Below, piece after piece: positions 1 through 64,000 of a stretch of 64,000 nucleotides of DNA; within the stretch, counting starts at the first letter, position 1; the number at the start of each line of letters is the position of its first letter. The stretch comes from Streptococcus oralis (lineage in GTDB: Bacteria > Bacillota > Bacilli > Lactobacillales > Streptococcaceae). The translations under genes and the position numbers were made by a program. Under the pieces are notes generated by a model that was not told the origin of the DNA, made no database searches, and saw only the letters and a list, made by a program, of their open reading frames with translations. Where the stretch lies: assembly GCF_022749195.1 (NCBI RefSeq), contig NZ_CP094226.1:522001-586000 (forward strand). The letters are read 5' to 3'.

Positions 1-1
1 A

Positions 2-3000
2 GTTCACAGCATTTCTGAAGCAGAGAAAGATGGCAAGGCCGTCTATAAGGTTAATGTAACCCTTCCTGAACTCGTCCAAGAAAGTGAAACGGGCTATAAG
101 TCTGGGCACGACTTCTACATCAGTAAGGCAGTCCCAAGCCAGCAAAATGTCTACACTAGCTTTGCTGGATTGGTAGACGCCATGAAGCGAAATATGGCAG
201 GAAACTATGTGTTGGGTGCTGATTTGGATGCGAGTGAGGTCAACCTAGCTCCTGCGGATTATGTCTATCTCAAAGGGAACTTCACCGGCAGTCTGACAGG
301 TAGTCAAAATGGTAAGCAATACGCCATTTACAATCTAGCCAAGCCTTTATTTGAAAACCTCAAGAGTGGGTCTACCATTTCAAATATCGACTTTAAAGAT
401 GTGAATATCGTGGGTACCTATGACTCGGCTGCTGTGGCACGAAATGCGGAGAATGCGCTAATCACAGATGTTTCTGTTCAGGGGAGAGTATCGGTAGTAG
501 GCAACGCCTCTAACGTAGCGGGTCTAGTAGTTAATGGAACCAATACGAAGATTACCAATAGTTCCTTTACGGGGACTATCCTATCTAACAGTCAACAAAT
601 CAAAGCTTATAATGTAGGTGGTTTGGTTGCAAGCCTTAAAGGAGGAGAATCTCTTCTTAGCCAAAGTAAAGCAGATGTAACGATTATTAGTGGTGCTCGA
701 TCAAATGAACAACGTATCGGTGGTTTGGTTGGACGTCTAGAAAACAATGCTCGAATCACCAAATCTTATGTGACAGGAAAAGTATATAATGCAACCACTA
801 ACGGTCAAATCGGTGGAGTGGTCGGCTCGAACTACTTTAATGGTTTAGTTGATAATGTTATCAGTAATGTTAGCGGTACAAATGTTTACAGTATTTCTGG
901 GGATCAGGGCTACAAAAACGACCGCATTACGCAAGCATATAAAGTTGCCAAGAGTGAAACCTTGAAAAACGATCAGTTTGTTACTTCTACTATTACTCAA
1001 GAAGAAATGGAAGAAAAACTGACTGCTATGGACATCACGACTAGCCTAGATGATACGAATCTAAATATGCGTTTTGTCGACTATGGTGAGGTAAACAATG
1101 CTCAGTTCGACCGCGGATATTCTTATGCAAATATGGAGAAACTACTTCCTTTCTACAATAAAGAAACTATTGTTTCGTTTGCTAACAAGATCCCGAAAGA
1201 GCATAAGTTGAACAAGGAGTACCTACTGGATGTTGTTCCGATGAAGGACCATCAAGTGGTGACAGATATCCATAGCAATAAAACTGCAATCAATCGTTTG
1301 ATGCTGCACTACATGGACAATACTATTGACTACCTAGAAATATCTTATCAGGGAGATTTCGTCAACCAAGGTATTGCTGAGTATAGTATCAAGGGGTTAG
1401 ACCTTCTTTATACTCCAGAAGCCTTTGTATCAGATTATACTAGTATTCTAAATCAAGTTTTGCCAGAGCTGAATAAGGTCGTTCTTGATTCGCCAGCTAT
1501 GCGAACAGCTCTCGGAGTAGCAGCAGATACTTCTTTGGATGAACTATACTTAGACACTGCATTTACGCAAGTGAAAAGTAAGCTATCAGGTGAGCTTCGC
1601 AAAGTGCTGGCTATGGATAAGGCTATCAATACTGAAGGTGAAGTAGTTAAGGATTATCTTGTTAAGAAGATTCTTGCTGATAAAGAAGCTTTCCTATTAG
1701 GGTTGACTTACCTTAACCGTTGGTACAATATCAACTATGACACCTTTAATGTTAAGGACTTGTCGGCTTACAAGATGGATTTCTATGGTAAGAATGACGT
1801 TTCGGTTCTTGATACAATCATTGCTTTAGGGAAATCAGGACTTGAGAATCTCAAGGCTAAGAACAACTATACAGCATATGATAATTCGCTCTCTGAAGCA
1901 ACTGGCAAGCGAGGACTCTTCAATTACCTTGAAGGCTACCGTCAGCTCTTCCTACCATACAAGACCAATAATGAATGGCTCAAGACCAATACAAAAGCCT
2001 ACATCGTTGAGGCTAAGTCCGATGTAGCAGAAGCGAGACAGCTTCAGGACGCAGCCGAGGGCAAGAGCAAGTACTCTGTCGGTGTTTATGACAAGATTAC
2101 TGCAGATAATTGGGAACACAAGGGCATGCTCCTGCCACTCTTGACTATGACGGAGAAGGGTGTCTATGCTATCTCTAATATGTCTACCCTCTCTATGGGA
2201 GCTTATGATCGCTACCGCCTGGATGCCAATAACAGAGTGCGCACAGACGCAGAACTAGTTGAATATGTTGAACACAGAGTGAGAAAAACAGCTGAATACC
2301 AGCGCGACCATTATGATTTCTGGTACAAGATTCTGAATCCGGAAAGCAAGGACAAGCTCTTCCGTTCAGTTCTGGTTTATGATGGATTCTCATTGGTTGA
2401 CAAGAATGGTCAAAGATATTGGGCTCCAGCTAATGACAAAAAATCACAGGCTATGCAGGAATTTTTTGGACCAGCTGGCAAGTGGTATCCAAGCAAGGGC
2501 TATAATGCCTATGCTACGGGTAGTGTAACTCACTTTGATGCTGCTAAATTGTTGGAAGACTATGGAAACTCTGTCTACACCCATGAAATGACCCATAACT
2601 CTGACGGTGCAATTTACTTTGAAGGATATGGTCGTCGTGAGGGACTAGGTGCGGAACTCTATGCTCGCGGACTCTTGCAGTCTTCACCGAGCGCAGATGA
2701 ACCAACTATTACGCTCAATACTCTCTTCAAGGTGGACAAAGATTCTAAGACACGTATGCATACCTATAATTTCAAGGAACGTGTTCAAAATGAAGCAGAC
2801 CTACAACACTATGTCCATGGTATGTTTGACATGATCTACACCTTGGACTATCTAGAAGGTACTTCTATGTTGAAGCAGAGCGATGCTGCCAAGTTACAGT
2901 GGTTCAGGAAGATGGAGAATTACTATATTACAGATAAGTATGGTAAGGAGACTCACGCAGGTAACCAGACGCGAAGCTTTACTGCTGAGGAAATCAAGCA

Positions 3001-3649
3001 GCTGAAGACCTTTGATTCCCTGATTGAAAATGATGTGATTACTCGTCGGGAGAATAAGGAAAGTGGGAAATATGGTCGAAATGGCTACCTCAGTCTCAGC
3101 CTCTTCTCACCAATTTACTCAGCCTTGAGCAATCCAAATGGAGCGCCAGGTGACGTCATGTTCCGTCGCACAGCCTATGAATTACTGGCAGCCAAGGGCT
3201 ACCATGAAGGATTTGTCCCTTATGTTTCTGGTCAGTACTCTCAGGAAGCCTTTGATGAAGGGAAGAAAACGTGGGACGGATGGTCTGGAAGAGATGTCGG
3301 TCTCGTGACAGACCAGAAAGTCTTGGAAAATGTATTTAAGGGTGAATACGACTCTTGGGCAGCCTTCAAGAAGGCCATGTACAAGGAGCGAATTGATCAG
3401 CTGACCAAGCTGAAGCCAATCACCATTGAGTACGAGCTTAAAAATCCAAACAGTACCAAGAAAGTAACCATTCGTTCTTATGCAGAGATGCAGCAGTTGA
3501 TGGACGCAGCAGTAGCAGAGGATGTACGCAACATTACCAATGCTACTAGCCGTGTCGAAGCTAGCTGGGTCAACCTGCTCAAGAAGAAGATTTACAACGC
3601 TTATCTTCGTGAGACAGACGACTTCAGACAGTCCATCTTTGAAAAATAA
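2..3649 (+). CDS. M26-family zinc metalloprotease (ZmpB-like), 5' end outside window
   Basis: C-terminal 1,215 residues of a giant secreted peptidase; the frame is open from base 2, so the true start lies upstream. GLUG-type Gly-rich repeats (e.g. IGGLVGRLENNARI) lie near its beginning, and the catalytic HEMTH zinc motif is encoded at 2582-2596, followed after about 20 residues by the third-ligand Glu in GLGAE. This matches the peptidase M26 N- and C-domains of streptococcal IgA1 protease and ZmpB/ZmpC. The C terminus (DDFRQSIFEK) is nearly identical to that of the second protease at 4510-10053, so the two are paralogues. Substrate cannot be read from the sequence; family members cleave IgA1 or host glycoproteins. 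Family call is firm; the ZmpB versus Iga/ZmpC subtype is open because the N terminus is missing. Confidence 0.9.
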   Translation, partial: VHSISEAEKDGKAVYKVNVTLPELVQESETGYKSGHDFYISKAVPSQQNVYTSFAGLVDAMKRNMAGNYVLGADLDASEVNLAPADYVYLKGNFTGSLTGSQNGKQYAIYNLAKPLFENLKSGSTISNIDFKDVNIVGTYDSAAVARNAENALITDVSVQGRVSVVGNASNVAGLVVNGTNTKITNSSFTGTILSNSQQIKAYNVGGLVASLKGGESLLSQSKADVTIISGARSNEQRIGGLVGRLENNARITKSYVTGKVYNATTNGQIGGVVGSNYFNGLVDNVISNVSGTNVYSISGDQGYKNDRITQAYKVAKSETLKNDQFVTSTITQEEMEEKLTAMDITTSLDDTNLNMRFVDYGEVNNAQFDRGYSYANMEKLLPFYNKETIVSFANKIPKEHKLNKEYLLDVVPMKDHQVVTDIHSNKTAINRLMLHYMDNTIDYLEISYQGDFVNQGIAEYSIKGLDLLYTPEAFVSDYTSILNQVLPELNKVVLDSPAMRTALGVAADTSLDELYLDTAFTQVKSKLSGELRKVLAMDKAINTEGEVVKDYLVKKILADKEAFLLGLTYLNRWYNINYDTFNVKDLSAYKMDFYGKNDVSVLDTIIALGKSGLENLKAKNNYTAYDNSLSEATGKRGLFNYLEGYRQLFLPYKTNNEWLKTNTKAYIVEAKSDVAEARQLQDAAEGKSKYSVGVYDKITADNWEHKGMLLPLLTMTEKGVYAISNMSTLSMGAYDRYRLDANNRVRTDAELVEYVEHRVRKTAEYQRDHYDFWYKILNPESKDKLFRSVLVYDGFSLVDKNGQRYWAPANDKKSQAMQEFFGPAGKWYPSKGYNAYATGSVTHFDAAKLLEDYGNSVYTHEMTHNSDGAIYFEGYGRREGLGAELYARGLLQSSPSADEPTITLNTLFKVDKDSKTRMHTYNFKERVQNEADLQHYVHGMFDMIYTLDYLEGTSMLKQSDAAKLQWFRKMENYYITDKYGKETHAGNQTRSFTAEEIKQLKTFDSLIENDVITRRENKESGKYGRNGYLSLSLFSPIYSALSNPNGAPGDVMFRRTAYELLAAKGYHEGFVPYVSGQYSQEAFDEGKKTWDGWSGRDVGLVTDQKVLENVFKGEYDSWAAFKKAMYKERIDQLTKLKPITIEYELKNPNSTKKVTIRSYAEMQQLMDAAVAEDVRNITNATSRVEASWVNLLKKKIYNAYLRETDDFRQSIFEK

Positions 3650-3673
3650 GCTTTTTGCAAAGATAGATACGAA

Positions 3674-3701
3674 AAAGAAGATCCAAGTGATCTTCTTTTT
3701 T
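3674..3701 (+). terminator. Intrinsic terminator after first metalloprotease
   Basis: Perfect 8-bp stem AGAAGATC/GATCTTCT with a 5-nt loop, followed by a T run; located 25 nt after the protease stop codon. Confidence 0.85.
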
Positions 3702-3897
3702 CTATGAAAATTACTAGCTTACTACTAAAAACGAATGGACTTACAAACCAATCTGTAGATTTTTTGATTTCCTTCTTAGCTTGTTTAGATAAGAAATTGA
3801 AATCATTCACCATCTAGTATCCTCGTTTTGAAATTTCTTCAGTTTTTCATGAAAATATGATAAAATGATAGCTGTAAAAATTTTTAAGGAGATTCAG

Positions 3898-4278
3898 ATG
3901 AAAACAAATACACTTGCTCGCGTAAATGCGATTTTTGGTCTTATCGCAGGTATTGTTTTACTGTTGGCGCCTGTTGTTATGTTTATGATAGCTGTCGGGG
4001 CTGCTGCTGCGACGGAGGACTCTGATGCAACAGTTGGTATATTGACGATTTTTTCAATCATTTTGTCATTGGTAAAAATTGCTATCTTGGTTTTAGGAAT
4101 TGTGTCTATTGTGTATTACAAGGACGATGAGCGTGTGACTCCTGCACCGTCTGTTTTGTTTATCGTGGGTGGTTCTGTTGGATTGATCCCATTCTTGGGA
4201 TGGGTAGGAGGAATTCTGACAATCATTGGTGGATCCCTCTACTTTGGACTTTTGAAAAAATTCGAGATTCAAGAATAA
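3898..4278 (+). CDS. Small multi-pass membrane protein (paralogue A)
   Basis: A 126-residue hydrophobic protein with about four predicted membrane segments, centred near residues 8-36, 50-75, 85-100 and 102-120. The ATG at 3898 is chosen over an upstream in-frame ATG at 3865 because AAGGAG sits 7 nt before it, and because a likely -10 box (TGATAAAAT) overlaps the upstream codon. The protein is clearly related to the one at 10205-10585: shared features include PSVLFIVGG versus PSILFIIGG and a WxGG motif near the C terminus. No function is known to me. Its constant place behind an M26 protease suggests a partner or passenger of the protease module, which is inference only. Confidence 0.75.
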   Translation: MKTNTLARVNAIFGLIAGIVLLLAPVVMFMIAVGAAAATEDSDATVGILTIFSIILSLVKIAILVLGIVSIVYYKDDERVTPAPSVLFIVGGSVGLIPFLGWVGGILTIIGGSLYFGLLKKFEIQE

Positions 4279-4308
4279 TGACTTTTGTTAGAAATATTTT
4301 CAAATAAG

Positions 4309-4332
4309 AGAAGGCGGTTAGCCTTCTTTTTT
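4309..4332 (+). terminator. Intrinsic terminator after paralogue A
   Basis: AGAAGGC/GCCTTCT stem with GGTTA loop and a following T run. Confidence 0.85.
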
Positions 4333-4400
4333 GTCATCAATCAGAGGGAAATTTGACAGGATAAATAAGCATTGACAATCGTAAAATCTAAAGCATTTAT

Positions 4401-4431
4401 TTGAGACAAGCAACTCTTTTTATAGTATAAT
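4401..4431 (+). promoter_or_regulatory. Likely promoter of the zmpB gene
   Basis: TTGAGA at 4401-4406 and TATAAT at 4426-4431 with a 19-nt spacer, about 80 nt before the zmpB start codon. The -10 is perfect; the spacing is longer than ideal. Confidence 0.5.
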
Positions 4432-4509
4432 GGTGGATGTAAAATACCTATATCAAAATATAAAAATAGTTATTTTCTTGATAGAGGGTAAAAGTTTAGA
4501 GGATTTAGA

Positions 4510-7500
4510 ATGAAAAAGATTTTTGGAGAGAAGCAGCATCGTTTCTCCTTACGAAAATTAGCAATTGGACTTGTGTCAGCTTCGATTTCAAGCCTATTTT
4601 TTGTGTCCATTGCTAGCAGTGGTACCGTATTTGCTCAAGAAAATGCAGCTGTTCACTACAAATATGTGACGGATACGGAGCTGAGTGGGCAAGAAAAGGA
4701 CTTGATTGTCAAGGATATTCCTAAAATTGCTGAAGATAGTGAGAGCACTTATTATCTAGTCTACCGTATGGATGAGAAAGCCCAGCTGGGTCAGTTGCCC
4801 AATACAGGTGGACAGAATAGCCTTACTAGCGTTTTATCGGGTGGAGTCCTGGCTTCGATTGGCCTCCTTATTTTTGTTGTATCCAAAGAGAAAGGCAAGA
4901 AGAAAGCCCTCTTGAATGTGATTTTGGTAACGGGGATGAGCAGTGGTTTGGCTTCTTCAGTTCAGGCTATCGAAAATCAGCTTTTGCTCCAATACAATCA
5001 GGAATACCAATTATCCCAAGGAGATAGTCTGCCTTTGCCACGTACCTTATCGGGTTATACTTACCTAGGCTATATTAAGCAAGACAAGGACTCTAGTCAG
5101 CAAGAAACTGCTGCTAGGGATCAGAAACTATACTACACGGTTCAACCTCATTTTCAGACCAATGAAGGTGGGCAAAAGGCAGGAGATGAGCAGAAAGCTC
5201 CGTCTTCAACAAGCCCTGCAGACAAGACAATCCCTTCTCAAGATTCATCCGATCTAAAACCGTCTGGTCTTGTTAGTGTGGATCCTCAGGATGAAGTCTT
5301 GGCTGGTCGCGTGAATAAACCAGAACTCCTATACAAGGACCAAGAAATTGTAACCAAACTAGGCTTTTCAGAAGTGGTTCAAGAAAATTCAGAACTAACA
5401 GAGGGAACCATTCGTGTCAAACAAGAAGGTCGTGCTGGGAAGAAGATTGAGCTTGTTCGCATTTTCACGGTTGAAAACCAAGAAATTTCTAGTGAAGTTC
5501 TATCAACTAAAGTAGAAGAAGCCTTGCCACGTATAGTAGAGAAAGGGACTAAGAAGGCAGTAGCTGCGAGTGAAGCACCTCAGTCTGCAAGAAAAGGAGA
5601 GCCTGAGACTCAGGCTCCATTACCAGAATACAATGGGAATCAAGCGGGAGCGATTGTTGCCCCTGAAACAGCTGAAAAACCTGAATATACTGGCACCCAA
5701 GCAGGAGCAGTCGTTGAACCCGAGCAAGTCGCTCCGCTACCAGAATATCAGGGAACCCAAGCTGGTGCTATCGTTGAGCCAGAACAAGTTGAGCCAGAGG
5801 TTGGGGGCGTCCAGTCTGGTGCTTTGGTGGAACCAGAAACGGCTGAGAAACCAACCTATACAGGCGAGCAGTCTGGAGCAATCGTAGAACCTGAAAAGGT
5901 ACCACCGACACAAGAGTATACAGGAACTCAAGCGGGAGCGATTGTAGCTCCTGAAACAGCTGAAAAACCAGAATATACAGATACGCAATCAGGTGCGATT
6001 GTGGAACCCGAACAAGTCACTCCACTACCTGAGTATCAGGGAACACAGGCAGGTGCGATTGTGGAACCAGAGACCCAGTCTTCCCTACCAGAATATAAAG
6101 GTGAGCAAGCAGGAGCCATCGTGGAACCGGAACAAGTCGCTCCTCTTCCAGAATATACTGGCAATACCGAGCAAGTAAAACCGGAAGCTCCGACAGAAAA
6201 AACACTTGAATTAAGAAACGTTTCGGATCTGGAGTTGTATAGTCAGACCAATGGTACTTACAAACAACATGTTTCTTTAGACGGTGTCCCAAGTAATCCA
6301 GATACTTACTTTGTCAAGGTTAAATCTTCGTCGTTTAAAGATGTCTATCTACCAGTCGCTTCAATAACGGCTGAAACGAAAGATGGTCAGCCAGTTTATA
6401 AAATCACAGCCAAGGCTGAGAAACTCCAGCAAGAGCTAGAAAATAAATATGTCGATAATTTCACCTTCTACCTAGCTAAGAAGGCTAGAGAGGAAACAAC
6501 AACCTTTACTTCCTTTAGCAACCTAGTCAAAGCTATCAACCAGAATCTCTCTGGAACCTATCATTTAGCAGCTAGTTTGAATGCCAACGAAGTGGAGTTG
6601 GAGCCTGAAGCTAAATCCTATATCAAGGGCGCCTTTACTGGTCAGCTGATTGGTGAAAAAGATGGCAAGCAGTATGCTATTTACAACTTGAAAAAGCCTC
6701 TGTTCGAAACCTTGAATGGCGCCACAGTAGAAAAGCTGAGCCTAAAAAATGTCTCTATTTCCGGGAAAGATGATATCGGTGCACTGGCCTATGAAGCGCA
6801 CAATAGCACAAAGATTCAGCAAGTTCATGTCGATGGTGTTCTAGCAGGTGAACGCGGTATCGGTGGTTTGCTGGCTAAGGCGGACCAATCAAGCATCACA
6901 GAGAGCAGTTTCAAGGGAAGAATTATCAACACTTATGAAACGACTGCTGCTTACAATATCGGTGGTCTTGTCGGTCATTTGACAGGTAGCAGAGCTTTGC
7001 TGACGAAGTCAAAAGCGACAGTAGCCATTTCATCTAACACAAATAGTTCAGATCAGACTGTGGGTGGTCTTGCAGGTCTAGTAGATCAGGATGCACAAAT
7101 CCATGATAGTTATGCTGAAGGCGATATTAACAATGCCAAGCACTTTGGTAGAGTAGCGGGAGTAGCAGGCTATTTGTGGGACCGAACTTCTAATCTAGAA
7201 AAGCATGCTGGAAGTTTGACCAATGTTCTCAGTGATGTCAATGTAACCAACGGGAATTCCATTACCGGTTACCACTATAATGGAATGAAGGTGAAGGACA
7301 CATTCAGCAGCAAGGCGAACAGAGTCTACAATGTCACCTTGGTCAAGGATGAGGTCGTCAGCAAGGAATCCTTTGAAGAAAGAGGTACAATGCTAGATGC
7401 TTCCCAAATTGAAAGCAAAAAAGCAGCCATCAATCCTCTCACTCTACCAACAGTGGAGCCCCTCTCAACAAGTAGCAAGAAAGACAGTGATTTTTCTAAG

Positions 7501-10053
7501 GTGGCCCATTATCAAGCTAAGCGCAACTTGGCTTATAAAAATATTGAAAAATTGCTACCTTTCTACAACAAGGCAACCATCGTCAAATACGGAAATCTGG
7601 TCAATGAGAACAGTCTTTTATATCAAAAAGAACTCTTGTCAGCAGTCATGATGAAGGACAACCAAGTCATCACAGACATTGTTTCTAACAAAGAGACTGC
7701 AAACAAACTCTTGCTTCACTACAAGGACCATTCATCTGAGAAACTGGATCTCAAATACCAGGATGATTTTGCCAAATTAGCAGAATATAGTCTAGGAGAT
7801 ACTGGACTTCTCTATACGCCAAATCAATTCCTGTATGACCAATCTTCTATCATCAAGCAAGTCTTACCTGACTTACAAAAGGTTGACTACCACTCAGAAG
7901 CCATCAAAAAGACACTCGGTATTTCTCCAAATGTCAAACAGACCGAGCTCTATCTAGAAGACCAGTTCGCCAAAACAAAACAACATTTGGAAGACAGTTT
8001 GAAAAAACTCTTGTCAGCAGATGCTGGGCTTGCTGGTGACAACCCAGTTACCAAGGGCTACCTTGTAGATAAAATCAAACGCAACAAGGAAGCCTTGCTA
8101 CTTGGTATGGCGTATCTGGAACGTTGGTACAACTTCAGCTATGGTCAGGTAAACGTCAAAGACCTGGTTCTGTACCACCTGGACTTCTTTGGTAAGGGAA
8201 ATGCTTCACCACTGGACACTCTGATTGAGTTAGGTAAATCTGGTTTTAACAATCTTCTAGCTAAGAATAATGTCGATACTTATGGTATCAGTCTTGCCAG
8301 CCATCATGGAACGACAGATTTGTTTAGCACGCTAGAAAATTACCGAAAAGTCTTTCTACCAACCACAAGCAACAATGACTGGTTTAAATCAGAGACCAAG
8401 GCTTACATCGTCGAAGAAAAATCCACTATCGAAGAGGTGAAAACAAAGCAAGGACAAGCTGGCACCAAGTATTCTATCGGTGTCTATGACCGCATCACGA
8501 GTGCCACATGGAAATACCGCAATATGGTCTTGCCTCTCCTGACCTTGCCAGAAAGATCCGTCTTTGTCATCTCGACCATGTCTAGTCTAGGGTTTGGAGC
8601 TTATGATCGCTACCGCAATAGCGAGCATAAAGCGGGCAAGGCTCTCAATGACTTTGTAGAAGAAAATGCGCGTGAAACAGCCAAACGTCAGCGAGATCAC
8701 TACGATTATTGGTATCGTATTTTAGATAATGAGGGACGTGAAAAACTCTATCGTACAATTCTCCTTTATGATGCCTATAAGTTTGGTGATGACACAACAT
8801 CTGGAAAAGCTACAGTGGAGGCTAAGTTTGATAGTTCCAATCCAGCCATGAAGAACTTCTTTGGACCAGTTGGCAATAAGGTAGTACACAATCAGCATGG
8901 AGCCTACGCAACAGGCGATGGCGTCTACTATATGTCTTACCGTATGCTGGACAAGGATGGAGCCATTACTTATACCCATGAAATGACCCATGATTCCGAT
9001 CAGGATATTTACCTTGGCGGCTATGGTCGAAGAAGTGGCTTGGGACCAGAGTTCTTCGCAAAAGGCTTATTGCAAGCGCCTGACCAGCCGAGTGACGCAA
9101 CTATTACCATCAATTCTATCTTGAAACACTCAACATCAGATAGTACAGAGGGCTCCCGTCTGCAAGTCTTGGATCCGACAGAGAGATTCCAAAATGCAGC
9201 AGATCTTCAGAACTATGTTCACAATATGTTTGACCTTATCTACATGATGGAATATCTCGAAGGGCAGTCAATCGTTAACAAACTAAATGTTTACCAGAAA
9301 ATGGCGGCTCTCAGAAAGATTGAGAACAAGTATGTGAAAGATCCAGCAGATGGAAATGAGGTTTATGCCACTAACGTAGTCAAAGAATTGACAGAAGAAG
9401 AGGCCCGAAACCTGAATAGTTTTGATAGTTTGATTGACCACAACATCTTATCATCTCGTCAGTATCAGTCTGGCGACTATGAGCGAAATGGCTACTATAC
9501 GATTAAACTCTTTACTCCAATCTTTTCAGCTCTCAGCAGTGAGAAAGGAACACCAGGGGACCTTATGGGACGCCGGATCGCTTACGAACTTTTGGCTGCC
9601 AAAGGATTTAAGGATGGAATGGTACCTTATATCTCCAACCAATACGAAGAAGTTGCCAAACAAAAAGGTAAAACCATCAATCTCTATGGTAAAGAACGCG
9701 GATTGGTGACAGATGATCTTGTATTGGACAAGGTATTTGAAGGCAAGTATTCATCTTGGGCTACCTTTAAGAAAGCCATGTATAAAGAACGTGTGGATCA
9801 GTTTGAAAACTTGAAACAGGTGACCTTTAAAGATCCGACAAAACCATGGCCAAGCTATGCGACAAAGACCATCAATAGTGTGACTGAATTGCAAGCCCTC
9901 ATGGATCAAGCTGTACTGGAGGATGCGGATGCTCCTCGTTGGAGCAACTATAATCCAGAGTATGACAGTGCTGTTCATAAGTTGAAGAGAGCAATCTTTA
10001 AATCCTATCTTGACCAAACAAACGACTTCAGAACCTCTATTTTTAAGAAATAA
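4510..10053 (+). CDS. zmpB: Zinc metalloprotease ZmpB-type (M26), N-terminal LPxTG
   Basis: Full-length 1,847-residue surface protease. Order of parts: YSIRK-like signal (RFSLRKLAIG, residues 11-20) and hydrophobic core to about 42; LPNTG at 96-100 followed by a hydrophobic stretch and a KEKGKKK basic cluster, the unusual N-terminal sortase signal of this family; a second hydrophobic segment near 133-153; a G5-like domain near 255-345; nine imperfect repeats of about 19 residues built on QAGAIVEPE (roughly 375-555); GLUG-type repeats near 745-900; catalytic HEMTH at 1490-1494 with the third-ligand Glu at 1514. The family cleaves host glycoproteins or immunoglobulin. The start is supported by AGAGGA 9 nt upstream. 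Its own promoter and terminator make it monocistronic or coupled only to the following small membrane protein gene. Confidence 0.93.
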   Translation: MKKIFGEKQHRFSLRKLAIGLVSASISSLFFVSIASSGTVFAQENAAVHYKYVTDTELSGQEKDLIVKDIPKIAEDSESTYYLVYRMDEKAQLGQLPNTGGQNSLTSVLSGGVLASIGLLIFVVSKEKGKKKALLNVILVTGMSSGLASSVQAIENQLLLQYNQEYQLSQGDSLPLPRTLSGYTYLGYIKQDKDSSQQETAARDQKLYYTVQPHFQTNEGGQKAGDEQKAPSSTSPADKTIPSQDSSDLKPSGLVSVDPQDEVLAGRVNKPELLYKDQEIVTKLGFSEVVQENSELTEGTIRVKQEGRAGKKIELVRIFTVENQEISSEVLSTKVEEALPRIVEKGTKKAVAASEAPQSARKGEPETQAPLPEYNGNQAGAIVAPETAEKPEYTGTQAGAVVEPEQVAPLPEYQGTQAGAIVEPEQVEPEVGGVQSGALVEPETAEKPTYTGEQSGAIVEPEKVPPTQEYTGTQAGAIVAPETAEKPEYTDTQSGAIVEPEQVTPLPEYQGTQAGAIVEPETQSSLPEYKGEQAGAIVEPEQVAPLPEYTGNTEQVKPEAPTEKTLELRNVSDLELYSQTNGTYKQHVSLDGVPSNPDTYFVKVKSSSFKDVYLPVASITAETKDGQPVYKITAKAEKLQQELENKYVDNFTFYLAKKAREETTTFTSFSNLVKAINQNLSGTYHLAASLNANEVELEPEAKSYIKGAFTGQLIGEKDGKQYAIYNLKKPLFETLNGATVEKLSLKNVSISGKDDIGALAYEAHNSTKIQQVHVDGVLAGERGIGGLLAKADQSSITESSFKGRIINTYETTAAYNIGGLVGHLTGSRALLTKSKATVAISSNTNSSDQTVGGLAGLVDQDAQIHDSYAEGDINNAKHFGRVAGVAGYLWDRTSNLEKHAGSLTNVLSDVNVTNGNSITGYHYNGMKVKDTFSSKANRVYNVTLVKDEVVSKESFEERGTMLDASQIESKKAAINPLTLPTVEPLSTSSKKDSDFSKVAHYQAKRNLAYKNIEKLLPFYNKATIVKYGNLVNENSLLYQKELLSAVMMKDNQVITDIVSNKETANKLLLHYKDHSSEKLDLKYQDDFAKLAEYSLGDTGLLYTPNQFLYDQSSIIKQVLPDLQKVDYHSEAIKKTLGISPNVKQTELYLEDQFAKTKQHLEDSLKKLLSADAGLAGDNPVTKGYLVDKIKRNKEALLLGMAYLERWYNFSYGQVNVKDLVLYHLDFFGKGNASPLDTLIELGKSGFNNLLAKNNVDTYGISLASHHGTTDLFSTLENYRKVFLPTTSNNDWFKSETKAYIVEEKSTIEEVKTKQGQAGTKYSIGVYDRITSATWKYRNMVLPLLTLPERSVFVISTMSSLGFGAYDRYRNSEHKAGKALNDFVEENARETAKRQRDHYDYWYRILDNEGREKLYRTILLYDAYKFGDDTTSGKATVEAKFDSSNPAMKNFFGPVGNKVVHNQHGAYATGDGVYYMSYRMLDKDGAITYTHEMTHDSDQDIYLGGYGRRSGLGPEFFAKGLLQAPDQPSDATITINSILKHSTSDSTEGSRLQVLDPTERFQNAADLQNYVHNMFDLIYMMEYLEGQSIVNKLNVYQKMAALRKIENKYVKDPADGNEVYATNVVKELTEEEARNLNSFDSLIDHNILSSRQYQSGDYERNGYYTIKLFTPIFSALSSEKGTPGDLMGRRIAYELLAAKGFKDGMVPYISNQYEEVAKQKGKTINLYGKERGLVTDDLVLDKVFEGKYSSWATFKKAMYKERVDQFENLKQVTFKDPTKPWPSYATKTINSVTELQALMDQAVLEDADAPRWSNYNPEYDSAVHKLKRAIFKSYLDQTNDFRTSIFKK
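5617..6170 (+). repeat. In-frame repeat region of ZmpB (nine QAGAIVEPE units)
   Basis: Nine units of about 18-20 codons with the pattern [TEN]Q[AS]GA[IVL]V[EA]PE followed by a variable P-rich linker and EY[TQK]G. Units are diverged at the DNA level but share long identical stretches, so recombination between copies is possible. This is a surface-exposed spacer between the G5-like domain and the protease. Confidence 0.85.
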
Positions 10054-10070
10054 GGGTTGGAAAATGAAAA

Positions 10071-10097
10071 GGGAGGATCGACAGATCTTCTCTTTTT
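10071..10097 (+). terminator. Intrinsic terminator after zmpB
   Basis: GAGGATC/GATCTTC stem (one G.U pair) with GACA loop, then a T run. Confidence 0.8.
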
Positions 10098-10204
10098 ATG
10101 TTCGGATGTCTGAAAGCTGGTAGGCGATTTGTTTGTGACTGAGAAGGTCTTTTGTTTCTGGAGCAAATATGGTAGAATGATAGCTACGATAGAAGGAGGT
10201 TTTT

Positions 10205-10585
10205 ATGGAGAGAGATAGATTGGTTCGACTCAATTGGAGACTGGGCATGCTGGCAGGTATAACCTTGCTTTTGGGACCTGTTCTACGATTTTTGCTTTCC
10301 TATACTGGGGCCATCATCTATAAAGATCCTTCAAAAATGCTGGTTGTCACGGTTGCCTTTTCCCTGCTCCTGACATTTTTTAAGATTTTGATAATTGCAT
10401 TAGGAACCTTTATGCTAATCTATTTCGAAGAGGATCAACAACTTCGAATGCTGCCATCTATTTTATTTATCATTGGTGGCGTGCTGGGCTTTCTTTCAGC
10501 GACCGAGTGGATAGGAGGATTTCTAATCATTAAAGGTGCTGTTTCTTTTTCTAAATTTTTGAAAGAAGTCCGTGGTCTTGTCTGA
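10205..10585 (+). CDS. Small multi-pass membrane protein (paralogue B)
   Basis: A 126-residue hydrophobic protein of the same length as the one at 3898-4278 and aligned to it end to end: RLNWRLGMLAGITLLLGPV versus RVNAIFGLIAGIVLLLAPV, PSILFIIGG versus PSVLFIVGG, and a terminal WIGG versus WVGG. About four membrane segments are predicted; no catalytic motif is visible. The start ATG has GAAGGAGG 5 nt upstream, and a TGGTAGAAT extended -10 lies about 30 nt before it. The function is unknown. The repeated order protease then small membrane protein indicates that the pair was duplicated as a unit. Confidence 0.75.
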   Translation: MERDRLVRLNWRLGMLAGITLLLGPVLRFLLSYTGAIIYKDPSKMLVVTVAFSLLLTFFKILIIALGTFMLIYFEEDQQLRMLPSILFIIGGVLGFLSATEWIGGFLIIKGAVSFSKFLKEVRGLV

Positions 10586-10596
10586 TAGTCTAGTGA

Positions 10597-10622
10597 AACA
10601 ATCCGTTTGAGGGTTGTTTTTG
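10597..10622 (+). terminator. Intrinsic terminator after paralogue B
   Basis: AACAATCC/GGGTTGTT imperfect stem with a 6-nt loop and a T run. Confidence 0.6.
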
Positions 10623-10656
10623 TGTTTCAAAAACAATTTTTAAAAGTAGATTGCTG

Positions 10657-10689
10657 AGAGAAGAGTCATATTGAGACTCTTCTCTTTTT
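10657..10689 (+). terminator. Second, stronger terminator before gpmA
   Basis: Perfect 11-bp stem AGAGAAGAGTC/GACTCTTCTCT with a 7-nt loop and TTTTT; insulates gpmA from upstream transcription. Confidence 0.85.
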
Positions 10690-10781
10690 AGTTGATTTTA
10701 ACTAGCTTTTTTGTGAAAAATTGTGTAAAATAGAATAGATAAACGAGGGAAACCTCGAAAAATAAAAGGAGAATCCATCTA

Positions 10782-11474
10782 ATGGTAAAATTGGTTTTTG
10801 CTCGCCACGGTGAGTCTGAATGGAACAAAGCTAACCTTTTCACTGGTTGGGCTGATGTTGATTTGTCTGAAAAAGGAACACAACAAGCGATTGACGCTGG
10901 TAAATTGATCAAAGAAGCTGGTATCGAATTTGACCAAGCTTACACCTCAGTATTGAAACGTGCGATCAAAACAACAAACTTGGCTCTTGAAGCTTCTGAC
11001 CAATTGTGGGTTCCAGTTGAAAAATCATGGCGCTTGAACGAACGTCACTACGGTGGTTTGACTGGTAAAAACAAAGCTGAAGCTGCTGAACAATTTGGTG
11101 ATGAGCAAGTTCACATCTGGCGTCGTTCATACGATGTATTGCCTCCAAACATGGACCGTGATGATGAGCATTCAGCTCACACTGACCGTCGTTACGCTTC
11201 ACTTGACGACTCAGTTATCCCAGATGCTGAAAACTTGAAAGTGACTTTGGAACGTGCCCTTCCATTCTGGGAAGACAAAATCGCTCCAGCACTTAAAGAT
11301 GGTAAAAACGTATTCGTAGGAGCTCACGGTAACTCAATCCGTGCCCTTGTAAAACACATCAAACGCTTGTCAGACGACGAAATCATGGACGTGGAAATCC
11401 CTAACTTCCCACCATTGGTATTCGAATTCGACGAAAAATTGAATGTAGTTTCTGAATACTACCTTGGAAAATAA
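10782..11474 (+). CDS. gpmA: 2,3-bisphosphoglycerate-dependent phosphoglycerate mutase
   Basis: Glycolytic enzyme interconverting 3- and 2-phosphoglycerate in the cytoplasm. At 230 residues it has the normal length for the cofactor-dependent dPGM family. The phospho-histidine signature ARHGESEWN starts at residue 8, [10 protein letters not shown] follows near residue 92, and the second catalytic His lies in GAHGNS near residue 180. The ATG is preceded by AAAGGAGAA at 13 nt. Codon use is strongly biased to preferred codons, as expected for a highly expressed gene. It is monocistronic, between two terminators. I recall gpmA at a different locus from rpsO in S. pneumoniae, so this junction may mark a rearrangement. 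Confidence 0.97.
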
Positions 11475-11485
11475 TCTATAAACAG

Positions 11486-11512
11486 AAAGCCTAGGAATTC
11501 CTAGGCTTTTTT
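11486..11512 (+). terminator. Intrinsic terminator of gpmA
   Basis: Perfect palindrome AAAGCCTAGG/CCTAGGCTTT with AATT loop and a T run. Confidence 0.9.
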
Positions 11513-11647
11513 GTTTTTGCTTCTAGTTCTCAACTAGTTGAAAAAGCCTTATAATGATAGTAAAGAGCGACTTGATTGTAAGAAAGGTAGATATGCTCGA
11601 AGTCCTGAAATCAGTAGAGTAATTCAAGGGTTTAAATAGTAAATCAG

Positions 11648-11676
11648 TTGACAAAGTCCCTGCTTCTTGGTAGAAT
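11648..11676 (+). promoter_or_regulatory. rpsO promoter
   Basis: Consensus TTGACA (11648-11653), 17-nt spacer, TAGAAT (11671-11676). Confidence 0.85.
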
Positions 11677-11682
11677 AAGAAC

Positions 11683-11757
11683 TGTCGTAAAGACAAATAA
11701 CTTCTTCTTGGTTACAGGCATGCCAACCTGTCACTCGGATGAAGCCAAATAAAAAGG
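11683..11757 (+). promoter_or_regulatory. Candidate rpsO leader (S15 autoregulation)
   Basis: The roughly 85-nt untranslated leader contains nested pairing possibilities (ACAGG/CCTGT around GGCATGCC; GGTT/AACC) just before the rpsO ribosome binding site. S15 represses its own mRNA in many bacteria through leader structures that mimic its 16S site. Whether this leader belongs to a described S15 motif was not tested. Confidence 0.4.
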
Positions 11758-11766
11758 AGAAACATC

Positions 11767-12036
11767 ATGGCAATCTCAAAAGAGAAAAAAAATGAAATCA
11801 TCGCACAATATGCACGTCACGAAGGTGATACAGGTTCAGTAGAGGTTCAAGTTGCTGTCCTTACTTGGGAAATCAACCACCTTAACGAACACATCAAACA
11901 ACACAAAAAAGACCACGCTACTTACCGTGGATTGATGAAGAAAATCGGTCGCCGTCGTAACTTGCTTGCATACTTGCGTAAAAACGACGTTAACCGTTAC
12001 CGTGAGTTGATCAACTCTCTTGGACTTCGTCGCTAA
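11767..12036 (+). CDS. rpsO: 30S ribosomal protein S15
   Basis: Primary 16S rRNA-binding protein of the small subunit. The 89 residues are the standard length, with the S15 signature region around residues 40-70 ([21 protein letters not shown]). AAAGGAG lies 8 nt before the ATG. Strong codon bias fits a ribosomal protein. It is monocistronic, with its own promoter and leader upstream and a palindromic element plus terminator downstream. Confidence 0.98.
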
Positions 12037-12037
12037 T

Positions 12038-12139
12038 CTTGCGTCTAAAACGTTTCTATACTTCGTTGCCTTCGCCTCGATGTACCATCAGTACAATCTT
12101 CGGCTTGTCGCCTAGTCTATAAACGTTTTATCCAGCAAG
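12038..12139. repeat. 102-nt palindromic element between rpsO and its terminator
   Basis: Long imperfect inverted repeat: outer arms CTTGC/GCAAG, then TAAAACGTTTcTATA/TATAAACGTTTTA, then an inner hairpin around GATGTAC-CATCA-GTACAATC. It starts two bases after the rpsO stop codon. The 3' half recurs at 12293-12343, so this is a dispersed, probably mobile palindromic repeat, not merely a terminator. Confidence 0.65.
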
Positions 12140-12143
12140 AATA

Positions 12144-12170
12144 AAGCTCTCTGATTTCAGAGAGCTTTTT
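12144..12170 (+). terminator. rpsO terminator (copy 1 of a thrice-repeated hairpin)
   Basis: AAGCTCTCTGA/TCAGAGAGCTT stem with short TT loop and T run. Closely related hairpins lie at 12454-12482 and 13539-13564. Confidence 0.9.
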
Positions 12171-12177
12171 ATGTCGT

Positions 12178-12237
12178 CACCTTACCTCGATAAACTCAAG
12201 TATTATCTTCGGTTACGGTCATTAGCACTGTAAGGTA
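12178..12237. repeat. Second hairpin-forming element
   Basis: ACCTTAC near 12180 pairs with GTAAGGT near 12230 around an imperfectly paired interior. Same style as the preceding palindromic element; no coding potential. Confidence 0.35.
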
Positions 12238-12251
12238 AAATAAACCAGATC

Positions 12252-12275
12252 ATCTCCCTTCGGGGAGATTTTTTG
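12252..12275 (+). terminator. Intrinsic terminator
   Basis: ATCTCCC-TTC-GGGGAGAT stem followed by TTTTTT; not directly behind any intact gene. Confidence 0.75.
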
Positions 12276-12292
12276 TTTCACTAAAATTTTTA

Positions 12293-12343
12293 TACAATCT
12301 TCAGCTCATCGCCTAGTCTATAAACGGTTTATCCGGCAAGAAT
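12293..12343. repeat. Partial copy of the rpsO palindromic element
   Basis: About 51 nt matching 12092-12142 with few mismatches (TACAATCTTCAGC versus TACAATCTTCGGC; shared CGCCTAGTCTATAAACG). Only the 3' half of the element is present. Confidence 0.7.
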
Positions 12344-12423
12344 CATGATGCTAAGGGCGTTAAAAATCCGTATGAAAATAGGGAAAGGAAACAGTGTTCG
12401 ATGAACACAAGGAGTTTCATCTT

Positions 12424-12480
12424 TTTCACTAGGATTTTAGCCCGAGCTCAAATCAGCTCTCTGACTTCAGAGAGCTTTTT
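12424..12480 (+). repeat. Left copy of direct repeat flanking the cadD cassette
   Basis: About 57 nt beginning TTTCACTAGGATT and ending in a GAGCTCAAATC...GAGAGC terminator hairpin. It is repeated with a handful of changes at 13507-13564, bracketing a cassette of roughly 1.1 kb. Confidence 0.75.
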
Positions 12481-12482
12481 TA
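12454..12482 (+). terminator. Terminator hairpin inside left direct repeat
   Basis: GCTCTCTGA/TCAGAGAGC stem with a T run. Confidence 0.8.
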
Positions 12483-12487
12483 TTGAG

Positions 12488-12587
12488 GTTTTATCGGTCA
12501 TAATTTTGGAGACTACAAAAACCTAACTGAGCAAAATTTTAGTTTTCAAGTTGTTTTATCGGTCATAATTTTGGAGACTACAAAAAC
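12488..12587 (-). CRISPR. Two-repeat CRISPR-like pair with one 30-nt spacer
   Basis: Two identical 35-nt repeats at 12488-12522 and 12553-12587, separated by exactly 30 nt; identity extends 2 nt further at the 3' side. Read on the minus strand each starts GTTTTTGTAGTCTCC and ends GATAAAAC, resembling type II-A repeats (terminal GTTTT/AAAAC, GTTTTTGTACTCTC in the S. thermophilus CRISPR1 type). The 35+30 unit is close to the 36+30 unit of type II-A. No cas gene or tracrRNA is visible in the window, so this is at most an orphan or remnant array. With only two repeats, a simple direct duplication remains possible. Confidence 0.45.
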
Positions 12588-12624
12588 CTCAAATGGTATC
12601 AGCTAATGACACCATGAAGGTGCG

Positions 12625-12655
12625 CAGTTACTCGGCTTTTCAAGCCGAGTAACTG
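12625..12655. repeat. Perfect 14-bp hairpin without T tract
   Basis: CAGTTACTCGGCTT pairs perfectly with AAGCCGAGTAACTG across a 3-nt loop. No T run follows on either strand, so it is not a standard terminator. Confidence 0.6.
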
Positions 12656-12681
12656 TCTGCAAGCCCCCTCGGAGAGCCCAC

Positions 12682-12717
12682 ACTTTACGAAGTAAAGTTT
12701 AGTATGTTATACTTTAC
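12682..12717 (+). promoter_or_regulatory. Putative promoter and operator dyads of cadD
   Basis: Overlapping inverted repeats ACTTTAC-GA-AGTAAAGT (12682-12698) and GTAAAGT...ACTTTAC (12692-12717) surround a likely -10 TATACT (12708-12713) with a weak -35 TTTACG 18 nt upstream. Such dyads over a promoter fit a metal-responsive repressor (CadC/CadX/ArsR type), but no regulator gene is adjacent. Confidence 0.45.
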
Positions 12718-12781
12718 ATGGAAGTAGTCACCGAATTCCAGTTAGAAATTACTTTGTAACTACGTTTTGAGGAGGAGTAAA

Positions 12782-12856
12782 ATGCTTTCCTACGTTCGAC
12801 ATTACCCACTAGCGATAGCTAAATTAATGTGTCTGTGCTCTCCTAAAATCTGCTGA
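12782..12856 (+). CDS. 24-residue upstream ORF with Cys-x-Cys, cadD leader peptide candidate
   Basis: ATG at 12782 is preceded by a strong GAGGAG at 4-6 nt and encodes 24 residues ending MCLCSPKIC, with three Cys. It lies in the predicted cadD 5' leader and stops 29 nt before the cadD start. CTCCT within the uORF (near 12839-12844) can pair with AGGAG of the cadD ribosome binding site, so translation of the uORF could control access to it. It could equally be a remnant of a lost gene or chance. Confidence 0.35.
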   Translation: MLSYVRHYPLAIAKLMCLCSPKIC

Positions 12857-12885
12857 TTTATTACTAACTAATACAGGAGGTTTTT

Positions 12886-13497
12886 ATGGGACAGACAATC
12901 ATATCTGCTATTGGTGTTTATATTTCCACCAGTATCGATTATTTAATTATTTTAATTATTTTATTTGCACAGCTATCACAGAATAAACAGAAATGGCATA
13001 TTTATGCGGGGCAATATCTAGGAACAGGCTTACTTGTAGGGGCGAGTTTAGTTGCTGCTTATGTCGTTAATTTCGTGCCTGAATAATGGATGGTTGGATT
13101 GCTTGGTTTAATCCCTATCTATTTAGGGATTCGCTTTGCAATTGTTGGAGAAGGTGAGGAAGAAGAGGAAGAAATTATTGAAAGATTAGAACAAAGCAAG
13201 GCAAATCAACTGTTTTGGACAGTTACATTGCTGACAATTGCGTCTGGCGGAGATAATTTAGGTATCTATATACCTTATTTTGCTTCGTTAGATTGGTCAC
13301 AGACCCTCGTGGCGTTGCTTGTGTTTGTAATCGGCATAATTATCTTTTGCGAGATTAGTCGGGTGTTATCCTCTATTCCGTTAATATTCGAGACAATTGA
13401 AAAATACGAGCGAATCATTGTGCCCTTAGTATTCATTCTACTTGGACTATACATTATGTATGAAAATGGCACGATAGAGACTTTTCTGATCGTGTAG
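12886..13497 (+). pseudogene. cadD: Cadmium resistance transporter CadD, broken by one in-frame stop
   Basis: Multi-pass membrane cadmium resistance protein of the CadD family (about 200 residues, homologous to staphylococcal CadD). Codons 1-66 (start [20 protein letters not shown]) and the part from 13087 (WMVGLLGLIPIYLGIRFAIVG) are in the same frame, separated by a single TAA at 13084-13086 where related proteins, as I recall them, carry Gln (CAA). A single C-to-T change would explain it. Everything else appears intact, including the acidic loop GEGEEEEEE and the C-terminal membrane segments, so the lesion is recent, a sequencing error, or tolerated through internal initiation at the ATG at 13090. 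AGGAGG lies 5 nt before the start. I recall cadD beside rpsO in S. pneumoniae as well. Confidence 0.85.
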
Positions 13498-13506
13498 ATT
13501 TTTTTG

Positions 13507-13564
13507 TTTCACTAGGATTATAGCCCGAGCTCAAATCAAGCTCTCAGATTTCAGAGGGCTTTTT
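13507..13564 (+). repeat. Right copy of direct repeat flanking the cadD cassette
   Basis: Matches 12424-12480 over about 57 nt (TTTCACTAGGATTatAGCCCGAGCTC versus the left copy with TTTTAG), ending in the same terminator hairpin (13539-13564). It starts 10 nt after the cadD stop codon. Confidence 0.75.
13539..13564 (+). terminator. cadD terminator (third copy of the repeated hairpin)
   Basis: AGCTCTCAGA/TCAGAGGGCT stem (with wobble) followed by TTTTT. Confidence 0.75.
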
Positions 13565-13582
13565 CTATATATGTCTCTATCC

Positions 13583-13635
13583 TTGTCCATCTAATGGAAA
13601 TATGGTATACTTTTCATGAGAATTTTCTAAATTTT
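13583..13635 (+). promoter_or_regulatory. Promoter of the iron ABC operon with CodY-like box
   Basis: TTGTCC (13583-13588), 17-nt spacer, TATACT (13606-13611) with an extended TGG. AATTTTCTAAATTTT at 13621-13635, just after the predicted transcription start, matches the CodY consensus AATTTTCWGAAAATT at 12 of 15 positions. CodY control of iron uptake is known in pneumococcus; here it is inferred only from this partial match. Confidence 0.55.
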
Positions 13636-13660
13636 TAAGATTCTATCAAAGGAGGTTTGC

Positions 13661-14707
13661 ATGCTTTCCAAATTTTCTGGAAGCCGACGGGACCTGCAAT
13701 TTGTGTTACTTTTAGGTATTTTGCTAGGTATTTTAGGGATTTCCCTCTTTCTGGCAGTTTCTATGGGATCCGTTGCGGTTGATCTAGGCGATACCTATCG
13801 GATTATTTTGAGCAGGTTGGGTTTTCCTCTTGAGATAGGAGAGGTTTCCAAGTCCACTCTTGCCATTGTATGGAACATGAGGTTCCCCCGAGTATTGTTA
13901 GGCTTGATAGTAGGGGCTGGTCTTTCCATGTGTGGTAGCGTGATGCAGTCTACAGTGAACAATCCCATTGCTGAGCCCTATGTCTTAGGTATCTCTGCGG
14001 GTGCAACTCTAGGAGCAACTTTGAGCATCATTCTTGGTTTAAAAGTGATGATTAGCCTTGGAGCTTTTCTTGGAGCTATTTTGGCAACAATTGCCGTCCT
14101 TATCATTGCCTCTATGCAGGGAAGGATGACGACTTCCAGTCTGATCTTATCAGGAACGGTGGTCAATGCTCTCTTTCTGGCATTTTCCAACTTTATTATC
14201 TCAGTTGGCGCTAATGCGGACAGTGTGATGACCATTAAGTTTTGGACCATGGGTTCGCTTGCCGGGACTACCTGGTCTGATTTAGTCCTGCCAACTATAG
14301 TAGTAGGTATGGCCTTTCTATTTTTCTCTACCCAGTATCGTGTTTTTAATGCGATGATGATGGGAGATGAGGCTGCTTTAACTTTGGGGATTCCCTTACG
14401 CTTTTATTGGTATCTTTATGTGACCATGGTGGCTGTGTTGACAGCGGTCTTAGTGGCAACCTGTGGGATTATTGGATTTGTCGGTCTGATTACTCCACAT
14501 TTAGCTCGAGGGTTAGTAGGAACGAATTACAGGAGACTTTTTCCTGTTGCGACCATACTGGGTGCCCTCTTTGTGGTCTGGGCAGATGTACTCTCTCGTG
14601 TCATCATTCCAAATGCTGAGCTGCCTATTGGTATTTTTACAGCCTTAGTGGGTGCTCCCTTCTTTATCTACATTGTTGGAGGTAGGCGAAAGGAGGTGAG
14701 GGCCTGA
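13661..14707 (+). CDS. FecCD-family iron/siderophore ABC transporter permease
   Basis: A 348-residue inner-membrane permease with nine to ten predicted helices, belonging to the FecCD/BtuC family that imports ferric siderophores, haem or cobalamin. Diagnostic stretches are VWNMRFPRVLLGLIVGAGLS near residues 67-86, NPIAEPYVLGISAGA near residues 103-117, and GIIGFVGLITPHLAR near residues 267-281, which carries the helices coupling to the ATPase. CAAAGGAGG lies 6-8 nt before the ATG. It is the first gene of a four-gene operon. Only one permease is encoded, so it probably works as a homodimer. The exact ligand cannot be read from sequence. Confidence 0.93.
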   Translation: MLSKFSGSRRDLQFVLLLGILLGILGISLFLAVSMGSVAVDLGDTYRIILSRLGFPLEIGEVSKSTLAIVWNMRFPRVLLGLIVGAGLSMCGSVMQSTVNNPIAEPYVLGISAGATLGATLSIILGLKVMISLGAFLGAILATIAVLIIASMQGRMTTSSLILSGTVVNALFLAFSNFIISVGANADSVMTIKFWTMGSLAGTTWSDLVLPTIVVGMAFLFFSTQYRVFNAMMMGDEAALTLGIPLRFYWYLYVTMVAVLTAVLVATCGIIGFVGLITPHLARGLVGTNYRRLFPVATILGALFVVWADVLSRVIIPNAELPIGIFTALVGAPFFIYIVGGRRKEVRA

Positions 14708-14708
14708 T

Positions 14709-15464
14709 ATGGACTTGATTTGTCAGGATGTCCATTTTGGACTAGGAGAGAAAAAAATCCTCAAAGGAGTTTCTCTTAAGGTTGAGGGACATCAATTTCA
14801 TACGATACTAGGGCCAAATGGAAGTGGAAAAACCAGCCTGCTTAAACTCCTCTATCGCCAGGAAAAGGCGAACAAAGGCTTGATAAGCCTAGATGGAAAG
14901 CCGCTGGAGCATTGGTCACTCAAAGAAACAGCCAAGCAAATGGCGGTCGTCACCCAGTTTAATCAACTGCAGTTTGATTGTACAGTTGAGGAAATCGTCT
15001 TGCTGGGAAGAACTCCACACCTCTCTTTTTTACAGAAGGAAAAGGAAAGGGATTATGCCCTCGTTCAAGATGCTCTCGTCAAGGTGGATATGCTTGAGAA
15101 GAAAACTCGTCTCTATTCGTCTCTTTCAGGTGGGGAGAAACAGCGAGTCTTATTAGCACGCGCCTTGGCGCAAGAACCGACTCTCTTGCTCCTGGACGAG
15201 CCAACCAATCACCTGGATATCAAGTACCAGTTAGACTTGTTGGCCATTGTGAAGAATCTCAAGGTCAATGTTCTAGCTGTCCTACATGACATTCAACTTG
15301 CTTGTCGCTATTCGGATTATCTCTATCTGATGAAGGAGGGGGAAATCCTTTACCAAGGTATTCCAAAGGAGACCATCACCCCTGAGTCATTGCAAACTGT
15401 ATATGGAGTTCAAAGTCAGGTGACTTGGACTGAGGATCAGCAAGCCATGATTCACTATTTATAA
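14709..15464 (+). CDS. Iron/siderophore ABC transporter ATP-binding protein
   Basis: A 251-residue ATPase that energises the FecCD-type permease encoded directly upstream (1-nt gap, so probably translationally coupled). Walker A GPNGSGKTSLL at residues 36-46, Q-loop VVTQFNQ near 78-84, signature LSGGEKQRVLLARAL near 139, Walker [13 protein letters not shown] near 158, and the switch His in AVLHDIQ near 192. This is the FepC/FhuC/BtuD subfamily. GGAGGTGAGGGCCTGAT overlapping the permease end serves as the ribosome binding region. Confidence 0.94.
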   Translation: MDLICQDVHFGLGEKKILKGVSLKVEGHQFHTILGPNGSGKTSLLKLLYRQEKANKGLISLDGKPLEHWSLKETAKQMAVVTQFNQLQFDCTVEEIVLLGRTPHLSFLQKEKERDYALVQDALVKVDMLEKKTRLYSSLSGGEKQRVLLARALAQEPTLLLLDEPTNHLDIKYQLDLLAIVKNLKVNVLAVLHDIQLACRYSDYLYLMKEGEILYQGIPKETITPESLQTVYGVQSQVTWTEDQQAMIHYL

Positions 15465-15483
15465 GAATGAAAAGGAAAACAAG

Positions 15484-16494
15484 ATGAAAAAAACACTAAG
15501 CATTTTACTCGTAACAGTAGCTACCCTAACTATGGCAGCTTGTGGTAACACTACTACAGAAAAAGCTACCACACAGTCTAGCACAGAAACAAGTCAAAAG
15601 GCCAGCACAGAGACGACTTATCCATTCACGGTCAAGACCTATGATGCTAAAGGGAATGAAGTCGAACAAGTCTTTGACAAGGCACCTGAAAAAGTTATCA
15701 CCAACAATCTTTCAACCACTGAAATCTTGTTGGAGTTAGGCTTGAAGGATAAAATTGCTGGCATGCTCAACCCTGACAATGCTGTGACGGACAAATACAA
15801 GGACGCGATTGCGACGATTCCTCAAATTGGCGATAAAAAAACAGTCTCTCAAGAGACAGTGCTTTCTTATGAACCAGATGCTGTGATGGGTCGAAACATG
15901 ATGTTTTCTGAAAAATCCTTGGGGACAGTTAGCACTTGGAATGAAAACAAAATCCCAGTCTATACGCAAAAAGCTTCTCTCTCAACAATTCAGCAAGATT
16001 TGGGAAATATTGTAGAAGATGTCAAAAATCTTGGAATGATTTTCAATGTTCAGGACAAGTCTAATGAATACGCAGCCCAATTACAAGCTAAAATTGACGC
16101 TGTTAAGAAAGCAAACCCAGCAAGCCAAGGTGAAAAGAAAAAGGCTTTGATTATGGTTGCTTATAATGACGAAACCTTTGGTGCTTACAAGTCTGCTTTG
16201 CAAGAAAGCTTGTTGAATCAACTTGGTTATACCAACGTTGCAACGGGAACATCAGGCTTGACCTTGGAAAATCTCGTGTCAATGGATCCGGAGTTGATTA
16301 TCTATGTAACTAGTGACCGCAACAAAAAATTGGATGCCAACGCAGTAGAGTTGATGAAGGCAAATGAAGTTTTGGAAAATGTTCCTGCAATTAAGAATCA
16401 AAAAATCATGACCATTTCTTACGATGAGTTGATGGACTATGGTCCAGCAGTGATTGATTCCCTTGAGAAAATCAATGACTTTATCAATAAATAA
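15484..16494 (+). CDS. Iron-compound-binding lipoprotein of the ABC transporter
   Basis: A 336-residue solute-binding lipoprotein. The signal peptide ends in a lipobox, TMAAC, with Cys at residue 20; a Thr/Ser-rich linker follows to about residue 45. The body is of the FecB/BtuF (PBP-III) class: VFDKAPEKVITNNLSTTEILLELGL near residues 62-86 is the typical first part, with the long connecting helix near residue 180. It captures the siderophore or haem at the cell surface and passes it to the permease. Start ATG with AAGGAAAAC upstream. It has no close resemblance that I recognise to PiaA, PiuA or PitA, so the substrate is open. Confidence 0.92.
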   Translation: MKKTLSILLVTVATLTMAACGNTTTEKATTQSSTETSQKASTETTYPFTVKTYDAKGNEVEQVFDKAPEKVITNNLSTTEILLELGLKDKIAGMLNPDNAVTDKYKDAIATIPQIGDKKTVSQETVLSYEPDAVMGRNMMFSEKSLGTVSTWNENKIPVYTQKASLSTIQQDLGNIVEDVKNLGMIFNVQDKSNEYAAQLQAKIDAVKKANPASQGEKKKALIMVAYNDETFGAYKSALQESLLNQLGYTNVATGTSGLTLENLVSMDPELIIYVTSDRNKKLDANAVELMKANEVLENVPAIKNQKIMTISYDELMDYGPAVIDSLEKINDFINK

Positions 16495-17167
16495 TGAGTT
16501 TGATTGGGAAGGGATTCAAGTTAGGGTCAGCCTTCCTTCGACCTATGATCCCAATCAAACCTATCCAGCTATTCTCTTGAATGATGGAAACTTGGATTTT
16601 CTATCTTCCCTTTCAGAATCTGTAATTTTAGTTGGTTTGACCTCTAAAAATCGCCTAAACGACTACACGCCCTGGAAGGCAGCTGCTTTAAGGGATGGAG
16701 CTCCGGATTTTGGCGGTCAGGCAAATGCCTATCATGGTCATTTATTTGGAGGTCTTTTAGATAAGTTGCGGTCTCTTTATCGCCTGGACGAAGATCGCCT
16801 TGCCTATGGAGGTTACTCACTAGGTGGTTTGACAGCAGTATACAGTCTTTTCCATTTTGACAATGTCTCCTGTATCTTCTCTATCTGCGGTTCCTTTTGG
16901 TATCCTGATTTTACGACGTATTGCAGGGAAGAAAAGGTGAAAAATTTAGATTGTTTACTGTATTTACAGAATGGTCAAACAGAAGGAGCCCATCATACCA
17001 ATCGCTTGGCTCAAGCTCCAGCCTATGCTGAGCAGATTCATACTAGTCTTCAGCAACGCTATCCGACTGGTCAGTTTGTCTTTGATCTCTATGGGCATCA
17101 TGAGCAAGTGGCTGAGCGATTTCTAGCCTTTTCCAGCTGGTTGGCCCCAAAATGGAAAATCGAATAA
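16475..17167 (+). CDS. Alpha/beta-hydrolase, putative siderophore esterase
   Basis: A 230-residue serine hydrolase of the esterase-D/IroE/enterochelin-esterase type. The nucleophile elbow GYSLGG lies near residue 113 and a candidate catalytic His near the end in DLYGHHEQ. No signal peptide, so cytoplasmic. The ATG at 16475 lies inside the last 20 nt of the lipoprotein gene; an in-frame TTG at 16454 is a less likely start. Overlap with an iron-type ABC transporter suggests that it hydrolyses an imported ester siderophore to release iron. That role is inference from context. It could instead act on another ester ligand. Confidence 0.75.
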   Translation: MTLSINNEFDWEGIQVRVSLPSTYDPNQTYPAILLNDGNLDFLSSLSESVILVGLTSKNRLNDYTPWKAAALRDGAPDFGGQANAYHGHLFGGLLDKLRSLYRLDEDRLAYGGYSLGGLTAVYSLFHFDNVSCIFSICGSFWYPDFTTYCREEKVKNLDCLLYLQNGQTEGAHHTNRLAQAPAYAEQIHTSLQQRYPTGQFVFDLYGHHEQVAERFLAFSSWLAPKWKIE

Positions 17168-17174
17168 AAAAATA

Positions 17175-17196
17175 TCCCTTGGCAAAAGCCAAGGGA
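17175..17196. terminator. Bidirectional terminator between convergent genes
   Basis: TCCCTTGGC-AAAA-GCCAAGGGA perfect stem, with an A run before it (T run for the minus strand) and TTTTTT shortly after it. Serves the esterase and the minus-strand acyltransferase. Confidence 0.85.
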
Positions 17197-17208
17197 CAAT
17201 TGTATTTT

Positions 17209-17958
17209 TTAACCAAGAGCCTCTCTCTTCTTATCTGGATTCCAGATAAAGCTTGCAATGAAGGTAAAGATAATCGTTAGGATACCAACAACCACAGCAA
17301 GGATGAGGGCAGGGATGCGGACAAACCACCAGAGTGGGTTTGGTTTTTTATCATTGTGCCATTGCTTGGTTTCTTCGTCCAAACGTTGGAATTCAGCTTG
17401 GATGCGGTCTGCAACCATTTCAATCCCTTCATCATTCATTTTCTTAATGTCTGAGATATCGATAGGATTTCCAAAGTTCATATCCACACGTTCACGGCTG
17501 ACTAAGCCTTTCAAGGTCATGGGACCGGTGTAGGTAACCGGCATGATACGGACCTTGGCCATTTTGGCAATCAAGGCAACTCCACCCTTGACATCGTTTG
17601 AGTGACGGCTCCCGCTTGGGAACATGATGAGAGAGCGGTCGCTTTTTTTGAGGACGTTGATAGGGTACTTGATGGCAGAGGCATTAGGTTTTTCTCGGTC
17701 GATAGGAAAGGCGCCACACATACGGATCCACCAGCCAAAGATACGGTTGTTAAACAGTTCTTTTTTGGCCATAAAGATGAACTGTTTTGGCTTGGTCGCA
17801 AAAGCCATATATACAGGATCCCACCAAGTACGATGAGGAGCGACGAGGATATAGTTTTCGTCTCGGCTAGGGATTTTATCAGTATTGTGATAGTGGGCAT
17901 TGCCATTGATGGACCACAAGATCAGCATGACTAGTCCACGTAAATAAGTATAAAACAT
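17209..17958 (-). CDS. 1-acyl-sn-glycerol-3-phosphate acyltransferase (PlsC-like)
   Basis: Membrane-associated acyltransferase of phospholipid synthesis, 249 residues. The catalytic HX4D motif appears as HRTWWD, followed by an FPSGSR motif in place of the usual FPEGTR. An N-terminal hydrophobic segment (YLRGLVMLILWSING) and a strong C-terminal membrane anchor (IPALILAVVVGILTIIFTFI) are visible. The start is placed at 17958, where GAAGGAGATCTC precedes the ATG; a longer in-frame start 45 nt upstream lacks a ribosome binding site. It probably acylates lysophosphatidate; paralogues of this group can have other acyl acceptors. Transcribed divergently from the P-type ATPase. Confidence 0.85.
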   Translation of the reverse strand: MFYTYLRGLVMLILWSINGNAHYHNTDKIPSRDENYILVAPHRTWWDPVYMAFATKPKQFIFMAKKELFNNRIFGWWIRMCGAFPIDREKPNASAIKYPINVLKKSDRSLIMFPSGSRHSNDVKGGVALIAKMAKVRIMPVTYTGPMTLKGLVSRERVDMNFGNPIDISDIKKMNDEGIEMVADRIQAEFQRLDEETKQWHNDKKPNPLWWFVRIPALILAVVVGILTIIFTFIASFIWNPDKKREALG

Positions 17959-18074
17959 GAGATCTCCTTCGATTGTATTGCTTTTATTATTATACCTTAT
18001 CAAAAGACTGCTGGCAAACTTTTTCAGTTATCAGCCAACAGTTTTAGATGGGATTAGAATTCTTTAAAAAAAAA

Positions 18075-18091
18075 TGATATGATAGAATTTA
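18075..18091 (+). promoter_or_regulatory. Extended -10 promoter giving a leaderless ATPase mRNA
   Basis: TGA-TATGAT (18075-18083) is followed by only 7 nt before the ATG at 18091, with no Shine-Dalgarno sequence. The -35 is weak (TTAGAA, 18-nt spacing). Confidence 0.5.
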
Positions 18092-20427
18092 TGGATAAAA
18101 ATAAGATTATGGGATTAACCCAAAGAGAAGTCAAGGAAAGACAGGCTCAAGGTTTGGTCAATGACTTTACCGCTTCAGCTAGTACCAGTACTTGGCAAAT
18201 CTTTAAACGAAATGTTTTTACACTTTTTAACGCATTAAACTTTGTTATTGCCCTAGCGCTGGCCTTTGTGCAGGCTTGGAGCAATCTGGTTTTCTTTGCC
18301 GTTATCTGCTTTAACGCTTTTTCTGGGATTGTGACTGAGCTACGGGCCAAACACATGGTGGACAAGCTCAATCTCATGACTAAGGAAAAGGTCAAAACCA
18401 TCCGTGATGGTCAAGAAGTCGCTCTTGATCCAGAAGAGTTGGTTCTAGGAGATGTCATTCGTTTGTCTGCTGGGGAGCAGATTCCTAGTGATGCTCTGGT
18501 TCTGGAAGGATTTGCAGAAGTCAATGAAGCTATGTTGACGGGTGAGAGTGATTTGGTGCAAAAAGAAGTGGATACTTTGCTTTTATCAGGGAGTTTCCTA
18601 GCCAGTGGCGCAGTTTTGGCTCAAGTCCACCATGTCGGGGCAGAAAACTATGCTTCCAAACTCATGCTGGAAGCTAAGACTGTGAAACCGATCAATTCCC
18701 GTATCATGAAATCGCTAGACAAGCTAGCTGGTTTTACTGGGAAGATTATCATTCCCTTTGGTCTTGCTCTCTTGCTAGAAGCCTTCATGTTAAAAGGCTT
18801 GCCCCTCAAGTCATCCGTTGTAAATTCGTCAACAGCCCTTTTGGGGATGTTGCCCAAGGGAATCGCCCTTTTGACCATTACTTCACTCTTGACTGCGGTG
18901 ATCAAGCTGGGCTTGAAAAAGGTATTGGTGCAGGAGATGTACTCTGTTGAGACCTTGGCGCGCGTGGATATGCTCTGTCTGGACAAGACGGGCACCATCA
19001 CTCAAGGAAAGATGCAGGTGGAGGATGTTCTTCCTCTGACGGAAACTTATGATGATGAGGCTATTGCCAGCATTTTGACTAGCTATATCGCTCATAGTGA
19101 GGATAAAAATCCAACAGCTCAAGCCATTCGCCAGCGTTTCCAAGGTCAGGTTTCTTATCCTATGCTTTCGAATCTTCCTTTCTCAAGCGACCGCAAGTGG
19201 GGAGCTATGGAGTTAGAAGGGCTAGGAACGGTTTTCTTAGGTGCGCCTGAAATGTTGTTAAACTCTGAAGTCCCAGAAGCTAGAGAGGCCTTGGAGAGAG
19301 GGTCTCGTGTCTTGGTCTTAGCCCTCAGTCAGGAAGAACTAGACCATCATAAACCACAGAAACCATCTGATATTCAGGCTCTCGCCTTGCTGGAAATCTT
19401 GGACCCTATTCGAGAAGGAGCAGCTGAGACACTGGATTATCTCCGTTCTCAGGAAGTGGGCCTCAAGATTATCTCTGGCGACAATCCAGTCACGGTTTCC
19501 AGTATTGCCCAGAAAGCTGGTTTTGCAGACTATCACAGCTATGTAGATTGTTCAAAAATCACGGATGAGGAATTGATTGCCATGGCTGAAGAGACAGCTA
19601 TTTTCGGACGTGTTTCCCCTCATCAAAAGAAACTCATCATCCAAACGCTGAAAAAAGCAGGGCATACAACGGCAATGACAGGGGACGGAGTCAATGACAT
19701 CCTAGCTCTTCGTGAGGCGGATTGTTCGATTGTAATGGCGGAGGGAGATCCGGCGACTCGTCAGATTGCCAATCTAGTTCTTTTGAACTCAGACTTTAAT
19801 GATGTTCCTGAGATTCTCTTTGAAGGTCGTCGCGTGGTCAATAACATCGCCCATATCGCACCGATTTTCTTGATTAAGACTATCTATTCCTTCCTGTTAG
19901 CAGTTATCTGTATTGCCAGTGTTTTACTAGGACGGTCTGAGTGGATCTTGATTTTCCCCTTCATTCCGATTCAGATTACTATGATCGACCAGTTTGTGGA
20001 AGGGTTCCCACCATTCGTTCTGACTTTTGAGCGAAATATCAAGCCTGTTGAACCAAACTTCCTCAGAAGATCCATGCTTCGCGCCCTACCAAGCGCACTC
20101 ATGGTCGTGTTCAGCGTTCTCTTTGTGAAAATATTTGGAGCGAGTCAAGGTTGGTCTGAGTTAGAAATCTCAACCCTACTCTATTATCTCCTTGGTTCTA
20201 TCGGTTTCTTATCTGTATTTAGAGCCTGCATGCCATTTACCCTCTGGCGTGTTCTCTTGATTGTCTGGTCTGTAGGAGGCTTCCTAGCTACAGCTCTCTT
20301 CCCAATGATTCAAAAGCTACTTGAAATTTCGACCTTAACTGGACAAACGTTACCTGTTTATGGGGCCATGATGCTGGTATTTACGGTGATTTTCATTCTA
20401 ACCAGTCGTTACCAATCTAGAAAATAA
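18091..20427 (+). CDS. Cation-transporting P-type ATPase (CtpE-like)
   Basis: Integral membrane ion pump of 778 residues. The actuator motif TGES is near residue 150, the phosphorylated Asp is D298 in DKTGTITQG, and the hinge motif TGDGVNDILALREAD is near residue 530. The helix-4 motif is PKG where Ca2+ pumps have PEG. There is no N-terminal heavy-metal domain and no CPx motif, so it is not a Cu/Cd/Zn pump; the closest group known to me is the CtpE-type (proposed Ca2+) family. The start at 18091 is preferred over ATG 18079, which overlaps the -10 box. I recall it next to the acyltransferase in pneumococcus too. Confidence 0.85.
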   Translation: MDKNKIMGLTQREVKERQAQGLVNDFTASASTSTWQIFKRNVFTLFNALNFVIALALAFVQAWSNLVFFAVICFNAFSGIVTELRAKHMVDKLNLMTKEKVKTIRDGQEVALDPEELVLGDVIRLSAGEQIPSDALVLEGFAEVNEAMLTGESDLVQKEVDTLLLSGSFLASGAVLAQVHHVGAENYASKLMLEAKTVKPINSRIMKSLDKLAGFTGKIIIPFGLALLLEAFMLKGLPLKSSVVNSSTALLGMLPKGIALLTITSLLTAVIKLGLKKVLVQEMYSVETLARVDMLCLDKTGTITQGKMQVEDVLPLTETYDDEAIASILTSYIAHSEDKNPTAQAIRQRFQGQVSYPMLSNLPFSSDRKWGAMELEGLGTVFLGAPEMLLNSEVPEAREALERGSRVLVLALSQEELDHHKPQKPSDIQALALLEILDPIREGAAETLDYLRSQEVGLKIISGDNPVTVSSIAQKAGFADYHSYVDCSKITDEELIAMAEETAIFGRVSPHQKKLIIQTLKKAGHTTAMTGDGVNDILALREADCSIVMAEGDPATRQIANLVLLNSDFNDVPEILFEGRRVVNNIAHIAPIFLIKTIYSFLLAVICIASVLLGRSEWILIFPFIPIQITMIDQFVEGFPPFVLTFERNIKPVEPNFLRRSMLRALPSALMVVFSVLFVKIFGASQGWSELEISTLLYYLLGSIGFLSVFRACMPFTLWRVLLIVWSVGGFLATALFPMIQKLLEISTLTGQTLPVYGAMMLVFTVIFILTSRYQSRK

Positions 20428-20428
20428 A

Positions 20429-20461
20429 GAAAGACTGCAATCTGTTGATTGTGGTCTTTTT
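20429..20461 (+). terminator. Terminator of the P-type ATPase gene
   Basis: AAAGACTGCAATC/GATTGTGGTCTTT stem with a TGTT loop and T run. Confidence 0.8.
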
Positions 20462-20528
20462 AGGTGCAAGATTGCTAGCTGAAATATGGTATAATAAGAG
20501 GTAATAGAGTTTTGGAAAGTGAGAGAAG

Positions 20529-21206
20529 ATGATTTCAAAGAGATTAGAATTGGTAGCTTCCTTTGTGCCACAGGGGGCCGTTTTACTAGATGTGGGAAGT
20601 GACCATGCTTATCTGCCCATCGAGTTAGTTGAGAGAGGCCAAATCAAAAGCGCCATTGCAGGGGAAGTGGTGGAAGGTCCTTACCAGTCTGCGGTTAAAA
20701 ATGTTGAGGCTCACGGTCTAAAGGAGAAAATCCAAGTTCGTTTAGCCAATGGCTTGGCAGCCTTTGAAGAGGCAGACCAAGTATCGGTTATCACCATTGC
20801 TGGTATGGGTGGCCGTTTGATTGCTACCATATTGGAAGAAGGCTTGGACAAACTAGCTAATGTAGAGCGTTTAATCCTCCAACCTAATAATCGTGAAGAC
20901 GACTTGCGTATTTGGTTGCAAGACAATGGTTTTCAGATTGTGGCAGAAAGCATTCTAGAAGAATCTGGCAAATTCTACGAGATTTTGGTGGTGGAAGCGG
21001 GACAAATGAAGCTATCAGCCAGTGATGTTCGCTTTGGACCTTTCTTGTCCAAAGAAGTCAGCCCAGTCTTTGTCCAAAAATGGCAAAAAGAAGCAGCTAA
21101 GTTAGAGTTTGCTCTTGACCAAATCCCAGAGAAAAATCGAGAAGAACGTCAAGTTCTTGTAGATAAAATTCAAGCCATCAAGGAGGTGCTCCATGCTAGC
21201 AAGTGA
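20529..21206 (+). CDS. trmK: tRNA (adenine(22)-N1)-methyltransferase TrmK
   Basis: SAM-dependent methyltransferase that makes m1A22 in tRNA of Gram-positive bacteria. It has 225 residues, the standard family length. The SAM-binding motif [16 protein letters not shown] lies near residues 19-34 and the catalytic-region motif [13 protein letters not shown] near 118-130. GAGAGAAG precedes the ATG. Its last 14 nt overlap the next gene, a pairing of trmK with a Nif3-like gene that is conserved across Firmicutes. An extended -10 (TGGTATAAT, near 20487-20495) lies upstream, so this starts the operon. Confidence 0.94.
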
Positions 21207-21990
21207 AGTAATTAGAGCTTATGAAGCCTTTTGCCCTCAGGAGTTTTCCATGGAGGGAGACAGTCGTGGCCTGCAAATCGGTACTTTGGACAAGGATATC
21301 CAAAGGGTCATGGTTGCCCTCGATATTCGAGAAGAGACGGTGGCAGAGGCCATTGAAAAGGGTGTGGATTTGATTATCGTTAAGCACGCGCCTATCTTTC
21401 GTCCCATCAAGGACTTGGTAGCCAGCCGTCCGCAAAATCAGATTTACATTGATTTGATTAAGCATGACATTGCAGTGTATGTCAGCCATACCAATATTGA
21501 CATTGTTGAAAATGGTCTCAATGACTGGTTCTGCCAGATGCTAGGAATCGAGGAGACGACTTATCTGCAGGAAACTGGCCCAGAACGTGGGATTGGACGG
21601 ATTGGGAATATTCAGCCTCAGACATTTGGGGAATTGGCCCAGCATGTCAAACAAGTCTTTGGCCTAGATAGTCTTCGAATGGTGCATTATCAAGAGAGTG
21701 ATTTGCAGAAGCCTATTTCAAGAGTGGCCATCTGTGGTGGCAGTGGGCAGTCTTTCTACTCTGATGCTTTAGCAAAGGGGGCAGATGTTTATATCACTGG
21801 CGATATCTACTATCATACAGCTCAGGATATGCTGTCTGATGGCCTGTTAGCACTGGACCCAGGACATTATATCGAAGTGCTTTTTGTGGAAAAAATCACT
21901 GCACTCCTTATTCAATGGAAGGCAGAGAAGGGCTGGTCTATTGATATTTTGCCTAGTCAGGCATCGACTAATCCTTTCCACCATATCTAG
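21193..21990 (+). CDS. Nif3-like dinuclear metal centre protein
   Basis: A 265-residue member of the NIF3/YqfO/DUF34 family, cytoplasmic proteins with a toroidal hexamer and a dinuclear metal site; the biochemical role is still debated (GTP cyclohydrolase I type 2 annotations are unproven). Visible metal-site motifs are KHAPIFRP near residue 64, [14 protein letters not shown] near residue 97 and the C-terminal [10 protein letters not shown] near residue 221. The insert domain found in longer homologues is absent, so it is the short form. AAGGAGG lies 6 nt before the ATG, inside the overlapping trmK end. Confidence 0.92.
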
Positions 21991-22006
21991 TTAGAAGGTG
22001 AAGAAA

Positions 22007-23110
22007 ATGAAAAAAGTTGCCATTATTGGAGCAGGGATTGTAGGGGCAACTGCTGCCTACTACCTCGCGAAAGAAAGCGACCTAGAGGTGACCGTTTTTG
22101 ACCATGGACAGGGACAAGCAACCAAGGCAGCAGCGGGAATTATCAGTCCTTGGTTTTCCAAACGCCGCAATAAAGCTTGGTACAAGATGGCGCGCTTGGG
22201 GGCTGACTTTTATGTGGATTTGTTGGCTGATTTAGAAAAGTCAGGACAGGAAATCGACTTTTACCAGCGTTCGGGAGTTTTTCTCTTGAAAAAGGATGAA
22301 TCCAAGTTAGAAGAACTCTATGAACTAGCACTCCAGCGTAGGGAAGAATCTCCCCTGATAGGCCGGTTAGCCATTCTAGACCAAGCGTCTGCAAATGAAT
22401 TATTCCCTGGTTTGCAGGGATTTGACCGCCTGCTCTATGCTTCTGGTGGGGCACGGGTGGATGGCCACCTATTAGTGACTCGTTTGCTAGAAGCCAGTCA
22501 AGTCAAGCTGGTCAAAGAAAAAGTGAGTCTGACACCTTTAGCATCAGGTTACCAGATTGGTGAAGAGATGTTTGATCAGGTTATTTTGGCGACAGGAGCT
22601 TGGTTGGGAGACGTTTTGGAACCTTTAGGATATGAGGTAGATGTTCGTCCCCAAAAAGGACAACTCCGAGATTATCAGCTCTCCAAAGACCTAGCATCTC
22701 ACCCTGTTGTCATGCCAGAAGGGGAGTGGGATTTGATCCCTTTTGTAGGTGGGAAATTGTCCTTGGGCGCCACCCATGAAAATGATATGGGATTTGATTT
22801 GACGGTAGATGAAACCTTGCTCCAACAAATGGAGGAGGCATCCTTACCCCACTATCCAGCCTTGGCAGAAGCGAAATCATTAGGTGAGCGTGTGGGAATT
22901 CGCGCCTATACCAGTAATTTCTCCCCTTTCTTTGGACAGGTGCCAGGCTTAGCGGGTGTTTATGCGGCTAGTGGTCTAGGTTCATCAGGTCTCACAACGG
23001 GTCCAATCATCGGGTATCATCTAGCTCAACTGGTCCAAGACAAGGAGTTGACCTTGGACCCAGTAAACTACCCAATTGCAAACTATGTCAACCGAGTAAA
23101 AAGCGAGTAA
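22007..23110 (+). CDS. FAD-dependent oxidoreductase (DadA/glycine-oxidase family)
   Basis: A 367-residue flavoprotein with an N-terminal Rossmann dinucleotide-binding motif, AIIGAGIVGATAAYYLA, and a C-terminal FAD-contact motif, YAASGLGSSGLTTGP. This is the DAO superfamily (D-amino-acid dehydrogenase, sarcosine/glycine oxidase type). The substrate is not predictable. The ATG at 22007 is chosen because GAAGGTGA sits 6 nt upstream; the in-frame GTG at 21998 overlaps that ribosome binding site. It follows the Nif3-like gene by 16 nt and is probably the last gene of the trmK operon. Confidence 0.87.
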   Translation: MKKVAIIGAGIVGATAAYYLAKESDLEVTVFDHGQGQATKAAAGIISPWFSKRRNKAWYKMARLGADFYVDLLADLEKSGQEIDFYQRSGVFLLKKDESKLEELYELALQRREESPLIGRLAILDQASANELFPGLQGFDRLLYASGGARVDGHLLVTRLLEASQVKLVKEKVSLTPLASGYQIGEEMFDQVILATGAWLGDVLEPLGYEVDVRPQKGQLRDYQLSKDLASHPVVMPEGEWDLIPFVGGKLSLGATHENDMGFDLTVDETLLQQMEEASLPHYPALAEAKSLGERVGIRAYTSNFSPFFGQVPGLAGVYAASGLGSSGLTTGPIIGYHLAQLVQDKELTLDPVNYPIANYVNRVKSE

Positions 23111-23142
23111 GATTTTACTGAAATTTTAGCAGGTAGTTTAGG

Positions 23143-23178
23143 ATGTCAAATGACATTCCCTATCAAAAATGATAAAAT
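23143..23178 (+). promoter_or_regulatory. galE promoter with overlapping palindrome
   Basis: ATGACA (23150-23155) and TAAAAT (23173-23178, extended TGA) with 17-nt spacing. The perfect palindrome ATGTCA-AA-TGACAT (23143-23156) covers the -35 box, a good position for a repressor site. Confidence 0.65.
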
Positions 23179-23211
23179 AAGAAAAAATAATCCGAGAATC
23201 GAGGAAATAAG

Positions 23212-24231
23212 ATGCAAGAAAAGATTTTGGTAACGGGTGGTGCCGGATTTATCGGAACCCACACTGTTATTGAGTTGATCCAAGCAGGTCATCAAGTGGT
23301 CGTGGTGGATAATCTTGTCAATAGCAATCGTAAAAGTTTAGAAGTTGTTGAAAGAATCACAGGAGTTGAGATTCCTTTTTATGAGGCAGATATCCGTGAT
23401 ACAGATACCCTCAGAGATATTTTCAAGCAGGAAGAACCGACTGGTGTGATTCACTTTGCTGGTCTGAAGGCTGTTGGCGAATCAACCCGTATCCCTCTTG
23501 CCTACTATGACAACAATATCGCTGGAACTGTCAGCCTGCTAAAAGCCATGGAAGAAAATAACTGTAAGAACATCATCTTCAGTTCTTCGGCGACAGTTTA
23601 CGGAGACCCTCATACAGTACCAATCTTAGAAGATTTCCCACTTTCAGTGACCAATCCATACGGTCGTACCAAGCTCATGCTAGAGGAAATTTTGACCGAT
23701 ATCTACAAGGCAGACTCAGAATGGAATGTGGTCTTGCTGCGTTACTTCAACCCAATCGGAGCACATGAGAGCGGTGACTTGGGAGAAAATCCTAACGGCA
23801 TTCCAAACAATCTCTTGCCTTATGTTTCACAAGTAGCAGTGGGCAAACTAGAGCAAGTACAAGTTTTTGGAGATGATTACGATACAGAAGATGGAACTGG
23901 GGTTCGTGACTATATCCATGTTGTCGATTTAGCTAAAGGTCACGTTGCAGCTTTGAAAAAACTCCAAAAAGGTTCAGGTCTAAACATTTATAACCTTGGA
24001 ACTGGTAAAGGTTACTCCGTTCTTGAAATTATCCAAAATATGGAAAAAGCAGTGGGACGTCCTATTCCTTACCGCATCGTAGAACGCCGCCCAGGTGATA
24101 TCGCTGCCTGCTACTCAGACCCAGCAAAAGCCAAAGCAGAGCTTGGATGGGAAGCAGAACTCGACATCACCCAAATGTGTGAAGACGCATGGCGTTGGCA
24201 AAGCAAGCATCCAAATGGATTTGAAGACTAA
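23212..24231 (+). CDS. galE: UDP-glucose 4-epimerase
   Basis: NAD-dependent short-chain dehydrogenase-type enzyme converting UDP-glucose and UDP-galactose in the Leloir pathway and for surface glycan supply. It has 339 residues, the normal GalE length. NAD-binding GGAGFIGTHT at residues 8-17, SSSATVYGDP near residue 123, and the catalytic Tyr-Lys pair in NPYGRTK near 146-152. Start ATG with CGAGGAAATAAG upstream. It is followed after one base by a glycosyltransferase gene, so the pair probably act in the same glycan or glycolipid pathway. Confidence 0.95.
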   Translation: MQEKILVTGGAGFIGTHTVIELIQAGHQVVVVDNLVNSNRKSLEVVERITGVEIPFYEADIRDTDTLRDIFKQEEPTGVIHFAGLKAVGESTRIPLAYYDNNIAGTVSLLKAMEENNCKNIIFSSSATVYGDPHTVPILEDFPLSVTNPYGRTKLMLEEILTDIYKADSEWNVVLLRYFNPIGAHESGDLGENPNGIPNNLLPYVSQVAVGKLEQVQVFGDDYDTEDGTGVRDYIHVVDLAKGHVAALKKLQKGSGLNIYNLGTGKGYSVLEIIQNMEKAVGRPIPYRIVERRPGDIAACYSDPAKAKAELGWEAELDITQMCEDAWRWQSKHPNGFED

Positions 24232-24232
24232 G

Positions 24233-25198
24233 ATGATGATTTCAATCATTGTCCCTTGTCTCAACGAAGAGGAAGTACTTCCTCTTTTTTATCAGTCTGT
24301 GGAAGCTCTGCTTCCTGACTTGGGAGCAGAAGTCGAATATGTCTTTGTAGACGATGGATCAAACGATGGAACCTTAGAGCTTTTGAAGGCCTATCGGGAG
24401 CAAAATCCTGCGGTCCGTTATGTCTCATTCTCACGAAATTTTGGGAAAGAGGCAGCCTTATACGCAGGCTTGCAGCATGCAACTGGAGACTTGGTGGTCG
24501 TGATGGATGCAGATCTTCAGGATCCTCCTAGTATGCTACTTGAGATGAAAGCCTTACTAGACCAAAATGCAGATATAGACTGTGTTGGGACACGGAGAAC
24601 TAGTCGGGAGGGAGAACCCTTTTTCCGTAGTTTCTGTGCGGACCTCTTTTACCGCCTCATGCAAAAAATTAGCCCAGTGGCTCTACCCTCAGGTGTCCGT
24701 GATTTTCGCATGATGAGAAGGTCTGTGGTAGATGCTATTTTAACCCTGACCGAGTCCAATCGTTTTTCTAAAGGACTCTTTGCCTGGGTGGGTTTTAAAA
24801 CGCACTATCTTGATTATCCAAACGTTGAACGACAGGCTGGCAAGACCAGTTGGAGTTTTAGACAACTCTTTTTCTACTCGATTGAAGGAATTCTTAACTT
24901 TTCAGATTTTCCCTTGAGTATAGCCTTTGTAGCGGGACTCCTATCTTGTTTTCTTTCTTTTGTGATGACTATTTTTGTAGTGTTTCGGACTCTTATCTTG
25001 GGAAATCCCACATCTGGTTGGACCTCTTTGATGGCTGTCATTCTTTTTCTTGGAGGGATTCAGCTCCTGACGATTGGGATTCTCGGTAAGTATATCAGTA
25101 AGATCTATCTAGAGACCAAAAAAAGACCACTCTATCTCGTCAAAGAAAAAAGTGACCTTTCTATTATTGAAGGAAAAAATAACCAAAAAAGACTATAA
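24233..25198 (+). CDS. Membrane-anchored family 2 glycosyltransferase (DPM1/GtrB-like)
   Basis: A 321-residue GT2 enzyme of the dolichyl-phosphate-mannose-synthase/GtrB/CsbB type, which moves a sugar from a nucleotide donor to undecaprenyl phosphate. N-terminal SIIVPCLNEEEVLP, the metal-binding MDADLQDPP near residue 92 and RMMRRSVVDA near residue 160 are typical. Two C-terminal membrane helices (about residues 230-258 and 266-292) anchor it. The start is placed at 24233, directly after the galE stop; an open frame reaching back to 24095 only shadows galE. Coupling to galE suggests a galactose- or GalNAc-type donor, which is inference. Confidence 0.88.
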   Translation: MMISIIVPCLNEEEVLPLFYQSVEALLPDLGAEVEYVFVDDGSNDGTLELLKAYREQNPAVRYVSFSRNFGKEAALYAGLQHATGDLVVVMDADLQDPPSMLLEMKALLDQNADIDCVGTRRTSREGEPFFRSFCADLFYRLMQKISPVALPSGVRDFRMMRRSVVDAILTLTESNRFSKGLFAWVGFKTHYLDYPNVERQAGKTSWSFRQLFFYSIEGILNFSDFPLSIAFVAGLLSCFLSFVMTIFVVFRTLILGNPTSGWTSLMAVILFLGGIQLLTIGILGKYISKIYLETKKRPLYLVKEKSDLSIIEGKNNQKRL

Positions 25199-25273
25199 TT
25201 TTACCTAGAAATATGCTAAACTAGTAGGTGTGGGAAAAATGAGAAAAAATCAATTATATTTATTCCCTGCTTC

Positions 25274-25477
25274 CTACGATGGATCTTTTAGGAGTGCACG
25301 TGTAGGACAATTTTTGATGGCCTCCAGAACATCGCTGGTCTCAGCGATTTCTCTTTGCAATTCAACTGGATCATCGTAAAATCGAACGATTCCATTATCA
25401 TGGTAATCAAAGAGTTCAGAATAGGTTTGGCAAAGCCCGCAGGCGATGCACCGTTCGGGTATAAGTGTGACTTTCAT
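25274..25477 (-). CDS. Ferredoxin
   Basis: A 67-residue small iron-sulfur protein. CIACGLC near residues 10-16 followed by CPTRAL near the C terminus provides four Cys for one [4Fe-4S] cluster, as in single-cluster Bacillus-type ferredoxins. The likely redox partner is the ferredoxin-NADP reductase at 32616-33584. The start at 25477 is chosen on homology; upstream codons in the longer frame overlap the promoter. The -10 box ends 6 nt before the ATG, so the mRNA is predicted to be leaderless. Divergent from the LysM gene. Confidence 0.9.
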   Translation of the reverse strand: MKVTLIPERCIACGLCQTYSELFDYHDNGIVRFYDDPVELQREIAETSDVLEAIKNCPTRALLKDPS

Positions 25478-25512
25478 ATTTATATTGTAATAAGAAAATG
25501 TAAAAAAAACAA
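25477..25512 (-). promoter_or_regulatory. Ferredoxin promoter, predicted leaderless start
   Basis: On the minus strand: TTGTTT (25512-25507), 17-nt spacer, TACAAT (25489-25484), then 6 nt to the start codon. No Shine-Dalgarno sequence. Confidence 0.6.
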
Positions 25513-25522
25513 GGAGTAAGGT

Positions 25523-26029
25523 ATGGAAAAAGAACCATGGCAAGAAGATATTTACGAAAACAATGAGGAAGAAACAAGATCAGAGCGTCGACACCGGAAA
25601 CAAAAAGGGAAAGGCGTTGTTGCGAATCGTGTCTTGACGGTTCTAGCTAGCCTCTTCTTTGTAATTGTTGTAGCAATGGTAGTTGTATTGATTTACCTAT
25701 CAACCGGAGGAAGCAATCGTACTTCATCTTTGAAGGACTTCTATGATGCATCGTCTCCTTCTACAAGTTCAAGTTCTAAAGTGGAAGCATCATCATCTTC
25801 AAGTAGCAAGGTAGAGGAAACATCTTCTTCTGAATCAACACCTTCAGAGAGCAGTTCGGAAGAACATACAGAGGGTGAAGGAACACTTACAGTACAGCCG
25901 GGAGAGGGAGAAGCAGCTCTTGCTCAACGTGCAGGGATTTCCATTGCCCAGCTAGAAGCCCTAAATCCTTCTCATATGTCATCTGGATCTTGGTTTGCCA
26001 ACCCAGGTGATGTGATTAAAACAAGATAG
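25523..26029 (+). CDS. Membrane-anchored LysM-domain protein
   Basis: A 168-residue cell-envelope protein. Charged N-terminal cytoplasmic part (about 1-35), one membrane helix (about 38-62, VLTVLASLFFVIVVAMVVVLI), a long Ser/Glu-rich linker (about 75-120) and a C-terminal LysM-like domain (LTVQPGEGEAALAQRAGISI) that would bind peptidoglycan. This is a type II membrane topology found upstream of cmk in many streptococci and enterococci. AAGGAG precedes the ATG at 6 nt. It is followed closely by cmk (9 nt), so the two are co-transcribed. Confidence 0.85.
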   Translation: MEKEPWQEDIYENNEEETRSERRHRKQKGKGVVANRVLTVLASLFFVIVVAMVVVLIYLSTGGSNRTSSLKDFYDASSPSTSSSSKVEASSSSSSKVEETSSSESTPSESSSEEHTEGEGTLTVQPGEGEAALAQRAGISIAQLEALNPSHMSSGSWFANPGDVIKTR

Positions 26030-26038
26030 GAGTCGGTC

Positions 26039-26713
26039 ATGAAGACAATTCAAATTGCTATCGATGGTCCAGCTTCGAGTGGCAAGAGTACGGTCGCAAA
26101 GATTGTCGCTAAGGATTTTGGTTACACTTATCTCGATACGGGTGCTATGTACCGTGCTGCGACTTATATAGCGCTCAAACACCAGTTGGATGCAGGAAAT
26201 GTAGACCAACTTCTTGAGCTTCTTAACCAACACCCCATTAGTTTTGGACGTTCAGAAACTGGTGAGCAACTTGTTTTTGTAGGAGATGTTGATATTACGC
26301 ATCCGATTCGTGAAAATGAAGTGACCAACAAAGTTTCAAGCATTGCTGCCATTCCTGAGGTGCGTGAGAAGCTGGTTTCGCTCCAGCAAGAGATTGCTCA
26401 GCAAGGTGGTATCGTCATGGATGGGCGTGATATCGGGACAGTTGTTTTACCACAAGCTGAACTCAAGATTTTCCTAGTGGCTTCTGTTGAAGAAAGAGCA
26501 GAGCGTCGTTACAAGGAAAACATTGCTAAAGGGATTGAGACTGACTTGGAAACGTTGAAAGAAGACATTGCTGCGCGTGACTACAAGGACAGTCATCGTG
26601 AAACCTCTCCTCTCAAACAGGCTGAGGACGCAGTTTACCTTGACACAACTGGACTAAGTATCCAGGAAGTGGTCGAAAAAATCGAATCAGAAGCAAAAAA
26701 ATATATGTCCTAG
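26039..26713 (+). CDS. cmk: Cytidylate kinase
   Basis: Phosphorylates CMP and dCMP to the diphosphates in pyrimidine nucleotide recycling. The 224-residue length is standard. P-loop GPASSGKST near residues 10-18, LDTGAMYRA near residue 33 and the DGRDIGT motif near residue 130 are all present. ATAGGAG lies 8 nt before the ATG. Co-transcribed with the LysM gene, as in other streptococci, and followed by a terminator. Confidence 0.96.
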
Positions 26714-26720
26714 GGACGAG

Positions 26721-26754
26721 AGGAGCAGGCTAGATGATACCTGCTCCTTTTCTC
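26721..26754 (+). terminator. cmk terminator
   Basis: AGGAGCAGG/CCTGCTCCT stem with an approximately 10-nt loop and T-rich tail. Confidence 0.85.
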
Positions 26755-26831
26755 TCTTTTGCGCGCGTTTCAAAACAGTCTTTTTGGGAGAATTTTGATA
26801 AAATAGTAGTATCAATAAAAAGGACGGAAGC

Positions 26832-27338
26832 ATGACAAAGAAAATCATAGCCATTTGGGCCCAGGATGAAAAAGGTGTGATTGGGAAGGAAGATCGTCTC
26901 CCTTGGCATTTGCCGGCAGAGTTGCAACATTTTAAGGAAACAACTTTAAATCATGCTATACTGATGGGGCGAGTGACCTTTGATGGCATGGGACGTCGTC
27001 TGCTTCCAAAACGGCAAACCCTGATTTTAACGCGAAATAGCGAAGAAATCATAGATGGGGCGCTCGTATTTCAAGATGTGGAGTCTGTTTTAGCGTGGTA
27101 TCAGAGTCAGGAAAAAAATCTCTATATCATTGGCGGAAAACAGATTTTTCAGGCTTTTGAGCCATATTTAGATGAAATCATTGTGACACAGATTCATGCT
27201 CAGGTGGAGGGAGATACCTATTTTCCTGAGGAGTTTGACTTGTCTCATTTTGAGACAGTTGCAAGCAAATCTTATACCCGAGATGAGAAAAACGACTATG
27301 ATTTTACCATCGAATACCGAGATAGAAAGGAAGTCTAA
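26832..27338 (+). CDS. folA: Dihydrofolate reductase
   Basis: NADPH-dependent reduction of dihydrofolate to tetrahydrofolate; target of trimethoprim. The 168 residues have the usual DHFR landmarks: [11 protein letters not shown] near the N terminus, [13 protein letters not shown] near residues 23-35, [11 protein letters not shown] and YIIGGKQIF. Residue 100 is Ile, the trimethoprim-sensitive state at the position where I100L gives resistance in pneumococcus. The promoter TGATAAAAT lies about 30 nt upstream. The stop codon overlaps the start of the next small ORF (TAATG), and clpX follows, the same order as I recall in pneumococcus. Confidence 0.95.
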
Positions 27339-27508
27339 TGGAGCGCAGTATATTTGGATTTTTTACAGCTTTTTTGTGTGTGATCTGTATTTTGACTGGA
27401 GCACAGGCTTTTCGTAAGAAGCGCTATGGACTGTCTGCCTTACTCTGGTTGAATGCTTTTACCAATCTGGTCAACAGTGTCCACGCTTTTTATATGACCT
27501 TATTTTAG
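27338..27508 (+). CDS. Small membrane protein between folA and clpX
   Basis: A 56-residue ORF whose ATG overlaps the folA stop codon (TAATG), indicating translational coupling. Composition is hydrophobic: a first helix from about residue 5 to 24 (IFGFFTAFLCVICILTGAQA), a KKR turn, and a second amphipathic or hydrophobic stretch (GLSALLWLNAFTNLVNSVHAF). GAAAGGAAG lies just upstream. A short hypothetical protein is annotated at the same place in pneumococcus, as I recall, which supports it being real. Function unknown. Confidence 0.7.
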   Translation: MERSIFGFFTAFLCVICILTGAQAFRKKRYGLSALLWLNAFTNLVNSVHAFYMTLF

Positions 27509-27539
27509 ATAGAATGATAAATTAGAATGGAAGGAAATC

Positions 27540-28772
27540 ATGCCTACAAATAGGAAAAATGATATGATGGTTTATTGCTCATTTTGTGGCAAAAGCCAAG
27601 AAGAAGTAAAGAAAATAATCGCTGGGAACAACGCCTTTATCTGTAATGAATGTGTGGAGTTGGCCCAGGAAATCATTCGGGAGGAGTTGGCCGAGGAAGT
27701 CTTGGCAGACTTGTCTGAAGTACCAAAACCAATCGAACTCCTCAATATCTTAAACCACTATGTGATTGGTCAGGATCGTGCCAAACGTGCCTTGGCAGTG
27801 GCTGTATACAATCACTATAAACGCATTAATTTCCACGATACGCGTGAAGAGTCAGAAGATGTGGATTTGCAGAAGTCAAATATCCTGATGATTGGTCCAA
27901 CTGGTTCTGGGAAAACTTTCTTGGCTCAGACTTTGGCTAGGAGCTTGAACGTGCCTTTTGCTATTGCAGATGCGACAGCTCTGACTGAGGCTGGGTATGT
28001 GGGTGAGGATGTGGAAAATATCCTCCTCAAACTCTTGCAGGCTGCTGACTTTAACATCGAACGTGCAGAGCGTGGGATTATCTACGTAGATGAAATTGAC
28101 AAAATTGCCAAGAAGAGCGAGAATGTGTCTATCACACGTGACGTTTCGGGCGAAGGGGTACAACAAGCCCTTCTCAAGATTATCGAGGGAACTGTAGCCA
28201 GCGTGCCACCTCAAGGTGGACGCAAACATCCACAACAAGAGATGATTCAGGTGGATACTAAAAATATCCTCTTCATCGTGGGTGGTGCCTTTGATGGCAT
28301 CGAAGAAATCGTTAAACAACGTCTGGGTGAGAAAGTTATTGGATTTGGTCAAAACAACAAGGCGATTGACGAAAACAGCTCCTACATGCAAGAAATCATC
28401 GCAGAAGACATTCAAAAATTCGGGATTATCCCTGAGTTGATTGGACGCTTGCCTGTATTTGCTGCTCTTGAGCAATTGACGGTTGATGACTTGGTTCGCA
28501 TCCTGAAAGAGCCAAGAAATGCCTTGGTGAAACAATACCAAACCTTGCTTTCTTATGATGACGTTGAGTTGGAATTTGACGATGAAGCCCTTCAGGAAAT
28601 CGCCAATAAGGCTATCGAACGCAAAACTGGTGCGCGTGGTCTTCGGTCTATTATCGAAGAAACCATGCTAGACGTTATGTTTGAAGTTCCAAGTCAAGAA
28701 AATGTGAAATTGGTTCGCATCACAAAAGAAGCTGTCGATGGAACGGAAAAACCAATCCTAGAAACAGCCTAG
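27540..28772 (+). CDS. clpX: ATP-dependent Clp protease ATP-binding subunit ClpX
   Basis: AAA+ unfoldase that delivers substrates to ClpP. The N-terminal zinc-binding domain has C13, C16, C35 and C38; Walker A GPTGSGKT lies at 119-126, Walker B and sensor regions follow ([15 protein letters not shown] near 180), and the ClpP-contacting IGF-type loop is present as VIGFGQ near residue 267. At 410 residues it has the usual length. AAGGAAATC precedes the ATG. Coupled downstream to ysxC, a pairing conserved in Firmicutes. Confidence 0.97.
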
Positions 28773-28780
28773 AGGTGACT

Positions 28781-29368
28781 ATGGAAATCAATACACACAA
28801 TGCTGAAATCTTGCTCAGTGCGGCAAACAAGTCCCACTATCCGCAGGATGAATTGCCAGAGATTGCCCTTGCAGGGCGTTCAAATGTTGGCAAGTCTAGC
28901 TTTATCAACACCATGCTGAACCGCAAGAATCTGGCCCGTACATCAGGAAAACCTGGCAAAACCCAGTTGCTCAACTTCTTTAACATTGATGACAAGATGC
29001 GTTTTGTGGATGTACCAGGTTATGGCTATGCCCGCGTTTCCAAAAAGGAACGTGAAAAGTGGGGGCGCATGATTGAGGAGTACCTGACAACTCGGGAAAA
29101 TCTCCGTGCCGTAGTCAGTTTGGTGGACCTCCGTCACAACCCGTCAGCAGATGATGTGCAGATGTACGAATTTCTCAAGTATTATGAGATTCCGGTTATC
29201 ATCGTTGCGACCAAGGCGGACAAGATTCCTCGTGGTAAGTGGAATAAGCATGAATCAGCAATCAAAAAGAAATTAAACTTTGACCCAAGTGACGACTTCA
29301 TCCTCTTTTCATCTGTCAGCAAGGCAGGGATGGATCAGGCTTGGGATGCAATATTAGAAAAATTGTGA
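28781..29368 (+). CDS. ysxC: Ribosome biogenesis GTPase YsxC/EngB
   Basis: Essential small GTPase needed for 50S subunit maturation. From the ATG at 28781 it has 195 residues. G1 GRSNVGKS at 32-39, G3 DVPGYGYA near residue 74, G4 TKAD near residue 144 and G5 SSVSKAG near residue 175. AGAGGTGA just upstream of this ATG acts as the ribosome binding site; the in-frame GTG at 28775 lies inside that site and is not chosen. It starts 8 nt after clpX. Confidence 0.95.
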
Positions 29369-29377
29369 GGGAAAGAA

Positions 29378-29758
29378 ATGGCAAAAACAATTCATACAGA
29401 CAAAGCTCCAAAGGCTATCGGACCATATGTTCAAGGGAAAATCGTTGGCAATCTTTTGTTTGCTAGCGGTCAAGTTCCTCTATCTCCTGAAACTGGAGAA
29501 ATTGTAGGAGAAACGATCCAAGAACAGACAGAACAAGTTTTGAAAAACATTGCTGCTATTTTGGCTGAAGCAGGAACAGACTTTGACCATGTTGTTAAAA
29601 CAACTTGCTTCTTGAGCGATATGAATGACTTTGTTCCTTTTAACGAGGTTTACCAGACTGCCTTTAAAGAGGAGTTCCCAGCTCGTTCAGCTGTAGAGGT
29701 TGCACGTCTTCCTCGTGATGTAAAAGTCGAAATTGAAGTGATCGCAGAGATTGGATAA
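29378..29758 (+). CDS. ridA: RidA family 2-iminobutanoate/2-iminopropanoate deaminase
   Basis: Hydrolyses reactive enamine/imine intermediates from PLP enzymes. A 126-residue protein with the family signatures KAIGPYVQGK near the N terminus, LLFASGQVPL, and the C-terminal PARSAVEVARLPRDVKVEIE, which holds the conserved Arg of the trimer active site. GGGAAAG precedes the ATG. It follows ysxC by 9 nt and is followed by a terminator, so it ends the clpX operon. Confidence 0.93.
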   Translation: MAKTIHTDKAPKAIGPYVQGKIVGNLLFASGQVPLSPETGEIVGETIQEQTEQVLKNIAAILAEAGTDFDHVVKTTCFLSDMNDFVPFNEVYQTAFKEEFPARSAVEVARLPRDVKVEIEVIAEIG

Positions 29759-29766
29759 GCTAGTTG

Positions 29767-29793
29767 AAGTTTGGCTCTGCCAAACTTTTTTTT
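29767..29793 (+). terminator. Terminator after ridA
   Basis: AAGTTTGGC-TCT-GCCAAACTT perfect stem and long T run, only 18 nt before the rapZ start codon. Confidence 0.85.
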
Positions 29794-29810
29794 GATATAA
29801 GGAGAGATAG

Positions 29811-30701
29811 ATGACAAAGAAACAACTTCACCTGGTGATTGTGACAGGGATGAGTGGCGCAGGGAAAACGGTAGCCATTCAGTCCTTCGAAGATTTGGGA
29901 TATTTTACCATTGATAATATGCCACCAGCCCTCTTACCAAAGTTCTTGCAGTTGGTTGAAACTAAAGATGATGACCACAAACTGGCCTTGGTTGTGGACA
30001 TGCGGAGCCGTTCCTTCTTTTCAGAGATTCAGGCAGTTTTGGATGAATTGGAAAACCAAGACGATTTGGACTTCAAAATCCTCTTTTTAGACGCAGCAGA
30101 TAAGGAATTGGTAGCACGCTATAAGGAAACGAGAAGAAGTCACCCGCTAGCAGCAGATGGTCGAATTTTAGATGGTATCAAGCTGGAACGTGAGCTCTTG
30201 GCACCTTTGAAAAACATGAGCCAAAATGTGGTGGATACGACCGAACTCACTCCGCGTGAACTTCGTAAAACCATTGCTGAGCAATTTTCGGACCAAGAAC
30301 AAGCCCAGTCTTTCCGTATCGAGGTCATGTCTTTTGGATTCAAGTATGGTATCCCGATCGATGCGGACTTGGTATTTGATGTCCGTTTCTTGCCAAATCC
30401 ATACTACCTTCCGGAGCTTCGTAATCAGACAGGTGAGGATCAAGCAGTTTATGACTATGTGATGAATCATGAAGAGTCTGAAAGTTTCTATCAGCACTTA
30501 CTCGCCTTGATTGAACCCATTTTGCCAAGTTACAAAAAAGAAGGCAAGTCTGTTTTAACCATCGCAGTAGGATGTACAGGTGGACAGCACCGTAGTGTTG
30601 CCTTTGCCAAACGAATCGCTGAGGACCTTGCTAAAAATTGGCCTGTCAATGAAAGCCATCGTGACAAAGACAGAAGAAAGGAAACGGTAAACCGTTCATG
30701 A
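29811..30701 (+). CDS. rapZ: RNase adapter / nucleotide-binding protein RapZ (YvcJ)
   Basis: P-loop protein of 296 residues; YvcJ in Bacillus hydrolyses GTP and affects competence, and RapZ in E. coli controls GlmZ sRNA processing. Walker [19 protein letters not shown] is at residues 13-30, and the C-terminal domain with [14 protein letters not shown] near residue 258 binds phosphosugar or nucleotide. First gene of the conserved rapZ-yvcK-whiA cluster; its TGA overlaps the yvcK ATG. AAGGAGA precedes the ATG. Confidence 0.95.
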
Positions 30702-31675
30702 GAAAACCAAAGATAACGGTGATTGGTGGAGGAACAGGTATCCCCGTCATTTTGAAAAGCTTGCGAGAAAAGGATGTTGAGATTGCTGCTATCGTAACGG
30801 TAGCTGATGATGGTGGCTCTTCTGGTGAGCTAAGAAAGAATATCCAACAGCTGACACCACCAGGTGATCTTCGTAATGTTCTGGTGGCTATGTCGGATAT
30901 GCCTAAGTTTTATGAGAAGGTTTTTCAGTACCGCTTTTCAGAAGACGCTGGAGCTTTTGCGGGTCATCCACTGGGGAATATCATCATAGCAGGGCTCTCT
31001 GAAATGCAAGGGTCCACTTATAATGCCATGCAGCTGCTAAGTCTCTTTTTCCACACAACAGGAAAAATCTACCCCTCAAGTGATCAGCCTTTGACACTGC
31101 ATGCAGTCTTTAGAGACGGTTCTGAGGTGGCAGGTGAGAGCCACATTGCAGATCATCCAGGCATGATTGACCATGTCTATGTGACCAATACCTTGGATGA
31201 TGAAACACCGCAAGCCAGCCGTCGAGTAGTCAATAGCATTCTCGAGAGTGACATGATTGTCTTGGGGCCTGGTTCCCTCTTTACATCAATTTTGCCCAAT
31301 ATTGTCATCGAGGAGATTGGACAGGCACTCTTGGAGACCAAGGCGGAGATCGCCTATGTCTGCAATATCATGACCCAGCGTGGGGAAACAGAGCACTTTT
31401 CAGACAGTGACCACGTGGAAGTCCTCCATCGACACTTAGGTCGGCCATTTATTGATACGGTCTTGGTTAATATCGAAAAGGTTCCTAGAGAATACATGGA
31501 TACCAACCGTTTTGATGAATATTTGGTTCAGGTAGAGCATGATTTTGCTGGTCTTTGCAAGCAGGTCCCTCGTGTGATTTCATCCAACTTCCTTCGTTTG
31601 GAAAATGGAGGAGCCTTCCATGATGGCGATTTGATTGTAGATGAATTGATGCGCATTATACAGGTGAGAAAATGA
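30698..31675 (+). CDS. yvcK: YvcK/CofD-like protein (gluconeogenesis factor)
   Basis: UDP-sugar-binding protein of the CofD-like family, needed for normal cell shape and wall synthesis on gluconeogenic carbon sources in Bacillus. It has 325 residues. N-terminal [19 protein letters not shown] is the nucleotide-binding loop, [14 protein letters not shown] near residue 37 and GDLRNVL near residue 59 are conserved. It overlaps rapZ and whiA by 4 nt each (ATGA), so the three are translated together. Confidence 0.94.
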
Positions 31676-32583
31676 GTTTTACAGTTGCAGTAAAAGAGGA
31701 AATTCTTGGTCAACACCATCTCAGTCGTTATGAACTATCGGCCATTATCAAGATGTCTGGCAGTATCGGTCTCTCGACTTCTGGCCTGACCTTGTCTGTT
31801 GTGACTGAAAATGCTAAGTTAGCTCGGCACCTTTATGAGTCTTTTCTCCATTTTTATGAAATCAAGTCAGAAATTCGTCACCATCAGAGAAGCAATCTTC
31901 GCAAGAATCGTGTCTATACGGTCTATACAGATGAGAGGGTGCAGGAGCTTTTAGCTGATTTGCGACTTGCAGATTCCTTCTTTGGTTTGGAGACGGGTAT
32001 TGATCCCGATATCTTAGCAGATGAGGAGGCTGGTCGTGCTTACTTATGTGGGGCCTTTCTGGCAAATGGTAGCATCCGAGATCCTGAGTCTGGCAAGTAC
32101 CAGTTGGAGATCAGTTCCGTTTATCTGGACCACGCCCAAGGACTAGCCTCTCTCCTCCAGCAATTTTTACTGGATGCCAAGGTTATTGAGCGAAAGAAAG
32201 GTGCAGTTACCTATCTCCAGCGGGCAGAGGACATCATGGATTTCTTGATCGTAATTGGGGCTATGCAGGCGCGTGATAACTTTGAGCGCGTCAAGATTTT
32301 GCGTGAAACTCGTAACGATCTCAATCGAGCCAATAACGCTGAAACAGCCAATATCGCTCGGACAGTTTCTGCCAGCATGAAGACTATCAATAATATCAGT
32401 AAAATCAAAGATAGAATGGGTTTGGAAAATTTACCCGTGGATTTGCAGGAGGTGGCTCAGTTGCGAATCCAGCATCCAGACTACTCTATCCAGCAGTTGG
32501 CAGATAGTCTGAGCAATCCCTTGACTAAAAGTGGCGTCAACCACAGACTCAGAAAAATCAATAAAATAGCAGATGAATTATAA
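31672..32583 (+). CDS. whiA: DNA-binding protein WhiA
   Basis: A 303-residue WhiA protein: two LAGLIDADG-derived domains in the first two thirds ([22 protein letters not shown] near residue 125) and a C-terminal helix-turn-helix ([17 protein letters not shown]). In Streptomyces it is a sporulation regulator; in Firmicutes it binds DNA and affects division and chromosome segregation. Last gene of the rapZ-yvcK-whiA cluster, followed by a shared terminator. Confidence 0.95.
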
Positions 32584-32614
32584 AACCACGAATCAGTTGA
32601 TTCGTGGTTCTTTT
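32584..32614. terminator. Bidirectional terminator between whiA and ferredoxin-NADP reductase
   Basis: AACCACGAATCA-GT-TGATTCGTGGTT long perfect stem; T-rich on the plus side, A-rich on the other side. Confidence 0.85.
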
Positions 32615-32615
32615 C

Positions 32616-33584
32616 TTATAAACTGGTCGAGTGTTTTGGTTGCACTTTTTGTTCTGGGTCAATGTAGTTAATGGCATTATTGACAGCAGTTGGTGCTTCT
32701 CCCAGTCCTGTCGCAATTAAATCGATCTTACCTTCATAGTAGCAGCAGTCGCCAATAGCATAGATACCTGCTTGGCTAGATTCTTGCTTGCTATTGACGA
32801 TAATCTTGTGACGGTTGAGGTCCAGACCCCAATTTTTAAGATTTCCGACAGAAGACTTGAAGCCGTAGTTGACAAAGAGGTGGTCTACTTCGATAGTTTC
32901 AGTTTCATCTGATTTGACTTTGGTGATTTCTAGTTTGTCGAGTGTCTTACCATCTCCAAGGAGTTGGCTAGGGACGAACGGTGTCTTGATGGTCACAGAT
33001 GATTCTTGCAGGGCTTGCACACTATGTTCCAAGGCGCGGAAATTATCTCTGCGGTGAACAAGGGTAGTTGGGGAAATCTTTTCAAAAGCCAGAGCCCAGT
33101 CTACTGCTGAGTCCCCACCACCAAGGATGGTCACTTTCTTTCCAGCGTATTGCTGAATGTTGGAAACGTGGTAGTGGATATTTTCATAGGCCTCAATCCC
33201 TTCTAGTTCAAGAGGACGTGGTTTAAAGGCACCACCACCCATGGCAATGATGACTGTTTTGGTCAGATGGCTCCCTTTGTTAGTTTGAATTCTAAAACCT
33301 TGATCTTGTTTCTCAATCTCAAGAACTGTTTCATTGAGATGAATAGGGGTATCAAAGCCGTTTAGCTGTTCAATCAAGCGATTGGTCAACTCTTCTCCGG
33401 TCAAGTTTGGAAAACCTGGCACATCAAGGATTTGTTTCTCAGGGTAGAGGATGGCAGGCTGGCCACCTAGCTGGGGAAGGGAGTCGATGATTTGGACTTT
33501 GACTTGACGTAGGTGGGCGTAAAAGGCAGCAAAGAGCCCAACAGGACCGCCACCTACAATAGTAATATCATAGAGTTGAGACAT
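32616..33584 (-). CDS. Ferredoxin--NADP(+) reductase, thioredoxin-reductase-like
   Basis: A 322-residue flavoprotein of the YumC/TrxB-like FNR group, cytoplasmic. FAD-binding ITIVGGGPVGLFAAFYA at the N terminus and NADPH-binding VTILGGGDSAVDWAL near residue 151; the CxxC redox motif of thioredoxin reductase is absent at the expected site, which supports the ferredoxin/flavodoxin reductase call. It would transfer electrons between NADPH and the ferredoxin encoded at 25274-25477. GAAGGAGA precedes the ATG. Divergent from the c-di-AMP cluster. Confidence 0.9.
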   Translation of the reverse strand: MSQLYDITIVGGGPVGLFAAFYAHLRQVKVQIIDSLPQLGGQPAILYPEKQILDVPGFPNLTGEELTNRLIEQLNGFDTPIHLNETVLEIEKQDQGFRIQTNKGSHLTKTVIIAMGGGAFKPRPLELEGIEAYENIHYHVSNIQQYAGKKVTILGGGDSAVDWALAFEKISPTTLVHRRDNFRALEHSVQALQESSVTIKTPFVPSQLLGDGKTLDKLEITKVKSDETETIEVDHLFVNYGFKSSVGNLKNWGLDLNRHKIIVNSKQESSQAGIYAIGDCCYYEGKIDLIATGLGEAPTAVNNAINYIDPEQKVQPKHSTSL

Positions 33585-33675
33585 GATTTCTCCTTCGTTT
33601 TTTCTAGTCAGTTTATTTTATCATATTTTTGCTTAATTTAAAATGAGGTAGGATAGGGAAAAAATGGGCAAAAAA

Positions 33676-33684
33676 TGGTATAAT
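33676..33684 (+). promoter_or_regulatory. Extended -10 promoter of the cdaA-cdaR-glmM operon
   Basis: TGG-TATAAT, about 37 nt before the cdaA start at 33721. It falls inside the open frame that would extend cdaA to 33664, which rules out that longer start. Confidence 0.7.
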
Positions 33685-33720
33685 GGTACAGAAAGTGTTT
33701 TGACAGGGAGGAGGCCAGGG

Positions 33721-34578
33721 ATGAATTTTCAACCATTATCCAATTTGCAATACTGGACGAGTTTGTTTTCAAGCCCTTGGACAATAGTCACCAATCTGAT
33801 TGATATTCTCATTGTGACTTATATTTTATATCATTTTACCAAAGCGATTGCAGGGACCAAAATCATGATATTGGTGCGGGGAGTTCTGGTCTTTATTTTA
33901 GGTCAGATTCTGTCCAATATGATTGGTTTGACGACCATTTCCTGGTTGATCAATCAGATCATCACTTATGGGGTTATCGCAGCGGTGGTTATCTTTTCAC
34001 CAGAGATTCGGACTGGTTTGGAACGATTGGGCCGGGCTACGGATTTCTTCTACAATGCCCCTATTAGTGCGGAAGAGCAAATGGTTCGTGCCTTTGTCAA
34101 ATCAGTCGAGTACATGAGCCCTCGTAAGATTGGTGCTCTGGTAGCGGTACAGCGTGTGAGAACCTTGCAGGAATACATCTCAACTGGGATTCCTCTAGAT
34201 GCTAAGATTTCCTCTGAATTATTGATTAATATCTTTATCCCCAATACACCCTTACACGATGGAGCGGTCATTGTCAGAGAAGATCGGATTGCCGTAACTT
34301 CAGCCTACCTACCCCTGACTGAAAATACTGGAATTTCCAAGGAGTTTGGGACACGTCACAGGGCAGCGATTGGTCTGTCAGAAGTATCGGATGCTCTTAC
34401 CTTTGTGGTTTCAGAGGAAACAGGCGGAATCTCAATCACCTATAATGGAGTCTTTAAGCATGATTTGACCTTGGAAGAGTTTGAATCGGAGTTAAGAAGA
34501 ATCTTGCTTCCAACATCAGAGAAAAAACAAGGTCTGAAAGAGCGTTTGCTAGGAGGATTGAAACATGAGAAAAAATAG
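33721..34578 (+). CDS. cdaA: Diadenylate cyclase CdaA (DacA)
   Basis: Membrane-bound synthase of c-di-AMP from two ATP, 285 residues from the chosen ATG. Three N-terminal helices (about residues 18-35, 43-60 and 66-85) precede the DAC domain with its catalytic LHDGAVIV and GTRHRAAIG motifs. GGGAGGAGG lies about 8 nt upstream. c-di-AMP controls K+ and osmolyte transport and competence in streptococci. Overlaps cdaR by 14 nt. Confidence 0.95.
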   Translation: MNFQPLSNLQYWTSLFSSPWTIVTNLIDILIVTYILYHFTKAIAGTKIMILVRGVLVFILGQILSNMIGLTTISWLINQIITYGVIAAVVIFSPEIRTGLERLGRATDFFYNAPISAEEQMVRAFVKSVEYMSPRKIGALVAVQRVRTLQEYISTGIPLDAKISSELLINIFIPNTPLHDGAVIVREDRIAVTSAYLPLTENTGISKEFGTRHRAAIGLSEVSDALTFVVSEETGGISITYNGVFKHDLTLEEFESELRRILLPTSEKKQGLKERLLGGLKHEKK

Positions 34579-35362
34579 TCTTTATATTATTTCTTCCTTC
34601 TTTTTCGCCTGCATCCTCTTTATCTATGCGACTTCAACAAACTATCAGAACAGCAACAGTGCCAGACAAGTGCGGACAGAAACCTATACCAATACGGTTC
34701 TTAATGTCCCAATCGATATTCAGTATGACAGTGATCAGTACTTTATCAGTGGTTTTACCTCTGAAGTGACCGTCTTTCTGACAGGGTCAAACAGAGTTGC
34801 TTTGGCGAGTGAAATGCAGGAAAGCACTCGGAAATTCAAGGTCAAAGCTGACTTAACCAATGCCAGTGTAGGAACTATCGAAGTTCCTCTAACCATTGAA
34901 AATTTACCGAGTGGTTTGACAGCTGTTGCGACACCGCAAAAGATAACAGTCAAGGTTGGTAAAAAAGCAAAACGAGATAATGTAATTGTTGTGCCGGAGA
35001 TTGACCCTAGCCAGATTGATTCTCGTGTGAAAATTGATACAGTCACTGTGTCAGATGAAAAAGTAACGGTTATTAGTGACGAGGAGACTCTCTCTAGAGT
35101 AGATCGTGTCATTGCCATCTTGCCAACGAGTGAACGGATAACAGGTAACTACTCGGCATCTGTTCCACTACAAGCAGTTGATAAAAATGGAAATGTCTTG
35201 CCAAGCGTCATTATGCCATTTGACACTACAATGAAAATTACAACCAAAACAGTATCGTCTAGCTCGAGTTCTTCGTCAACGACCTCGTCAACGGGCTCTT
35301 CAACCAGCAGTTCGTCTTCAACGAGTTCAGAAACGAAACCAGACTCGTCTAAACAGGACTAA
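34565..35362 (+). CDS. cdaR: CdaR, YbbR-domain regulator of CdaA
   Basis: A 265-residue extracytoplasmic protein: one N-terminal membrane anchor (about residues 5-22), YbbR repeats through residues 45-225 and a very Ser/Thr-rich tail (about 225-265) likely to be disordered. CdaR binds CdaA and tunes c-di-AMP production. Its ATG lies inside the end of cdaA, so the two are translationally coupled. The cdaA-cdaR-glmM order is conserved throughout Firmicutes. Confidence 0.93.
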   Translation: MRKNSLYIISSFFFACILFIYATSTNYQNSNSARQVRTETYTNTVLNVPIDIQYDSDQYFISGFTSEVTVFLTGSNRVALASEMQESTRKFKVKADLTNASVGTIEVPLTIENLPSGLTAVATPQKITVKVGKKAKRDNVIVVPEIDPSQIDSRVKIDTVTVSDEKVTVISDEETLSRVDRVIAILPTSERITGNYSASVPLQAVDKNGNVLPSVIMPFDTTMKITTKTVSSSSSSSSTTSSTGSSTSSSSSTSSETKPDSSKQD

Positions 35363-35392
35363 ATAAAATAGTAGAAAAGGATGATAAATAAA

Positions 35393-36745
35393 ATGGGTAA
35401 ATATTTTGGGACCGATGGAGTCCGTGGAGAAGCAAACGTAGAACTGACGCCAGAATTGGCCTTTAAACTGGGACGTTTTGGTGGTTATGTTCTCAGCCAA
35501 CACGAAACAGAAGCCCCTAAAGTCTTTGTAGGACGTGATACACGTATCTCAGGAGAAATGCTAGAATCTGCCTTAGTGGCAGGTCTCCTCTCTGTAGGGA
35601 TTCACGTCTACAAACTCGGTGTCCTTGCAACACCAGCAGTAGCTTACTTGGTTAAAACTGAGGGAGCCAGTGCAGGTGTCATGATTTCCGCTAGTCACAA
35701 CCCAGCCCTTGATAATGGAATTAAATTCTTTGGTGGGGATGGCTTCAAACTTGATGATGAAAAAGAAGCAGAAATCGAAGCCTTGCTGGATGCTACAGAA
35801 GACACTCTTCCTCGTCCAAGTGCCGAAGGCTTGGGAACCTTAGTGGACTATCCAGAAGGTTTGCGTAAGTATGAAGGCTACCTTGTTTCAACTGGAACTC
35901 CTCTTGAAGGAATGAAAGTTGCCTTGGATACAGCCAACGGTGCAGCTGCTACAAGTGCTCGTCAGATTTTCGCTGATCTGGGTGCCCAGTTGACTGTAAT
36001 CGGGGAAACACCAGATGGTCTTAATATCAACCTAAATGTTGGTTCAACTCACCCAGAAGCTCTCCAAGAACTAGTCAAAGAAAGCCAGTCAGCTATTGGT
36101 TTGGCCTTTGACGGAGATAGTGACCGCTTGATTGCTGTCGATGAAAATGGCGAGATCGTCGATGGTGATAAGATCATGTACATCATCGGTAAATATCTTT
36201 CTGAAAAAGGCCAGTTGGCTCAAAACACCATCGTGACAACCGTTATGTCTAACCTTGGTTTCCATAAGGCCTTGGAAAGTGCTGGTATTAACAAGGCAGT
36301 GACTGCTGTTGGAGACCGCTATGTTGTTGAAGAAATGAGAAAATCAGGCTACAATCTTGGTGGTGAACAGTCTGGTCACGTTATCTTAATGGATTACAAT
36401 ACAACTGGTGATGGTCAATTATCAGCTGTCCAATTGACTAAAATCATGAAAGAAACAGGCAAGAGCTTGTCTCAACTGGCATCAGAAGTGACGATTTACC
36501 CACAAAAACTGGTCAATATCCGAGTGGAAAATGCCATGAAAGAAAAAGCCATGGAAGTACCAGCTATTAAAACGATCATCGAAAAGATGGAAGAAGAAAT
36601 GGCAGGGAACGGTCGTATCCTTGTCCGTCCAAGTGGAACAGAACCCCTCTTGCGCGTCATGGCAGAAGCCCCAACAACAGAAGAAGTTAACTACTACGTA
36701 GATACAATTGCTGCTGTTGTTAAAGATGAAATCGGAATTGACTAA
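35393..36745 (+). CDS. glmM: Phosphoglucosamine mutase
   Basis: Converts glucosamine-6-phosphate to glucosamine-1-phosphate for UDP-GlcNAc and peptidoglycan. From ATG 35393 it has 450 residues starting [12 protein letters not shown], the canonical GlmM start; AAAGGATGATAAATAA is upstream, while the in-frame ATG at 35381 is too close to AAAAGG. The catalytic phosphoserine lies in ISASHNP near residue 101, the metal-binding loop is DGDSDR near residue 240, and the phosphate-binding loop RPSGTEP is near residue 408. GlmM binds and inhibits CdaA in other Firmicutes. Confidence 0.97.
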
Positions 36746-36818
36746 AGCCTAGAAAACTAGATGAAATGATAAAAATGTGGTACAATTGCATAGTAAATTG
36801 TAGCAATGGGAGAGAAAA

Positions 36819-37193
36819 ATGAATCTTAAACGAGAACAAGAATTTGTTAGCCAGTATCACTTTGATGCTCGTAATTTTGAATGGGAAAATGAAAATGGAG
36901 CTCCTGAAACCAAGGTAGATGTGAACTTTCAGTTGCTCCAACATGATCAAGAAAACCAAGTGACTTCGCTTGTTGTTATCTTGAGTTTCATGATTGTCTT
37001 TGACAAATTTGTCATCAGCGGAACGATTTCCCAAGTTAACCATGTGGAAGGTCGCATTGTCAACGAACCAGGCGAATTTAACCAAGAAGAAGTTGAAACT
37101 CTGGCTCGTCCATGTTTGAACATGCTCAATCGTTTGACGTATGAAGTAACAGAAATCGCCTTGGATCTTCCAGGGATCAATTTGGAGTTTTAG
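36819..37193 (+). CDS. DUF1149 family protein
   Basis: A 124-residue cytoplasmic protein of the DUF1149 group, conserved in streptococci and lactobacilli, function unknown. The fold resembles SecB-like proteins according to family descriptions that I recall; no motif is decisive here. An extended -10 (TGGTACAAT, about 36778-36786) gives its own promoter about 30 nt upstream, and GGGAGAG precedes the ATG. Followed by degV after 2 nt, so the two are co-transcribed. Confidence 0.82.
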
Positions 37194-37195
37194 TC

Positions 37196-38044
37196 ATGAA
37201 ATTAGCTGTCATTACAGATTCTTCAGCCTATTTAGAGGAGAAGACGCTGCAAAGAGAGAATCTATTTATCTTGGATATTCCTGTCAATATCGATGGAGAG
37301 GAGTATGTCGAAGGTGTCAATCTGACTGCTGAGGAATTTTATCAAAAAATGGCTCAGTCTGTAGAATTGCCTAAAACCAGTCAACCGAGTATTGCCAAAT
37401 TGGATGAGATTCTAAATTCCTTGAAAGATGAGGGCTATACCCATGTCTTGGGACTCTTTCTTTCGTCTGGAATTTCAGGCTTTTATCAGAACATCCAATA
37501 CATGTTGGATGAGTATGATGGCTTGACCATTGCCTTTCCGGATACCCATATCACAAGCTCCCCTCTAGGATTTATGGTAGAGAGTGCTTTTGAATGGGCA
37601 GAACAAGGCGATGATTTTGCCCAGATTCAGGAGAAGTTGGGGATTCAAATTGCTGATAATTCAGCCTTTATCATAGTAGATGACCTCGACCACTTGGTTA
37701 AGGGAGGACGTTTGTCAAATGGAGCAGCTATCTTAGGAAATCTCCTCAGTATCAAGCCTATCCTCTACTTTAATGACCAAGGTGTGATTGAAGTTTACGA
37801 AAAAGTTCGTACAGAAAAGAAAGCAATTAAACGTTTGGTGGAAATCATCAAGGAGTTGACAAAAGATGGGGACTACCGTATAACAGTCATTCATGGGAAT
37901 GCTCCTCAAAAGGCAGCGGATTTACGTCAGCTTTTGATGGAGAGTGGTGTGACTGCTGAAATTCCAATTGAAACCTTTGGTAGTGTCATTGGGACCCACC
38001 TTGGAGAAGGTAGTATCGCCTTGAGCTATACACCAATCGTCTAA
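37196..38044 (+). CDS. DegV family fatty-acid-binding protein
   Basis: A 282-residue DegV/FakB-type protein. N-terminal [10 protein letters not shown] matches the DegV signature, PKTSQPS near residue 58 and [10 protein letters not shown] near residue 90 contact the fatty-acid carboxylate, and a second domain carries the C-terminal [11 protein letters not shown]. Such proteins present bound fatty acids to FakA kinase. Which fatty acid this paralogue binds cannot be told. It follows the DUF1149 gene directly. Confidence 0.9.
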
Positions 38045-38058
38045 ATTGTTCTTATAGG

Positions 38059-38297
38059 CCTTGTATCTTAGAAATTGAACACGGCCTACTTGCCTCTTGA
38101 AAAAAGATGCCTGTCTTGCCTTTCATGGAAAGTCAGCGACATTCCCTATTTTTCATGGGCAGCTAACGTCCTTTGTATCTTGATAATTGAACACGCCTGG
38201 AACCCTGTGTGAAAAAGATAGTTCTTCCAAGGAGTAGACACTCCTTGATCAGAACTCCTATTTTCACTTTGTGTTCTTACAGGCTTTGTATCTTAGA
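38059..38297 (+). repeat. Tandem ~112-bp hairpin repeat upstream of dapB
   Basis: Two full diverged units and the start of a third, marked by CTTTGTATCTTagaAATTGAAC-type sequence at about 38059, 38170 and 38283. Each unit contains AAAAAGAT followed by a hairpin; the second has nested stems (GTTCT/AGAAC around CAAGGAGT-AGAC-ACTCCTTG) closed by GTGAAAA/TTTTCAC. No coding potential. It fills the degV-dapB gap and may act as the dapB leader or terminator region. Confidence 0.6.
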
Positions 38298-38308
38298 CAG
38301 GAGTAGAG

Positions 38309-39076
38309 ATGAGTATTCGAGTAATTATTGCCGGTTTTAAGGGAAAGATGGGCCAAGCTGCTTGTCAGATGGTCTTGGCTGATCCAGACTTGGACTTGGT
38401 CGCAGTTTTGGATCCTTTTGAGTCTGAGTCAGAATGGCAGGGAATTCCTGTCTTCAATGATAAGGCTGACTTGGCTGGTGTTGAAGCGGATGTCTGGGTG
38501 GATTTTACTACACCAGCCGTTGCCTACGAAAATACACGCTTTGCTCTTGAAAAAGGCTTTGCTCCAGTAGTTGGAACAACAGGATTCACTAGTGAAGAAA
38601 TTACAGAACTAAAAGCATTTTCTCGTGAACAAGATTTGGGTGGCTTGATTGCCCCTAACTTTGCCTTGGGAGCTGTCTTGCTCATGCAATTTGCGGCGCA
38701 GGCTGCCAAATATTTCCCAAATGTGGAGATTATCGAGCTCCATCATGACAAGAAAAAAGATGCTCCGAGCGGAACAGCCATTAAAACGGCTGAGTTGATG
38801 GCAGAAGTGCGTGAGTCTATCCAGCAAGGTGCGCCTGATGAGGAAGAATTGATTGCAGGTGCCCGTGGTGCTGACTTTGATGGCATGCGTATTCACTCGG
38901 TTCGTCTACCAGGCTTGGTAGCCCATCAAGAAGTCATTTTTGGCAATCAGGGAGAAGGATTGACCATCCGTCATGACTCCTATGATCGCAGCTCCTTCAT
39001 GACAGGGGTCAATTTGGGAATCAAAGAAGTTGTCAAGCGTCATGAGCTTGTCTATGGATTAGAACACTTATTATGA
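38309..39076 (+). CDS. dapB: 4-hydroxy-tetrahydrodipicolinate reductase
   Basis: Lysine/diaminopimelate pathway enzyme using NAD(P)H, 255 residues. N-terminal [14 protein letters not shown] is the dinucleotide-binding loop, GTTGFT near residue 90 and the catalytic [13 protein letters not shown] near residue 147 are conserved. AGGAGTAGAG precedes the ATG. Its TGA overlaps the cca ATG. In streptococci the pathway supplies L-lysine for peptidoglycan. Confidence 0.96.
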
Positions 39077-40272
39077 GATTAACGCAAATGCCTTCTGAAT
39101 TTCAGAAGGCTTTACCAGTATTAGAAAAAATTAAAGAAGCAGGCTTTGAAGCTTATTTTGTTGGAGGCTCTGTTCGAGATGCCCTCCTCAATCGCCCCAT
39201 CCATGATGTGGATATCGCGACTTCTTCCTATCCAGAGGAGACCAAGCAGATTTTTCCGCGAACAGCTGATATCGGAATCGAGCACGGAACTGTCTTGGTC
39301 TTAGATGGGGATGAGGAGTATGAGGTAACCACCTTTCGGACCGAAGATGTCTATGTGGACTTTCGCAGGCCCAGCGCGGTTTCCTTTGTGCGTTCGCTAG
39401 AAGAGGACCTCAAGCGCCGTGATTTTACAGTTAATGCCTTTGCCTTGGATGAGACAGGCGAAATTATTGACTTGTTCCATGGTTTAGACGATTTAGAAAA
39501 CCAAGTCTTGCGAGCAGTTGGAGTGGCTAGTGAACGTTTCAACGAGGATGCTTTGCGTATTATGCGTGGTTTCCGCTTTCAAGCCAGTCTTGGTTTTGAA
39601 CTTGAGCCAGAAACTTTTGAGGCGATGAAGACTTTGACGCCACTTTTGGAGAAAATTTCTGTGGAGCGCACCTTCGTTGAGTTTGATAAACTATTGCTGG
39701 CACCTTTTTGGCGAGTTGGTCTGTCTTCCATGATTGAGAGTCGAGCTTATGACTATCTTCCAGATATGGCAGGGAGCCAGGACAAGCTCAACAAACTGTT
39801 TGATTTGGAGACTGATTTCACTTTTGAGTCTTCCGAACAAGCCTGGGCGGCTCTCTTGTGGGTCCTGGAAATTGAGGATGCTCAGCCATTTTTGAAGGTA
39901 TGGAAAACCTCACGCCAGTTTGCCAAGCAGGTTCAGGATTTGCTGACTATTTTGGCTTTGCGAGAAGAAGGAGAGCTGAGTAAGCGTGATTGTTACCGCT
40001 TTGACTTGGATTTACTTTTACAGGCAGAAAATCTTCGTCAGGCTCAAAGGAAAGAAGTCAACCCACAAGCCATCAAAGAAACTTACCAGAGTTTGACCAT
40101 TCATGATAAGAAAGAAATCCAGATTAATGGTGGAATTTTGATTAAGGAATATGGTTACCAGCCAGGACCAGACTTGGGAGAGATTTTAACAGAGATTGAG
40201 TTTGCTATTGTCGATGGAGAATTGGAAAATGATCGTCAAGCAATCCATGCTTACCTGAGGGAGAAAAAATGA
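39073..40272 (+). CDS. cca: CCA-adding tRNA nucleotidyltransferase
   Basis: Adds or repairs the 3' CCA of tRNAs without a template. The 399-residue class II enzyme shows the nucleotidyltransferase core GGSVRDALL near residue 32 and the metal-binding DVDIATS near residue 46, followed by the [11 protein letters not shown] motif near residue 116 and the nucleotide-selecting region [12 protein letters not shown] near residue 158. Start overlaps dapB (ATGA) and end overlaps the ABC-F gene, so dapB-cca-abcF-hypothetical form one coupled operon. Confidence 0.95.
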
Positions 40273-42137
40273 GTGATTTTATCGTTGAAAAACTAAGCAA
40301 ATCCGTTGGTGACAAGACCGTTTTTAAGGATATTTCCTTTATCATTCATGACTTGGATAGAATCGGTCTGATCGGTGTCAATGGGACTGGTAAGACCACT
40401 CTGTTAGATGTCCTTTCTGGAGTTTCAGGCTTTGATGGTGACGTTAGCCCTTTTTCCGCTAAGAATGACTATAAGATTGGCTACTTGACCCAGAATCCAG
40501 ACTTTGATGATAGCAAGACGGTCTTGGATACGGTTCTCTCCAGCGACCTCAAGGAAATCCAGTTGATTCGTGAGTATGAGTTAATCATGCTCAACTACAG
40601 TGAGGACAAGCAAGCTCGTTTGGAACGGGTCATGGCAGAGATGGATTCTCTTCAAGCCTGGGAAATCGAAAGTCAGGTCAAGACTGTTCTCAGCAAGTTG
40701 GGTATTCAGGATTTGTCGACTCCAGTTGGTGAATTGTCAGGTGGTCTAAGAAGACGGGTTCAGTTGGCGCAAGTTCTCCTAGGAAACCACGACCTCTTGC
40801 TTCTGGACGAGCCGACTAACCATTTGGATATTGCGACCATTGAGTGGTTGACCCTCTTTTTGAAAAATTCTAAGAAGACAGTTCTCTTTATCACCCACGA
40901 TCGTTATTTCCTAGACGCTTTGTCAACGCGGATTTTCGAGTTGGACCGAGCAGGCTTGACCGAGTATCAGGGAAATTATCAGGACTATGTTCGCCTCAAG
41001 GCTGAACAAGATGAGCGTGACGCTGCCCTTCTTCACAAGAAAGAACAACTCTACAAACAAGAACTGGCCTGGATGCGCAGACAACCGCAGGCGCGTGCGA
41101 CCAAGCAACAAGCTCGTATCAATCGTTTCCACGATTTGAAAAAGGAAGTTTCAGGTGGCGTTGCTGAGGCAGACTTGACCATGAACTTTGAAACCAGTCG
41201 GATTGGGAAAAAAGTCATCGAGTTTCAGGATGTTTCCTTTGCCTATGAAAACAAGCCCATTTTGCAAGATTTTAATCTCTTGGTGCAAGCCAAAGACCGT
41301 ATCGGAATCGTTGGGGACAACGGTGTGGGGAAATCAACTCTGCTTAATCTCATCGCAGGAAGTCTTGAGCCGACTAAAGGTCAAGTTATCATCGGTGAGA
41401 CGGTTCGCATCGCCTATTTCTCTCAACAAATCGAAGGTTTAGATGAAAGCAAGCGCGTTATCAATTACCTGCAGGAAGTGGCAGAAGAGGTTAAGACCAG
41501 TGGTGGTTCTACGACTTCCATTGCAGAGTTGCTGGAGCAGTTCCTCTTCCCACGTTCGACGCATGGAACCTTGATTGAGAAATTGTCTGGTGGCGAGAAA
41601 AAACGCCTTTATCTCCTCAAACTACTCCTTGAAAAACCAAATGTTCTTCTTTTGGACGAGCCGACAAATGACCTAGATATTGCGACCTTGACAGTTTTGG
41701 AAAATTTCTTGCAGAGCTTTGCCGGCCCTGTCTTGACAGTTAGCCACGACCGTTATTTCTTGGATAAGGTAGCGACCAAGATTCTCGCTTTTGAGGATGG
41801 CAAGATTCGTCCTTTCTTTGGTCATTACACCGACTATCTTGATGAAAAAGCCTTTGAAACAGAGATGGCCAATCAAGTGCAAAAGGCAGAAAAGGAAAAA
41901 GTAGTCAGGGTACGTGAAGACAAGAAACGCATGACCTACCAAGAAAAGCAGGAGTGGGCAAGCATTGAAGGCGATATTGAAACCTTGGAAAATCGTATTG
42001 CTGCTATTGAAGAAGCAATGCAGGCAAATGGCTCTGACTTTGGCAAACTAGCGACTCTTCAAAAAGAGCTAGACGAGAAAAACGAAGAACTCCTTGAAAA
42101 ATACGAACGTTATGAATACCTTAGTGAGTTGGCATGA
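40269..42137 (+). CDS. ABC-F family ATPase (Uup-like)
   Basis: A 622-residue cytoplasmic protein with two ABC ATPase domains and no membrane part, typical of ABC-F ribosome-associated factors. First domain: Walker [10 protein letters not shown] near residue 37, [12 protein letters not shown] near 157, [12 protein letters not shown]. Second: GDNGVGKST near 356, [23 protein letters not shown]. The C-terminal coiled-coil extension (about 540-622) is the Uup feature. There is no evidence that it is an antibiotic-resistance ABC-F. It overlaps both neighbours by 4 nt. Confidence 0.9.
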
Positions 42138-42745
42138 TGGAAGAAAAAGTCATTAAACGTAGTCCCAAGAAAATCATTTGGAATACCTTGTTTGGCTTGG
42201 CTTCAGTGCTTTTCTTCTTGCTGCCTCTCTCTTATCTCCATTCGTACTCGCAAAAGGGAACTAAACTTCATACGATAAGTCTGTTATTAATACTGCTTGT
42301 CCTCTTTTGTGCTGGAGTAGTCGTTTATCAGACATACAGACTGTTAAGCTCTGATAAGGAATATTTGAAATGTACTGTCGAGGGGTTTTACTACAAACAA
42401 AATCCAAAGAAACTTAGTCGTTTCTATGCTTGGGCAGATGTAGAGGACTTTTCCTTCTCTCGGATTAGAGGGAAGTATAGGGATTCTTATCGTATTGAAG
42501 TCTATTTTAAAAACAAGGAAAATGTGAAATCCCAATCCTTTCTAACACTGCTGAAGAGAAGGGTTCTCCCTTTTTATCCGTCAGCAGATTTGATCATCCC
42601 GATCTTTCTACTAGATGTAGGACTTCCTGAAAGGGTCTATGAGGCCATGAAGTACTATGAAAGAGAATGGCGCATCGAGCAAAATCGCCAAGCTAGAAAA
42701 CAGACCAAACAAGCTTCGAAAAGCAAATCTTCCAAGCCGTCATAG
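42134..42745 (+). CDS. Uncharacterised membrane protein with C-terminal basic tail
   Basis: A 203-residue protein with two membrane helices near residues 15-35 and 45-67, then a cytoplasmic beta-rich part resembling the PH-like domains of bacterial membrane proteins (for example FSFSRIRGKYRDSYRIEVYF), and a Lys/Ser/Gln-rich tail. No catalytic motif. The ATG overlaps the ABC-F stop (ATGATGG), which indicates coupling. I do not recognise a function. Confidence 0.75.
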   Translation: MMEEKVIKRSPKKIIWNTLFGLASVLFFLLPLSYLHSYSQKGTKLHTISLLLILLVLFCAGVVVYQTYRLLSSDKEYLKCTVEGFYYKQNPKKLSRFYAWADVEDFSFSRIRGKYRDSYRIEVYFKNKENVKSQSFLTLLKRRVLPFYPSADLIIPIFLLDVGLPERVYEAMKYYEREWRIEQNRQARKQTKQASKSKSSKPS

Positions 42746-42772
42746 TCTGTCTTTGCTTAAAGTAGAATAATC

Positions 42773-42800
42773 AAAAAGGCCCTATCCACTGGATAGGGTC
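42773..42800 (-). terminator. mntE terminator
   Basis: GACCCTATCC-AGT-GGATAGGGCC stem on the minus strand with a following T run; it overlaps the last codons of mntE and probably also limits transcription from the plus-strand operon. Confidence 0.8.
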
Positions 42801-43992
42801 ATTGTTTGTCTTCTTTTTTAGTTTCCTGATGAAAGATATTTTGCCAAGTTTCATGGCGACGCCAGATACTGGTATGGACGATACCATCTAACTCATAGCA
42901 GATGAGTTTGGTTTTCTGACTGATGGAAGTGATTTGAATATCCTTAATCGCAGCACTAAGTTCTTTTTCAGACTTATAAGCCTCTTTATCCATCTGCTCT
43001 CCATCTTGACGGATATAGAGAAAGTCCTCAGCAAGGAGTTCTTCTAGCTGATTTCCTTGGTCAATCAATTGCTCACGCATGAGAAGTTTTTTATAGACAT
43101 TGTCCAAAATCTCGTCCTCAGGTATGGGAGCAGGCTCGATATGGACATCGGTATCAAAGACTCCAAAACGCTCTTCCAGCATGGATTCGACCTGGTCCGC
43201 AATTTCATGACTTTCATAAACAGACAAGTCAGGATTCATTTCTAGTGTAATATCCAGGTAGATATTGCTACCGTAGGTACGCCCTCTTTGGGACTTGACC
43301 TTACTAATCTTTGGAATCTCCATGATGGCCTTTTGGTAGTCCTCTAGCAGACGGTCGTCAAAACCATCTGAAAGACTAAAGGAAGACTCGATAAAGATAT
43401 CATAGGCTGTCTTTAAGATAAAGAAAGTGATAATGATAGCGACTAATTTATCCACGATTGGATAATTGAAACTGCTGGCTAAGATAGCAATGGAAGTCCC
43501 AAGCGAGGTGACAGCATCGGAAAGATTGTCCTTAGCAGCTGCCTTGAGAGCCTTGGATTTGGATTTCTTACTGAGGCGTGTGTTATAGAGATAAACAGCA
43601 AACATGACCGCTGCTGAAATGATTCCTAGAATCGCTCCCAGAGGATCAATGGGTGTTTGTTCCCGACTGAGGATTTTCTGAATGGTGTCCCGAAGCACAT
43701 CAAAACCAACATAGAACATGATGATGGAAGTAATCAAGCTAGCCAAATCTTCAATCTTCCAGTGACCAAAGCGATGGTCACGGTCTGCAGGTTGGCGGGC
43801 CATCCGAATCCCAATCAAGAGGGCAACGTTTCCGATAATATCGGATACGTTGTTGAAACCATCTGCCACCAAACTGGAAGAATGCAGGAGGTGACCAGTT
43901 GCCAATTTTGCTGCAGACAAGAGGAGGTAGGTTGAAATACTGATAATGGCTCCGCGCTCTGCCAATTTGAGATTTGACATGGATTGGTTCAT
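42799..43992 (-). CDS. mntE: Manganese efflux CDF transporter MntE
   Basis: Cation diffusion facilitator exporting Mn2+ from the cytoplasm, 397 residues. Six predicted helices in the first 220 residues; helix 2 carries ADGFNNVSD (residues 43-51), the HRFGHWKIEDL loop follows near residue 72, and helix 5 carries DNLSDAVTSLG. A cytoplasmic domain with metal-binding His/Asp (DTDVHIEP) and an extra C-terminal part is as in pneumococcal MntE. AGGAAG precedes the ATG. It is divergent from the riboswitch-controlled P-type ATPase, pairing two Mn2+ export genes. Confidence 0.92.
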   Translation of the reverse strand: MNQSMSNLKLAERGAIISISTYLLLSAAKLATGHLLHSSSLVADGFNNVSDIIGNVALLIGIRMARQPADRDHRFGHWKIEDLASLITSIIMFYVGFDVLRDTIQKILSREQTPIDPLGAILGIISAAVMFAVYLYNTRLSKKSKSKALKAAAKDNLSDAVTSLGTSIAILASSFNYPIVDKLVAIIITFFILKTAYDIFIESSFSLSDGFDDRLLEDYQKAIMEIPKISKVKSQRGRTYGSNIYLDITLEMNPDLSVYESHEIADQVESMLEERFGVFDTDVHIEPAPIPEDEILDNVYKKLLMREQLIDQGNQLEELLAEDFLYIRQDGEQMDKEAYKSEKELSAAIKDIQITSISQKTKLICYELDGIVHTSIWRRHETWQNIFHQETKKEDKQ

Positions 43993-44084
43993 CGGGCTTC
44001 CTTTCTAGTCATATAGTATTCTACCATTATACTGGTTTTCAAGGGAAAATTCAAATTTAGTCTTGTTTCATCTGATTTAAACCC

Positions 44085-44112
44085 TTGAAAACTTTTCAAA
44101 TTTTGATATAAT
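44085..44112 (+). promoter_or_regulatory. Promoter of the Mn2+ riboswitch/ATPase transcript
   Basis: TTGAAA (44085-44090), 16-nt spacer, extended TGA-TATAAT (44107-44112). Confidence 0.8.
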
Positions 44113-44118
44113 AGTACT

Positions 44119-44241
44119 ACTCAAGGGAGTAGCTGGCAGAAACCTGTGATAGTGTCGTCATTCCGAATTGTATACTGAAAAGTATGTTTTCCGGCACTAT
44201 CTTAAACAGCGAGACTTGTTATGATTAACAGGTCTCTTTTT
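44119..44241 (+). promoter_or_regulatory. Mn2+ riboswitch (yybP-ykoY type) with terminator
   Basis: The leader begins with AAGGGAGTAGC (the conserved L1 region of yybP-ykoY RNAs), has paired arms ending in ATAGTGTCG and CCGGCACTAT, and the second conserved loop ACAGCGAGAC near 44206-44215. An expression-platform terminator follows: GAGACTTGTT (44211-44220) pairs with AACAGGTCTC (44227-44236), then TTTTT. In this class Mn2+ binding blocks termination, so the downstream pump is induced by excess Mn2+; published work on pneumococcus describes this for the homologous locus, as I recall. Confidence 0.88.
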
Positions 44242-44298
44242 GTTTGTCATAAAACTAAAAGAGACCTTGTTTTGCACACAATGTCAAGGAGGAGACAC

Positions 44299-46995
44299 AT
44301 GTCAAAAGAACAAAAACGCCAAGCGTTTTATACTCAAAGTCCCGAAGAAGTCTTGAAGTCGGTTGAAGCAACTGAACAAGGCCTTTCGTCAAGCGAAGCG
44401 CAGAAACGCCTAGCTGAATATGGGCGCAATGAACTCGAAGAGGGTGAGAAAAAATCTCTCTTGGTTAAATTCATCGAACAGTTTAAGGATTTGATGATTA
44501 TTATTTTGGTGGCTGCAGCCATCTTGTCCGTCATAACTTCTGGTGGGGAAGATATTGCAGATGCCATCATTATTCTAGCAGTTGTTATCATCAACGCAGC
44601 CTTTGGTGTTTACCAAGAAGGAAAAGCAGAAGAAGCCATCGAAGCCCTCAAGTCTATGTCTAGTCCAGCAGCACGCGTTATTCGTGATGGGCATATGGCT
44701 GAGATTGACTCAAAAGAATTGGTACCAGGTGATATCGTTGCTCTTGAAGCAGGTGACGTCGTACCAGCAGACCTACGTTTGCTAGAAGCTAATTCTCTTA
44801 AAATCGAAGAAGCAGCTTTGACAGGTGAGTCTGTTCCAGTTGAAAAAGACTTGACCGTCGAGCTCGCTACAGATGCTGGTATTGGTGACCGTGTCAATAT
44901 GGCCTTCCAAAACTCAAATGTGACTTATGGTCGTGGTCTTGGTGTTGTTGTCAATACAGGTATGTACACTGAAGTGGGTCATATCGCTGGTATGCTCCAA
45001 GATGCTGACGAGACAGACACGCCACTCAAACAAAACTTGAACAACCTTTCTAAGGTTTTGACCTATGCAATTTTGGTTATTGCCCTTGTTACTTTTGTAG
45101 TTGGAGTCTTCATTCAAGGAAAAAATCCACTTGGTGAGTTGATGACCTCTGTTGCACTTGCTGTTGCAGCCATCCCAGAAGGACTTCCTGCTATCGTGAC
45201 CATCGTTCTTGCCCTTGGTACTCAAGTTTTGGCAAAACGAAACTCTATCGTTCGTAAGTTGCCAGCAGTCGAAACACTTGGTTCAACAGAAATCATCGCT
45301 TCTGATAAGACTGGTACGCTTACCATGAACAAGATGACAGTCGAGAAAGTCTTCTATGACGCAGTCCTACATGACTCAGCTGATGAGATTGAACTTGGCT
45401 TGGACATGCCGCTTCTTCGTTCTGTTGTCTTGGCCAACGATACCAAGATTGATGCTGAAGGAAATCTGATTGGGGATCCAACGGAAACAGCCTTCATCCA
45501 GTATGCTTTGGACAAGGGCTACGATGTTAAAGGGTTCTTAGAGAAATATCCTCGTGTAGCTGAATTGCCGTTTGACTCAGATCGTAAACTCATGTCAACG
45601 GTTCATCCATTGTCAGATGGTAAATTCCTCGTGGCAGTCAAAGGGGCTCCAGATCAACTCTTGAAACGTTGTGTTGCTCGTGATAAAGCTGGAGATGTCG
45701 CTCCGATTGATGATCAAGTCAATGACTTAATTCACACAAACAACTCTGAAATGGCTCACCAAGCCTTGCGTGTCCTTGCAGGTGCTTATAAGATTATTGA
45801 TAGCATTCCAGAAAACTTGACTTCTGAAGAACTGGAAAACAACTTGATCTTTACTGGTTTGATTGGGATGATTGACCCTGAGCGTGCCGAAGCAGCTGAA
45901 GCGGTTTGTGTCGCTAAGGAAGCAGGAATCCGTCCAATTATGATTACTGGTGACCACCAAGACACAGCGGAAGCCATTGCCAAACGTTTGGGAATCATCG
46001 ATGAAAATGACTCAGAAGACCATGTCTTGACTGGTGCTGAGCTTAACGAACTTTCTGATGAAGAATTTGAAAAAGTCGTTGGTCAATACTCTGTCTACGC
46101 GCGTGTATCTCCAGAACACAAGGTTCGTATCGTGAAAGCTTGGCAAAACCAAGGTAAGGTCGTTGCTATGACAGGTGACGGTGTTAATGACGCTCCAGCT
46201 CTGAAAACAGCCGACATCGGTATTGGTATGGGAATCACTGGTACAGAGGTTTCTAAGGGAGCTTCTGATATGATTCTTGCGGATGATAACTTTGCGACTA
46301 TTATCGTCGCAGTTGAAGAAGGACGTAAGGTCTTCTCAAACATTCAAAAGACAATTCAATATCTTCTTTCTGCCAATACGGCTGAAGTTTTGACCATTTT
46401 CCTAGCAACCCTCTTTGGATGGGATGTTTTGCAACCAGTTCATCTTTTGTGGATCAACTTGGTAACCGATACCTTCCCAGCTATTGCTCTTGGTGTTGAA
46501 CCTGCTGAGCCAGGTGTTATGACCCACAAACCACGTGGACGTAAGTCTAGCTTCTTCTCAGGTGGTGTCTTGAGTTCTATCATCTATCAAGGTGTACTCC
46601 AAGGGGCACTGGTCTTGACCGTTTATGGTCTAGCTCTTGCCTATCCAGTCCATGTAGGAGACAACCAAGCTATTCACGCAGATGCCCTTACAATGGCCTT
46701 TGCAACACTCGGTTTGATTCAGCTCTTCCATGCCTACAACGTTAAGTCTGTTTACCAATCCATCTTGACAGTTGGACCATTCAAGTCTAAAACCTTCAAC
46801 TGGTCAATCTTGGTATCCTTCATTCTTCTTATGGCAACCATCGTCATAGAACCGCTTGAAGGTATCTTCCACGTAACCAAACTAGACTTGTCTCAATGGG
46901 CTATTGTTCTAGCTGGAAGCTTCTCAATGATACTTATCGTAGAAATCGTCAAGTTTGTTCAACGTAAACTTGGTCTTGATAAGAATGCGATTTAA
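44299..46995 (+). CDS. caxP: Mn2+/Ca2+-exporting P-type ATPase
   Basis: Integral membrane pump of 898 residues, SERCA-like P2A type. TGES in LTGESVPVEK near residue 175, helix-4 PEGLP near 299, phosphorylated D336 in SDKTGTLTMNK, hinge TGDGVNDAPALK near 628. The homologue in S. pneumoniae is known as CaxP or MgtA. The ATG at 44299 with AGGAGG 6-8 nt upstream is the real start; the open frame extends 78 nt further back to 44221, but that part lies inside the riboswitch terminator. Regulated by the Mn2+ riboswitch; works alongside MntE in metal detoxification. Confidence 0.93.
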   Translation: MSKEQKRQAFYTQSPEEVLKSVEATEQGLSSSEAQKRLAEYGRNELEEGEKKSLLVKFIEQFKDLMIIILVAAAILSVITSGGEDIADAIIILAVVIINAAFGVYQEGKAEEAIEALKSMSSPAARVIRDGHMAEIDSKELVPGDIVALEAGDVVPADLRLLEANSLKIEEAALTGESVPVEKDLTVELATDAGIGDRVNMAFQNSNVTYGRGLGVVVNTGMYTEVGHIAGMLQDADETDTPLKQNLNNLSKVLTYAILVIALVTFVVGVFIQGKNPLGELMTSVALAVAAIPEGLPAIVTIVLALGTQVLAKRNSIVRKLPAVETLGSTEIIASDKTGTLTMNKMTVEKVFYDAVLHDSADEIELGLDMPLLRSVVLANDTKIDAEGNLIGDPTETAFIQYALDKGYDVKGFLEKYPRVAELPFDSDRKLMSTVHPLSDGKFLVAVKGAPDQLLKRCVARDKAGDVAPIDDQVNDLIHTNNSEMAHQALRVLAGAYKIIDSIPENLTSEELENNLIFTGLIGMIDPERAEAAEAVCVAKEAGIRPIMITGDHQDTAEAIAKRLGIIDENDSEDHVLTGAELNELSDEEFEKVVGQYSVYARVSPEHKVRIVKAWQNQGKVVAMTGDGVNDAPALKTADIGIGMGITGTEVSKGASDMILADDNFATIIVAVEEGRKVFSNIQKTIQYLLSANTAEVLTIFLATLFGWDVLQPVHLLWINLVTDTFPAIALGVEPAEPGVMTHKPRGRKSSFFSGGVLSSIIYQGVLQGALVLTVYGLALAYPVHVGDNQAIHADALTMAFATLGLIQLFHAYNVKSVYQSILTVGPFKSKTFNWSILVSFILLMATIVIEPLEGIFHVTKLDLSQWAIVLAGSFSMILIVEIVKFVQRKLGLDKNAI

Positions 46996-46999
46996 AAAG

Positions 47000-47026
47000 A
47001 AAGTCATCTTCGGATGGCTTTTTTTT
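47000..47026 (+). terminator. Terminator of the P-type ATPase gene
   Basis: AAGTCATC-TTCG-GATGGCTT stem (one G.U) with a long T run. Confidence 0.85.
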
Positions 47027-47099
47027 CATTTGAGGAGAATGGTTAGAAGTTATCCTCTTTTGTGCTATAATAAAGTAAAGTAGCAAGGAGTGAAAGAGA

Positions 47100-47510
47100 A
47101 TGGAAAAGAAAATTGTCCGAGATGTCTTATTCTTGTCGCAGGTCTCGAAATCTGCAAGTCAGGAAGACCTTTATCTGGCTAAGGATTTGCAGGATACCCT
47201 GCTGGCTAATCGCGAGACCTGTGTCGGTCTGGCAGCCAATATGATTGGCGTGCAGAAGCGCGTGATTATCTTTAATCTTGGCTTGGTTCCCATAGTCATG
47301 TTTAATCCCGTTCTCCTTTCCTATAAAGGACCTTACGAGACAGAGGAAGGTTGTTTGTCTTTGACTGGGGTGCGACCAACAACTCGTTATGAAACGATTA
47401 CGGTTTCCTATCGTGATAGCAAGTGGCAGGAACAGACCATTACGTTAACAGGTTTTCCGGCTCAGATCTGCCAACATGAACTGGATCATTTGGAAGGACG
47501 GATTATTTAG
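47100..47510 (+). CDS. Peptide deformylase-like protein with altered motif 1
   Basis: A 136-residue member of the peptide deformylase family, which removes the formyl group from nascent N-terminal Met. Motif 2 EGCLS and the metal-binding HELDH are intact, but motif 1 reads GLAANMIG where active enzymes have GxAAPQxG, so the catalytic Gln is Met. The C terminus is truncated right after HELDHLEGRII, shorter than canonical enzymes. Pneumococcus has two def genes, and I recall that one of them (defA) was reported as non-functional; this gene may correspond to it. AAGGAG precedes the ATG. Confidence 0.82.
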   Translation: MEKKIVRDVLFLSQVSKSASQEDLYLAKDLQDTLLANRETCVGLAANMIGVQKRVIIFNLGLVPIVMFNPVLLSYKGPYETEEGCLSLTGVRPTTRYETITVSYRDSKWQEQTITLTGFPAQICQHELDHLEGRII

Positions 47511-47521
47511 GAGGAATTCAG

Positions 47522-49117
47522 ATGAAACGCATACTATTTGAACTTGTTTTTATCGCAACGACTTGGTATATCTTTTTACCACCCTTCAATCTGACTAGTT
47601 GGGAATTCATCTTCTTTCTCTGTGGGCATCTGGTGGTGATGGGGATTTTGTTTAGTTTCCGCAAGGATACCAATCTCCTTAAAACTGTTCATGTACGTCA
47701 TGGCAAGGCTGCCAAAGATCTCAATCTAGAAGGATTTCATTTTAATAAATTAGGTGGAGGATTGTTGCTGGCCGCAGGACTTATCTTTGCCCTTGCTGGT
47801 CTGGTAAGCCTAGTAACCTCTAGCTTTTTCCAAGCAAAAAATTATGCTAATGTGGTATCCATTACAGAAAAAGACTTTAAAGATTTTCCTAAGAGTGATA
47901 CCAGTAAGGTTCCAATCCTAGATCGGAGCACTGCAGAAAAGATTGGAGACCGTTATCTAGGATCTCTGACGGATAAGGTCTCCCAGTACGTGGCAGCAGA
48001 TACCTATACTCAGCTGACGGTTGATGGCAAACCTTATCGGGTGACTCCTTTGGAGTATGCCGACCCGATCAAATGGTTTAATAATCAGTCCAAGGGAATT
48101 GGTGAGTATATCAAGGTTGATATGGTGACAGGAAATGCGGAATTGGTGGATTTAAAAACGCCAATGAAGTATTCAGACTCTGAGTATTTTAACCGTGACG
48201 TTAAACGCCATCTTCGGATCAAGTACCCAACCAAGATTTTTAAAACGCCATCCTTTGAGGTGGATGATGAAGGCAATCCCTTCTATGTAGCAACCGTTTA
48301 TCAAAAGCAGTTTGGTCTAGGAGTCCCGCGTCCTTCATCTGTTATTATCTTAGACGCCACCAATGGAGAAACCAAGGAATACAGCTTGGATGAAGTCCCA
48401 GAATGGGTGGATCGTGTCTATCCAGCAGAAGAAACCATCGAACAAATCAACTACAACGGTAAGTATAAAGACGGTTTCTGGAATGCCTTGATTTCTAAGA
48501 AAAATGTTACTCAAACGACTGAGGGCTATAACTATCTTTCTATCGGAAATGACATCTATCTCTACACGGGGGTGACTTCAGCAAACGCTGACGAAAGTAA
48601 TCTAGGATTTATCCTTGAAAATATGCGCACTGGTGAAATCACCAAGTACAATCTAGCTTCAGCAACCGAAGAATCAGCCCGTGCTTCCGCAGAAGGAGCA
48701 GTGCAAGAGAAGGCCTATAAGGCTACCTTCCCTATTCTTGTCAATCTCAATGACAAGCCTCTCTATATCATGGGCTTGAAGGACAATGCAGGCTTGGTCA
48801 AGGAGTATGCATTGGTCGATGCCGTGGAGTACCAAAACGTTATCGTAGCAACTACGGTAGATGAACTCCTTAGCAAATATGCCAATAAAAACGACCTCGA
48901 GCTGGATAATGAAACGGTAGAAAACATCAAGGGAGTGGTTTCAGATCTTAAATCAGCTGTCATCAAGGGGGATACCGTCTACTTCTTTAAAGTTGATGGC
49001 AAGATTTATAAGGTCAAGGCTTCAGTGTCAGACGACCTTCCTTACCTCGAAAATGGCCAAACCTTCGAAGGTCAAGTTGGAAAAGATAATTATCTCAAGA
49101 CCTTTAAAGTACAATAA
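47522..49117 (+). CDS. Large conserved membrane-anchored protein of unknown function
   Basis: A 531-residue protein with three N-terminal hydrophobic helices (about residues 4-22, 26-46 and 77-102) and a large C-terminal domain of more than 400 residues on one side of the membrane, most likely outside. The large domain looks beta-rich with repeated motifs of the type DMVTGNAELVDL, DATNGETKEYSL and NMRTGEITKYNL, reminiscent of PepSY-like or beta-propeller units. No enzyme motif is visible. GGAGGAATTCAG precedes the ATG; 11 nt separate it from the deformylase-like gene. Function unknown to me. Confidence 0.78.
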   Translation: MKRILFELVFIATTWYIFLPPFNLTSWEFIFFLCGHLVVMGILFSFRKDTNLLKTVHVRHGKAAKDLNLEGFHFNKLGGGLLLAAGLIFALAGLVSLVTSSFFQAKNYANVVSITEKDFKDFPKSDTSKVPILDRSTAEKIGDRYLGSLTDKVSQYVAADTYTQLTVDGKPYRVTPLEYADPIKWFNNQSKGIGEYIKVDMVTGNAELVDLKTPMKYSDSEYFNRDVKRHLRIKYPTKIFKTPSFEVDDEGNPFYVATVYQKQFGLGVPRPSSVIILDATNGETKEYSLDEVPEWVDRVYPAEETIEQINYNGKYKDGFWNALISKKNVTQTTEGYNYLSIGNDIYLYTGVTSANADESNLGFILENMRTGEITKYNLASATEESARASAEGAVQEKAYKATFPILVNLNDKPLYIMGLKDNAGLVKEYALVDAVEYQNVIVATTVDELLSKYANKNDLELDNETVENIKGVVSDLKSAVIKGDTVYFFKVDGKIYKVKASVSDDLPYLENGQTFEGQVGKDNYLKTFKVQ

Positions 49118-49221
49118 TACTCTTCGAAAATCAAATTCAAACTACGTCAGCGTCGCCTTGCTGTACTCAAGTACAGCCTGCGGCTAGCTTCCTAGTTTGC
49201 TCTTTGATTTTCATTGAGTAT
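49117..49221. repeat. BOX element (boxA-boxC, no boxB)
   Basis: Starts ATACTCTTCGAAAATCAAA and ends TTTGATTTTCATTGAGTAT, the terminal inverted repeats of streptococcal BOX elements, with the characteristic ACTACGTCAGCGTCGCCTTG and CTGCGGCTAGCTTCCTAGT inside. Length of about 105 nt fits one boxA (~57-59) plus one boxC (~50). It begins on the last base of the preceding stop codon. Confidence 0.92.
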
Positions 49222-49336
49222 AAAAATAGGTTTTTTCAGTTCAAGGAGAAAAAAGATAAATTCTTATCTATCTTAACAAGCTTAGCTGGCACAGCCCTTG
49301 TTCTCGTGGCTATCTGGTTAGGATGGCCAAAATAAA
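49170..49336 (+). pseudogene. Possible C-terminal remnant of a small membrane protein
   Basis: The frame ending at TAA 49336 encodes QFKEKKDKFLSILTSLAGTALVLVAIWLGWPK, a plausible single-helix membrane tail, but no ATG/GTG start with a ribosome binding site is present. AAGGAG at about 49242 sits before codons that no longer contain a start. The frame runs back into the BOX element. It may be a small gene whose 5' end was lost when the BOX inserted. Weak call; it could be chance. Confidence 0.3.
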
Positions 49337-49342
49337 CAGAGA

Positions 49343-49368
49343 AACCTCGGTGTGAACCGAGGTTTTTA
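49343..49368 (+). terminator. Intrinsic terminator before yaaA
   Basis: AAACCTCGG-TGTGAA-CCGAGGTTT stem with T run. Confidence 0.85.
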
Positions 49369-49379
49369 AGATGAAATTC

Positions 49380-49415
49380 TTGGTCGTGATTGAAAAATAT
49401 GCTACACTAACAATA
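49380..49415 (+). promoter_or_regulatory. yaaA promoter, predicted leaderless start
   Basis: TTGGTC (49380-49385), 17-nt spacer, extended TGC-TACACT (49400-49408), then 6 nt to the ATG. No Shine-Dalgarno sequence. Confidence 0.6.
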
Positions 49416-50143
49416 TGAAAATTTTAATCCCAACAGCAAAAGAAATGAACACAGACCATCCTTGTATCGAAGCGCTCCCTTTGAGGGAAAAAAGTCAGGC
49501 AGTCCTTGACTCACTGGCGAATTACTCAGCTAGTGAATTAGAGACTTTTTACAAGGTATCTGCTGAGAAAGCAGAAGAAGAGTACGGCCATATTCAAGCT
49601 TTAAAAGATCACAGGGCTAAACATTATCCAGCCTTGAAACTTTTCGATGGTCTCATGTATCGTCACATCAAACGAGATGGGTTAACCGAGGCTGAACAAA
49701 CCTATCTTGAAAATCATGTTTTAATAACATCAGCTTTATACGGTGTTGTCCCTGCCATATCTCCAATGGCTCCTCACCGTTTGGATTTCTTGATGAAGTT
49801 AAAAGTTGCTGGTAAGACTTTAAAGAGTCATTGGAAGTCAGCTTACGATGAGGCCCTACAGGATGAGAACTTGATATTCTCACTCCTATCATCAGAGTTT
49901 GAAACTGTATTTTCGAAGAAAATCAGAGAAAAGATGGTGACCTTCAAATTTATGGAGGATAAGGAAGGTCAGCTGAAGATTCACTCAACTATTTCAAAAA
50001 AAGCACGTGGCGCCTTTTTGAGCGCCTTGATAGAAGGACAAGTTCAAACAGTCGAACAAGCTCGCAAGCTCTGCTTTGCCGGCTTTGACTACCGACCTGA
50101 TTTATCAAGTGATTTAGAACTCGTCTTTGTGAAACAAGCATAA
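49415..50143 (+). CDS. yaaA: Peroxide stress protein YaaA
   Basis: A 242-residue DUF328/YaaA-family protein. In E. coli YaaA lowers intracellular free iron during hydrogen peroxide stress and binds DNA. N-terminal MKILIPTAKEM (ILxPaKxM pattern), FDGLMYRHI near residue 77, and the C-terminal KKARGAFLSALIEGQ, FAGFDYRPDLS are conserved. Mitis-group streptococci make much peroxide, so a role in iron sequestration is plausible. The start codon lies 7 nt after the -10 box, so the mRNA is predicted to be leaderless. Confidence 0.92.
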   Translation: MKILIPTAKEMNTDHPCIEALPLREKSQAVLDSLANYSASELETFYKVSAEKAEEEYGHIQALKDHRAKHYPALKLFDGLMYRHIKRDGLTEAEQTYLENHVLITSALYGVVPAISPMAPHRLDFLMKLKVAGKTLKSHWKSAYDEALQDENLIFSLLSSEFETVFSKKIREKMVTFKFMEDKEGQLKIHSTISKKARGAFLSALIEGQVQTVEQARKLCFAGFDYRPDLSSDLELVFVKQA

Positions 50144-50168
50144 AACCAGCTCATTCGAGCTGGTTTTT
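50142..50168 (+). terminator. yaaA terminator
   Basis: AAAACCAGCTC-ATTC-GAGCTGGTTTT perfect stem; symmetric A/T flanks make it usable by the convergent flavin reductase gene too. Confidence 0.88.
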
Positions 50169-50174
50169 GCTAGA

Positions 50175-50723
50175 TTAGTTGATGGCTGCAAGAAGGTCGT
50201 CAGCTTGTTTTGCAAGTGATGAAGCAGTTGCTTCTTCTAACACCAATTTTCCGTCAGCCCAAGCAGAGTCATTGACGCGAGCAGCTGTAAAGTCACCAAC
50301 GACTTGTGTACGGATAAATGGCAAGAGGTCTTTGTAAATAGCAAAGAGTTGCTCGTGACCGGCATTGGCTACAGATGAGACAGTAACAAACTTGTCTTGG
50401 AGGGCAGAAGCACCACGTGTATCAGACAAGTCAATGGCGCGAGAGAGCCAGTCAAGCAAGTTTTTCACTGTTCCAGGGATAGAGAAGTTGTAGACTGGAG
50501 AGAAGATCCAGATTGCATCAGCAGCAAGGACTGCTTCACGAGCAGCAGCTACAGCTGGATGAGTTGGAACTTCCAAATCTTGGCTGAAGAGAGGAACAGC
50601 TGAGTAATCAAGATAGCTAACTTCTGCTTTTCCAGAAAGTGCTTTTTCAGCTTCGAGGGCCATTTGGTGGTTGAAAGAACCTTGGCGAAGTGAACCGACG
50701 ATAAATAATACTTTTTTAGACAT
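50175..50723 (-). CDS. NAD(P)H-dependent FMN reductase
   Basis: A 182-residue flavodoxin-like fold reductase. FMN phosphate-binding loop GSLRQGSFNHQMA at residues 11-23 and the PVYNFSIPGTVKNLLDWLSR motif near residues 76-95 are typical of the NADPH-dependent FMN/quinone/azo reductase family (SsuE/YieF type). AAGGAGACATATC precedes the ATG. The gene for a MarR regulator lies immediately upstream on the same strand, suggesting control of this reductase by electrophile or quinone stress; that link is inference. Confidence 0.9.
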   Translation of the reverse strand: MSKKVLFIVGSLRQGSFNHQMALEAEKALSGKAEVSYLDYSAVPLFSQDLEVPTHPAVAAAREAVLAADAIWIFSPVYNFSIPGTVKNLLDWLSRAIDLSDTRGASALQDKFVTVSSVANAGHEQLFAIYKDLLPFIRTQVVGDFTAARVNDSAWADGKLVLEEATASSLAKQADDLLAAIN

Positions 50724-50814
50724 GATATGTCTCCTTTAGTTTAAAATTCAAAGAGCGAACTCTTTTGTTACCATCCATGTTACAACAAATGATACTAATT
50801 AGCAATAATTTTGC

Positions 50815-51261
50815 TCACAAATTTTTAAATTTTTTTAAAATCTGGATTAAGTCTTCCTTTTCGCCATCTTCCAAGATGCTGAGTGCTTCTACGATCGAAT
50901 CGATATGGTCAGGAAGAACCTCTTCGATTTTTCTGCGTCCTGCAGGTGTTAATTTCAGGAAAAAGGAGCGACGATCCTTGGGGTCGCAAGTTCTAGAAAT
51001 CCATCCATCTCGAACCATATTTCGAATGACAACAGTCATGTTTCCAGAAGTGGCTAGCATTTTTTCAATCAAGTCCTGAATGCGTAGTTCCCCCTTGCTA
51101 TAGAGGGTCTCCAGAACGGAAAATTGAGTAGGGGTTAATCCGTGTTCTTTGGCAGCATTGGCTTCATATGGTTTAAAAGTTCGTATGGCTTTGTTGAGGA
51201 CGATAGCCGTTTTTAAGTCTAATTGATTATCGGAAATTTTCTCTTTCAAATATTGTTTCAT
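50815..51261 (-). CDS. MarR-family transcriptional regulator
   Basis: A 148-residue winged-helix repressor. The recognition region LTPTQFSVLETLYSKGELRIQDLIEKM and the wing SRTCDPKDRRSFFLKLTPAGRRKI (DxRxxxLxLTxxGxxL pattern) are clear. It is probably the regulator of the adjacent FMN reductase gene 91 nt downstream. No Shine-Dalgarno sequence is present; the -10 box ends 6 nt before the ATG, so it is predicted to be leaderless. Divergent from the YpmB-like gene. Confidence 0.92.
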   Translation of the reverse strand: MKQYLKEKISDNQLDLKTAIVLNKAIRTFKPYEANAAKEHGLTPTQFSVLETLYSKGELRIQDLIEKMLATSGNMTVVIRNMVRDGWISRTCDPKDRRSFFLKLTPAGRRKIEEVLPDHIDSIVEALSILEDGEKEDLIQILKKFKNL

Positions 51262-51296
51262 AAGGCTATTTTATCAATAATGAGAGAGAAAAACAA
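51261..51296 (-). promoter_or_regulatory. marR promoter, predicted leaderless start
   Basis: Minus strand: TTGTTT (51296-51291), 17-nt spacer, extended TGA-TAAAAT (51276-51268), then 6 nt to the ATG. Confidence 0.6.
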
Positions 51297-51344
51297 GAAC
51301 TTACATTTTATAGGAAAAGAATCTTAGAATGTTCCTGTCTTCAC

Positions 51345-51380
51345 TTGTAATAAAGAAGGAGAGATGGTAAAATAGACGAG
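51345..51380 (+). promoter_or_regulatory. Promoter of the YpmB-like gene, predicted leaderless start
   Basis: TTGTAA (51345-51350), 17-nt spacer, extended TGG-TAAAAT (51365-51373), then 6 nt to the GTG. Confidence 0.6.
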
Positions 51381-51856
51381 TGAAACTAAGACAGAAAAAA
51401 GCAAAAAACAAGCTACTTTTACAGTATGGAATCGGCATTGCTCTGGTAGTACTAGTCATGACCACTTCCTTCCTTTATCTGATATCACTCAGCATGAAAC
51501 CCTATCAAGATGCTAGAGTTGAGGGAGAAAAACTAGCCAAGCAGTATGCAGAATTGGAACAGGCAGATCAGGTTGATTTTTATAATGGACTAGAAGGTTA
51601 TTACAGCGTTTTAGGACATAATAAAAAGCAAGAGGCCATTGCCGTACTGATTGAAAAGAATGACCACAAGATTTATGTCTATCAGCTTGATAAGGGGATT
51701 TCTCAAGACAAGGCAGCGACGATTTCGAGGGAAAAAGGAGCTAGCGACATTGACAAGATCACCTTTGGTCGTTATCAGGACAAGCCGATTTGGGAAGTTA
51801 AGTCAGGAAACCAGTACTATCTGGTTGACTTTGAAACAGGAGCAGTGATCCAATAA
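51380..51856 (+). CDS. YpmB-like membrane-anchored protein (DUF5590)
   Basis: A 158-residue protein with an N-terminal basic stretch and one membrane helix (about residues 14-38, YGIGIALVVLVMTTSFLYLI), followed by an extracytoplasmic domain with PepSY-like features (WEVKSGNQYYLVDFETGAVIQ at the end). It is equivalent in position to ypmB, upstream of aspB and asnS in Bacillus. The start is a GTG at 51380 with no nearby ribosome binding site; AAGGAG at 51355-51360 is too far and precedes a three-codon frame. It is followed after 9 nt by aspC. Confidence 0.8.
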   Translation: MKLRQKKAKNKLLLQYGIGIALVVLVMTTSFLYLISLSMKPYQDARVEGEKLAKQYAELEQADQVDFYNGLEGYYSVLGHNKKQEAIAVLIEKNDHKIYVYQLDKGISQDKAATISREKGASDIDKITFGRYQDKPIWEVKSGNQYYLVDFETGAVIQ

Positions 51857-51865
51857 GGAGGGCAT

Positions 51866-53044
51866 ATGAAACTATCCAAACGTGTACTAGAAATGGAAGA
51901 AAGCGTCACTCTAGCCAGTGATGCAAGAGCCAAAGCATTAAAAGCTCAGGGAAAGGATGTTCTTTTCTTAACCTTGGGACAGCCTGATTTTCATACTCCT
52001 GAAAACATTCAGGATGCAGCGATAGAAGCGATTCGGGATGGACGAGCTTCCTTTTATACAGTTGCTTCAGGCCTACCAGAGTTAAAAGCGGCGGTTAATA
52101 CCTATTTTGAACGCTATTATGGGTATTCTGTTGCAGCCAACGAGGTTACCTTTGCCACTGGTGCTAAGTTCTCTCTCTACACCTTCTTTATGGCTGTGGT
52201 CAATCCAGGTGATGAGGTCATCATTCCTACACCATACTGGGTCAGCTATGGAGACCAGGTCAAGATGGCAGAAGGTGTGCCAGTCTTTGTCCAGGCCAAG
52301 GAAGACAATCACTTTAAAGTAACAGTAGAGCAGCTAGAAGCAGCGCGAACAGATAAGACCAAGGTCTTGGTTCTCAATTCACCATCGAATCCGACCGGTA
52401 TGATCTACTCTCGCGAGGAACTTTTGGCTATCGGAAATTGGGCTGTTGAACATGATGTCCTTATCCTAGCAGATGATATTTACGGTCGTCTGGTTTATAA
52501 CGGGAACGAATTTGTTCCAATTTCTAGTCTGTCAGAAGCCATTCGCAAGCAAACTATTGTGATTAACGGTGTATCTAAGGCCTATGCCATGACTGGTTGG
52601 CGGGTAGGTTATGCTGTGGGAAATCCTGAAATTATTGCTGCCATGAGCAAATTGACAGGACAAACGACTTCAAATCTGACAGCAGTATCTCAGTATGCAA
52701 CGATTGAGGCGCTGACTGGACCGCAAGACTCTGTTGAAACCATGCGCCAAGCCTTTGAAGAACGTTTGAATACCATTTATCCACTCTTGTGCCAAGTGCC
52801 AGGATTTGAAGTTGTCAAGCCCCAAGGAGCCTTCTATCTTTTCCCAAATGTTAAAAAAGCGATGGAGATGAAGGGTTATACTGATGTGACAGAGTTTACA
52901 ACGGCTATTCTCGAAGAAGTCGGTCTTGCCTTGATTACAGGAGCTGGATTTGGAACACCAGAAAATGTTCGTCTCAGCTATGCCACAGACTTGGATACAT
53001 TAAAAGAAGCTATTCGCCGTTTGCATCAATTTATGGAAAAATAA
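51866..53044 (+). CDS. aspC: Aspartate aminotransferase (class I/II, PLP)
   Basis: A 392-residue class I aminotransferase forming aspartate from oxaloacetate and glutamate. PLP-binding Lys in NGVSKAYAMTGWRVGY near residue 235, NSPSNPTGM near residue 172, DDIYGRL near 204, and the terminal-domain Arg in ENVRLSYA near 374. Fits the AspB-like Ib subgroup. AAGGAGGGCAT precedes the ATG. The order ypmB-like, aspC, asnS parallels Bacillus ypmB-aspB-asnS and links aspartate supply with asparaginyl-tRNA synthesis. Confidence 0.93.
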   Translation: MKLSKRVLEMEESVTLASDARAKALKAQGKDVLFLTLGQPDFHTPENIQDAAIEAIRDGRASFYTVASGLPELKAAVNTYFERYYGYSVAANEVTFATGAKFSLYTFFMAVVNPGDEVIIPTPYWVSYGDQVKMAEGVPVFVQAKEDNHFKVTVEQLEAARTDKTKVLVLNSPSNPTGMIYSREELLAIGNWAVEHDVLILADDIYGRLVYNGNEFVPISSLSEAIRKQTIVINGVSKAYAMTGWRVGYAVGNPEIIAAMSKLTGQTTSNLTAVSQYATIEALTGPQDSVETMRQAFEERLNTIYPLLCQVPGFEVVKPQGAFYLFPNVKKAMEMKGYTDVTEFTTAILEEVGLALITGAGFGTPENVRLSYATDLDTLKEAIRRLHQFMEK

Positions 53045-53051
53045 AACTTAG

Positions 53052-53080
53052 AATCTTCGCCTTTTCAGCGAAGATTTTTT
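53052..53080 (+). terminator. aspC terminator
   Basis: AATCTTCGC-CTTTTCA-GCGAAGATT stem with T run. Confidence 0.85.
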
Positions 53081-53196
53081 GTAACGAAAATCTCGCGATT
53101 TTTCTCTAGTAGAACCTAGCTATCGCAGTCTATTTATGGTAAAATAGTGGGTAATGATGTCTTCGGACAAGTTAAACGAAAAAAGGAAGATAGATT

Positions 53197-54540
53197 ATGA
53201 CAAAACGTGTAACAATTATCGATGTAAAAGACTACGTTGGTCAAGAAGTGACCATCGGAGCCTGGGTTGCCAACAAATCTGGAAAAGGGAAAATTGCCTT
53301 CTTGCAATTGCGTGATGGAACAGCCTTCTTCCAAGGTGTAGCCTTTAAACCAAACTTTATTGAAAAGTTCGGTGAGGAAGTGGGACTAGAGAAGTTTGAT
53401 ACAATTAAACGCCTAAGCCAAGAAACTTCTGTTTATGTGACAGGAATTGTCAAAGAAGATGAGCGTTCTAAGTTTGGCTATGAGCTCGATATCACAGACA
53501 TCGAAGTGATCGGTGAATCTCAAGACTACCCAATCACTCCAAAAGAACACGGCACAGACTTCTTGATGGACAACCGTCACTTGTGGCTCCGTTCTCGTAA
53601 GCAAGTAGCGGTTATGCAAATCCGTAACGCGATTATCTATGCGACTTATGAGTTTTTCGACAAGAACGGCTTCATGAAGTTTGATAGCCCAATCCTTTCA
53701 GGAAATGCAGCAGAAGATTCAACAGAACTCTTTGAAACAGACTACTTTGGAACACCAGCCTACTTGAGCCAATCAGGTCAGCTTTACCTAGAAGCAGGGG
53801 CTATGGCTCTTGGTCGTGTCTTTGACTTTGGTCCAGTATTCCGTGCTGAAAAATCAAAAACGCGCCGTCACTTGACTGAGTTCTGGATGATGGACGCAGA
53901 GTACTCTTACTTGACACACGATGAGTCACTTGACTTGCAAGAAGCTTACGTAAAAGCCCTTCTTCAGGGCGTTTTGGATCGTGCACCTCAAGCCTTGGAA
54001 ACCTTGGAACGTGATACAGAGCTCTTGAAACGCTACATTGCAGAGCCATTCAAACGCATCACTTACGATCAAGCCATTGACCTCTTGCAAGAGCATGAAA
54101 ACGATGAAGATGCTGACTACGAGCATTTGGAACATGGCGATGACTTTGGTTCACCACACGAAACATGGATTTCAAACCACTTTGGTGTGCCAACATTTGT
54201 CATGAACTACCCAGCAGCTATCAAGGCCTTCTACATGAAACCAGTTCCTGGAAATCCAGAACGCGTACTTTGTGCAGACTTGCTTGCACCAGAAGGATAT
54301 GGAGAAATCATCGGTGGTTCTATGCGTGAGGAAGACTACGATGCCCTTGTCGCTAAGATGGATGAACTTGGTATGGATCGTACAGAGTATGAATTCTATC
54401 TTGACCTTCGTAAATACGGTACAGTTCCACACGGAGGATTTGGTATCGGTATCGAGCGTATGGTAACCTTCGCAGCTGGAACCAAACACATCCGTGAAGC
54501 CATTCCATTCCCACGTATGTTGCATCGTATCAAACCATAA
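53197..54540 (+). CDS. asnS: Asparaginyl-tRNA synthetase
   Basis: Class IIb aminoacyl-tRNA synthetase charging tRNA-Asn, 447 residues. N-terminal OB-fold anticodon-binding domain (about 10-110), motif 2 [22 protein letters not shown] near 213-234 and motif 3 [11 protein letters not shown] near 413-423 are evident. AAAAAAGGAAGATAGATT precedes the ATG; a promoter TGGTAAAATAG lies about 60 nt upstream. Strong codon bias. Followed by a terminator. Confidence 0.97.
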
Positions 54541-54550
54541 AATGAATCCA

Positions 54551-54571
54551 AACGCCCTTAGGGCGTTTTTT
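54551..54571 (+). terminator. asnS terminator
   Basis: AACGCCCTTAGGGCGTT with T run; compact stem. Confidence 0.88.
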
Positions 54572-54614
54572 CAAAGTAGAAGAAAGAAGAGGTGGAGAAC
54601 ATGTAAAGCACAGC

Positions 54615-54655
54615 TTAACAAGTGACAAACACAAAGATACAAATACACTTGTTAA
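54615..54655 (+). promoter_or_regulatory. 10-bp inverted repeat abutting the MFS ribosome binding site
   Basis: TTAACAAGTG (54615-54624) and CACTTGTTAA (54646-54655) are perfect inverted repeats separated by 21 nt; the right arm runs into AAAGGAG of the MFS gene. It could be an operator or an mRNA hairpin that limits ribosome access. No T run, so not a terminator. Confidence 0.5.
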
Positions 54656-54665
54656 AGGAGAAACT

Positions 54666-55871
54666 ATGTTTAAACGAAATTACCGGAAGAATATCGGTCT
54701 CATGGCTGGTGTGGAATTTTTTGCCTTTCTGGGCATTACCAGCTTTTGGATTCTATTTCTCAGTCAAAACGGGATGTCGCTTTGGCAGATTGGCTTATTG
54801 GAAAGTATTTTTCATGCCACCAGTGTCATCTGTGAAATTCCCTCAGGAATGTTAGCTGACCGCTATTCCTATAAAACCAATCTATATTTAAGTCGAATAG
54901 CTGGGATTGCCTCGTCTATTCTCATGTTAGCAGGGCAAGGTAATTTTTGGATTTACGCACTCGCTATGGTGGTGAGTGCCTTGTCTTATAATTTTGATTC
55001 GGGGACGAGTGCAGCCATGGTTTATGATTCGGCTGTGGAGGCTGGATTAAAAGAGCGCTACTTGTCTATCTCCAGTTTTATGTCAGGAGTCGCAGAAGGG
55101 ACTCGGTCTTTGGGGACCGTTTTAGCGGGATTTTTTGTCCATGGTCAATTGCACTTGACCTACTATATCATGATTGTTACTTCTATAATCGTTCTTTTCC
55201 TAACTTGGATGCTAAAAGAGCCTAGTGTTAAAGCGCAAAAATCTGAGCGTTTGACGATGAAAAAAATAATCTGGACTGTCAAAGAGGAGTTGCGGAGAAA
55301 CCCCAGTCTTTTTAGTTGGATGATTCTTTCCCAAATCATCGGGACACTGATGTGCATGTTTTATTTTTACTATCAAAATCAACTTCCTGACTTAGAAGGG
55401 TGGCAGATTTCGATGGTCATGTTGATGGGCAGTGTTTTGAATATCTGGGCAGTTTATCTAGCAAGTAAGATTGGAAAGAAGTATTCAGCCTTAAAACTCT
55501 TTCCCATTCTTGTACTCTTGACGGGAGGAACTTATTTGCTTTCCTACTTTGGTACGCCGCTGATTTATATTTTGGTTTATTTGATCAGTAACGCCTTATA
55601 TGCTCTCTTTCAGCCGATTTTTGATAATGATTTACAAAAGCGACTCCCAAGTGAGGTACGGGCAACCATGCTAAGTGTCTACTCTATGATGTTCAGCCTA
55701 AGCATGATTATCATTTTTCCTCTGACGGGATGGTTGATTGATTATCTAGGATTTGTAGTAGCCTTCCTTTACTTAGGGCTCATTTTAGTACTAGCCAGCT
55801 TTTTGCTATTTTTCATTTTGAAAGAGATGGCTGGAGCTTTGAAACTGGAAGAGGATGTTATTTCTAAGTAA
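54666..55871 (+). CDS. Major facilitator superfamily transporter
   Basis: A 401-residue integral membrane protein with about twelve predicted helices and the loop 2-3 motif EIPSGMLADRYSYKTNL (MFS signature GxLaDrxGrkxxl). AAAGGAG lies 6 nt before the ATG. The substrate is unknown; drug or small-molecule efflux is usual in this subgroup. It has no clear promoter of its own nearby, but a perfect inverted repeat touches its ribosome binding site. Stands alone between asnS and the rpsF operon. Confidence 0.85.
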   Translation: MFKRNYRKNIGLMAGVEFFAFLGITSFWILFLSQNGMSLWQIGLLESIFHATSVICEIPSGMLADRYSYKTNLYLSRIAGIASSILMLAGQGNFWIYALAMVVSALSYNFDSGTSAAMVYDSAVEAGLKERYLSISSFMSGVAEGTRSLGTVLAGFFVHGQLHLTYYIMIVTSIIVLFLTWMLKEPSVKAQKSERLTMKKIIWTVKEELRRNPSLFSWMILSQIIGTLMCMFYFYYQNQLPDLEGWQISMVMLMGSVLNIWAVYLASKIGKKYSALKLFPILVLLTGGTYLLSYFGTPLIYILVYLISNALYALFQPIFDNDLQKRLPSEVRATMLSVYSMMFSLSMIIIFPLTGWLIDYLGFVVAFLYLGLILVLASFLLFFILKEMAGALKLEEDVISK

Positions 55872-55903
55872 TAAAGTTATTTTTTCACTTTTATCTTTTT
55901 TAC

Positions 55904-55932
55904 TTGCTATCTATCAGTTTTTCTAGTATAAT
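55904..55932 (+). promoter_or_regulatory. Promoter of the rpsF-ssb-rpsR operon
   Basis: TTGCTA (55904-55909), 17-nt spacer, TATAAT (55927-55932). Confidence 0.85.
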
Positions 55933-55938
55933 GGTTTA

Positions 55939-56000
55939 TTGTGAGCGAACCTCACTTACCCCTTGCAAAGACTGGGGGTCATTAGACCAAAAGGAGGAAC
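55939..56000 (+). promoter_or_regulatory. Candidate S6:S18 leader of rpsF
   Basis: The leader has GTGAG/CTCAC and ACCCC/GGGGGT arms before AAAGGAGG. Autoregulatory leaders that bind the S6:S18 complex are known upstream of rpsF in many bacteria; the match to that motif was not tested. Confidence 0.4.
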
Positions 56001-56006
56001 ATATCA

Positions 56007-56297
56007 ATGGCTAAATACGAAATTCTTTATATCATTCGTCCAAACATTGAAGAAGAAGCGAAAAACGCTTTGGTAGCACGTTTTGACTCTATCTTGACTG
56101 ACAACGGTGCAACTGTTGTTGAATCAAAAGACTGGGAAAAACGTCGTCTTGCATACGAAATCCAAGATTTCCGTGAAGGACTTTACCACATCGTTAACGT
56201 TGAAGCAAACGACGACGCAGCTCTTAAAGAGTTTGACCGTCTTTCAAAAATCAACGCTGACATTCTTCGTCACATGATCGTCAAACTTGACGCGTAA
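56007..56297 (+). CDS. rpsF: 30S ribosomal protein S6
   Basis: A 96-residue small-subunit protein that pairs with S18 on the 16S central domain. N-terminal [22 protein letters not shown] near residue 47 and [10 protein letters not shown] near residue 60 are the family landmarks. AAAGGAGG lies about 10 nt before the ATG. First gene of rpsF-ssb-rpsR, with strong codon bias. Confidence 0.98.
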
Positions 56298-56308
56298 GAA
56301 GGTAAATT

Positions 56309-56779
56309 ATGATTAACAATGTTGTACTTGTAGGGCGTATGACACGTGACGCTGAGTTGCGTTATACCCCATCAAATGTAGCAGTTGCGACTTTTACTCT
56401 TGCAGTAAACCGTACATTTAAGAGTCAAAATGGCGAACGTGAGGCTGATTTCATCAATGTCGTTATGTGGCGCCAACAGGCTGAAAATCTTGCTAACTGG
56501 GCTAAAAAAGGCTCTCTTATCGGGATCACAGGCCGTATCCAGACTCGTAGTTACGATAACCAGCAAGGACAACGTGTCTACGTAACAGAAGTCGTGGCTG
56601 AGAATTTCCAAATGTTGGAAAGCCGCGGAGTGCGCGAAGGACATTCAGGTGGAGCTTATTCTGCACCAACTGCTGGCCAATCAGCACCTGCAAACCCAGT
56701 ACCAGACTTTTCACGTTCTGAAAATCCATTTGCAGCAACCAATCCATTGGACATTTCAGATGATGATTTACCATTCTAA
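56309..56779 (+). CDS. ssb: Single-stranded DNA-binding protein
   Basis: A 156-residue SSB: OB-fold (about 1-105; [20 protein letters not shown] at the start), a Gly/Pro/Ser-rich linker and the acidic partner-binding tip DISDDDLPF at the C terminus. Essential in replication and repair. The place between rpsF and rpsR marks it as the housekeeping SSB, not the competence-induced one. GAAGGTAAATT precedes the ATG. Confidence 0.97.
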
Positions 56780-56810
56780 TGGACAATTAATACTATAAAG
56801 GAGAAAAAAC

Positions 56811-57050
56811 ATGGCTCAACAACGTCGTGGCGGATTCAAACGCCGTAAAAAAGTTGATTACATCGCAGCAAACAAAATTGAATATGTTGATTACAAAGAT
56901 ACTGAGCTTCTTAGCCGTTTCGTTTCAGAACGTGGGAAAATCCTTCCTCGTCGTGTAACAGGAACTTCAGCTAAAAACCAACGTAAAGTAACAACAGCTA
57001 TCAAACGCGCTCGCGTAATGGCTTTGATGCCTTTCGTAAACGAAGATTAA
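56811..57050 (+). CDS. rpsR: 30S ribosomal protein S18
   Basis: A 79-residue protein binding with S6 to 16S rRNA. Basic N terminus [17 protein letters not shown], then [34 protein letters not shown], which is the conserved core. The Cys-containing zinc form is absent. AAAGGAGAAAAAAC precedes the ATG. Last gene of the operon, followed by an array of terminators. Confidence 0.98.
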
Positions 57051-57052
57051 AA

Positions 57053-57099
57053 AAGAGGTCCGGGGGACCTCTTTTTCAGACTCTTACGGGTCTTTTTTT
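57053..57099 (+). terminator. rpsR terminators 1 and 2
   Basis: Hairpin AGAGGTCC-GGG-GGACCTCT with T run (57053-57075), directly followed by AGACtC-TTAC-GgGTCT with T run (57077-57099). Confidence 0.88.
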
Positions 57100-57100
57100 C

Positions 57101-57250
57101 ACGAGCCTTGAAATGAGAGAGCGAGTTGAGGTCCAGTGGACCTCTTTTTCATGAGCTCGGAAATAAGAAAGCGAATAAGACCCCGACGGGTCTTTTTTTC
57201 ACGAGCATGGAAATGAGAAGGCGAGTTCAGTCTGGGTGGACCTCTTTTTC
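57101..57250 (+). repeat. Three tandem 50-bp units, each carrying a terminator hairpin
   Basis: Units start exactly 50 nt apart at 57101, 57151 and 57201 with a linker of the type ACGAGCnnGGAAATGAGAAGG, each ending in a hairpin and T run. Unit 1 hairpin is GAGGTCC-AGT-GGACCTC, unit 2 is AGACCCC-GAC-GGGTCT, unit 3 is the imperfect CAGTCTGGGTGGACCTC. The arms differ between units but keep pairing in the first two. Confidence 0.85.
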
Positions 57251-57290
57251 AGATTTTTATAGGATTTTGTTAGAAAGGATTCCCTGTTGA

Positions 57291-57326
57291 CCTAGTAAGA
57301 TTCTTTTGTCTTACTAGGTTTTTTCT
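57291..57326 (+). terminator. Sixth terminator hairpin before the GNAT gene
   Basis: CCTAGTAAGA/TCTTACTAGG perfect 10-bp stem with 8-nt loop and T run. Confidence 0.88.
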
Positions 57327-57381
57327 TTTAATCTTTATTATCGTGCTATAATGGTAGGAGAAAGCTATAAAGGAGCAACTT

Positions 57382-57891
57382 ATGAAGACGACATGTTCAA
57401 TTAGAAAAATGCAAGAATCTGACATTAAAGATCTATCTCGAGGATTTATCAGCCAAGGTTGGCCGGGTAGAGAAGAAATTTTGGCTAGATATTTTCTTGA
57501 ACAAGAAAGTGGGGAGAGAGAAGTTTTAGTTGCAGAGGTTGAGGGTACTGTAGCGGGTTACATTACGATTTTACCCGATGCTAAGCAGGGTCCCTTTGAT
57601 GGAATGGCTCCAGAACTTTCAGATTTCAATGTCTTTGAGCCCTTTCAAAATCAAGGTATTGGAAATCTCTTGCTGGAAGAAGCAGAAAAACGAGTTGGGC
57701 TCATATCGGATAAGGTGACCCTTGGTGTTGGGCTCCATTCAGGGTATGGACCTGCCCAGAGATTGTACATCAAACGAGGCTATATTCCAGATGGGACGGG
57801 TGTTTGGTATCAGAACCATCAAACGGCCATGAATGCGGTTTGTGAAGATATCGGAGAATTAGTCTTGTATCTGTCGAAAAATTTGTTTTAA
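57382..57891 (+). CDS. GNAT-family N-acetyltransferase
   Basis: A 169-residue acetyltransferase. The acetyl-CoA-binding motif A is QNQGIGNLLLEEAEKR near residues 92-107 (Q/RxxGxG/A pattern), and YIKRGYIPDGTGVWY is the C-terminal GNAT core. Acceptor unknown. The promoter (TGCTATAATGG, about 57344-57354) and AAAGGAG precede it. It lies between the terminator array and the exopolysaccharide operon and has its own terminator, so it is probably not part of that operon. Confidence 0.85.
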   Translation: MKTTCSIRKMQESDIKDLSRGFISQGWPGREEILARYFLEQESGEREVLVAEVEGTVAGYITILPDAKQGPFDGMAPELSDFNVFEPFQNQGIGNLLLEEAEKRVGLISDKVTLGVGLHSGYGPAQRLYIKRGYIPDGTGVWYQNHQTAMNAVCEDIGELVLYLSKNLF

Positions 57892-57938
57892 GACAGATTT
57901 TATAAGGTTTAAATTTTAAATATAGCAAACAATCACAG

Positions 57939-57969
57939 TCCCTTTTTCATTCGAAAAAGGGATTTTTTT
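57939..57969 (+). terminator. GNAT gene terminator
   Basis: TCCCTTTTTC-ATTC-GAAAAAGGGA stem with T run. Confidence 0.88.
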
Positions 57970-58328
57970 GTTTGAATGAGCTTGCTCTATTCCTCAAAGT
58001 GGTAGAATATAATTGTTTGAAATTTCGATACAAAAATAAATATTGAAAAAAACATATAAGGTTTAGTTTTTTTAAAATACGGATTCTTTGAAAAGTCTTA
58101 AAATTTCCTAAAATAAGGCTTTTTGGAGGTTGTAAATAACATTGTTACAAAAAGGTTACAAATTGTTAAAATTAAATTAAATGCAATAGTATACTTTAAT
58201 AATAAATTGACATTTAGATTAATAGGCGGTAATATAATTATGATGCTCAAATTAATTGATTTGAGGAATAATTGGATATAGTGATTAATATCATGTATCA
58301 AATATTATTGTAACAAAAGGATACTATA
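57970..58328. other. AT-rich intergenic region upstream of the exopolysaccharide operon
   Basis: About 360 nt with no coding potential and markedly lower GC than its surroundings, rich in short A and T runs. It contains short repeats of GTTACAAA and the operon promoter at 58207-58235. The composition shift marks the left edge of a likely acquired segment. Confidence 0.6.
58207..58235 (+). promoter_or_regulatory. Promoter of the exopolysaccharide operon
   Basis: Consensus TTGACA (58207-58212), 17-nt spacer, TAATAT (58230-58235, overlapping TATAAT at 58233-58238), leaving a leader of about 85 nt. Confidence 0.7.
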
Positions 58329-59486
58329 ATGAAAAAACTGAAAGTGATGGTTGTTTTTGGGACACGACCGGAAGCGATTAAAATGGCCCCTTTAGTGTTG
58401 GAATTGCAAAAACATAGTGACAGTATTGAGACGATAACAGTTGTGACAGCTCAGCATCGTCAAATGCTGGACCAAGTTCTTGAAACGTTTCGCATCGAGC
58501 CACATTATGACCTGGATATTATGGGGAAGAATCAATCTCTCTTAGATATTACTGGAAAAATTTTAGAAAAGTTTGATCCAGTTGTTAAGCAAGAACTTCC
58601 AGATATAATTCTTGTTCATGGAGATACAACAACAACTTTTGCAGCAAGTTTAGTTGCTTTCTATAATCAGGTACGTATCGGCCACGTTGAAGCTGGTCTA
58701 AGGACCTTTGATAAGTATTCTCCTTTCCCAGAAGAAATGAATCGTCAGATGACTGATAACCTAGCGGATCTTTATTTTGCTCCAACTAGTGAGAGTAAAG
58801 AAAATCTCCTCAAGGAAAATCACCCTGAGTCTGCTATTGTCATTACGGGAAATACAGCCATTGATGCCTTGAAACTAACCGTTCAATCGGATTACTATCA
58901 TAAAGTTCTGGATCAATTGGACCCAGATAAGAAACTTGTATTGGTAACCATGCACCGTCGTGAAAATCAAGGTCAACCAATGAGAAATGTCTTTACAGCT
59001 TTACGTGAGATGGTCGATCTTCATCAGGAAATTGAAGTTGTCTATCCTGTTCACCTTAGCCCTGTCGTTCAAGAAGCAGCAAAAGATATCTTAGCTGGGC
59101 ACAATCGTATTCACTTGATTGAACCTCTAGATGTACTTGATTTTCATAATTTGGCTTCAAGAAGCTATTTTATCATGACTGACTCTGGCGGAGTTCAAGA
59201 AGAGGCGCCTTCTCTCGGCAAACCTGTCCTTGTCCTTCGTGACACGACGGAACGTCCAGAAGGAGTACGTGCGGGTACTTTGAAGCTAGTTGGTACGGAT
59301 CCAGTAAGTGTGAAAGAAGCGATGACAGCACTCTTAACAGATGAAACTCTTTATGGACAAATGTCTCAGGCACCAAATCCTAATGGAGATGGAAATGCAT
59401 CAGAAAGAATTGTACAAACTATTAAACATTATTTTGGTTTTGCTGAATCTGCATCAGAGTTTCAAGAAGGAGCTAGGACAAAATGA
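58329..59486 (+). CDS. wecB: UDP-N-acetylglucosamine 2-epimerase (non-hydrolysing)
   Basis: Interconverts UDP-GlcNAc and UDP-ManNAc, 385 residues, WecB/MnaA family. N-terminal VMVVFGTRPEAIKMAPLV, the HVEAGLRTFDKYSPFPEEMNR motif near residue 120 and DSGGVQEEAPSLGKPVLVLRDTTERPE near residue 287 are diagnostic. It is the first gene of the operon and would supply UDP-ManNAc (or UDP-GlcNAc by the reverse reaction) to the GT2 synthase encoded at 60404-61714. AAAGGATAC precedes the ATG. The stop codon overlaps the next ATG. Confidence 0.93.
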   Translation: MKKLKVMVVFGTRPEAIKMAPLVLELQKHSDSIETITVVTAQHRQMLDQVLETFRIEPHYDLDIMGKNQSLLDITGKILEKFDPVVKQELPDIILVHGDTTTTFAASLVAFYNQVRIGHVEAGLRTFDKYSPFPEEMNRQMTDNLADLYFAPTSESKENLLKENHPESAIVITGNTAIDALKLTVQSDYYHKVLDQLDPDKKLVLVTMHRRENQGQPMRNVFTALREMVDLHQEIEVVYPVHLSPVVQEAAKDILAGHNRIHLIEPLDVLDFHNLASRSYFIMTDSGGVQEEAPSLGKPVLVLRDTTERPEGVRAGTLKLVGTDPVSVKEAMTALLTDETLYGQMSQAPNPNGDGNASERIVQTIKHYFGFAESASEFQEGARTK

Positions 59487-60262
59487 AAAATTGGTATAGA
59501 TTTAGAAACTGGTTTCTGACTTTGCTTGGATGTGAGCTTCTTTTGTTGGTACTTTGCTTTTTCTATGCTCGAACTATTATTTTAGAGCAACTATTGTTTT
59601 TTGCCTTAGCCTTATTTTCGGTTTTAGTTTTATCTGATTTACTCCTTGCTTGGACACTTATCTTATCTTTTGGATTGGGAGTCATTGTTTTAATAGCAGG
59701 TGTAGTTTTCATCCCTAATTCTTCAGTTCTGCTTTTATTAATCAGTTTTCCAACATTGCTTGCTATTCTAATGAAGGTTCGACATTATTTATTAAAAATG
59801 GCTTCAAAGGTTCAGGATCAAGAAGATGATGCCAAATCAGATTATCATTCTATGGTAAATAAACAAAGTGAATTTGTGCTACAGTCAGTACTAATTCATT
59901 GGTCGCATGAGGACCTATTTTTTCAGATAAATCCAAGAGAATATAATCGCATGTTAGTTCGTATTCAAGAAATAATTGCTCAAAAACTAAGTTACAATGA
60001 TAAACTTTACTATCTTTCGGAGGGGAATTTTATTATATTATCTAATGATAGTCGGATTTCTTTACAGGAATTTTGTTTGAATAATATAGTGAAGGATCTA
60101 GAGGCTTTGCTTTTCCATGGGAAAAATGGAATGCAAGAGATTCAATTTCAATTAGGTTACTTAGTGGTTGACTCGCAAAATAAAAGTAAGTATCAAAATT
60201 ACTCTGATTTAGCGAGCTATTTGAAACGTCAATTAGAGACGGATATAATTGTAGAATATTAG
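59483..60262 (+). CDS. Membrane protein with degenerate GGDEF domain (PelD/PssE-like)
   Basis: A 259-residue protein: four closely spaced membrane helices (about 10-30, 33-52, 55-78, 80-97), a short charged linker, then a cytoplasmic domain from about 130. Its core YYLSEGNFIILS lines up with the GGDEF-domain stretch YRLGGDEFAILL, with S179-E180-G181-N182-F183 in place of GGDEF, and QLGYLVV followed by a helix with the spacing of the domain's SxG and ADxALY ends. The I-site RxxD position reads SYND (170-173), lacking Arg. So it should neither make c-di-GMP nor bind it by the standard I-site. By context a co-receptor or scaffold of the GT2 synthase; this is inference. Overlaps wecB by 4 nt. Confidence 0.6.
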   Translation: MKNWYRFRNWFLTLLGCELLLLVLCFFYARTIILEQLLFFALALFSVLVLSDLLLAWTLILSFGLGVIVLIAGVVFIPNSSVLLLLISFPTLLAILMKVRHYLLKMASKVQDQEDDAKSDYHSMVNKQSEFVLQSVLIHWSHEDLFFQINPREYNRMLVRIQEIIAQKLSYNDKLYYLSEGNFIILSNDSRISLQEFCLNNIVKDLEALLFHGKNGMQEIQFQLGYLVVDSQNKSKYQNYSDLASYLKRQLETDIIVEY

Positions 60263-60270
60263 GAGGGGAA

Positions 60271-60411
60271 ATGACTCTAACAGACCTATTTTTCAGAATT
60301 GCTTTGGGAGTGAGTTTCTTTTTTGGAATTTGTTTTGCCATACTATTTATTGCATATAATATTCTTTACTATCGGGTGAATAAGAATTTTAAGGCGGTGA
60401 AACATGATTAG
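60271..60411 (+). CDS. 46-residue single-helix membrane peptide in the exopolysaccharide operon
   Basis: ATG at 60271 directly follows AGGAGGGGAA, a near-perfect ribosome binding site, and the frame ends by overlapping the GT2 start (ATGATTAG). The peptide is mostly one hydrophobic helix (about residues 6-34, LFFRIALGVSFFFGICFAILFIAYNILYY, quoted in part) with a basic tail RVNKNFKAVKHD. Tiny subunits of this kind accompany synthases in PNAG (PgaD) and cellulose systems; a role as synthase partner is inferred. Confidence 0.75.
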   Translation: MTLTDLFFRIALGVSFFFGICFAILFIAYNILYYRVNKNFKAVKHD

Positions 60412-61714
60412 TCAAATACTGATGATTTTTACCTTGCTTACAATTTGGATTTCTCTAGCTTGGGGCTTGGTAATTCTCTTTTCGGCAGTACACTTTTGGT
60501 TTAAACACAGTGATTTTCGTGTAGATACTTCGCCACTTCCTTATTATCCGAAGGTTACCATTGTCGTACCTGCTCATAATGAGGATGTGGTTATTGCACA
60601 GACGACAAAAGCTATCTTGGATATGAATTATCCTCACGACCGTGTGGAGTTGCTCTTGTTTGCGGATAACTGTTCGGACAATACCTATGCAGAGTGTTTG
60701 TCTGTACAAGCCATGCCCGAATATGCAGGAAGAAATCTGACTATTATCGACCGTACTGGTACGGGAGGAAAAGCGGGCGTTCTAAACGATGCTTTGGAGA
60801 TGGCAACAGGCGAATATATCTGTGTTTATGATGCGGATGCCATGCCTGAAAAGAACGCTCTTTATTTCCTTGTAAAAGAAGTGATGAAGGATCCAGAACG
60901 TCACGTGGCATCTTTCGGTCGCAACAAGACTCGAAATGCCAATCAAAATTTCTTGACACGTTGTATCAACCAAGAAATCGTTGTTACTCAGCGGGTGCAC
61001 CACGTTGGGATGTGGCATCTCTTTAAAATTGGGCGTATCCCAGGAACCAACTTTCTCATTCAAACCGACTTTGTAAAGAGTATCGGTGGTTGGAAAAATG
61101 GTGCCTTGACCGAGGATACCGATATTTCCTTCAAAATCATGCAGAGTGGTAAATTGATTGCCCTTGCCTATAATTCAGAGGCTTTCCAACAAGAACCTGA
61201 GACTTTAAAGAGTTACTATATGCAGCGTAAACGGTGGGCGAAAGGAAATTATGAAGTTGTTCTCTCAAACTTTAGGCATTTATTTAGCAGAGGAAACTGG
61301 CGTGTCAAACTAGAAGTATTTAATTATTCTTGTGTCTTCTTTTGGTTTAACTTTGCCATTGTTCTCTCAGATTTAATTTTCCTAGCGAATGTGCTAGCGA
61401 TCTGCCTTAATCTTTTCTTACCAGATGTCAGAGTTCCATTCGCTTTTGATGCGGACAATATCTACATCGCCCAGCTTATGCTCTTCAACTGGATACTTAT
61501 GATTGGTCTGTATTTGATGCAAATTATGACAGCATTAGCAAGTCAATTTGGACAAGCGACGACTAAACAAATCTGGTTGGCCTTGGCATCTTATTTTAGT
61601 TATTCTCAGATCTTTATTATCGTATCGGTTGATTCTATCTCATCTATTATACTGGATAAGGTACTTCGACGGAAAGAAACCAAGTGGGTTAAAACCAAAC
61701 GGTTTGCAGGATAG
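60404..61714 (+). CDS. Processive family 2 glycosyltransferase (exopolysaccharide synthase)
   Basis: A 436-residue membrane synthase of the BcsA/PgaC/HasA class. One N-terminal helix (about 8-30), catalytic domain with VTIVVPAHNE near 51, DAD at 143-145, TED at 236-238 and the processivity motif QRKRW at 274-278, then about three to four C-terminal helices that form the export channel. It lacks a PilZ domain. It would polymerise and export a beta-linked amino-sugar or hexose chain; with a 2-epimerase in the operon, ManNAc or GlcNAc is the likely unit. The ATG overlaps the small peptide gene. Confidence 0.9.
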   Translation: MISQILMIFTLLTIWISLAWGLVILFSAVHFWFKHSDFRVDTSPLPYYPKVTIVVPAHNEDVVIAQTTKAILDMNYPHDRVELLLFADNCSDNTYAECLSVQAMPEYAGRNLTIIDRTGTGGKAGVLNDALEMATGEYICVYDADAMPEKNALYFLVKEVMKDPERHVASFGRNKTRNANQNFLTRCINQEIVVTQRVHHVGMWHLFKIGRIPGTNFLIQTDFVKSIGGWKNGALTEDTDISFKIMQSGKLIALAYNSEAFQQEPETLKSYYMQRKRWAKGNYEVVLSNFRHLFSRGNWRVKLEVFNYSCVFFWFNFAIVLSDLIFLANVLAICLNLFLPDVRVPFAFDADNIYIAQLMLFNWILMIGLYLMQIMTALASQFGQATTKQIWLALASYFSYSQIFIIVSVDSISSIILDKVLRRKETKWVKTKRFAG

Positions 61715-61722
61715 GAGGTTCT

Positions 61723-62826
61723 ATGAAAACAAATAAATTAAAATATGTCTGGTTTGTGCTCATCCTATCTATCTTTTGTTTAACTTTGTTTTTGGCAAGA
61801 GGAAGGACTAAAATCGAGATGCGTAATCGAATTTACAGTCAATGGAGTCAACAGTTCCTTGTTACAAAAGGCGATCAGTCTTATGTTCGTACGACGAATG
61901 ATTCTGAGGAAACGACAGTTCTATCAGAAGCTCAAAGTTACGGCATGCTCATAACGGTTTTAGCAGCCCAAAAAGGACAAGCAACACAAGCAGATTTTGA
62001 TAGCCTTTATCGCTATTATCAAAATCATCGCATAGAGGGAACGCAGTTAATGTCTTGGAAACAAGTGATCAAAAATGGTAGTGAAACGGTCAAAAAGCAA
62101 AATGCAACTGATGGAGATCTCTACATTGCTTATTCCTTGATTGAAGCTTCTAAGCAGTGGCCAGATAAAGCACAGGAATACCAAGAACAGGCTAAAAAAA
62201 TCTTAGAAGATATTCTTCGATACAATTACAATAAAGAGACAGGTGTTTTAACAGTAGGGAACTGGGCAAATAAGAATTCCGATTATTATTACTTGATGCG
62301 TACGTCTGACACCTTACCTCACTATTTCCAATCTTTTTATGACCTGACTGGAAATAAACAGTGGTTAGACATTAAGGATAAGATGCTTGGCCAACTAGAG
62401 CAAATCAGTTCTCAATCTGATACGGGTCTCTTGCCAGACTTTATCTGGGCTGAGAAGTCTGGGGCACGTCTTGTTGATGCCAACACTATCGAATCTCAAT
62501 ACGATGGGGCGTACTCTTATAACGCTTGTCGTTTGCCATATCACTTGTCACAGAGTCAGGATGAAAGAAGCCAAAAACTCGTTCAAAAGATGATGGATTT
62601 CTTTATGAAAGAGCAACGCATTTATGCTGGTTATGACTTGAACGGAACGGCCCTCAATCAATACCAGGCAGGTAGTTTCTTGGCACCGATTACCTATGCA
62701 TCTGACAAGGGAGAAGGTTATCTGAAACTTCTTCAGCAAAATAAATACATTTTCACACAAGATTTACCTTTGGACAACTACTATGATGCAACGATGATTA
62801 CCATGATTGCTCTAGAGATGTTCTAG
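61723..62826 (+). CDS. Membrane-anchored glycoside hydrolase family 8 (BcsZ/PssZ-like)
   Basis: A 367-residue extracellular hydrolase anchored by one N-terminal helix (about 8-26). GH8 signatures: the acid Glu in SEAQSYGM (E69) and NATDGDLYIAYSL (D130, D132), then the C-terminal QYQAGSFLAP region. GH8 enzymes accompany synthase-dependent polysaccharide systems (BcsZ in cellulose, PssZ in Listeria) and cut the nascent chain. AGGAGG precedes the ATG by 4-5 nt; 8 nt after the GT2 gene. Last gene of the operon, followed by a terminator. Confidence 0.9.
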   Translation: MKTNKLKYVWFVLILSIFCLTLFLARGRTKIEMRNRIYSQWSQQFLVTKGDQSYVRTTNDSEETTVLSEAQSYGMLITVLAAQKGQATQADFDSLYRYYQNHRIEGTQLMSWKQVIKNGSETVKKQNATDGDLYIAYSLIEASKQWPDKAQEYQEQAKKILEDILRYNYNKETGVLTVGNWANKNSDYYYLMRTSDTLPHYFQSFYDLTGNKQWLDIKDKMLGQLEQISSQSDTGLLPDFIWAEKSGARLVDANTIESQYDGAYSYNACRLPYHLSQSQDERSQKLVQKMMDFFMKEQRIYAGYDLNGTALNQYQAGSFLAPITYASDKGEGYLKLLQQNKYIFTQDLPLDNYYDATMITMIALEMF

Positions 62827-62835
62827 GATGAAAAG

Positions 62836-62864
62836 GGAGGGCTAGTTTTACTAGCTCTCTTTTT
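62836..62864 (+). terminator. Terminator of the exopolysaccharide operon
   Basis: GAGgGCTAGT-TTT-ACTAGCTCTC stem with a T run. Confidence 0.8.
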
Positions 62865-62910
62865 GATAGGATTTTCATCTTTTTTCAAAAAAGGAATTTC
62901 ATCAGCTTTA

Positions 62911-62919
62911 TGGTATAAT
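62911..62919 (+). promoter_or_regulatory. Extended -10 promoter of the HAD-cyclophilin gene
   Basis: TGG-TATAAT about 30 nt before the ATG; no good -35. Confidence 0.6.
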
Positions 62920-62948
62920 GGAAAGAGTGATGGAAAAGAGGTAGAGAG

Positions 62949-64000
62949 ATGGATGCGAAATTAAAATACAAGGCAAAGAAGATTAAAATCATCTTTTTTG
63001 ATATTGATGATACCTTACGTACGTCAAAGACAGGTTTTATTCCAGCTACAATTCCCACTGTCTTTAAACAGTTACGTGAGAAAGGAATTTTAACAGGAAT
63101 TGCCTCTGGTCGTGGTATTTTCGGTGTTGTTTCAGAGATTCGTGAGCTCAAACCTGACTTTTTTGTAACCCTAAATGGGGGCTATATAGAAGATAAAAAA
63201 GGGAAGGTGATTTATCAGCATCAGATTGACAAGTCAGATGTTGAGGAGTATGTCTCTTGGACGAAGGAAGAGGGAATTGAGTATGGCTTGGTTGGCAGTC
63301 ATGACGCCAAACTTTCTACTCGAACAGAACTGATCAGTGAGGCTATTGACCCGATTTATCCAAACTTGGATGTGGATCCTAACTTCCATGAAAAAGCAGA
63401 TATTTACCAGATGTGGACCTTTGAAGATAGAGGGGATGACTTGCGGTTACCAGATAGTCTCTCTGGTAAACTTCGCATGGTGCGTTGGCATGAACATTCA
63501 TCTGATATCGTACCGATTTCAGGATCCAAAGCAACTGGTGTTGCCAAGGTTGTAGAATATCTAGGCTTGAAACCAGAAAATGTTATGGTCTTTGGAGATG
63601 GGCTCAATGACTTGGAACTCTTTGATTATGCTGGAATCAGTATTGCTATGGGAGTTTCCCATGAAAAAATCAAAGAAAAAGCAGATTATATTACAAAAAC
63701 AGTAGAAGAAGATGGTATTTTTGATGCCTTAGAAGGATTTGGTATGGTAGAAAAAGAATTGCATTTCCCACAAGTAGAAATTGAAACAGTAGAAGGTCCT
63801 CTTGCGACCATTAAGACAAATCACGGAGACTTGCGTATCAAGCTCTTCCCTGAACATGCTCCTAAAACAGTAGCCAACTTTGTTGCTCTGTCAAAAGACG
63901 GTTACTATGATGGTGTGATTTTCCACCGTATTATCAAGGACTTTATGATCCAAGGTGGAGACCCAACTGGTACTGGTATGGGTGGTGAGTCAATTTATGG
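62949..64000 (+). CDS. HAD (Cof-type) phosphatase fused to cyclophilin peptidyl-prolyl isomerase, 3' end outside window
   Basis: First 350 residues of a bifunctional protein. Residues 1-270 form a Cof/HAD-IIB phosphatase: motif I FFDIDDT near 17, motif [14 protein letters not shown] near 217. From about residue 280 a cyclophilin domain begins ([39 protein letters not shown]), still open at the window edge. Such fusions are typical of streptococci. AGAGGTAGAGAG precedes the ATG. I recall this gene directly after rpsR in S. pneumoniae, which would make the intervening 5.9 kb here accessory. Confidence 0.92.

Follow-up and report, generated by a model that had tools for sequence, protein, structure and literature searches.

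A putative exopolysaccharide synthase operon of Streptococcus oralis with a degenerate GGDEF-fold subunit

The genes, their borders and their distribution

The window, a stretch of 64,000 nucleotides from Streptococcus oralis, carries at 58329-62826 five coupled genes on the + strand, all with open reading frames, as an earlier note on this DNA had described. The first gene (58329..59486) encodes a non-hydrolysing UDP-GlcNAc 2-epimerase of the WecB/MnaA type, which scored 512 bits against TIGR00236 (curated cut-off 210). It is followed by orf2 (59483..60262), for a 4-helix membrane protein with a degenerate GGDEF fold, a gene for a single-span membrane peptide of 46 residues (60271..60411), a gene for a predicted membrane GT2 polysaccharide synthase (60404..61714) and one for a membrane-anchored GH8 hydrolase, a predicted extracellular trimming enzyme (61723..62826). 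A candidate promoter (TTGACA-17-TAATAT) lies at 58207..58235 on the + strand, but the consensus scan that yielded it gave 26 matches against a mean of 16.0 in shuffled sequences, so the evidence for it is weak. Downstream, a stem followed by a T-rich stretch (62841..62855) may act as a terminator; the scan calls it on the - strand, while the T run after the stem was read directly on the + strand. A search of 56800-63000 against Rfam gave no match. The two flanking genes that were tested encode a GNAT and a HAD/cyclophilin protein, and neither is a capsule or teichoic-acid gene, which agrees with the proposal in the earlier note that the operon stands apart from the Wzy capsule.

An orthologous GT2 was recovered from 31 of 147 Streptococcus genomes, and the synteny search across the genus revealed the same five-gene order in all 31, with the epimerase gene in first position and the peptide gene present in each (14 of the peptides were aligned). 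Among the matches listed, the named loci include those of S. sanguinis, S. parasanguinis, S. australis, S. ferus, S. macacae and others, and further loci occur in at least 11 Lactobacillales genera besides Streptococcus, so that the original framing as a Mitis-group operon proved too narrow. One of the carriers is S. sanguinis ATCC 10556 (L068). The list may omit near relatives of the window, and nothing follows from its lacking S. pneumoniae, S. mitis or S. gordonii. The core of orf2, peptide and GT2 was found across the Lactobacillales and in genomes of the same class that resemble Paenibacillus (a label of our own inference). Of 47 further Lactobacillales loci, 43 have an ORF of 35-75 amino acids, recognized by position and size, in the interval of the peptide. 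Outside the Lactobacillales the gene context covers four of the 16 loci scoring above 500 bits plus 14 lower-scoring ones (L176-L189). Ten of the latter show the ydaJKLMN order by ORF size and four (L176, L186-L188) do not; for one of them, L180, Pfam confirmed the identity of each gene. The orf2 profile found the receptor gene in 4/4 Paenibacillus-like and 8/10 ydaJKLMN-type loci. That the operon is a decaying relic is highly improbable: orf2 is divergent and the reading frames of one relative (L102) are fragmented, but the five frames in the window are open, the dN/dS of the GT2 is 0.02-0.05 and its catalytic motifs are invariant.

Synthase, hydrolase and the likely product

The class signature of processive GT2 enzymes consists of D, DxD, TED and QxxRW. 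The corresponding elements of the window protein (D88, DAD at 143-145, TED at 236-238 and QRKRW at 274-278) were invariant in 13/13 sequences. The profile comparison proposed earlier gave scores under the cut-off for both families, namely 132.8 bits for TIGR03937 (PgaC_IcaA; cut-off 422.3), which is the nearest named family, and 81.8 bits for TIGR03030 (cellulose synthase BcsA; cut-off 699.1). In a tree of 42 chosen rows the GT2s of Streptococcus, other Lactobacillales and the Paenibacillus-like genomes form a clade (support 97/98) apart from the GT2s of ydaJKLMN-type loci, which places the window protein in the sister group of the YdaM type. The structure model of the GT2, weak at pLDDT 63, is closest in fold to an archaeal mannosyltransferase, with cellulose and hyaluronan synthases ranking behind; a fold search of this kind does not separate lipid-linked transferases from processive synthases. 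It could be argued that the GT2 is not processive and serves to build a lipid-linked sugar or to attach ManNAc or GlcNAc to teichoic acid or capsule, the operon then modifying another glycan. This fold match, the lack of a BcsB-like co-subunit in the operon and the possibility that the epimerase feeds another glycan fit such a role, but the invariance of TED and QxxRW, the sister relation to YdaM-type synthases and the constant pairing with GH8 (31/31 Streptococcus) make it quite unlikely.

The epimerase is the sole PF02350 match in its own genome, and any UDP-ManNAc that an enzyme of this type supplies to other glycans would therefore come from the same gene. Beyond the streptococci, 19 of 47 loci have an epimerase gene next to the core (10 upstream, 9 downstream), and in 27 none was found within the locus DNA examined, so that the core does not depend on ManNAc. 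Within the streptococcal operon, the WecB-type enzyme bears out the pointer to ManNAc given in the earlier note, and the polymer probably contains this sugar, to judge from the gene content.

The hydrolase matched PF01270 with 106.9 bits, and its nearest solved structures have been deposited as a glucanase and chitosanases. The N-terminus holds one membrane span and neither a lipobox nor an LPXTG motif. In an alignment of 88 proteins, from which 6 short fragments had been dropped, the acid Glu (E69) and D132, the Asp of the TDGD motif, are present in 87. As to the catalytic base, the CelA-type Asp is replaced by Asn in 87/88 and the K17-type Glu occurs in 35/88, these two residues being the bases of GH8 subfamilies. 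Given that Glu is kept in so few proteins, an assignment as a K17-chitosanase-type GH8 with Glu257 as base was rejected; D261, found in 88/88, is a candidate base. The GH8 family was detected in 32 of the 147 Streptococcus genomes, the 31 operon carriers and one other. No match was obtained at E <= 10 between the window hydrolase and the GH126 structures of PssZ (6r2m) and CPF_2247 (3ren), whereas these two structures are the only ones matched by the hydrolases from two loci of the ydaJKLMN type and from one that is Paenibacillus-like.

With respect to the product, the PNAG synthases PgaCD/IcaAD likewise consist of a membrane GT2 and a second, small membrane protein (PgaD in the former). A poly-GlcNAc (PNAG-like) polymer or a glucan, with the epimerase serving another pathway, would agree with PgaC_IcaA being the nearest GT2 family, with the kinship of the GH8 to glucanase and chitosanases and with the many relatives that lack a neighbouring epimerase. 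We nevertheless consider such a product doubtful, as the PgaC_IcaA score is far below the cut-off, identity to E. coli PgaC is 25%, a deacetylase is absent from the five genes, and the epimerase heads every streptococcal block and flanks the core in the loci counted above.

The GGDEF-fold protein and c-di-GMP

The structure model and a fold search locate the GGDEF fold of orf2 at residues 109-258, behind membrane helices, of which four are assigned to the protein and three show in a hydropathy scan. The I-site position reads SYND in place of RxxD and the GGDEF position reads SEGNF. None of the 20 orf2 members of alignment A2 matched PF00990 at E 0.1; among its relatives, L116, L121, L170 and L172 pass the curated cut-off of that family and L098, L080, L093 and L103 fail it. 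The protein diverges fast (30-71% identity to the window within A2), and together with the peptide it forms one block of ~1 kb that varies between strains as a unit.

RxxD is present in 0/31 Streptococcus proteins versus 14/14 same-class homologues outside the Lactobacillales, a count that omits 5 receptor fragments of less than 230 amino acids and includes two rows (L185 and L189) picked by position and size and not by profile match. In 33/41 other Lactobacillales homologues an Arg is found one residue upstream, and in all 31 Streptococcus proteins Arg is absent from both positions. The I-site Arg of one ydaJKLMN-type homologue is residue 202, the number also reported for YdaK (PMC5422440). 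The best reading of these sequences is that the ancestor of orf2 was a c-di-GMP receptor like YdaK/PssE and that orf2 survives as a pseudo-receptor, which probably is no longer able to bind c-di-GMP at the usual site.

The genome itself gave no match to GGDEF (PF00990), EAL (PF00563) or PilZ domains. A GGDEF match was found in 0/31 operon-bearing Streptococcus genomes and GGDEF proteins in 20/20 same-class genomes searched outside the Lactobacillales. The streptococcal host thus seems unable to make c-di-GMP, the signal that drives related systems elsewhere. Among Streptococcus genomes without the operon, 7/116 have a GGDEF match, so that the mutual exclusion is not significant (Fisher p 0.35), and in S. 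vestibularis (L063), outside the 31, the operon occurs together with a GGDEF protein. The GGDEF match in one genome (G148) carries one internal stop. A general rule that loss of the I-site tracks loss of the cyclase holds for Streptococcus versus the class outside the Lactobacillales and fails inside this order, where six of seven Lactiplantibacillus/Levilactobacillus genomes that have a cyclase lack Arg at the I-site, and where six Enterococcus genomes and one of Weissella confusa have Arg shifted by one residue and no cyclase-grade match. In this survey of cyclases, weak GGDEF hits in open frames of ~670-700 amino acids were read as GdpP, and hits that fell on orf2 itself were left out of the count.

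Considering the lost I-site and the genome without GGDEF, EAL or PilZ match, control by c-di-GMP as in Listeria Pss, to which the earlier note had likened the operon, is unlikely. One might suppose that the subunit still senses c-di-AMP, or scavenged c-di-GMP, via an altered site, as the window protein retains the Asp of RxxD, Arg lies one residue upstream in most other Lactobacillales homologues, and the domain has been retained where streptococcal PelD deleted its own. This appears unlikely in view of the missing Arg in all Streptococcus proteins, their fast divergence and the lack of GGDEF or EAL matches in the genome.

Known relatives and a proposed mechanism

Like the window operon, ydaJKLMN of B. 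subtilis has a degenerate-GGDEF membrane protein beside a homologous GT2, plus a hydrolase; in our data, the comparison runs via ydaJKLMN-type loci of other genomes, whose GT2s are 31-35% identical to that of the window. The five genes differ from that system in lacking DUF2334 (YdaL) and BcsB-like (YdaN) proteins, both present at L180 (ydaLMN is reported to be essential in B. subtilis; PMC13274460), in having a true GH8 instead of GH126, the extra peptide and the epimerase, and in the loss of RxxD in a genome without GGDEF match. Listeria PssA-E/PssZ shares the degenerate GGDEF subunit, a polymer-cutting enzyme and the suspected ManNAc chemistry, the Pss polymer being described as a chain of beta-1,4-ManNAc that bears Gal branches and is produced at high c-di-GMP (PMC11439720). 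The earlier idea that Listeria also employs a GH8 did not hold, as PssZ, the sole Listeria protein compared (via 6r2m), is classed as GH126 (PMC7479077). The Paenibacillus-like loci (L170-L173) have the same core in the same order, with GT2s 45-50% identical to that of the window; they differ by an intact RxxD, 12-21 GGDEF matches per genome, a hydrolase located upstream (GH126 in L170) and no epimerase match in the locus.

Of the earlier label 'Pss/Pel-like', the kinship to Pss, and with it to Yda, stands and that to Pel is weak, since the synthase is a GT2 and no Pel family (PelF/PelG/PelA) was found among the five proteins. Streptococcal Pel is likewise a synthase-dependent polymer of streptococci, reported to work without c-di-GMP control (PMC12345266), but it is made by another synthase, and its PelD has reportedly lost the GGDEF domain (PMC7112168, PMC12345266) whereas orf2 keeps the fold. 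The gts operon of the lactic acid bacterium Lactobacillus acidophilus also pairs a GT2 with a membrane partner, although its receptor is described as a degenerate EAL protein, PdeB (PMC6123363). No prior description of the five-gene set appeared among the best matches in the open-access (PMC) literature, in line with the earlier note. Three leads were dropped, as a paper on the S. gordonii secretome mentions GH85 and not GH8, one on mariner mutagenesis deals with gtf genes of S. mutans and one on an L. johnsonii glucan is unrelated.

Based on the above, the operon is best read as machinery of the Yda/Pss lineage for a synthase-dependent exopolysaccharide, which supports the central proposal of the earlier note of such an operon with a degenerate GGDEF-fold subunit. 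The epimerase would convert UDP-GlcNAc to UDP-ManNAc; the GT2 would polymerise ManNAc (or GlcNAc) at the membrane, with the chain leaving through its own membrane helices; the peptide, a putative synthase subunit, and the GGDEF-fold protein would form one subcomplex that assists the GT2, and the anchored GH8 would cleave the polymer outside the cell. As binding of c-di-GMP at the usual site has probably been lost, the machine may be constitutive, or controlled by transcription or another ligand. We regard this reading as a whole, a dedicated operon with UDP-ManNAc supply, a three-part synthase, a cutting enzyme and a former receptor as subunit, as likely. Points counted against it are the missing BcsB-like and DUF2334 proteins, the 27 loci without an epimerase, an I-site whose state fails to track cyclases within the Lactobacillales, the GGDEF protein of S. 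vestibularis and the weak GT2 model with its mannosyltransferase as best fold match. More tentatively, and with rather less than even confidence, the Lactobacillales may share an exopolysaccharide system of peptide, GT2 and GGDEF-fold subunit that was unplugged from c-di-GMP in the streptococci. The pseudo-receptor would there be a subunit with a structural role or a different tuning, diverging fast and exchanged between strains together with the peptide, and the oral commensals would produce a matrix polymer of beta-1,4-ManNAc that is so far undescribed.

The matrix polysaccharides described for oral streptococci are mostly glucans made from sucrose, Wzy capsules and, recently, Pel (PMC9413593, PMC12345266). 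With a conserved synthase operon, S. sanguinis, S. parasanguinis, oralis-like and other streptococci would have a further, separate polymer on their surface, of relevance to plaque and adhesion. The operon would also offer a natural example of a receptor that persists after its second messenger has gone, and as such it can show how a synthase of this kind is kept active or silent in the absence of c-di-GMP.

The operon and its spread in Streptococcus

The earlier note's five coupled genes were recovered as five plus-strand ORFs (58329-62826) separated by junctions of 4 to 8 nt; they encode an epimerase (TIGR00236, 512 bits), orf2 (a four-helix membrane protein with a degenerate GGDEF fold), a 46-aa membrane peptide, a GT2 synthase and a membrane-anchored hydrolase (GH8 family score 107 bits). 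A PF02350 scan of the complete 1.88-Mb genome matched this epimerase alone. The nearest named family of the GT2 is PgaC_IcaA (133 bits against a cut-off of 422), and the GT2 is only distantly related to E. coli PgaC and BcsA (25% identity). The earlier note knew of no description of this gene set in Mitis streptococci; no streptococcal description appeared among the matches listed in open-access PMC, subscription papers lying outside that scope. A GNAT gene lies upstream and a HAD/cyclophilin gene downstream; three further upstream genes are presumably rpsF, ssb and rpsR. Between rpsR and the GNAT gene (57062-57271), T-rich, terminator-like segments occur in repeat, including a 74-nt unit in two copies (82% identity, spacing 100).

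Some kind of GT2 match was found in 100 of 147 Streptococcus genomes and an orthologous GT2 (67-100% identity) in only 31, all of which (the window and 30 others) have the same five-gene order. The window's rpsR, GNAT and HAD/cyclophilin neighbours recur in 7 of the 30 others and were absent from the remainder within the 10 kb searched per locus. The matches listed include S. sanguinis, S. parasanguinis, S. australis, S. vestibularis, S. ferus, S. orisasini, S. devriesei and S. macacae. GH8 (PF01270) occurs in 32 of the 147 genomes, namely the 31 with the operon and G143, which lacks the operon GT2 (GH8 gene at C4:26346-27317). Downstream of its operon, Streptococcus sp. DD12 has another gene for an orf2-like protein (249 aa, L073:9028-9774), a second one for this strain, and in Streptococcus sp. 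Marseille-Q5986 (L102) the operon reading frames are fragmented, by decay or sequencing error, with no orf2 match.

Ancestry of the core, hydrolase and epimerase

Within the class, 77 of 299 genomes have a GT2 match at E <= 1e-25, and 16 outside the Lactobacillales, which we infer to be Paenibacillus-like, exceed 500 bits. Context was read for 4 of these 16 and for 14 lower-scoring loci. All four have the order hydrolase, orf2, small ORF, GT2, the small-peptide profile matching in three, while 10 of the 14 have the B. subtilis ydaJKLMN order (judged from ORF size) and L176 and L186-L188 do not. All five genes of locus L180 were family-checked (GH8-clan, GGDEF, DUF2334, GT2, BcsB). The orf2 profile matched the receptor gene in 4/4 Paenibacillus-like and 8/10 ydaJKLMN-type loci. 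A GT2 tree of 42 chosen rows joined Streptococcus, other Lactobacillales and the Paenibacillus-like group (support 97/98). Streptococcus formed a single clade (99/94) adjoining Liquorilactobacillus (96/81), not Lactococcus, which suggests that the streptococcal GT2 was acquired by transfer from lactobacilli.

The hydrolase of this lineage was replaced, being GH126 in the loci tested outside the Lactobacillales and GH8 in the window. Those tested outside the order (L170, L180, L181) match only PssZ (6r2m) and CPF_2247 (3ren), both GH126 according to excerpts of PMC7479077; the window enzyme matches neither at E <= 10, its matches being deposited under the names glucanase, chitosanase, cellulase and xylanase. 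Since the predicted acid Glu69 and Asp132 are retained in 87 of 88 aligned GH8 proteins and Asp261 in all 88, the window GH8 is likely to be active; the CelA-type base position is Asn in 87 of 88.

Other Lactobacillales among the matches listed were Liquorilactobacillus, Ligilactobacillus, Limosilactobacillus, Lactobacillus, Weissella, Lactococcus, Enterococcus, Vagococcus, Leuconostoc, Lactiplantibacillus and Levilactobacillus. The 47 non-streptococcal loci contain orf2 in 46 cases, GH8 in 44 and, judged by place and size, a 35-75 aa ORF between orf2 and GT2 in 43. An epimerase adjoins the core in 19 (10 upstream, 9 downstream), was not found in 27, and in one is only a fragment on the opposite strand; some of the 47 loci are cut by contig ends. 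From this pattern the epimerase either became attached to the core more than once or shifted its position around it, and this supports, without proving, a ManNAc product. In Weissella confusa FS54 (L128) the operon genes are in scrambled order.

Exchange of orf2 and peptide alleles

From 59379 to 60428 the window has 66-85% identity (150-nt windows) to the loci L032, L033, L034 and L036, against 91-96% in adjoining windows and 84-99% in the rest of the operon. This sharp-edged block takes in the last part of the epimerase gene together with orf2 and the peptide; dS is 1.3-1.5 for orf2 versus 0.2-0.4 for epimerase, GT2 and GH8, and locus L031 has the window's orf2 allele (dS 0.013). By identity and dS, then, orf2 and peptide move together as a single allele block, as would suit two proteins that pair physically. 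One aligned orf2 protein (P0002) looks like a recombinant between the two allele types.

The I-site and c-di-GMP enzymes

Switch-on of the polymer by B. subtilis YdaK needs I-site residues R202 and D205 and a cyclase (PMC5422440, in excerpt). In the homologue from L180, residue 202 is an Arg within RETD, and RxxD is present in all 14 orf2 homologues of the class outside the Lactobacillales. It occurs in none of 41 non-streptococcal Lactobacillales proteins, 33 of which have an Arg one residue upstream, and in none of the 31 Streptococcus genomes, where Arg is at neither position; the same holds for 19 rows from named streptococci, several of which share a genome.

All 20 genomes of the class outside the Lactobacillales have GGDEF matches, 4 to 31 each, counts that sometimes include the orf2 homologue itself; the locus was read in 15 of them, and one (with L176) lacks orf2 in the DNA read. 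In ydaJKLMN-type locus L185, a full GGDEF protein directly follows the operon (9639-10412). GGDEF matches over the cut-off occur in 7 of the 147 Streptococcus genomes and in none of the 31 with the operon, and GGDEF, EAL and PilZ are all without a match in the genome that the window comes from. In those seven (G037, G058, G061, G078, G096, G114, G138) the match lies close to a distant GT2 and would belong to a separate, possibly cellulose-like c-di-GMP system; in six the reading frame is open over about 700-770 aa, and G058 has an internal stop within the GGDEF stretch.

Cyclase-grade matches (E <= 1e-25) were found in 14 of 39 named operon-bearing genomes, 13 of the 32 outside Streptococcus and one of the 7 within it, S. 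vestibularis AS012761 (L063, genome G179), which has both operon and GGDEF protein provided that its assembly is unmixed. A simple story of lost c-di-GMP control is opposed by mismatches on both sides: of 7 cyclase-bearing Lactiplantibacillus/Levilactobacillus genomes, 6 lack the I-site Arg, and the shifted Arg is retained without a cyclase-grade match in six Enterococcus genomes and one of Weissella confusa. Streptococcal PelD has lost its GGDEF domain altogether (excerpts of PMC7112168 and PMC12345266), whereas orf2 of the operon has kept the fold, which suggests a structural role for it.
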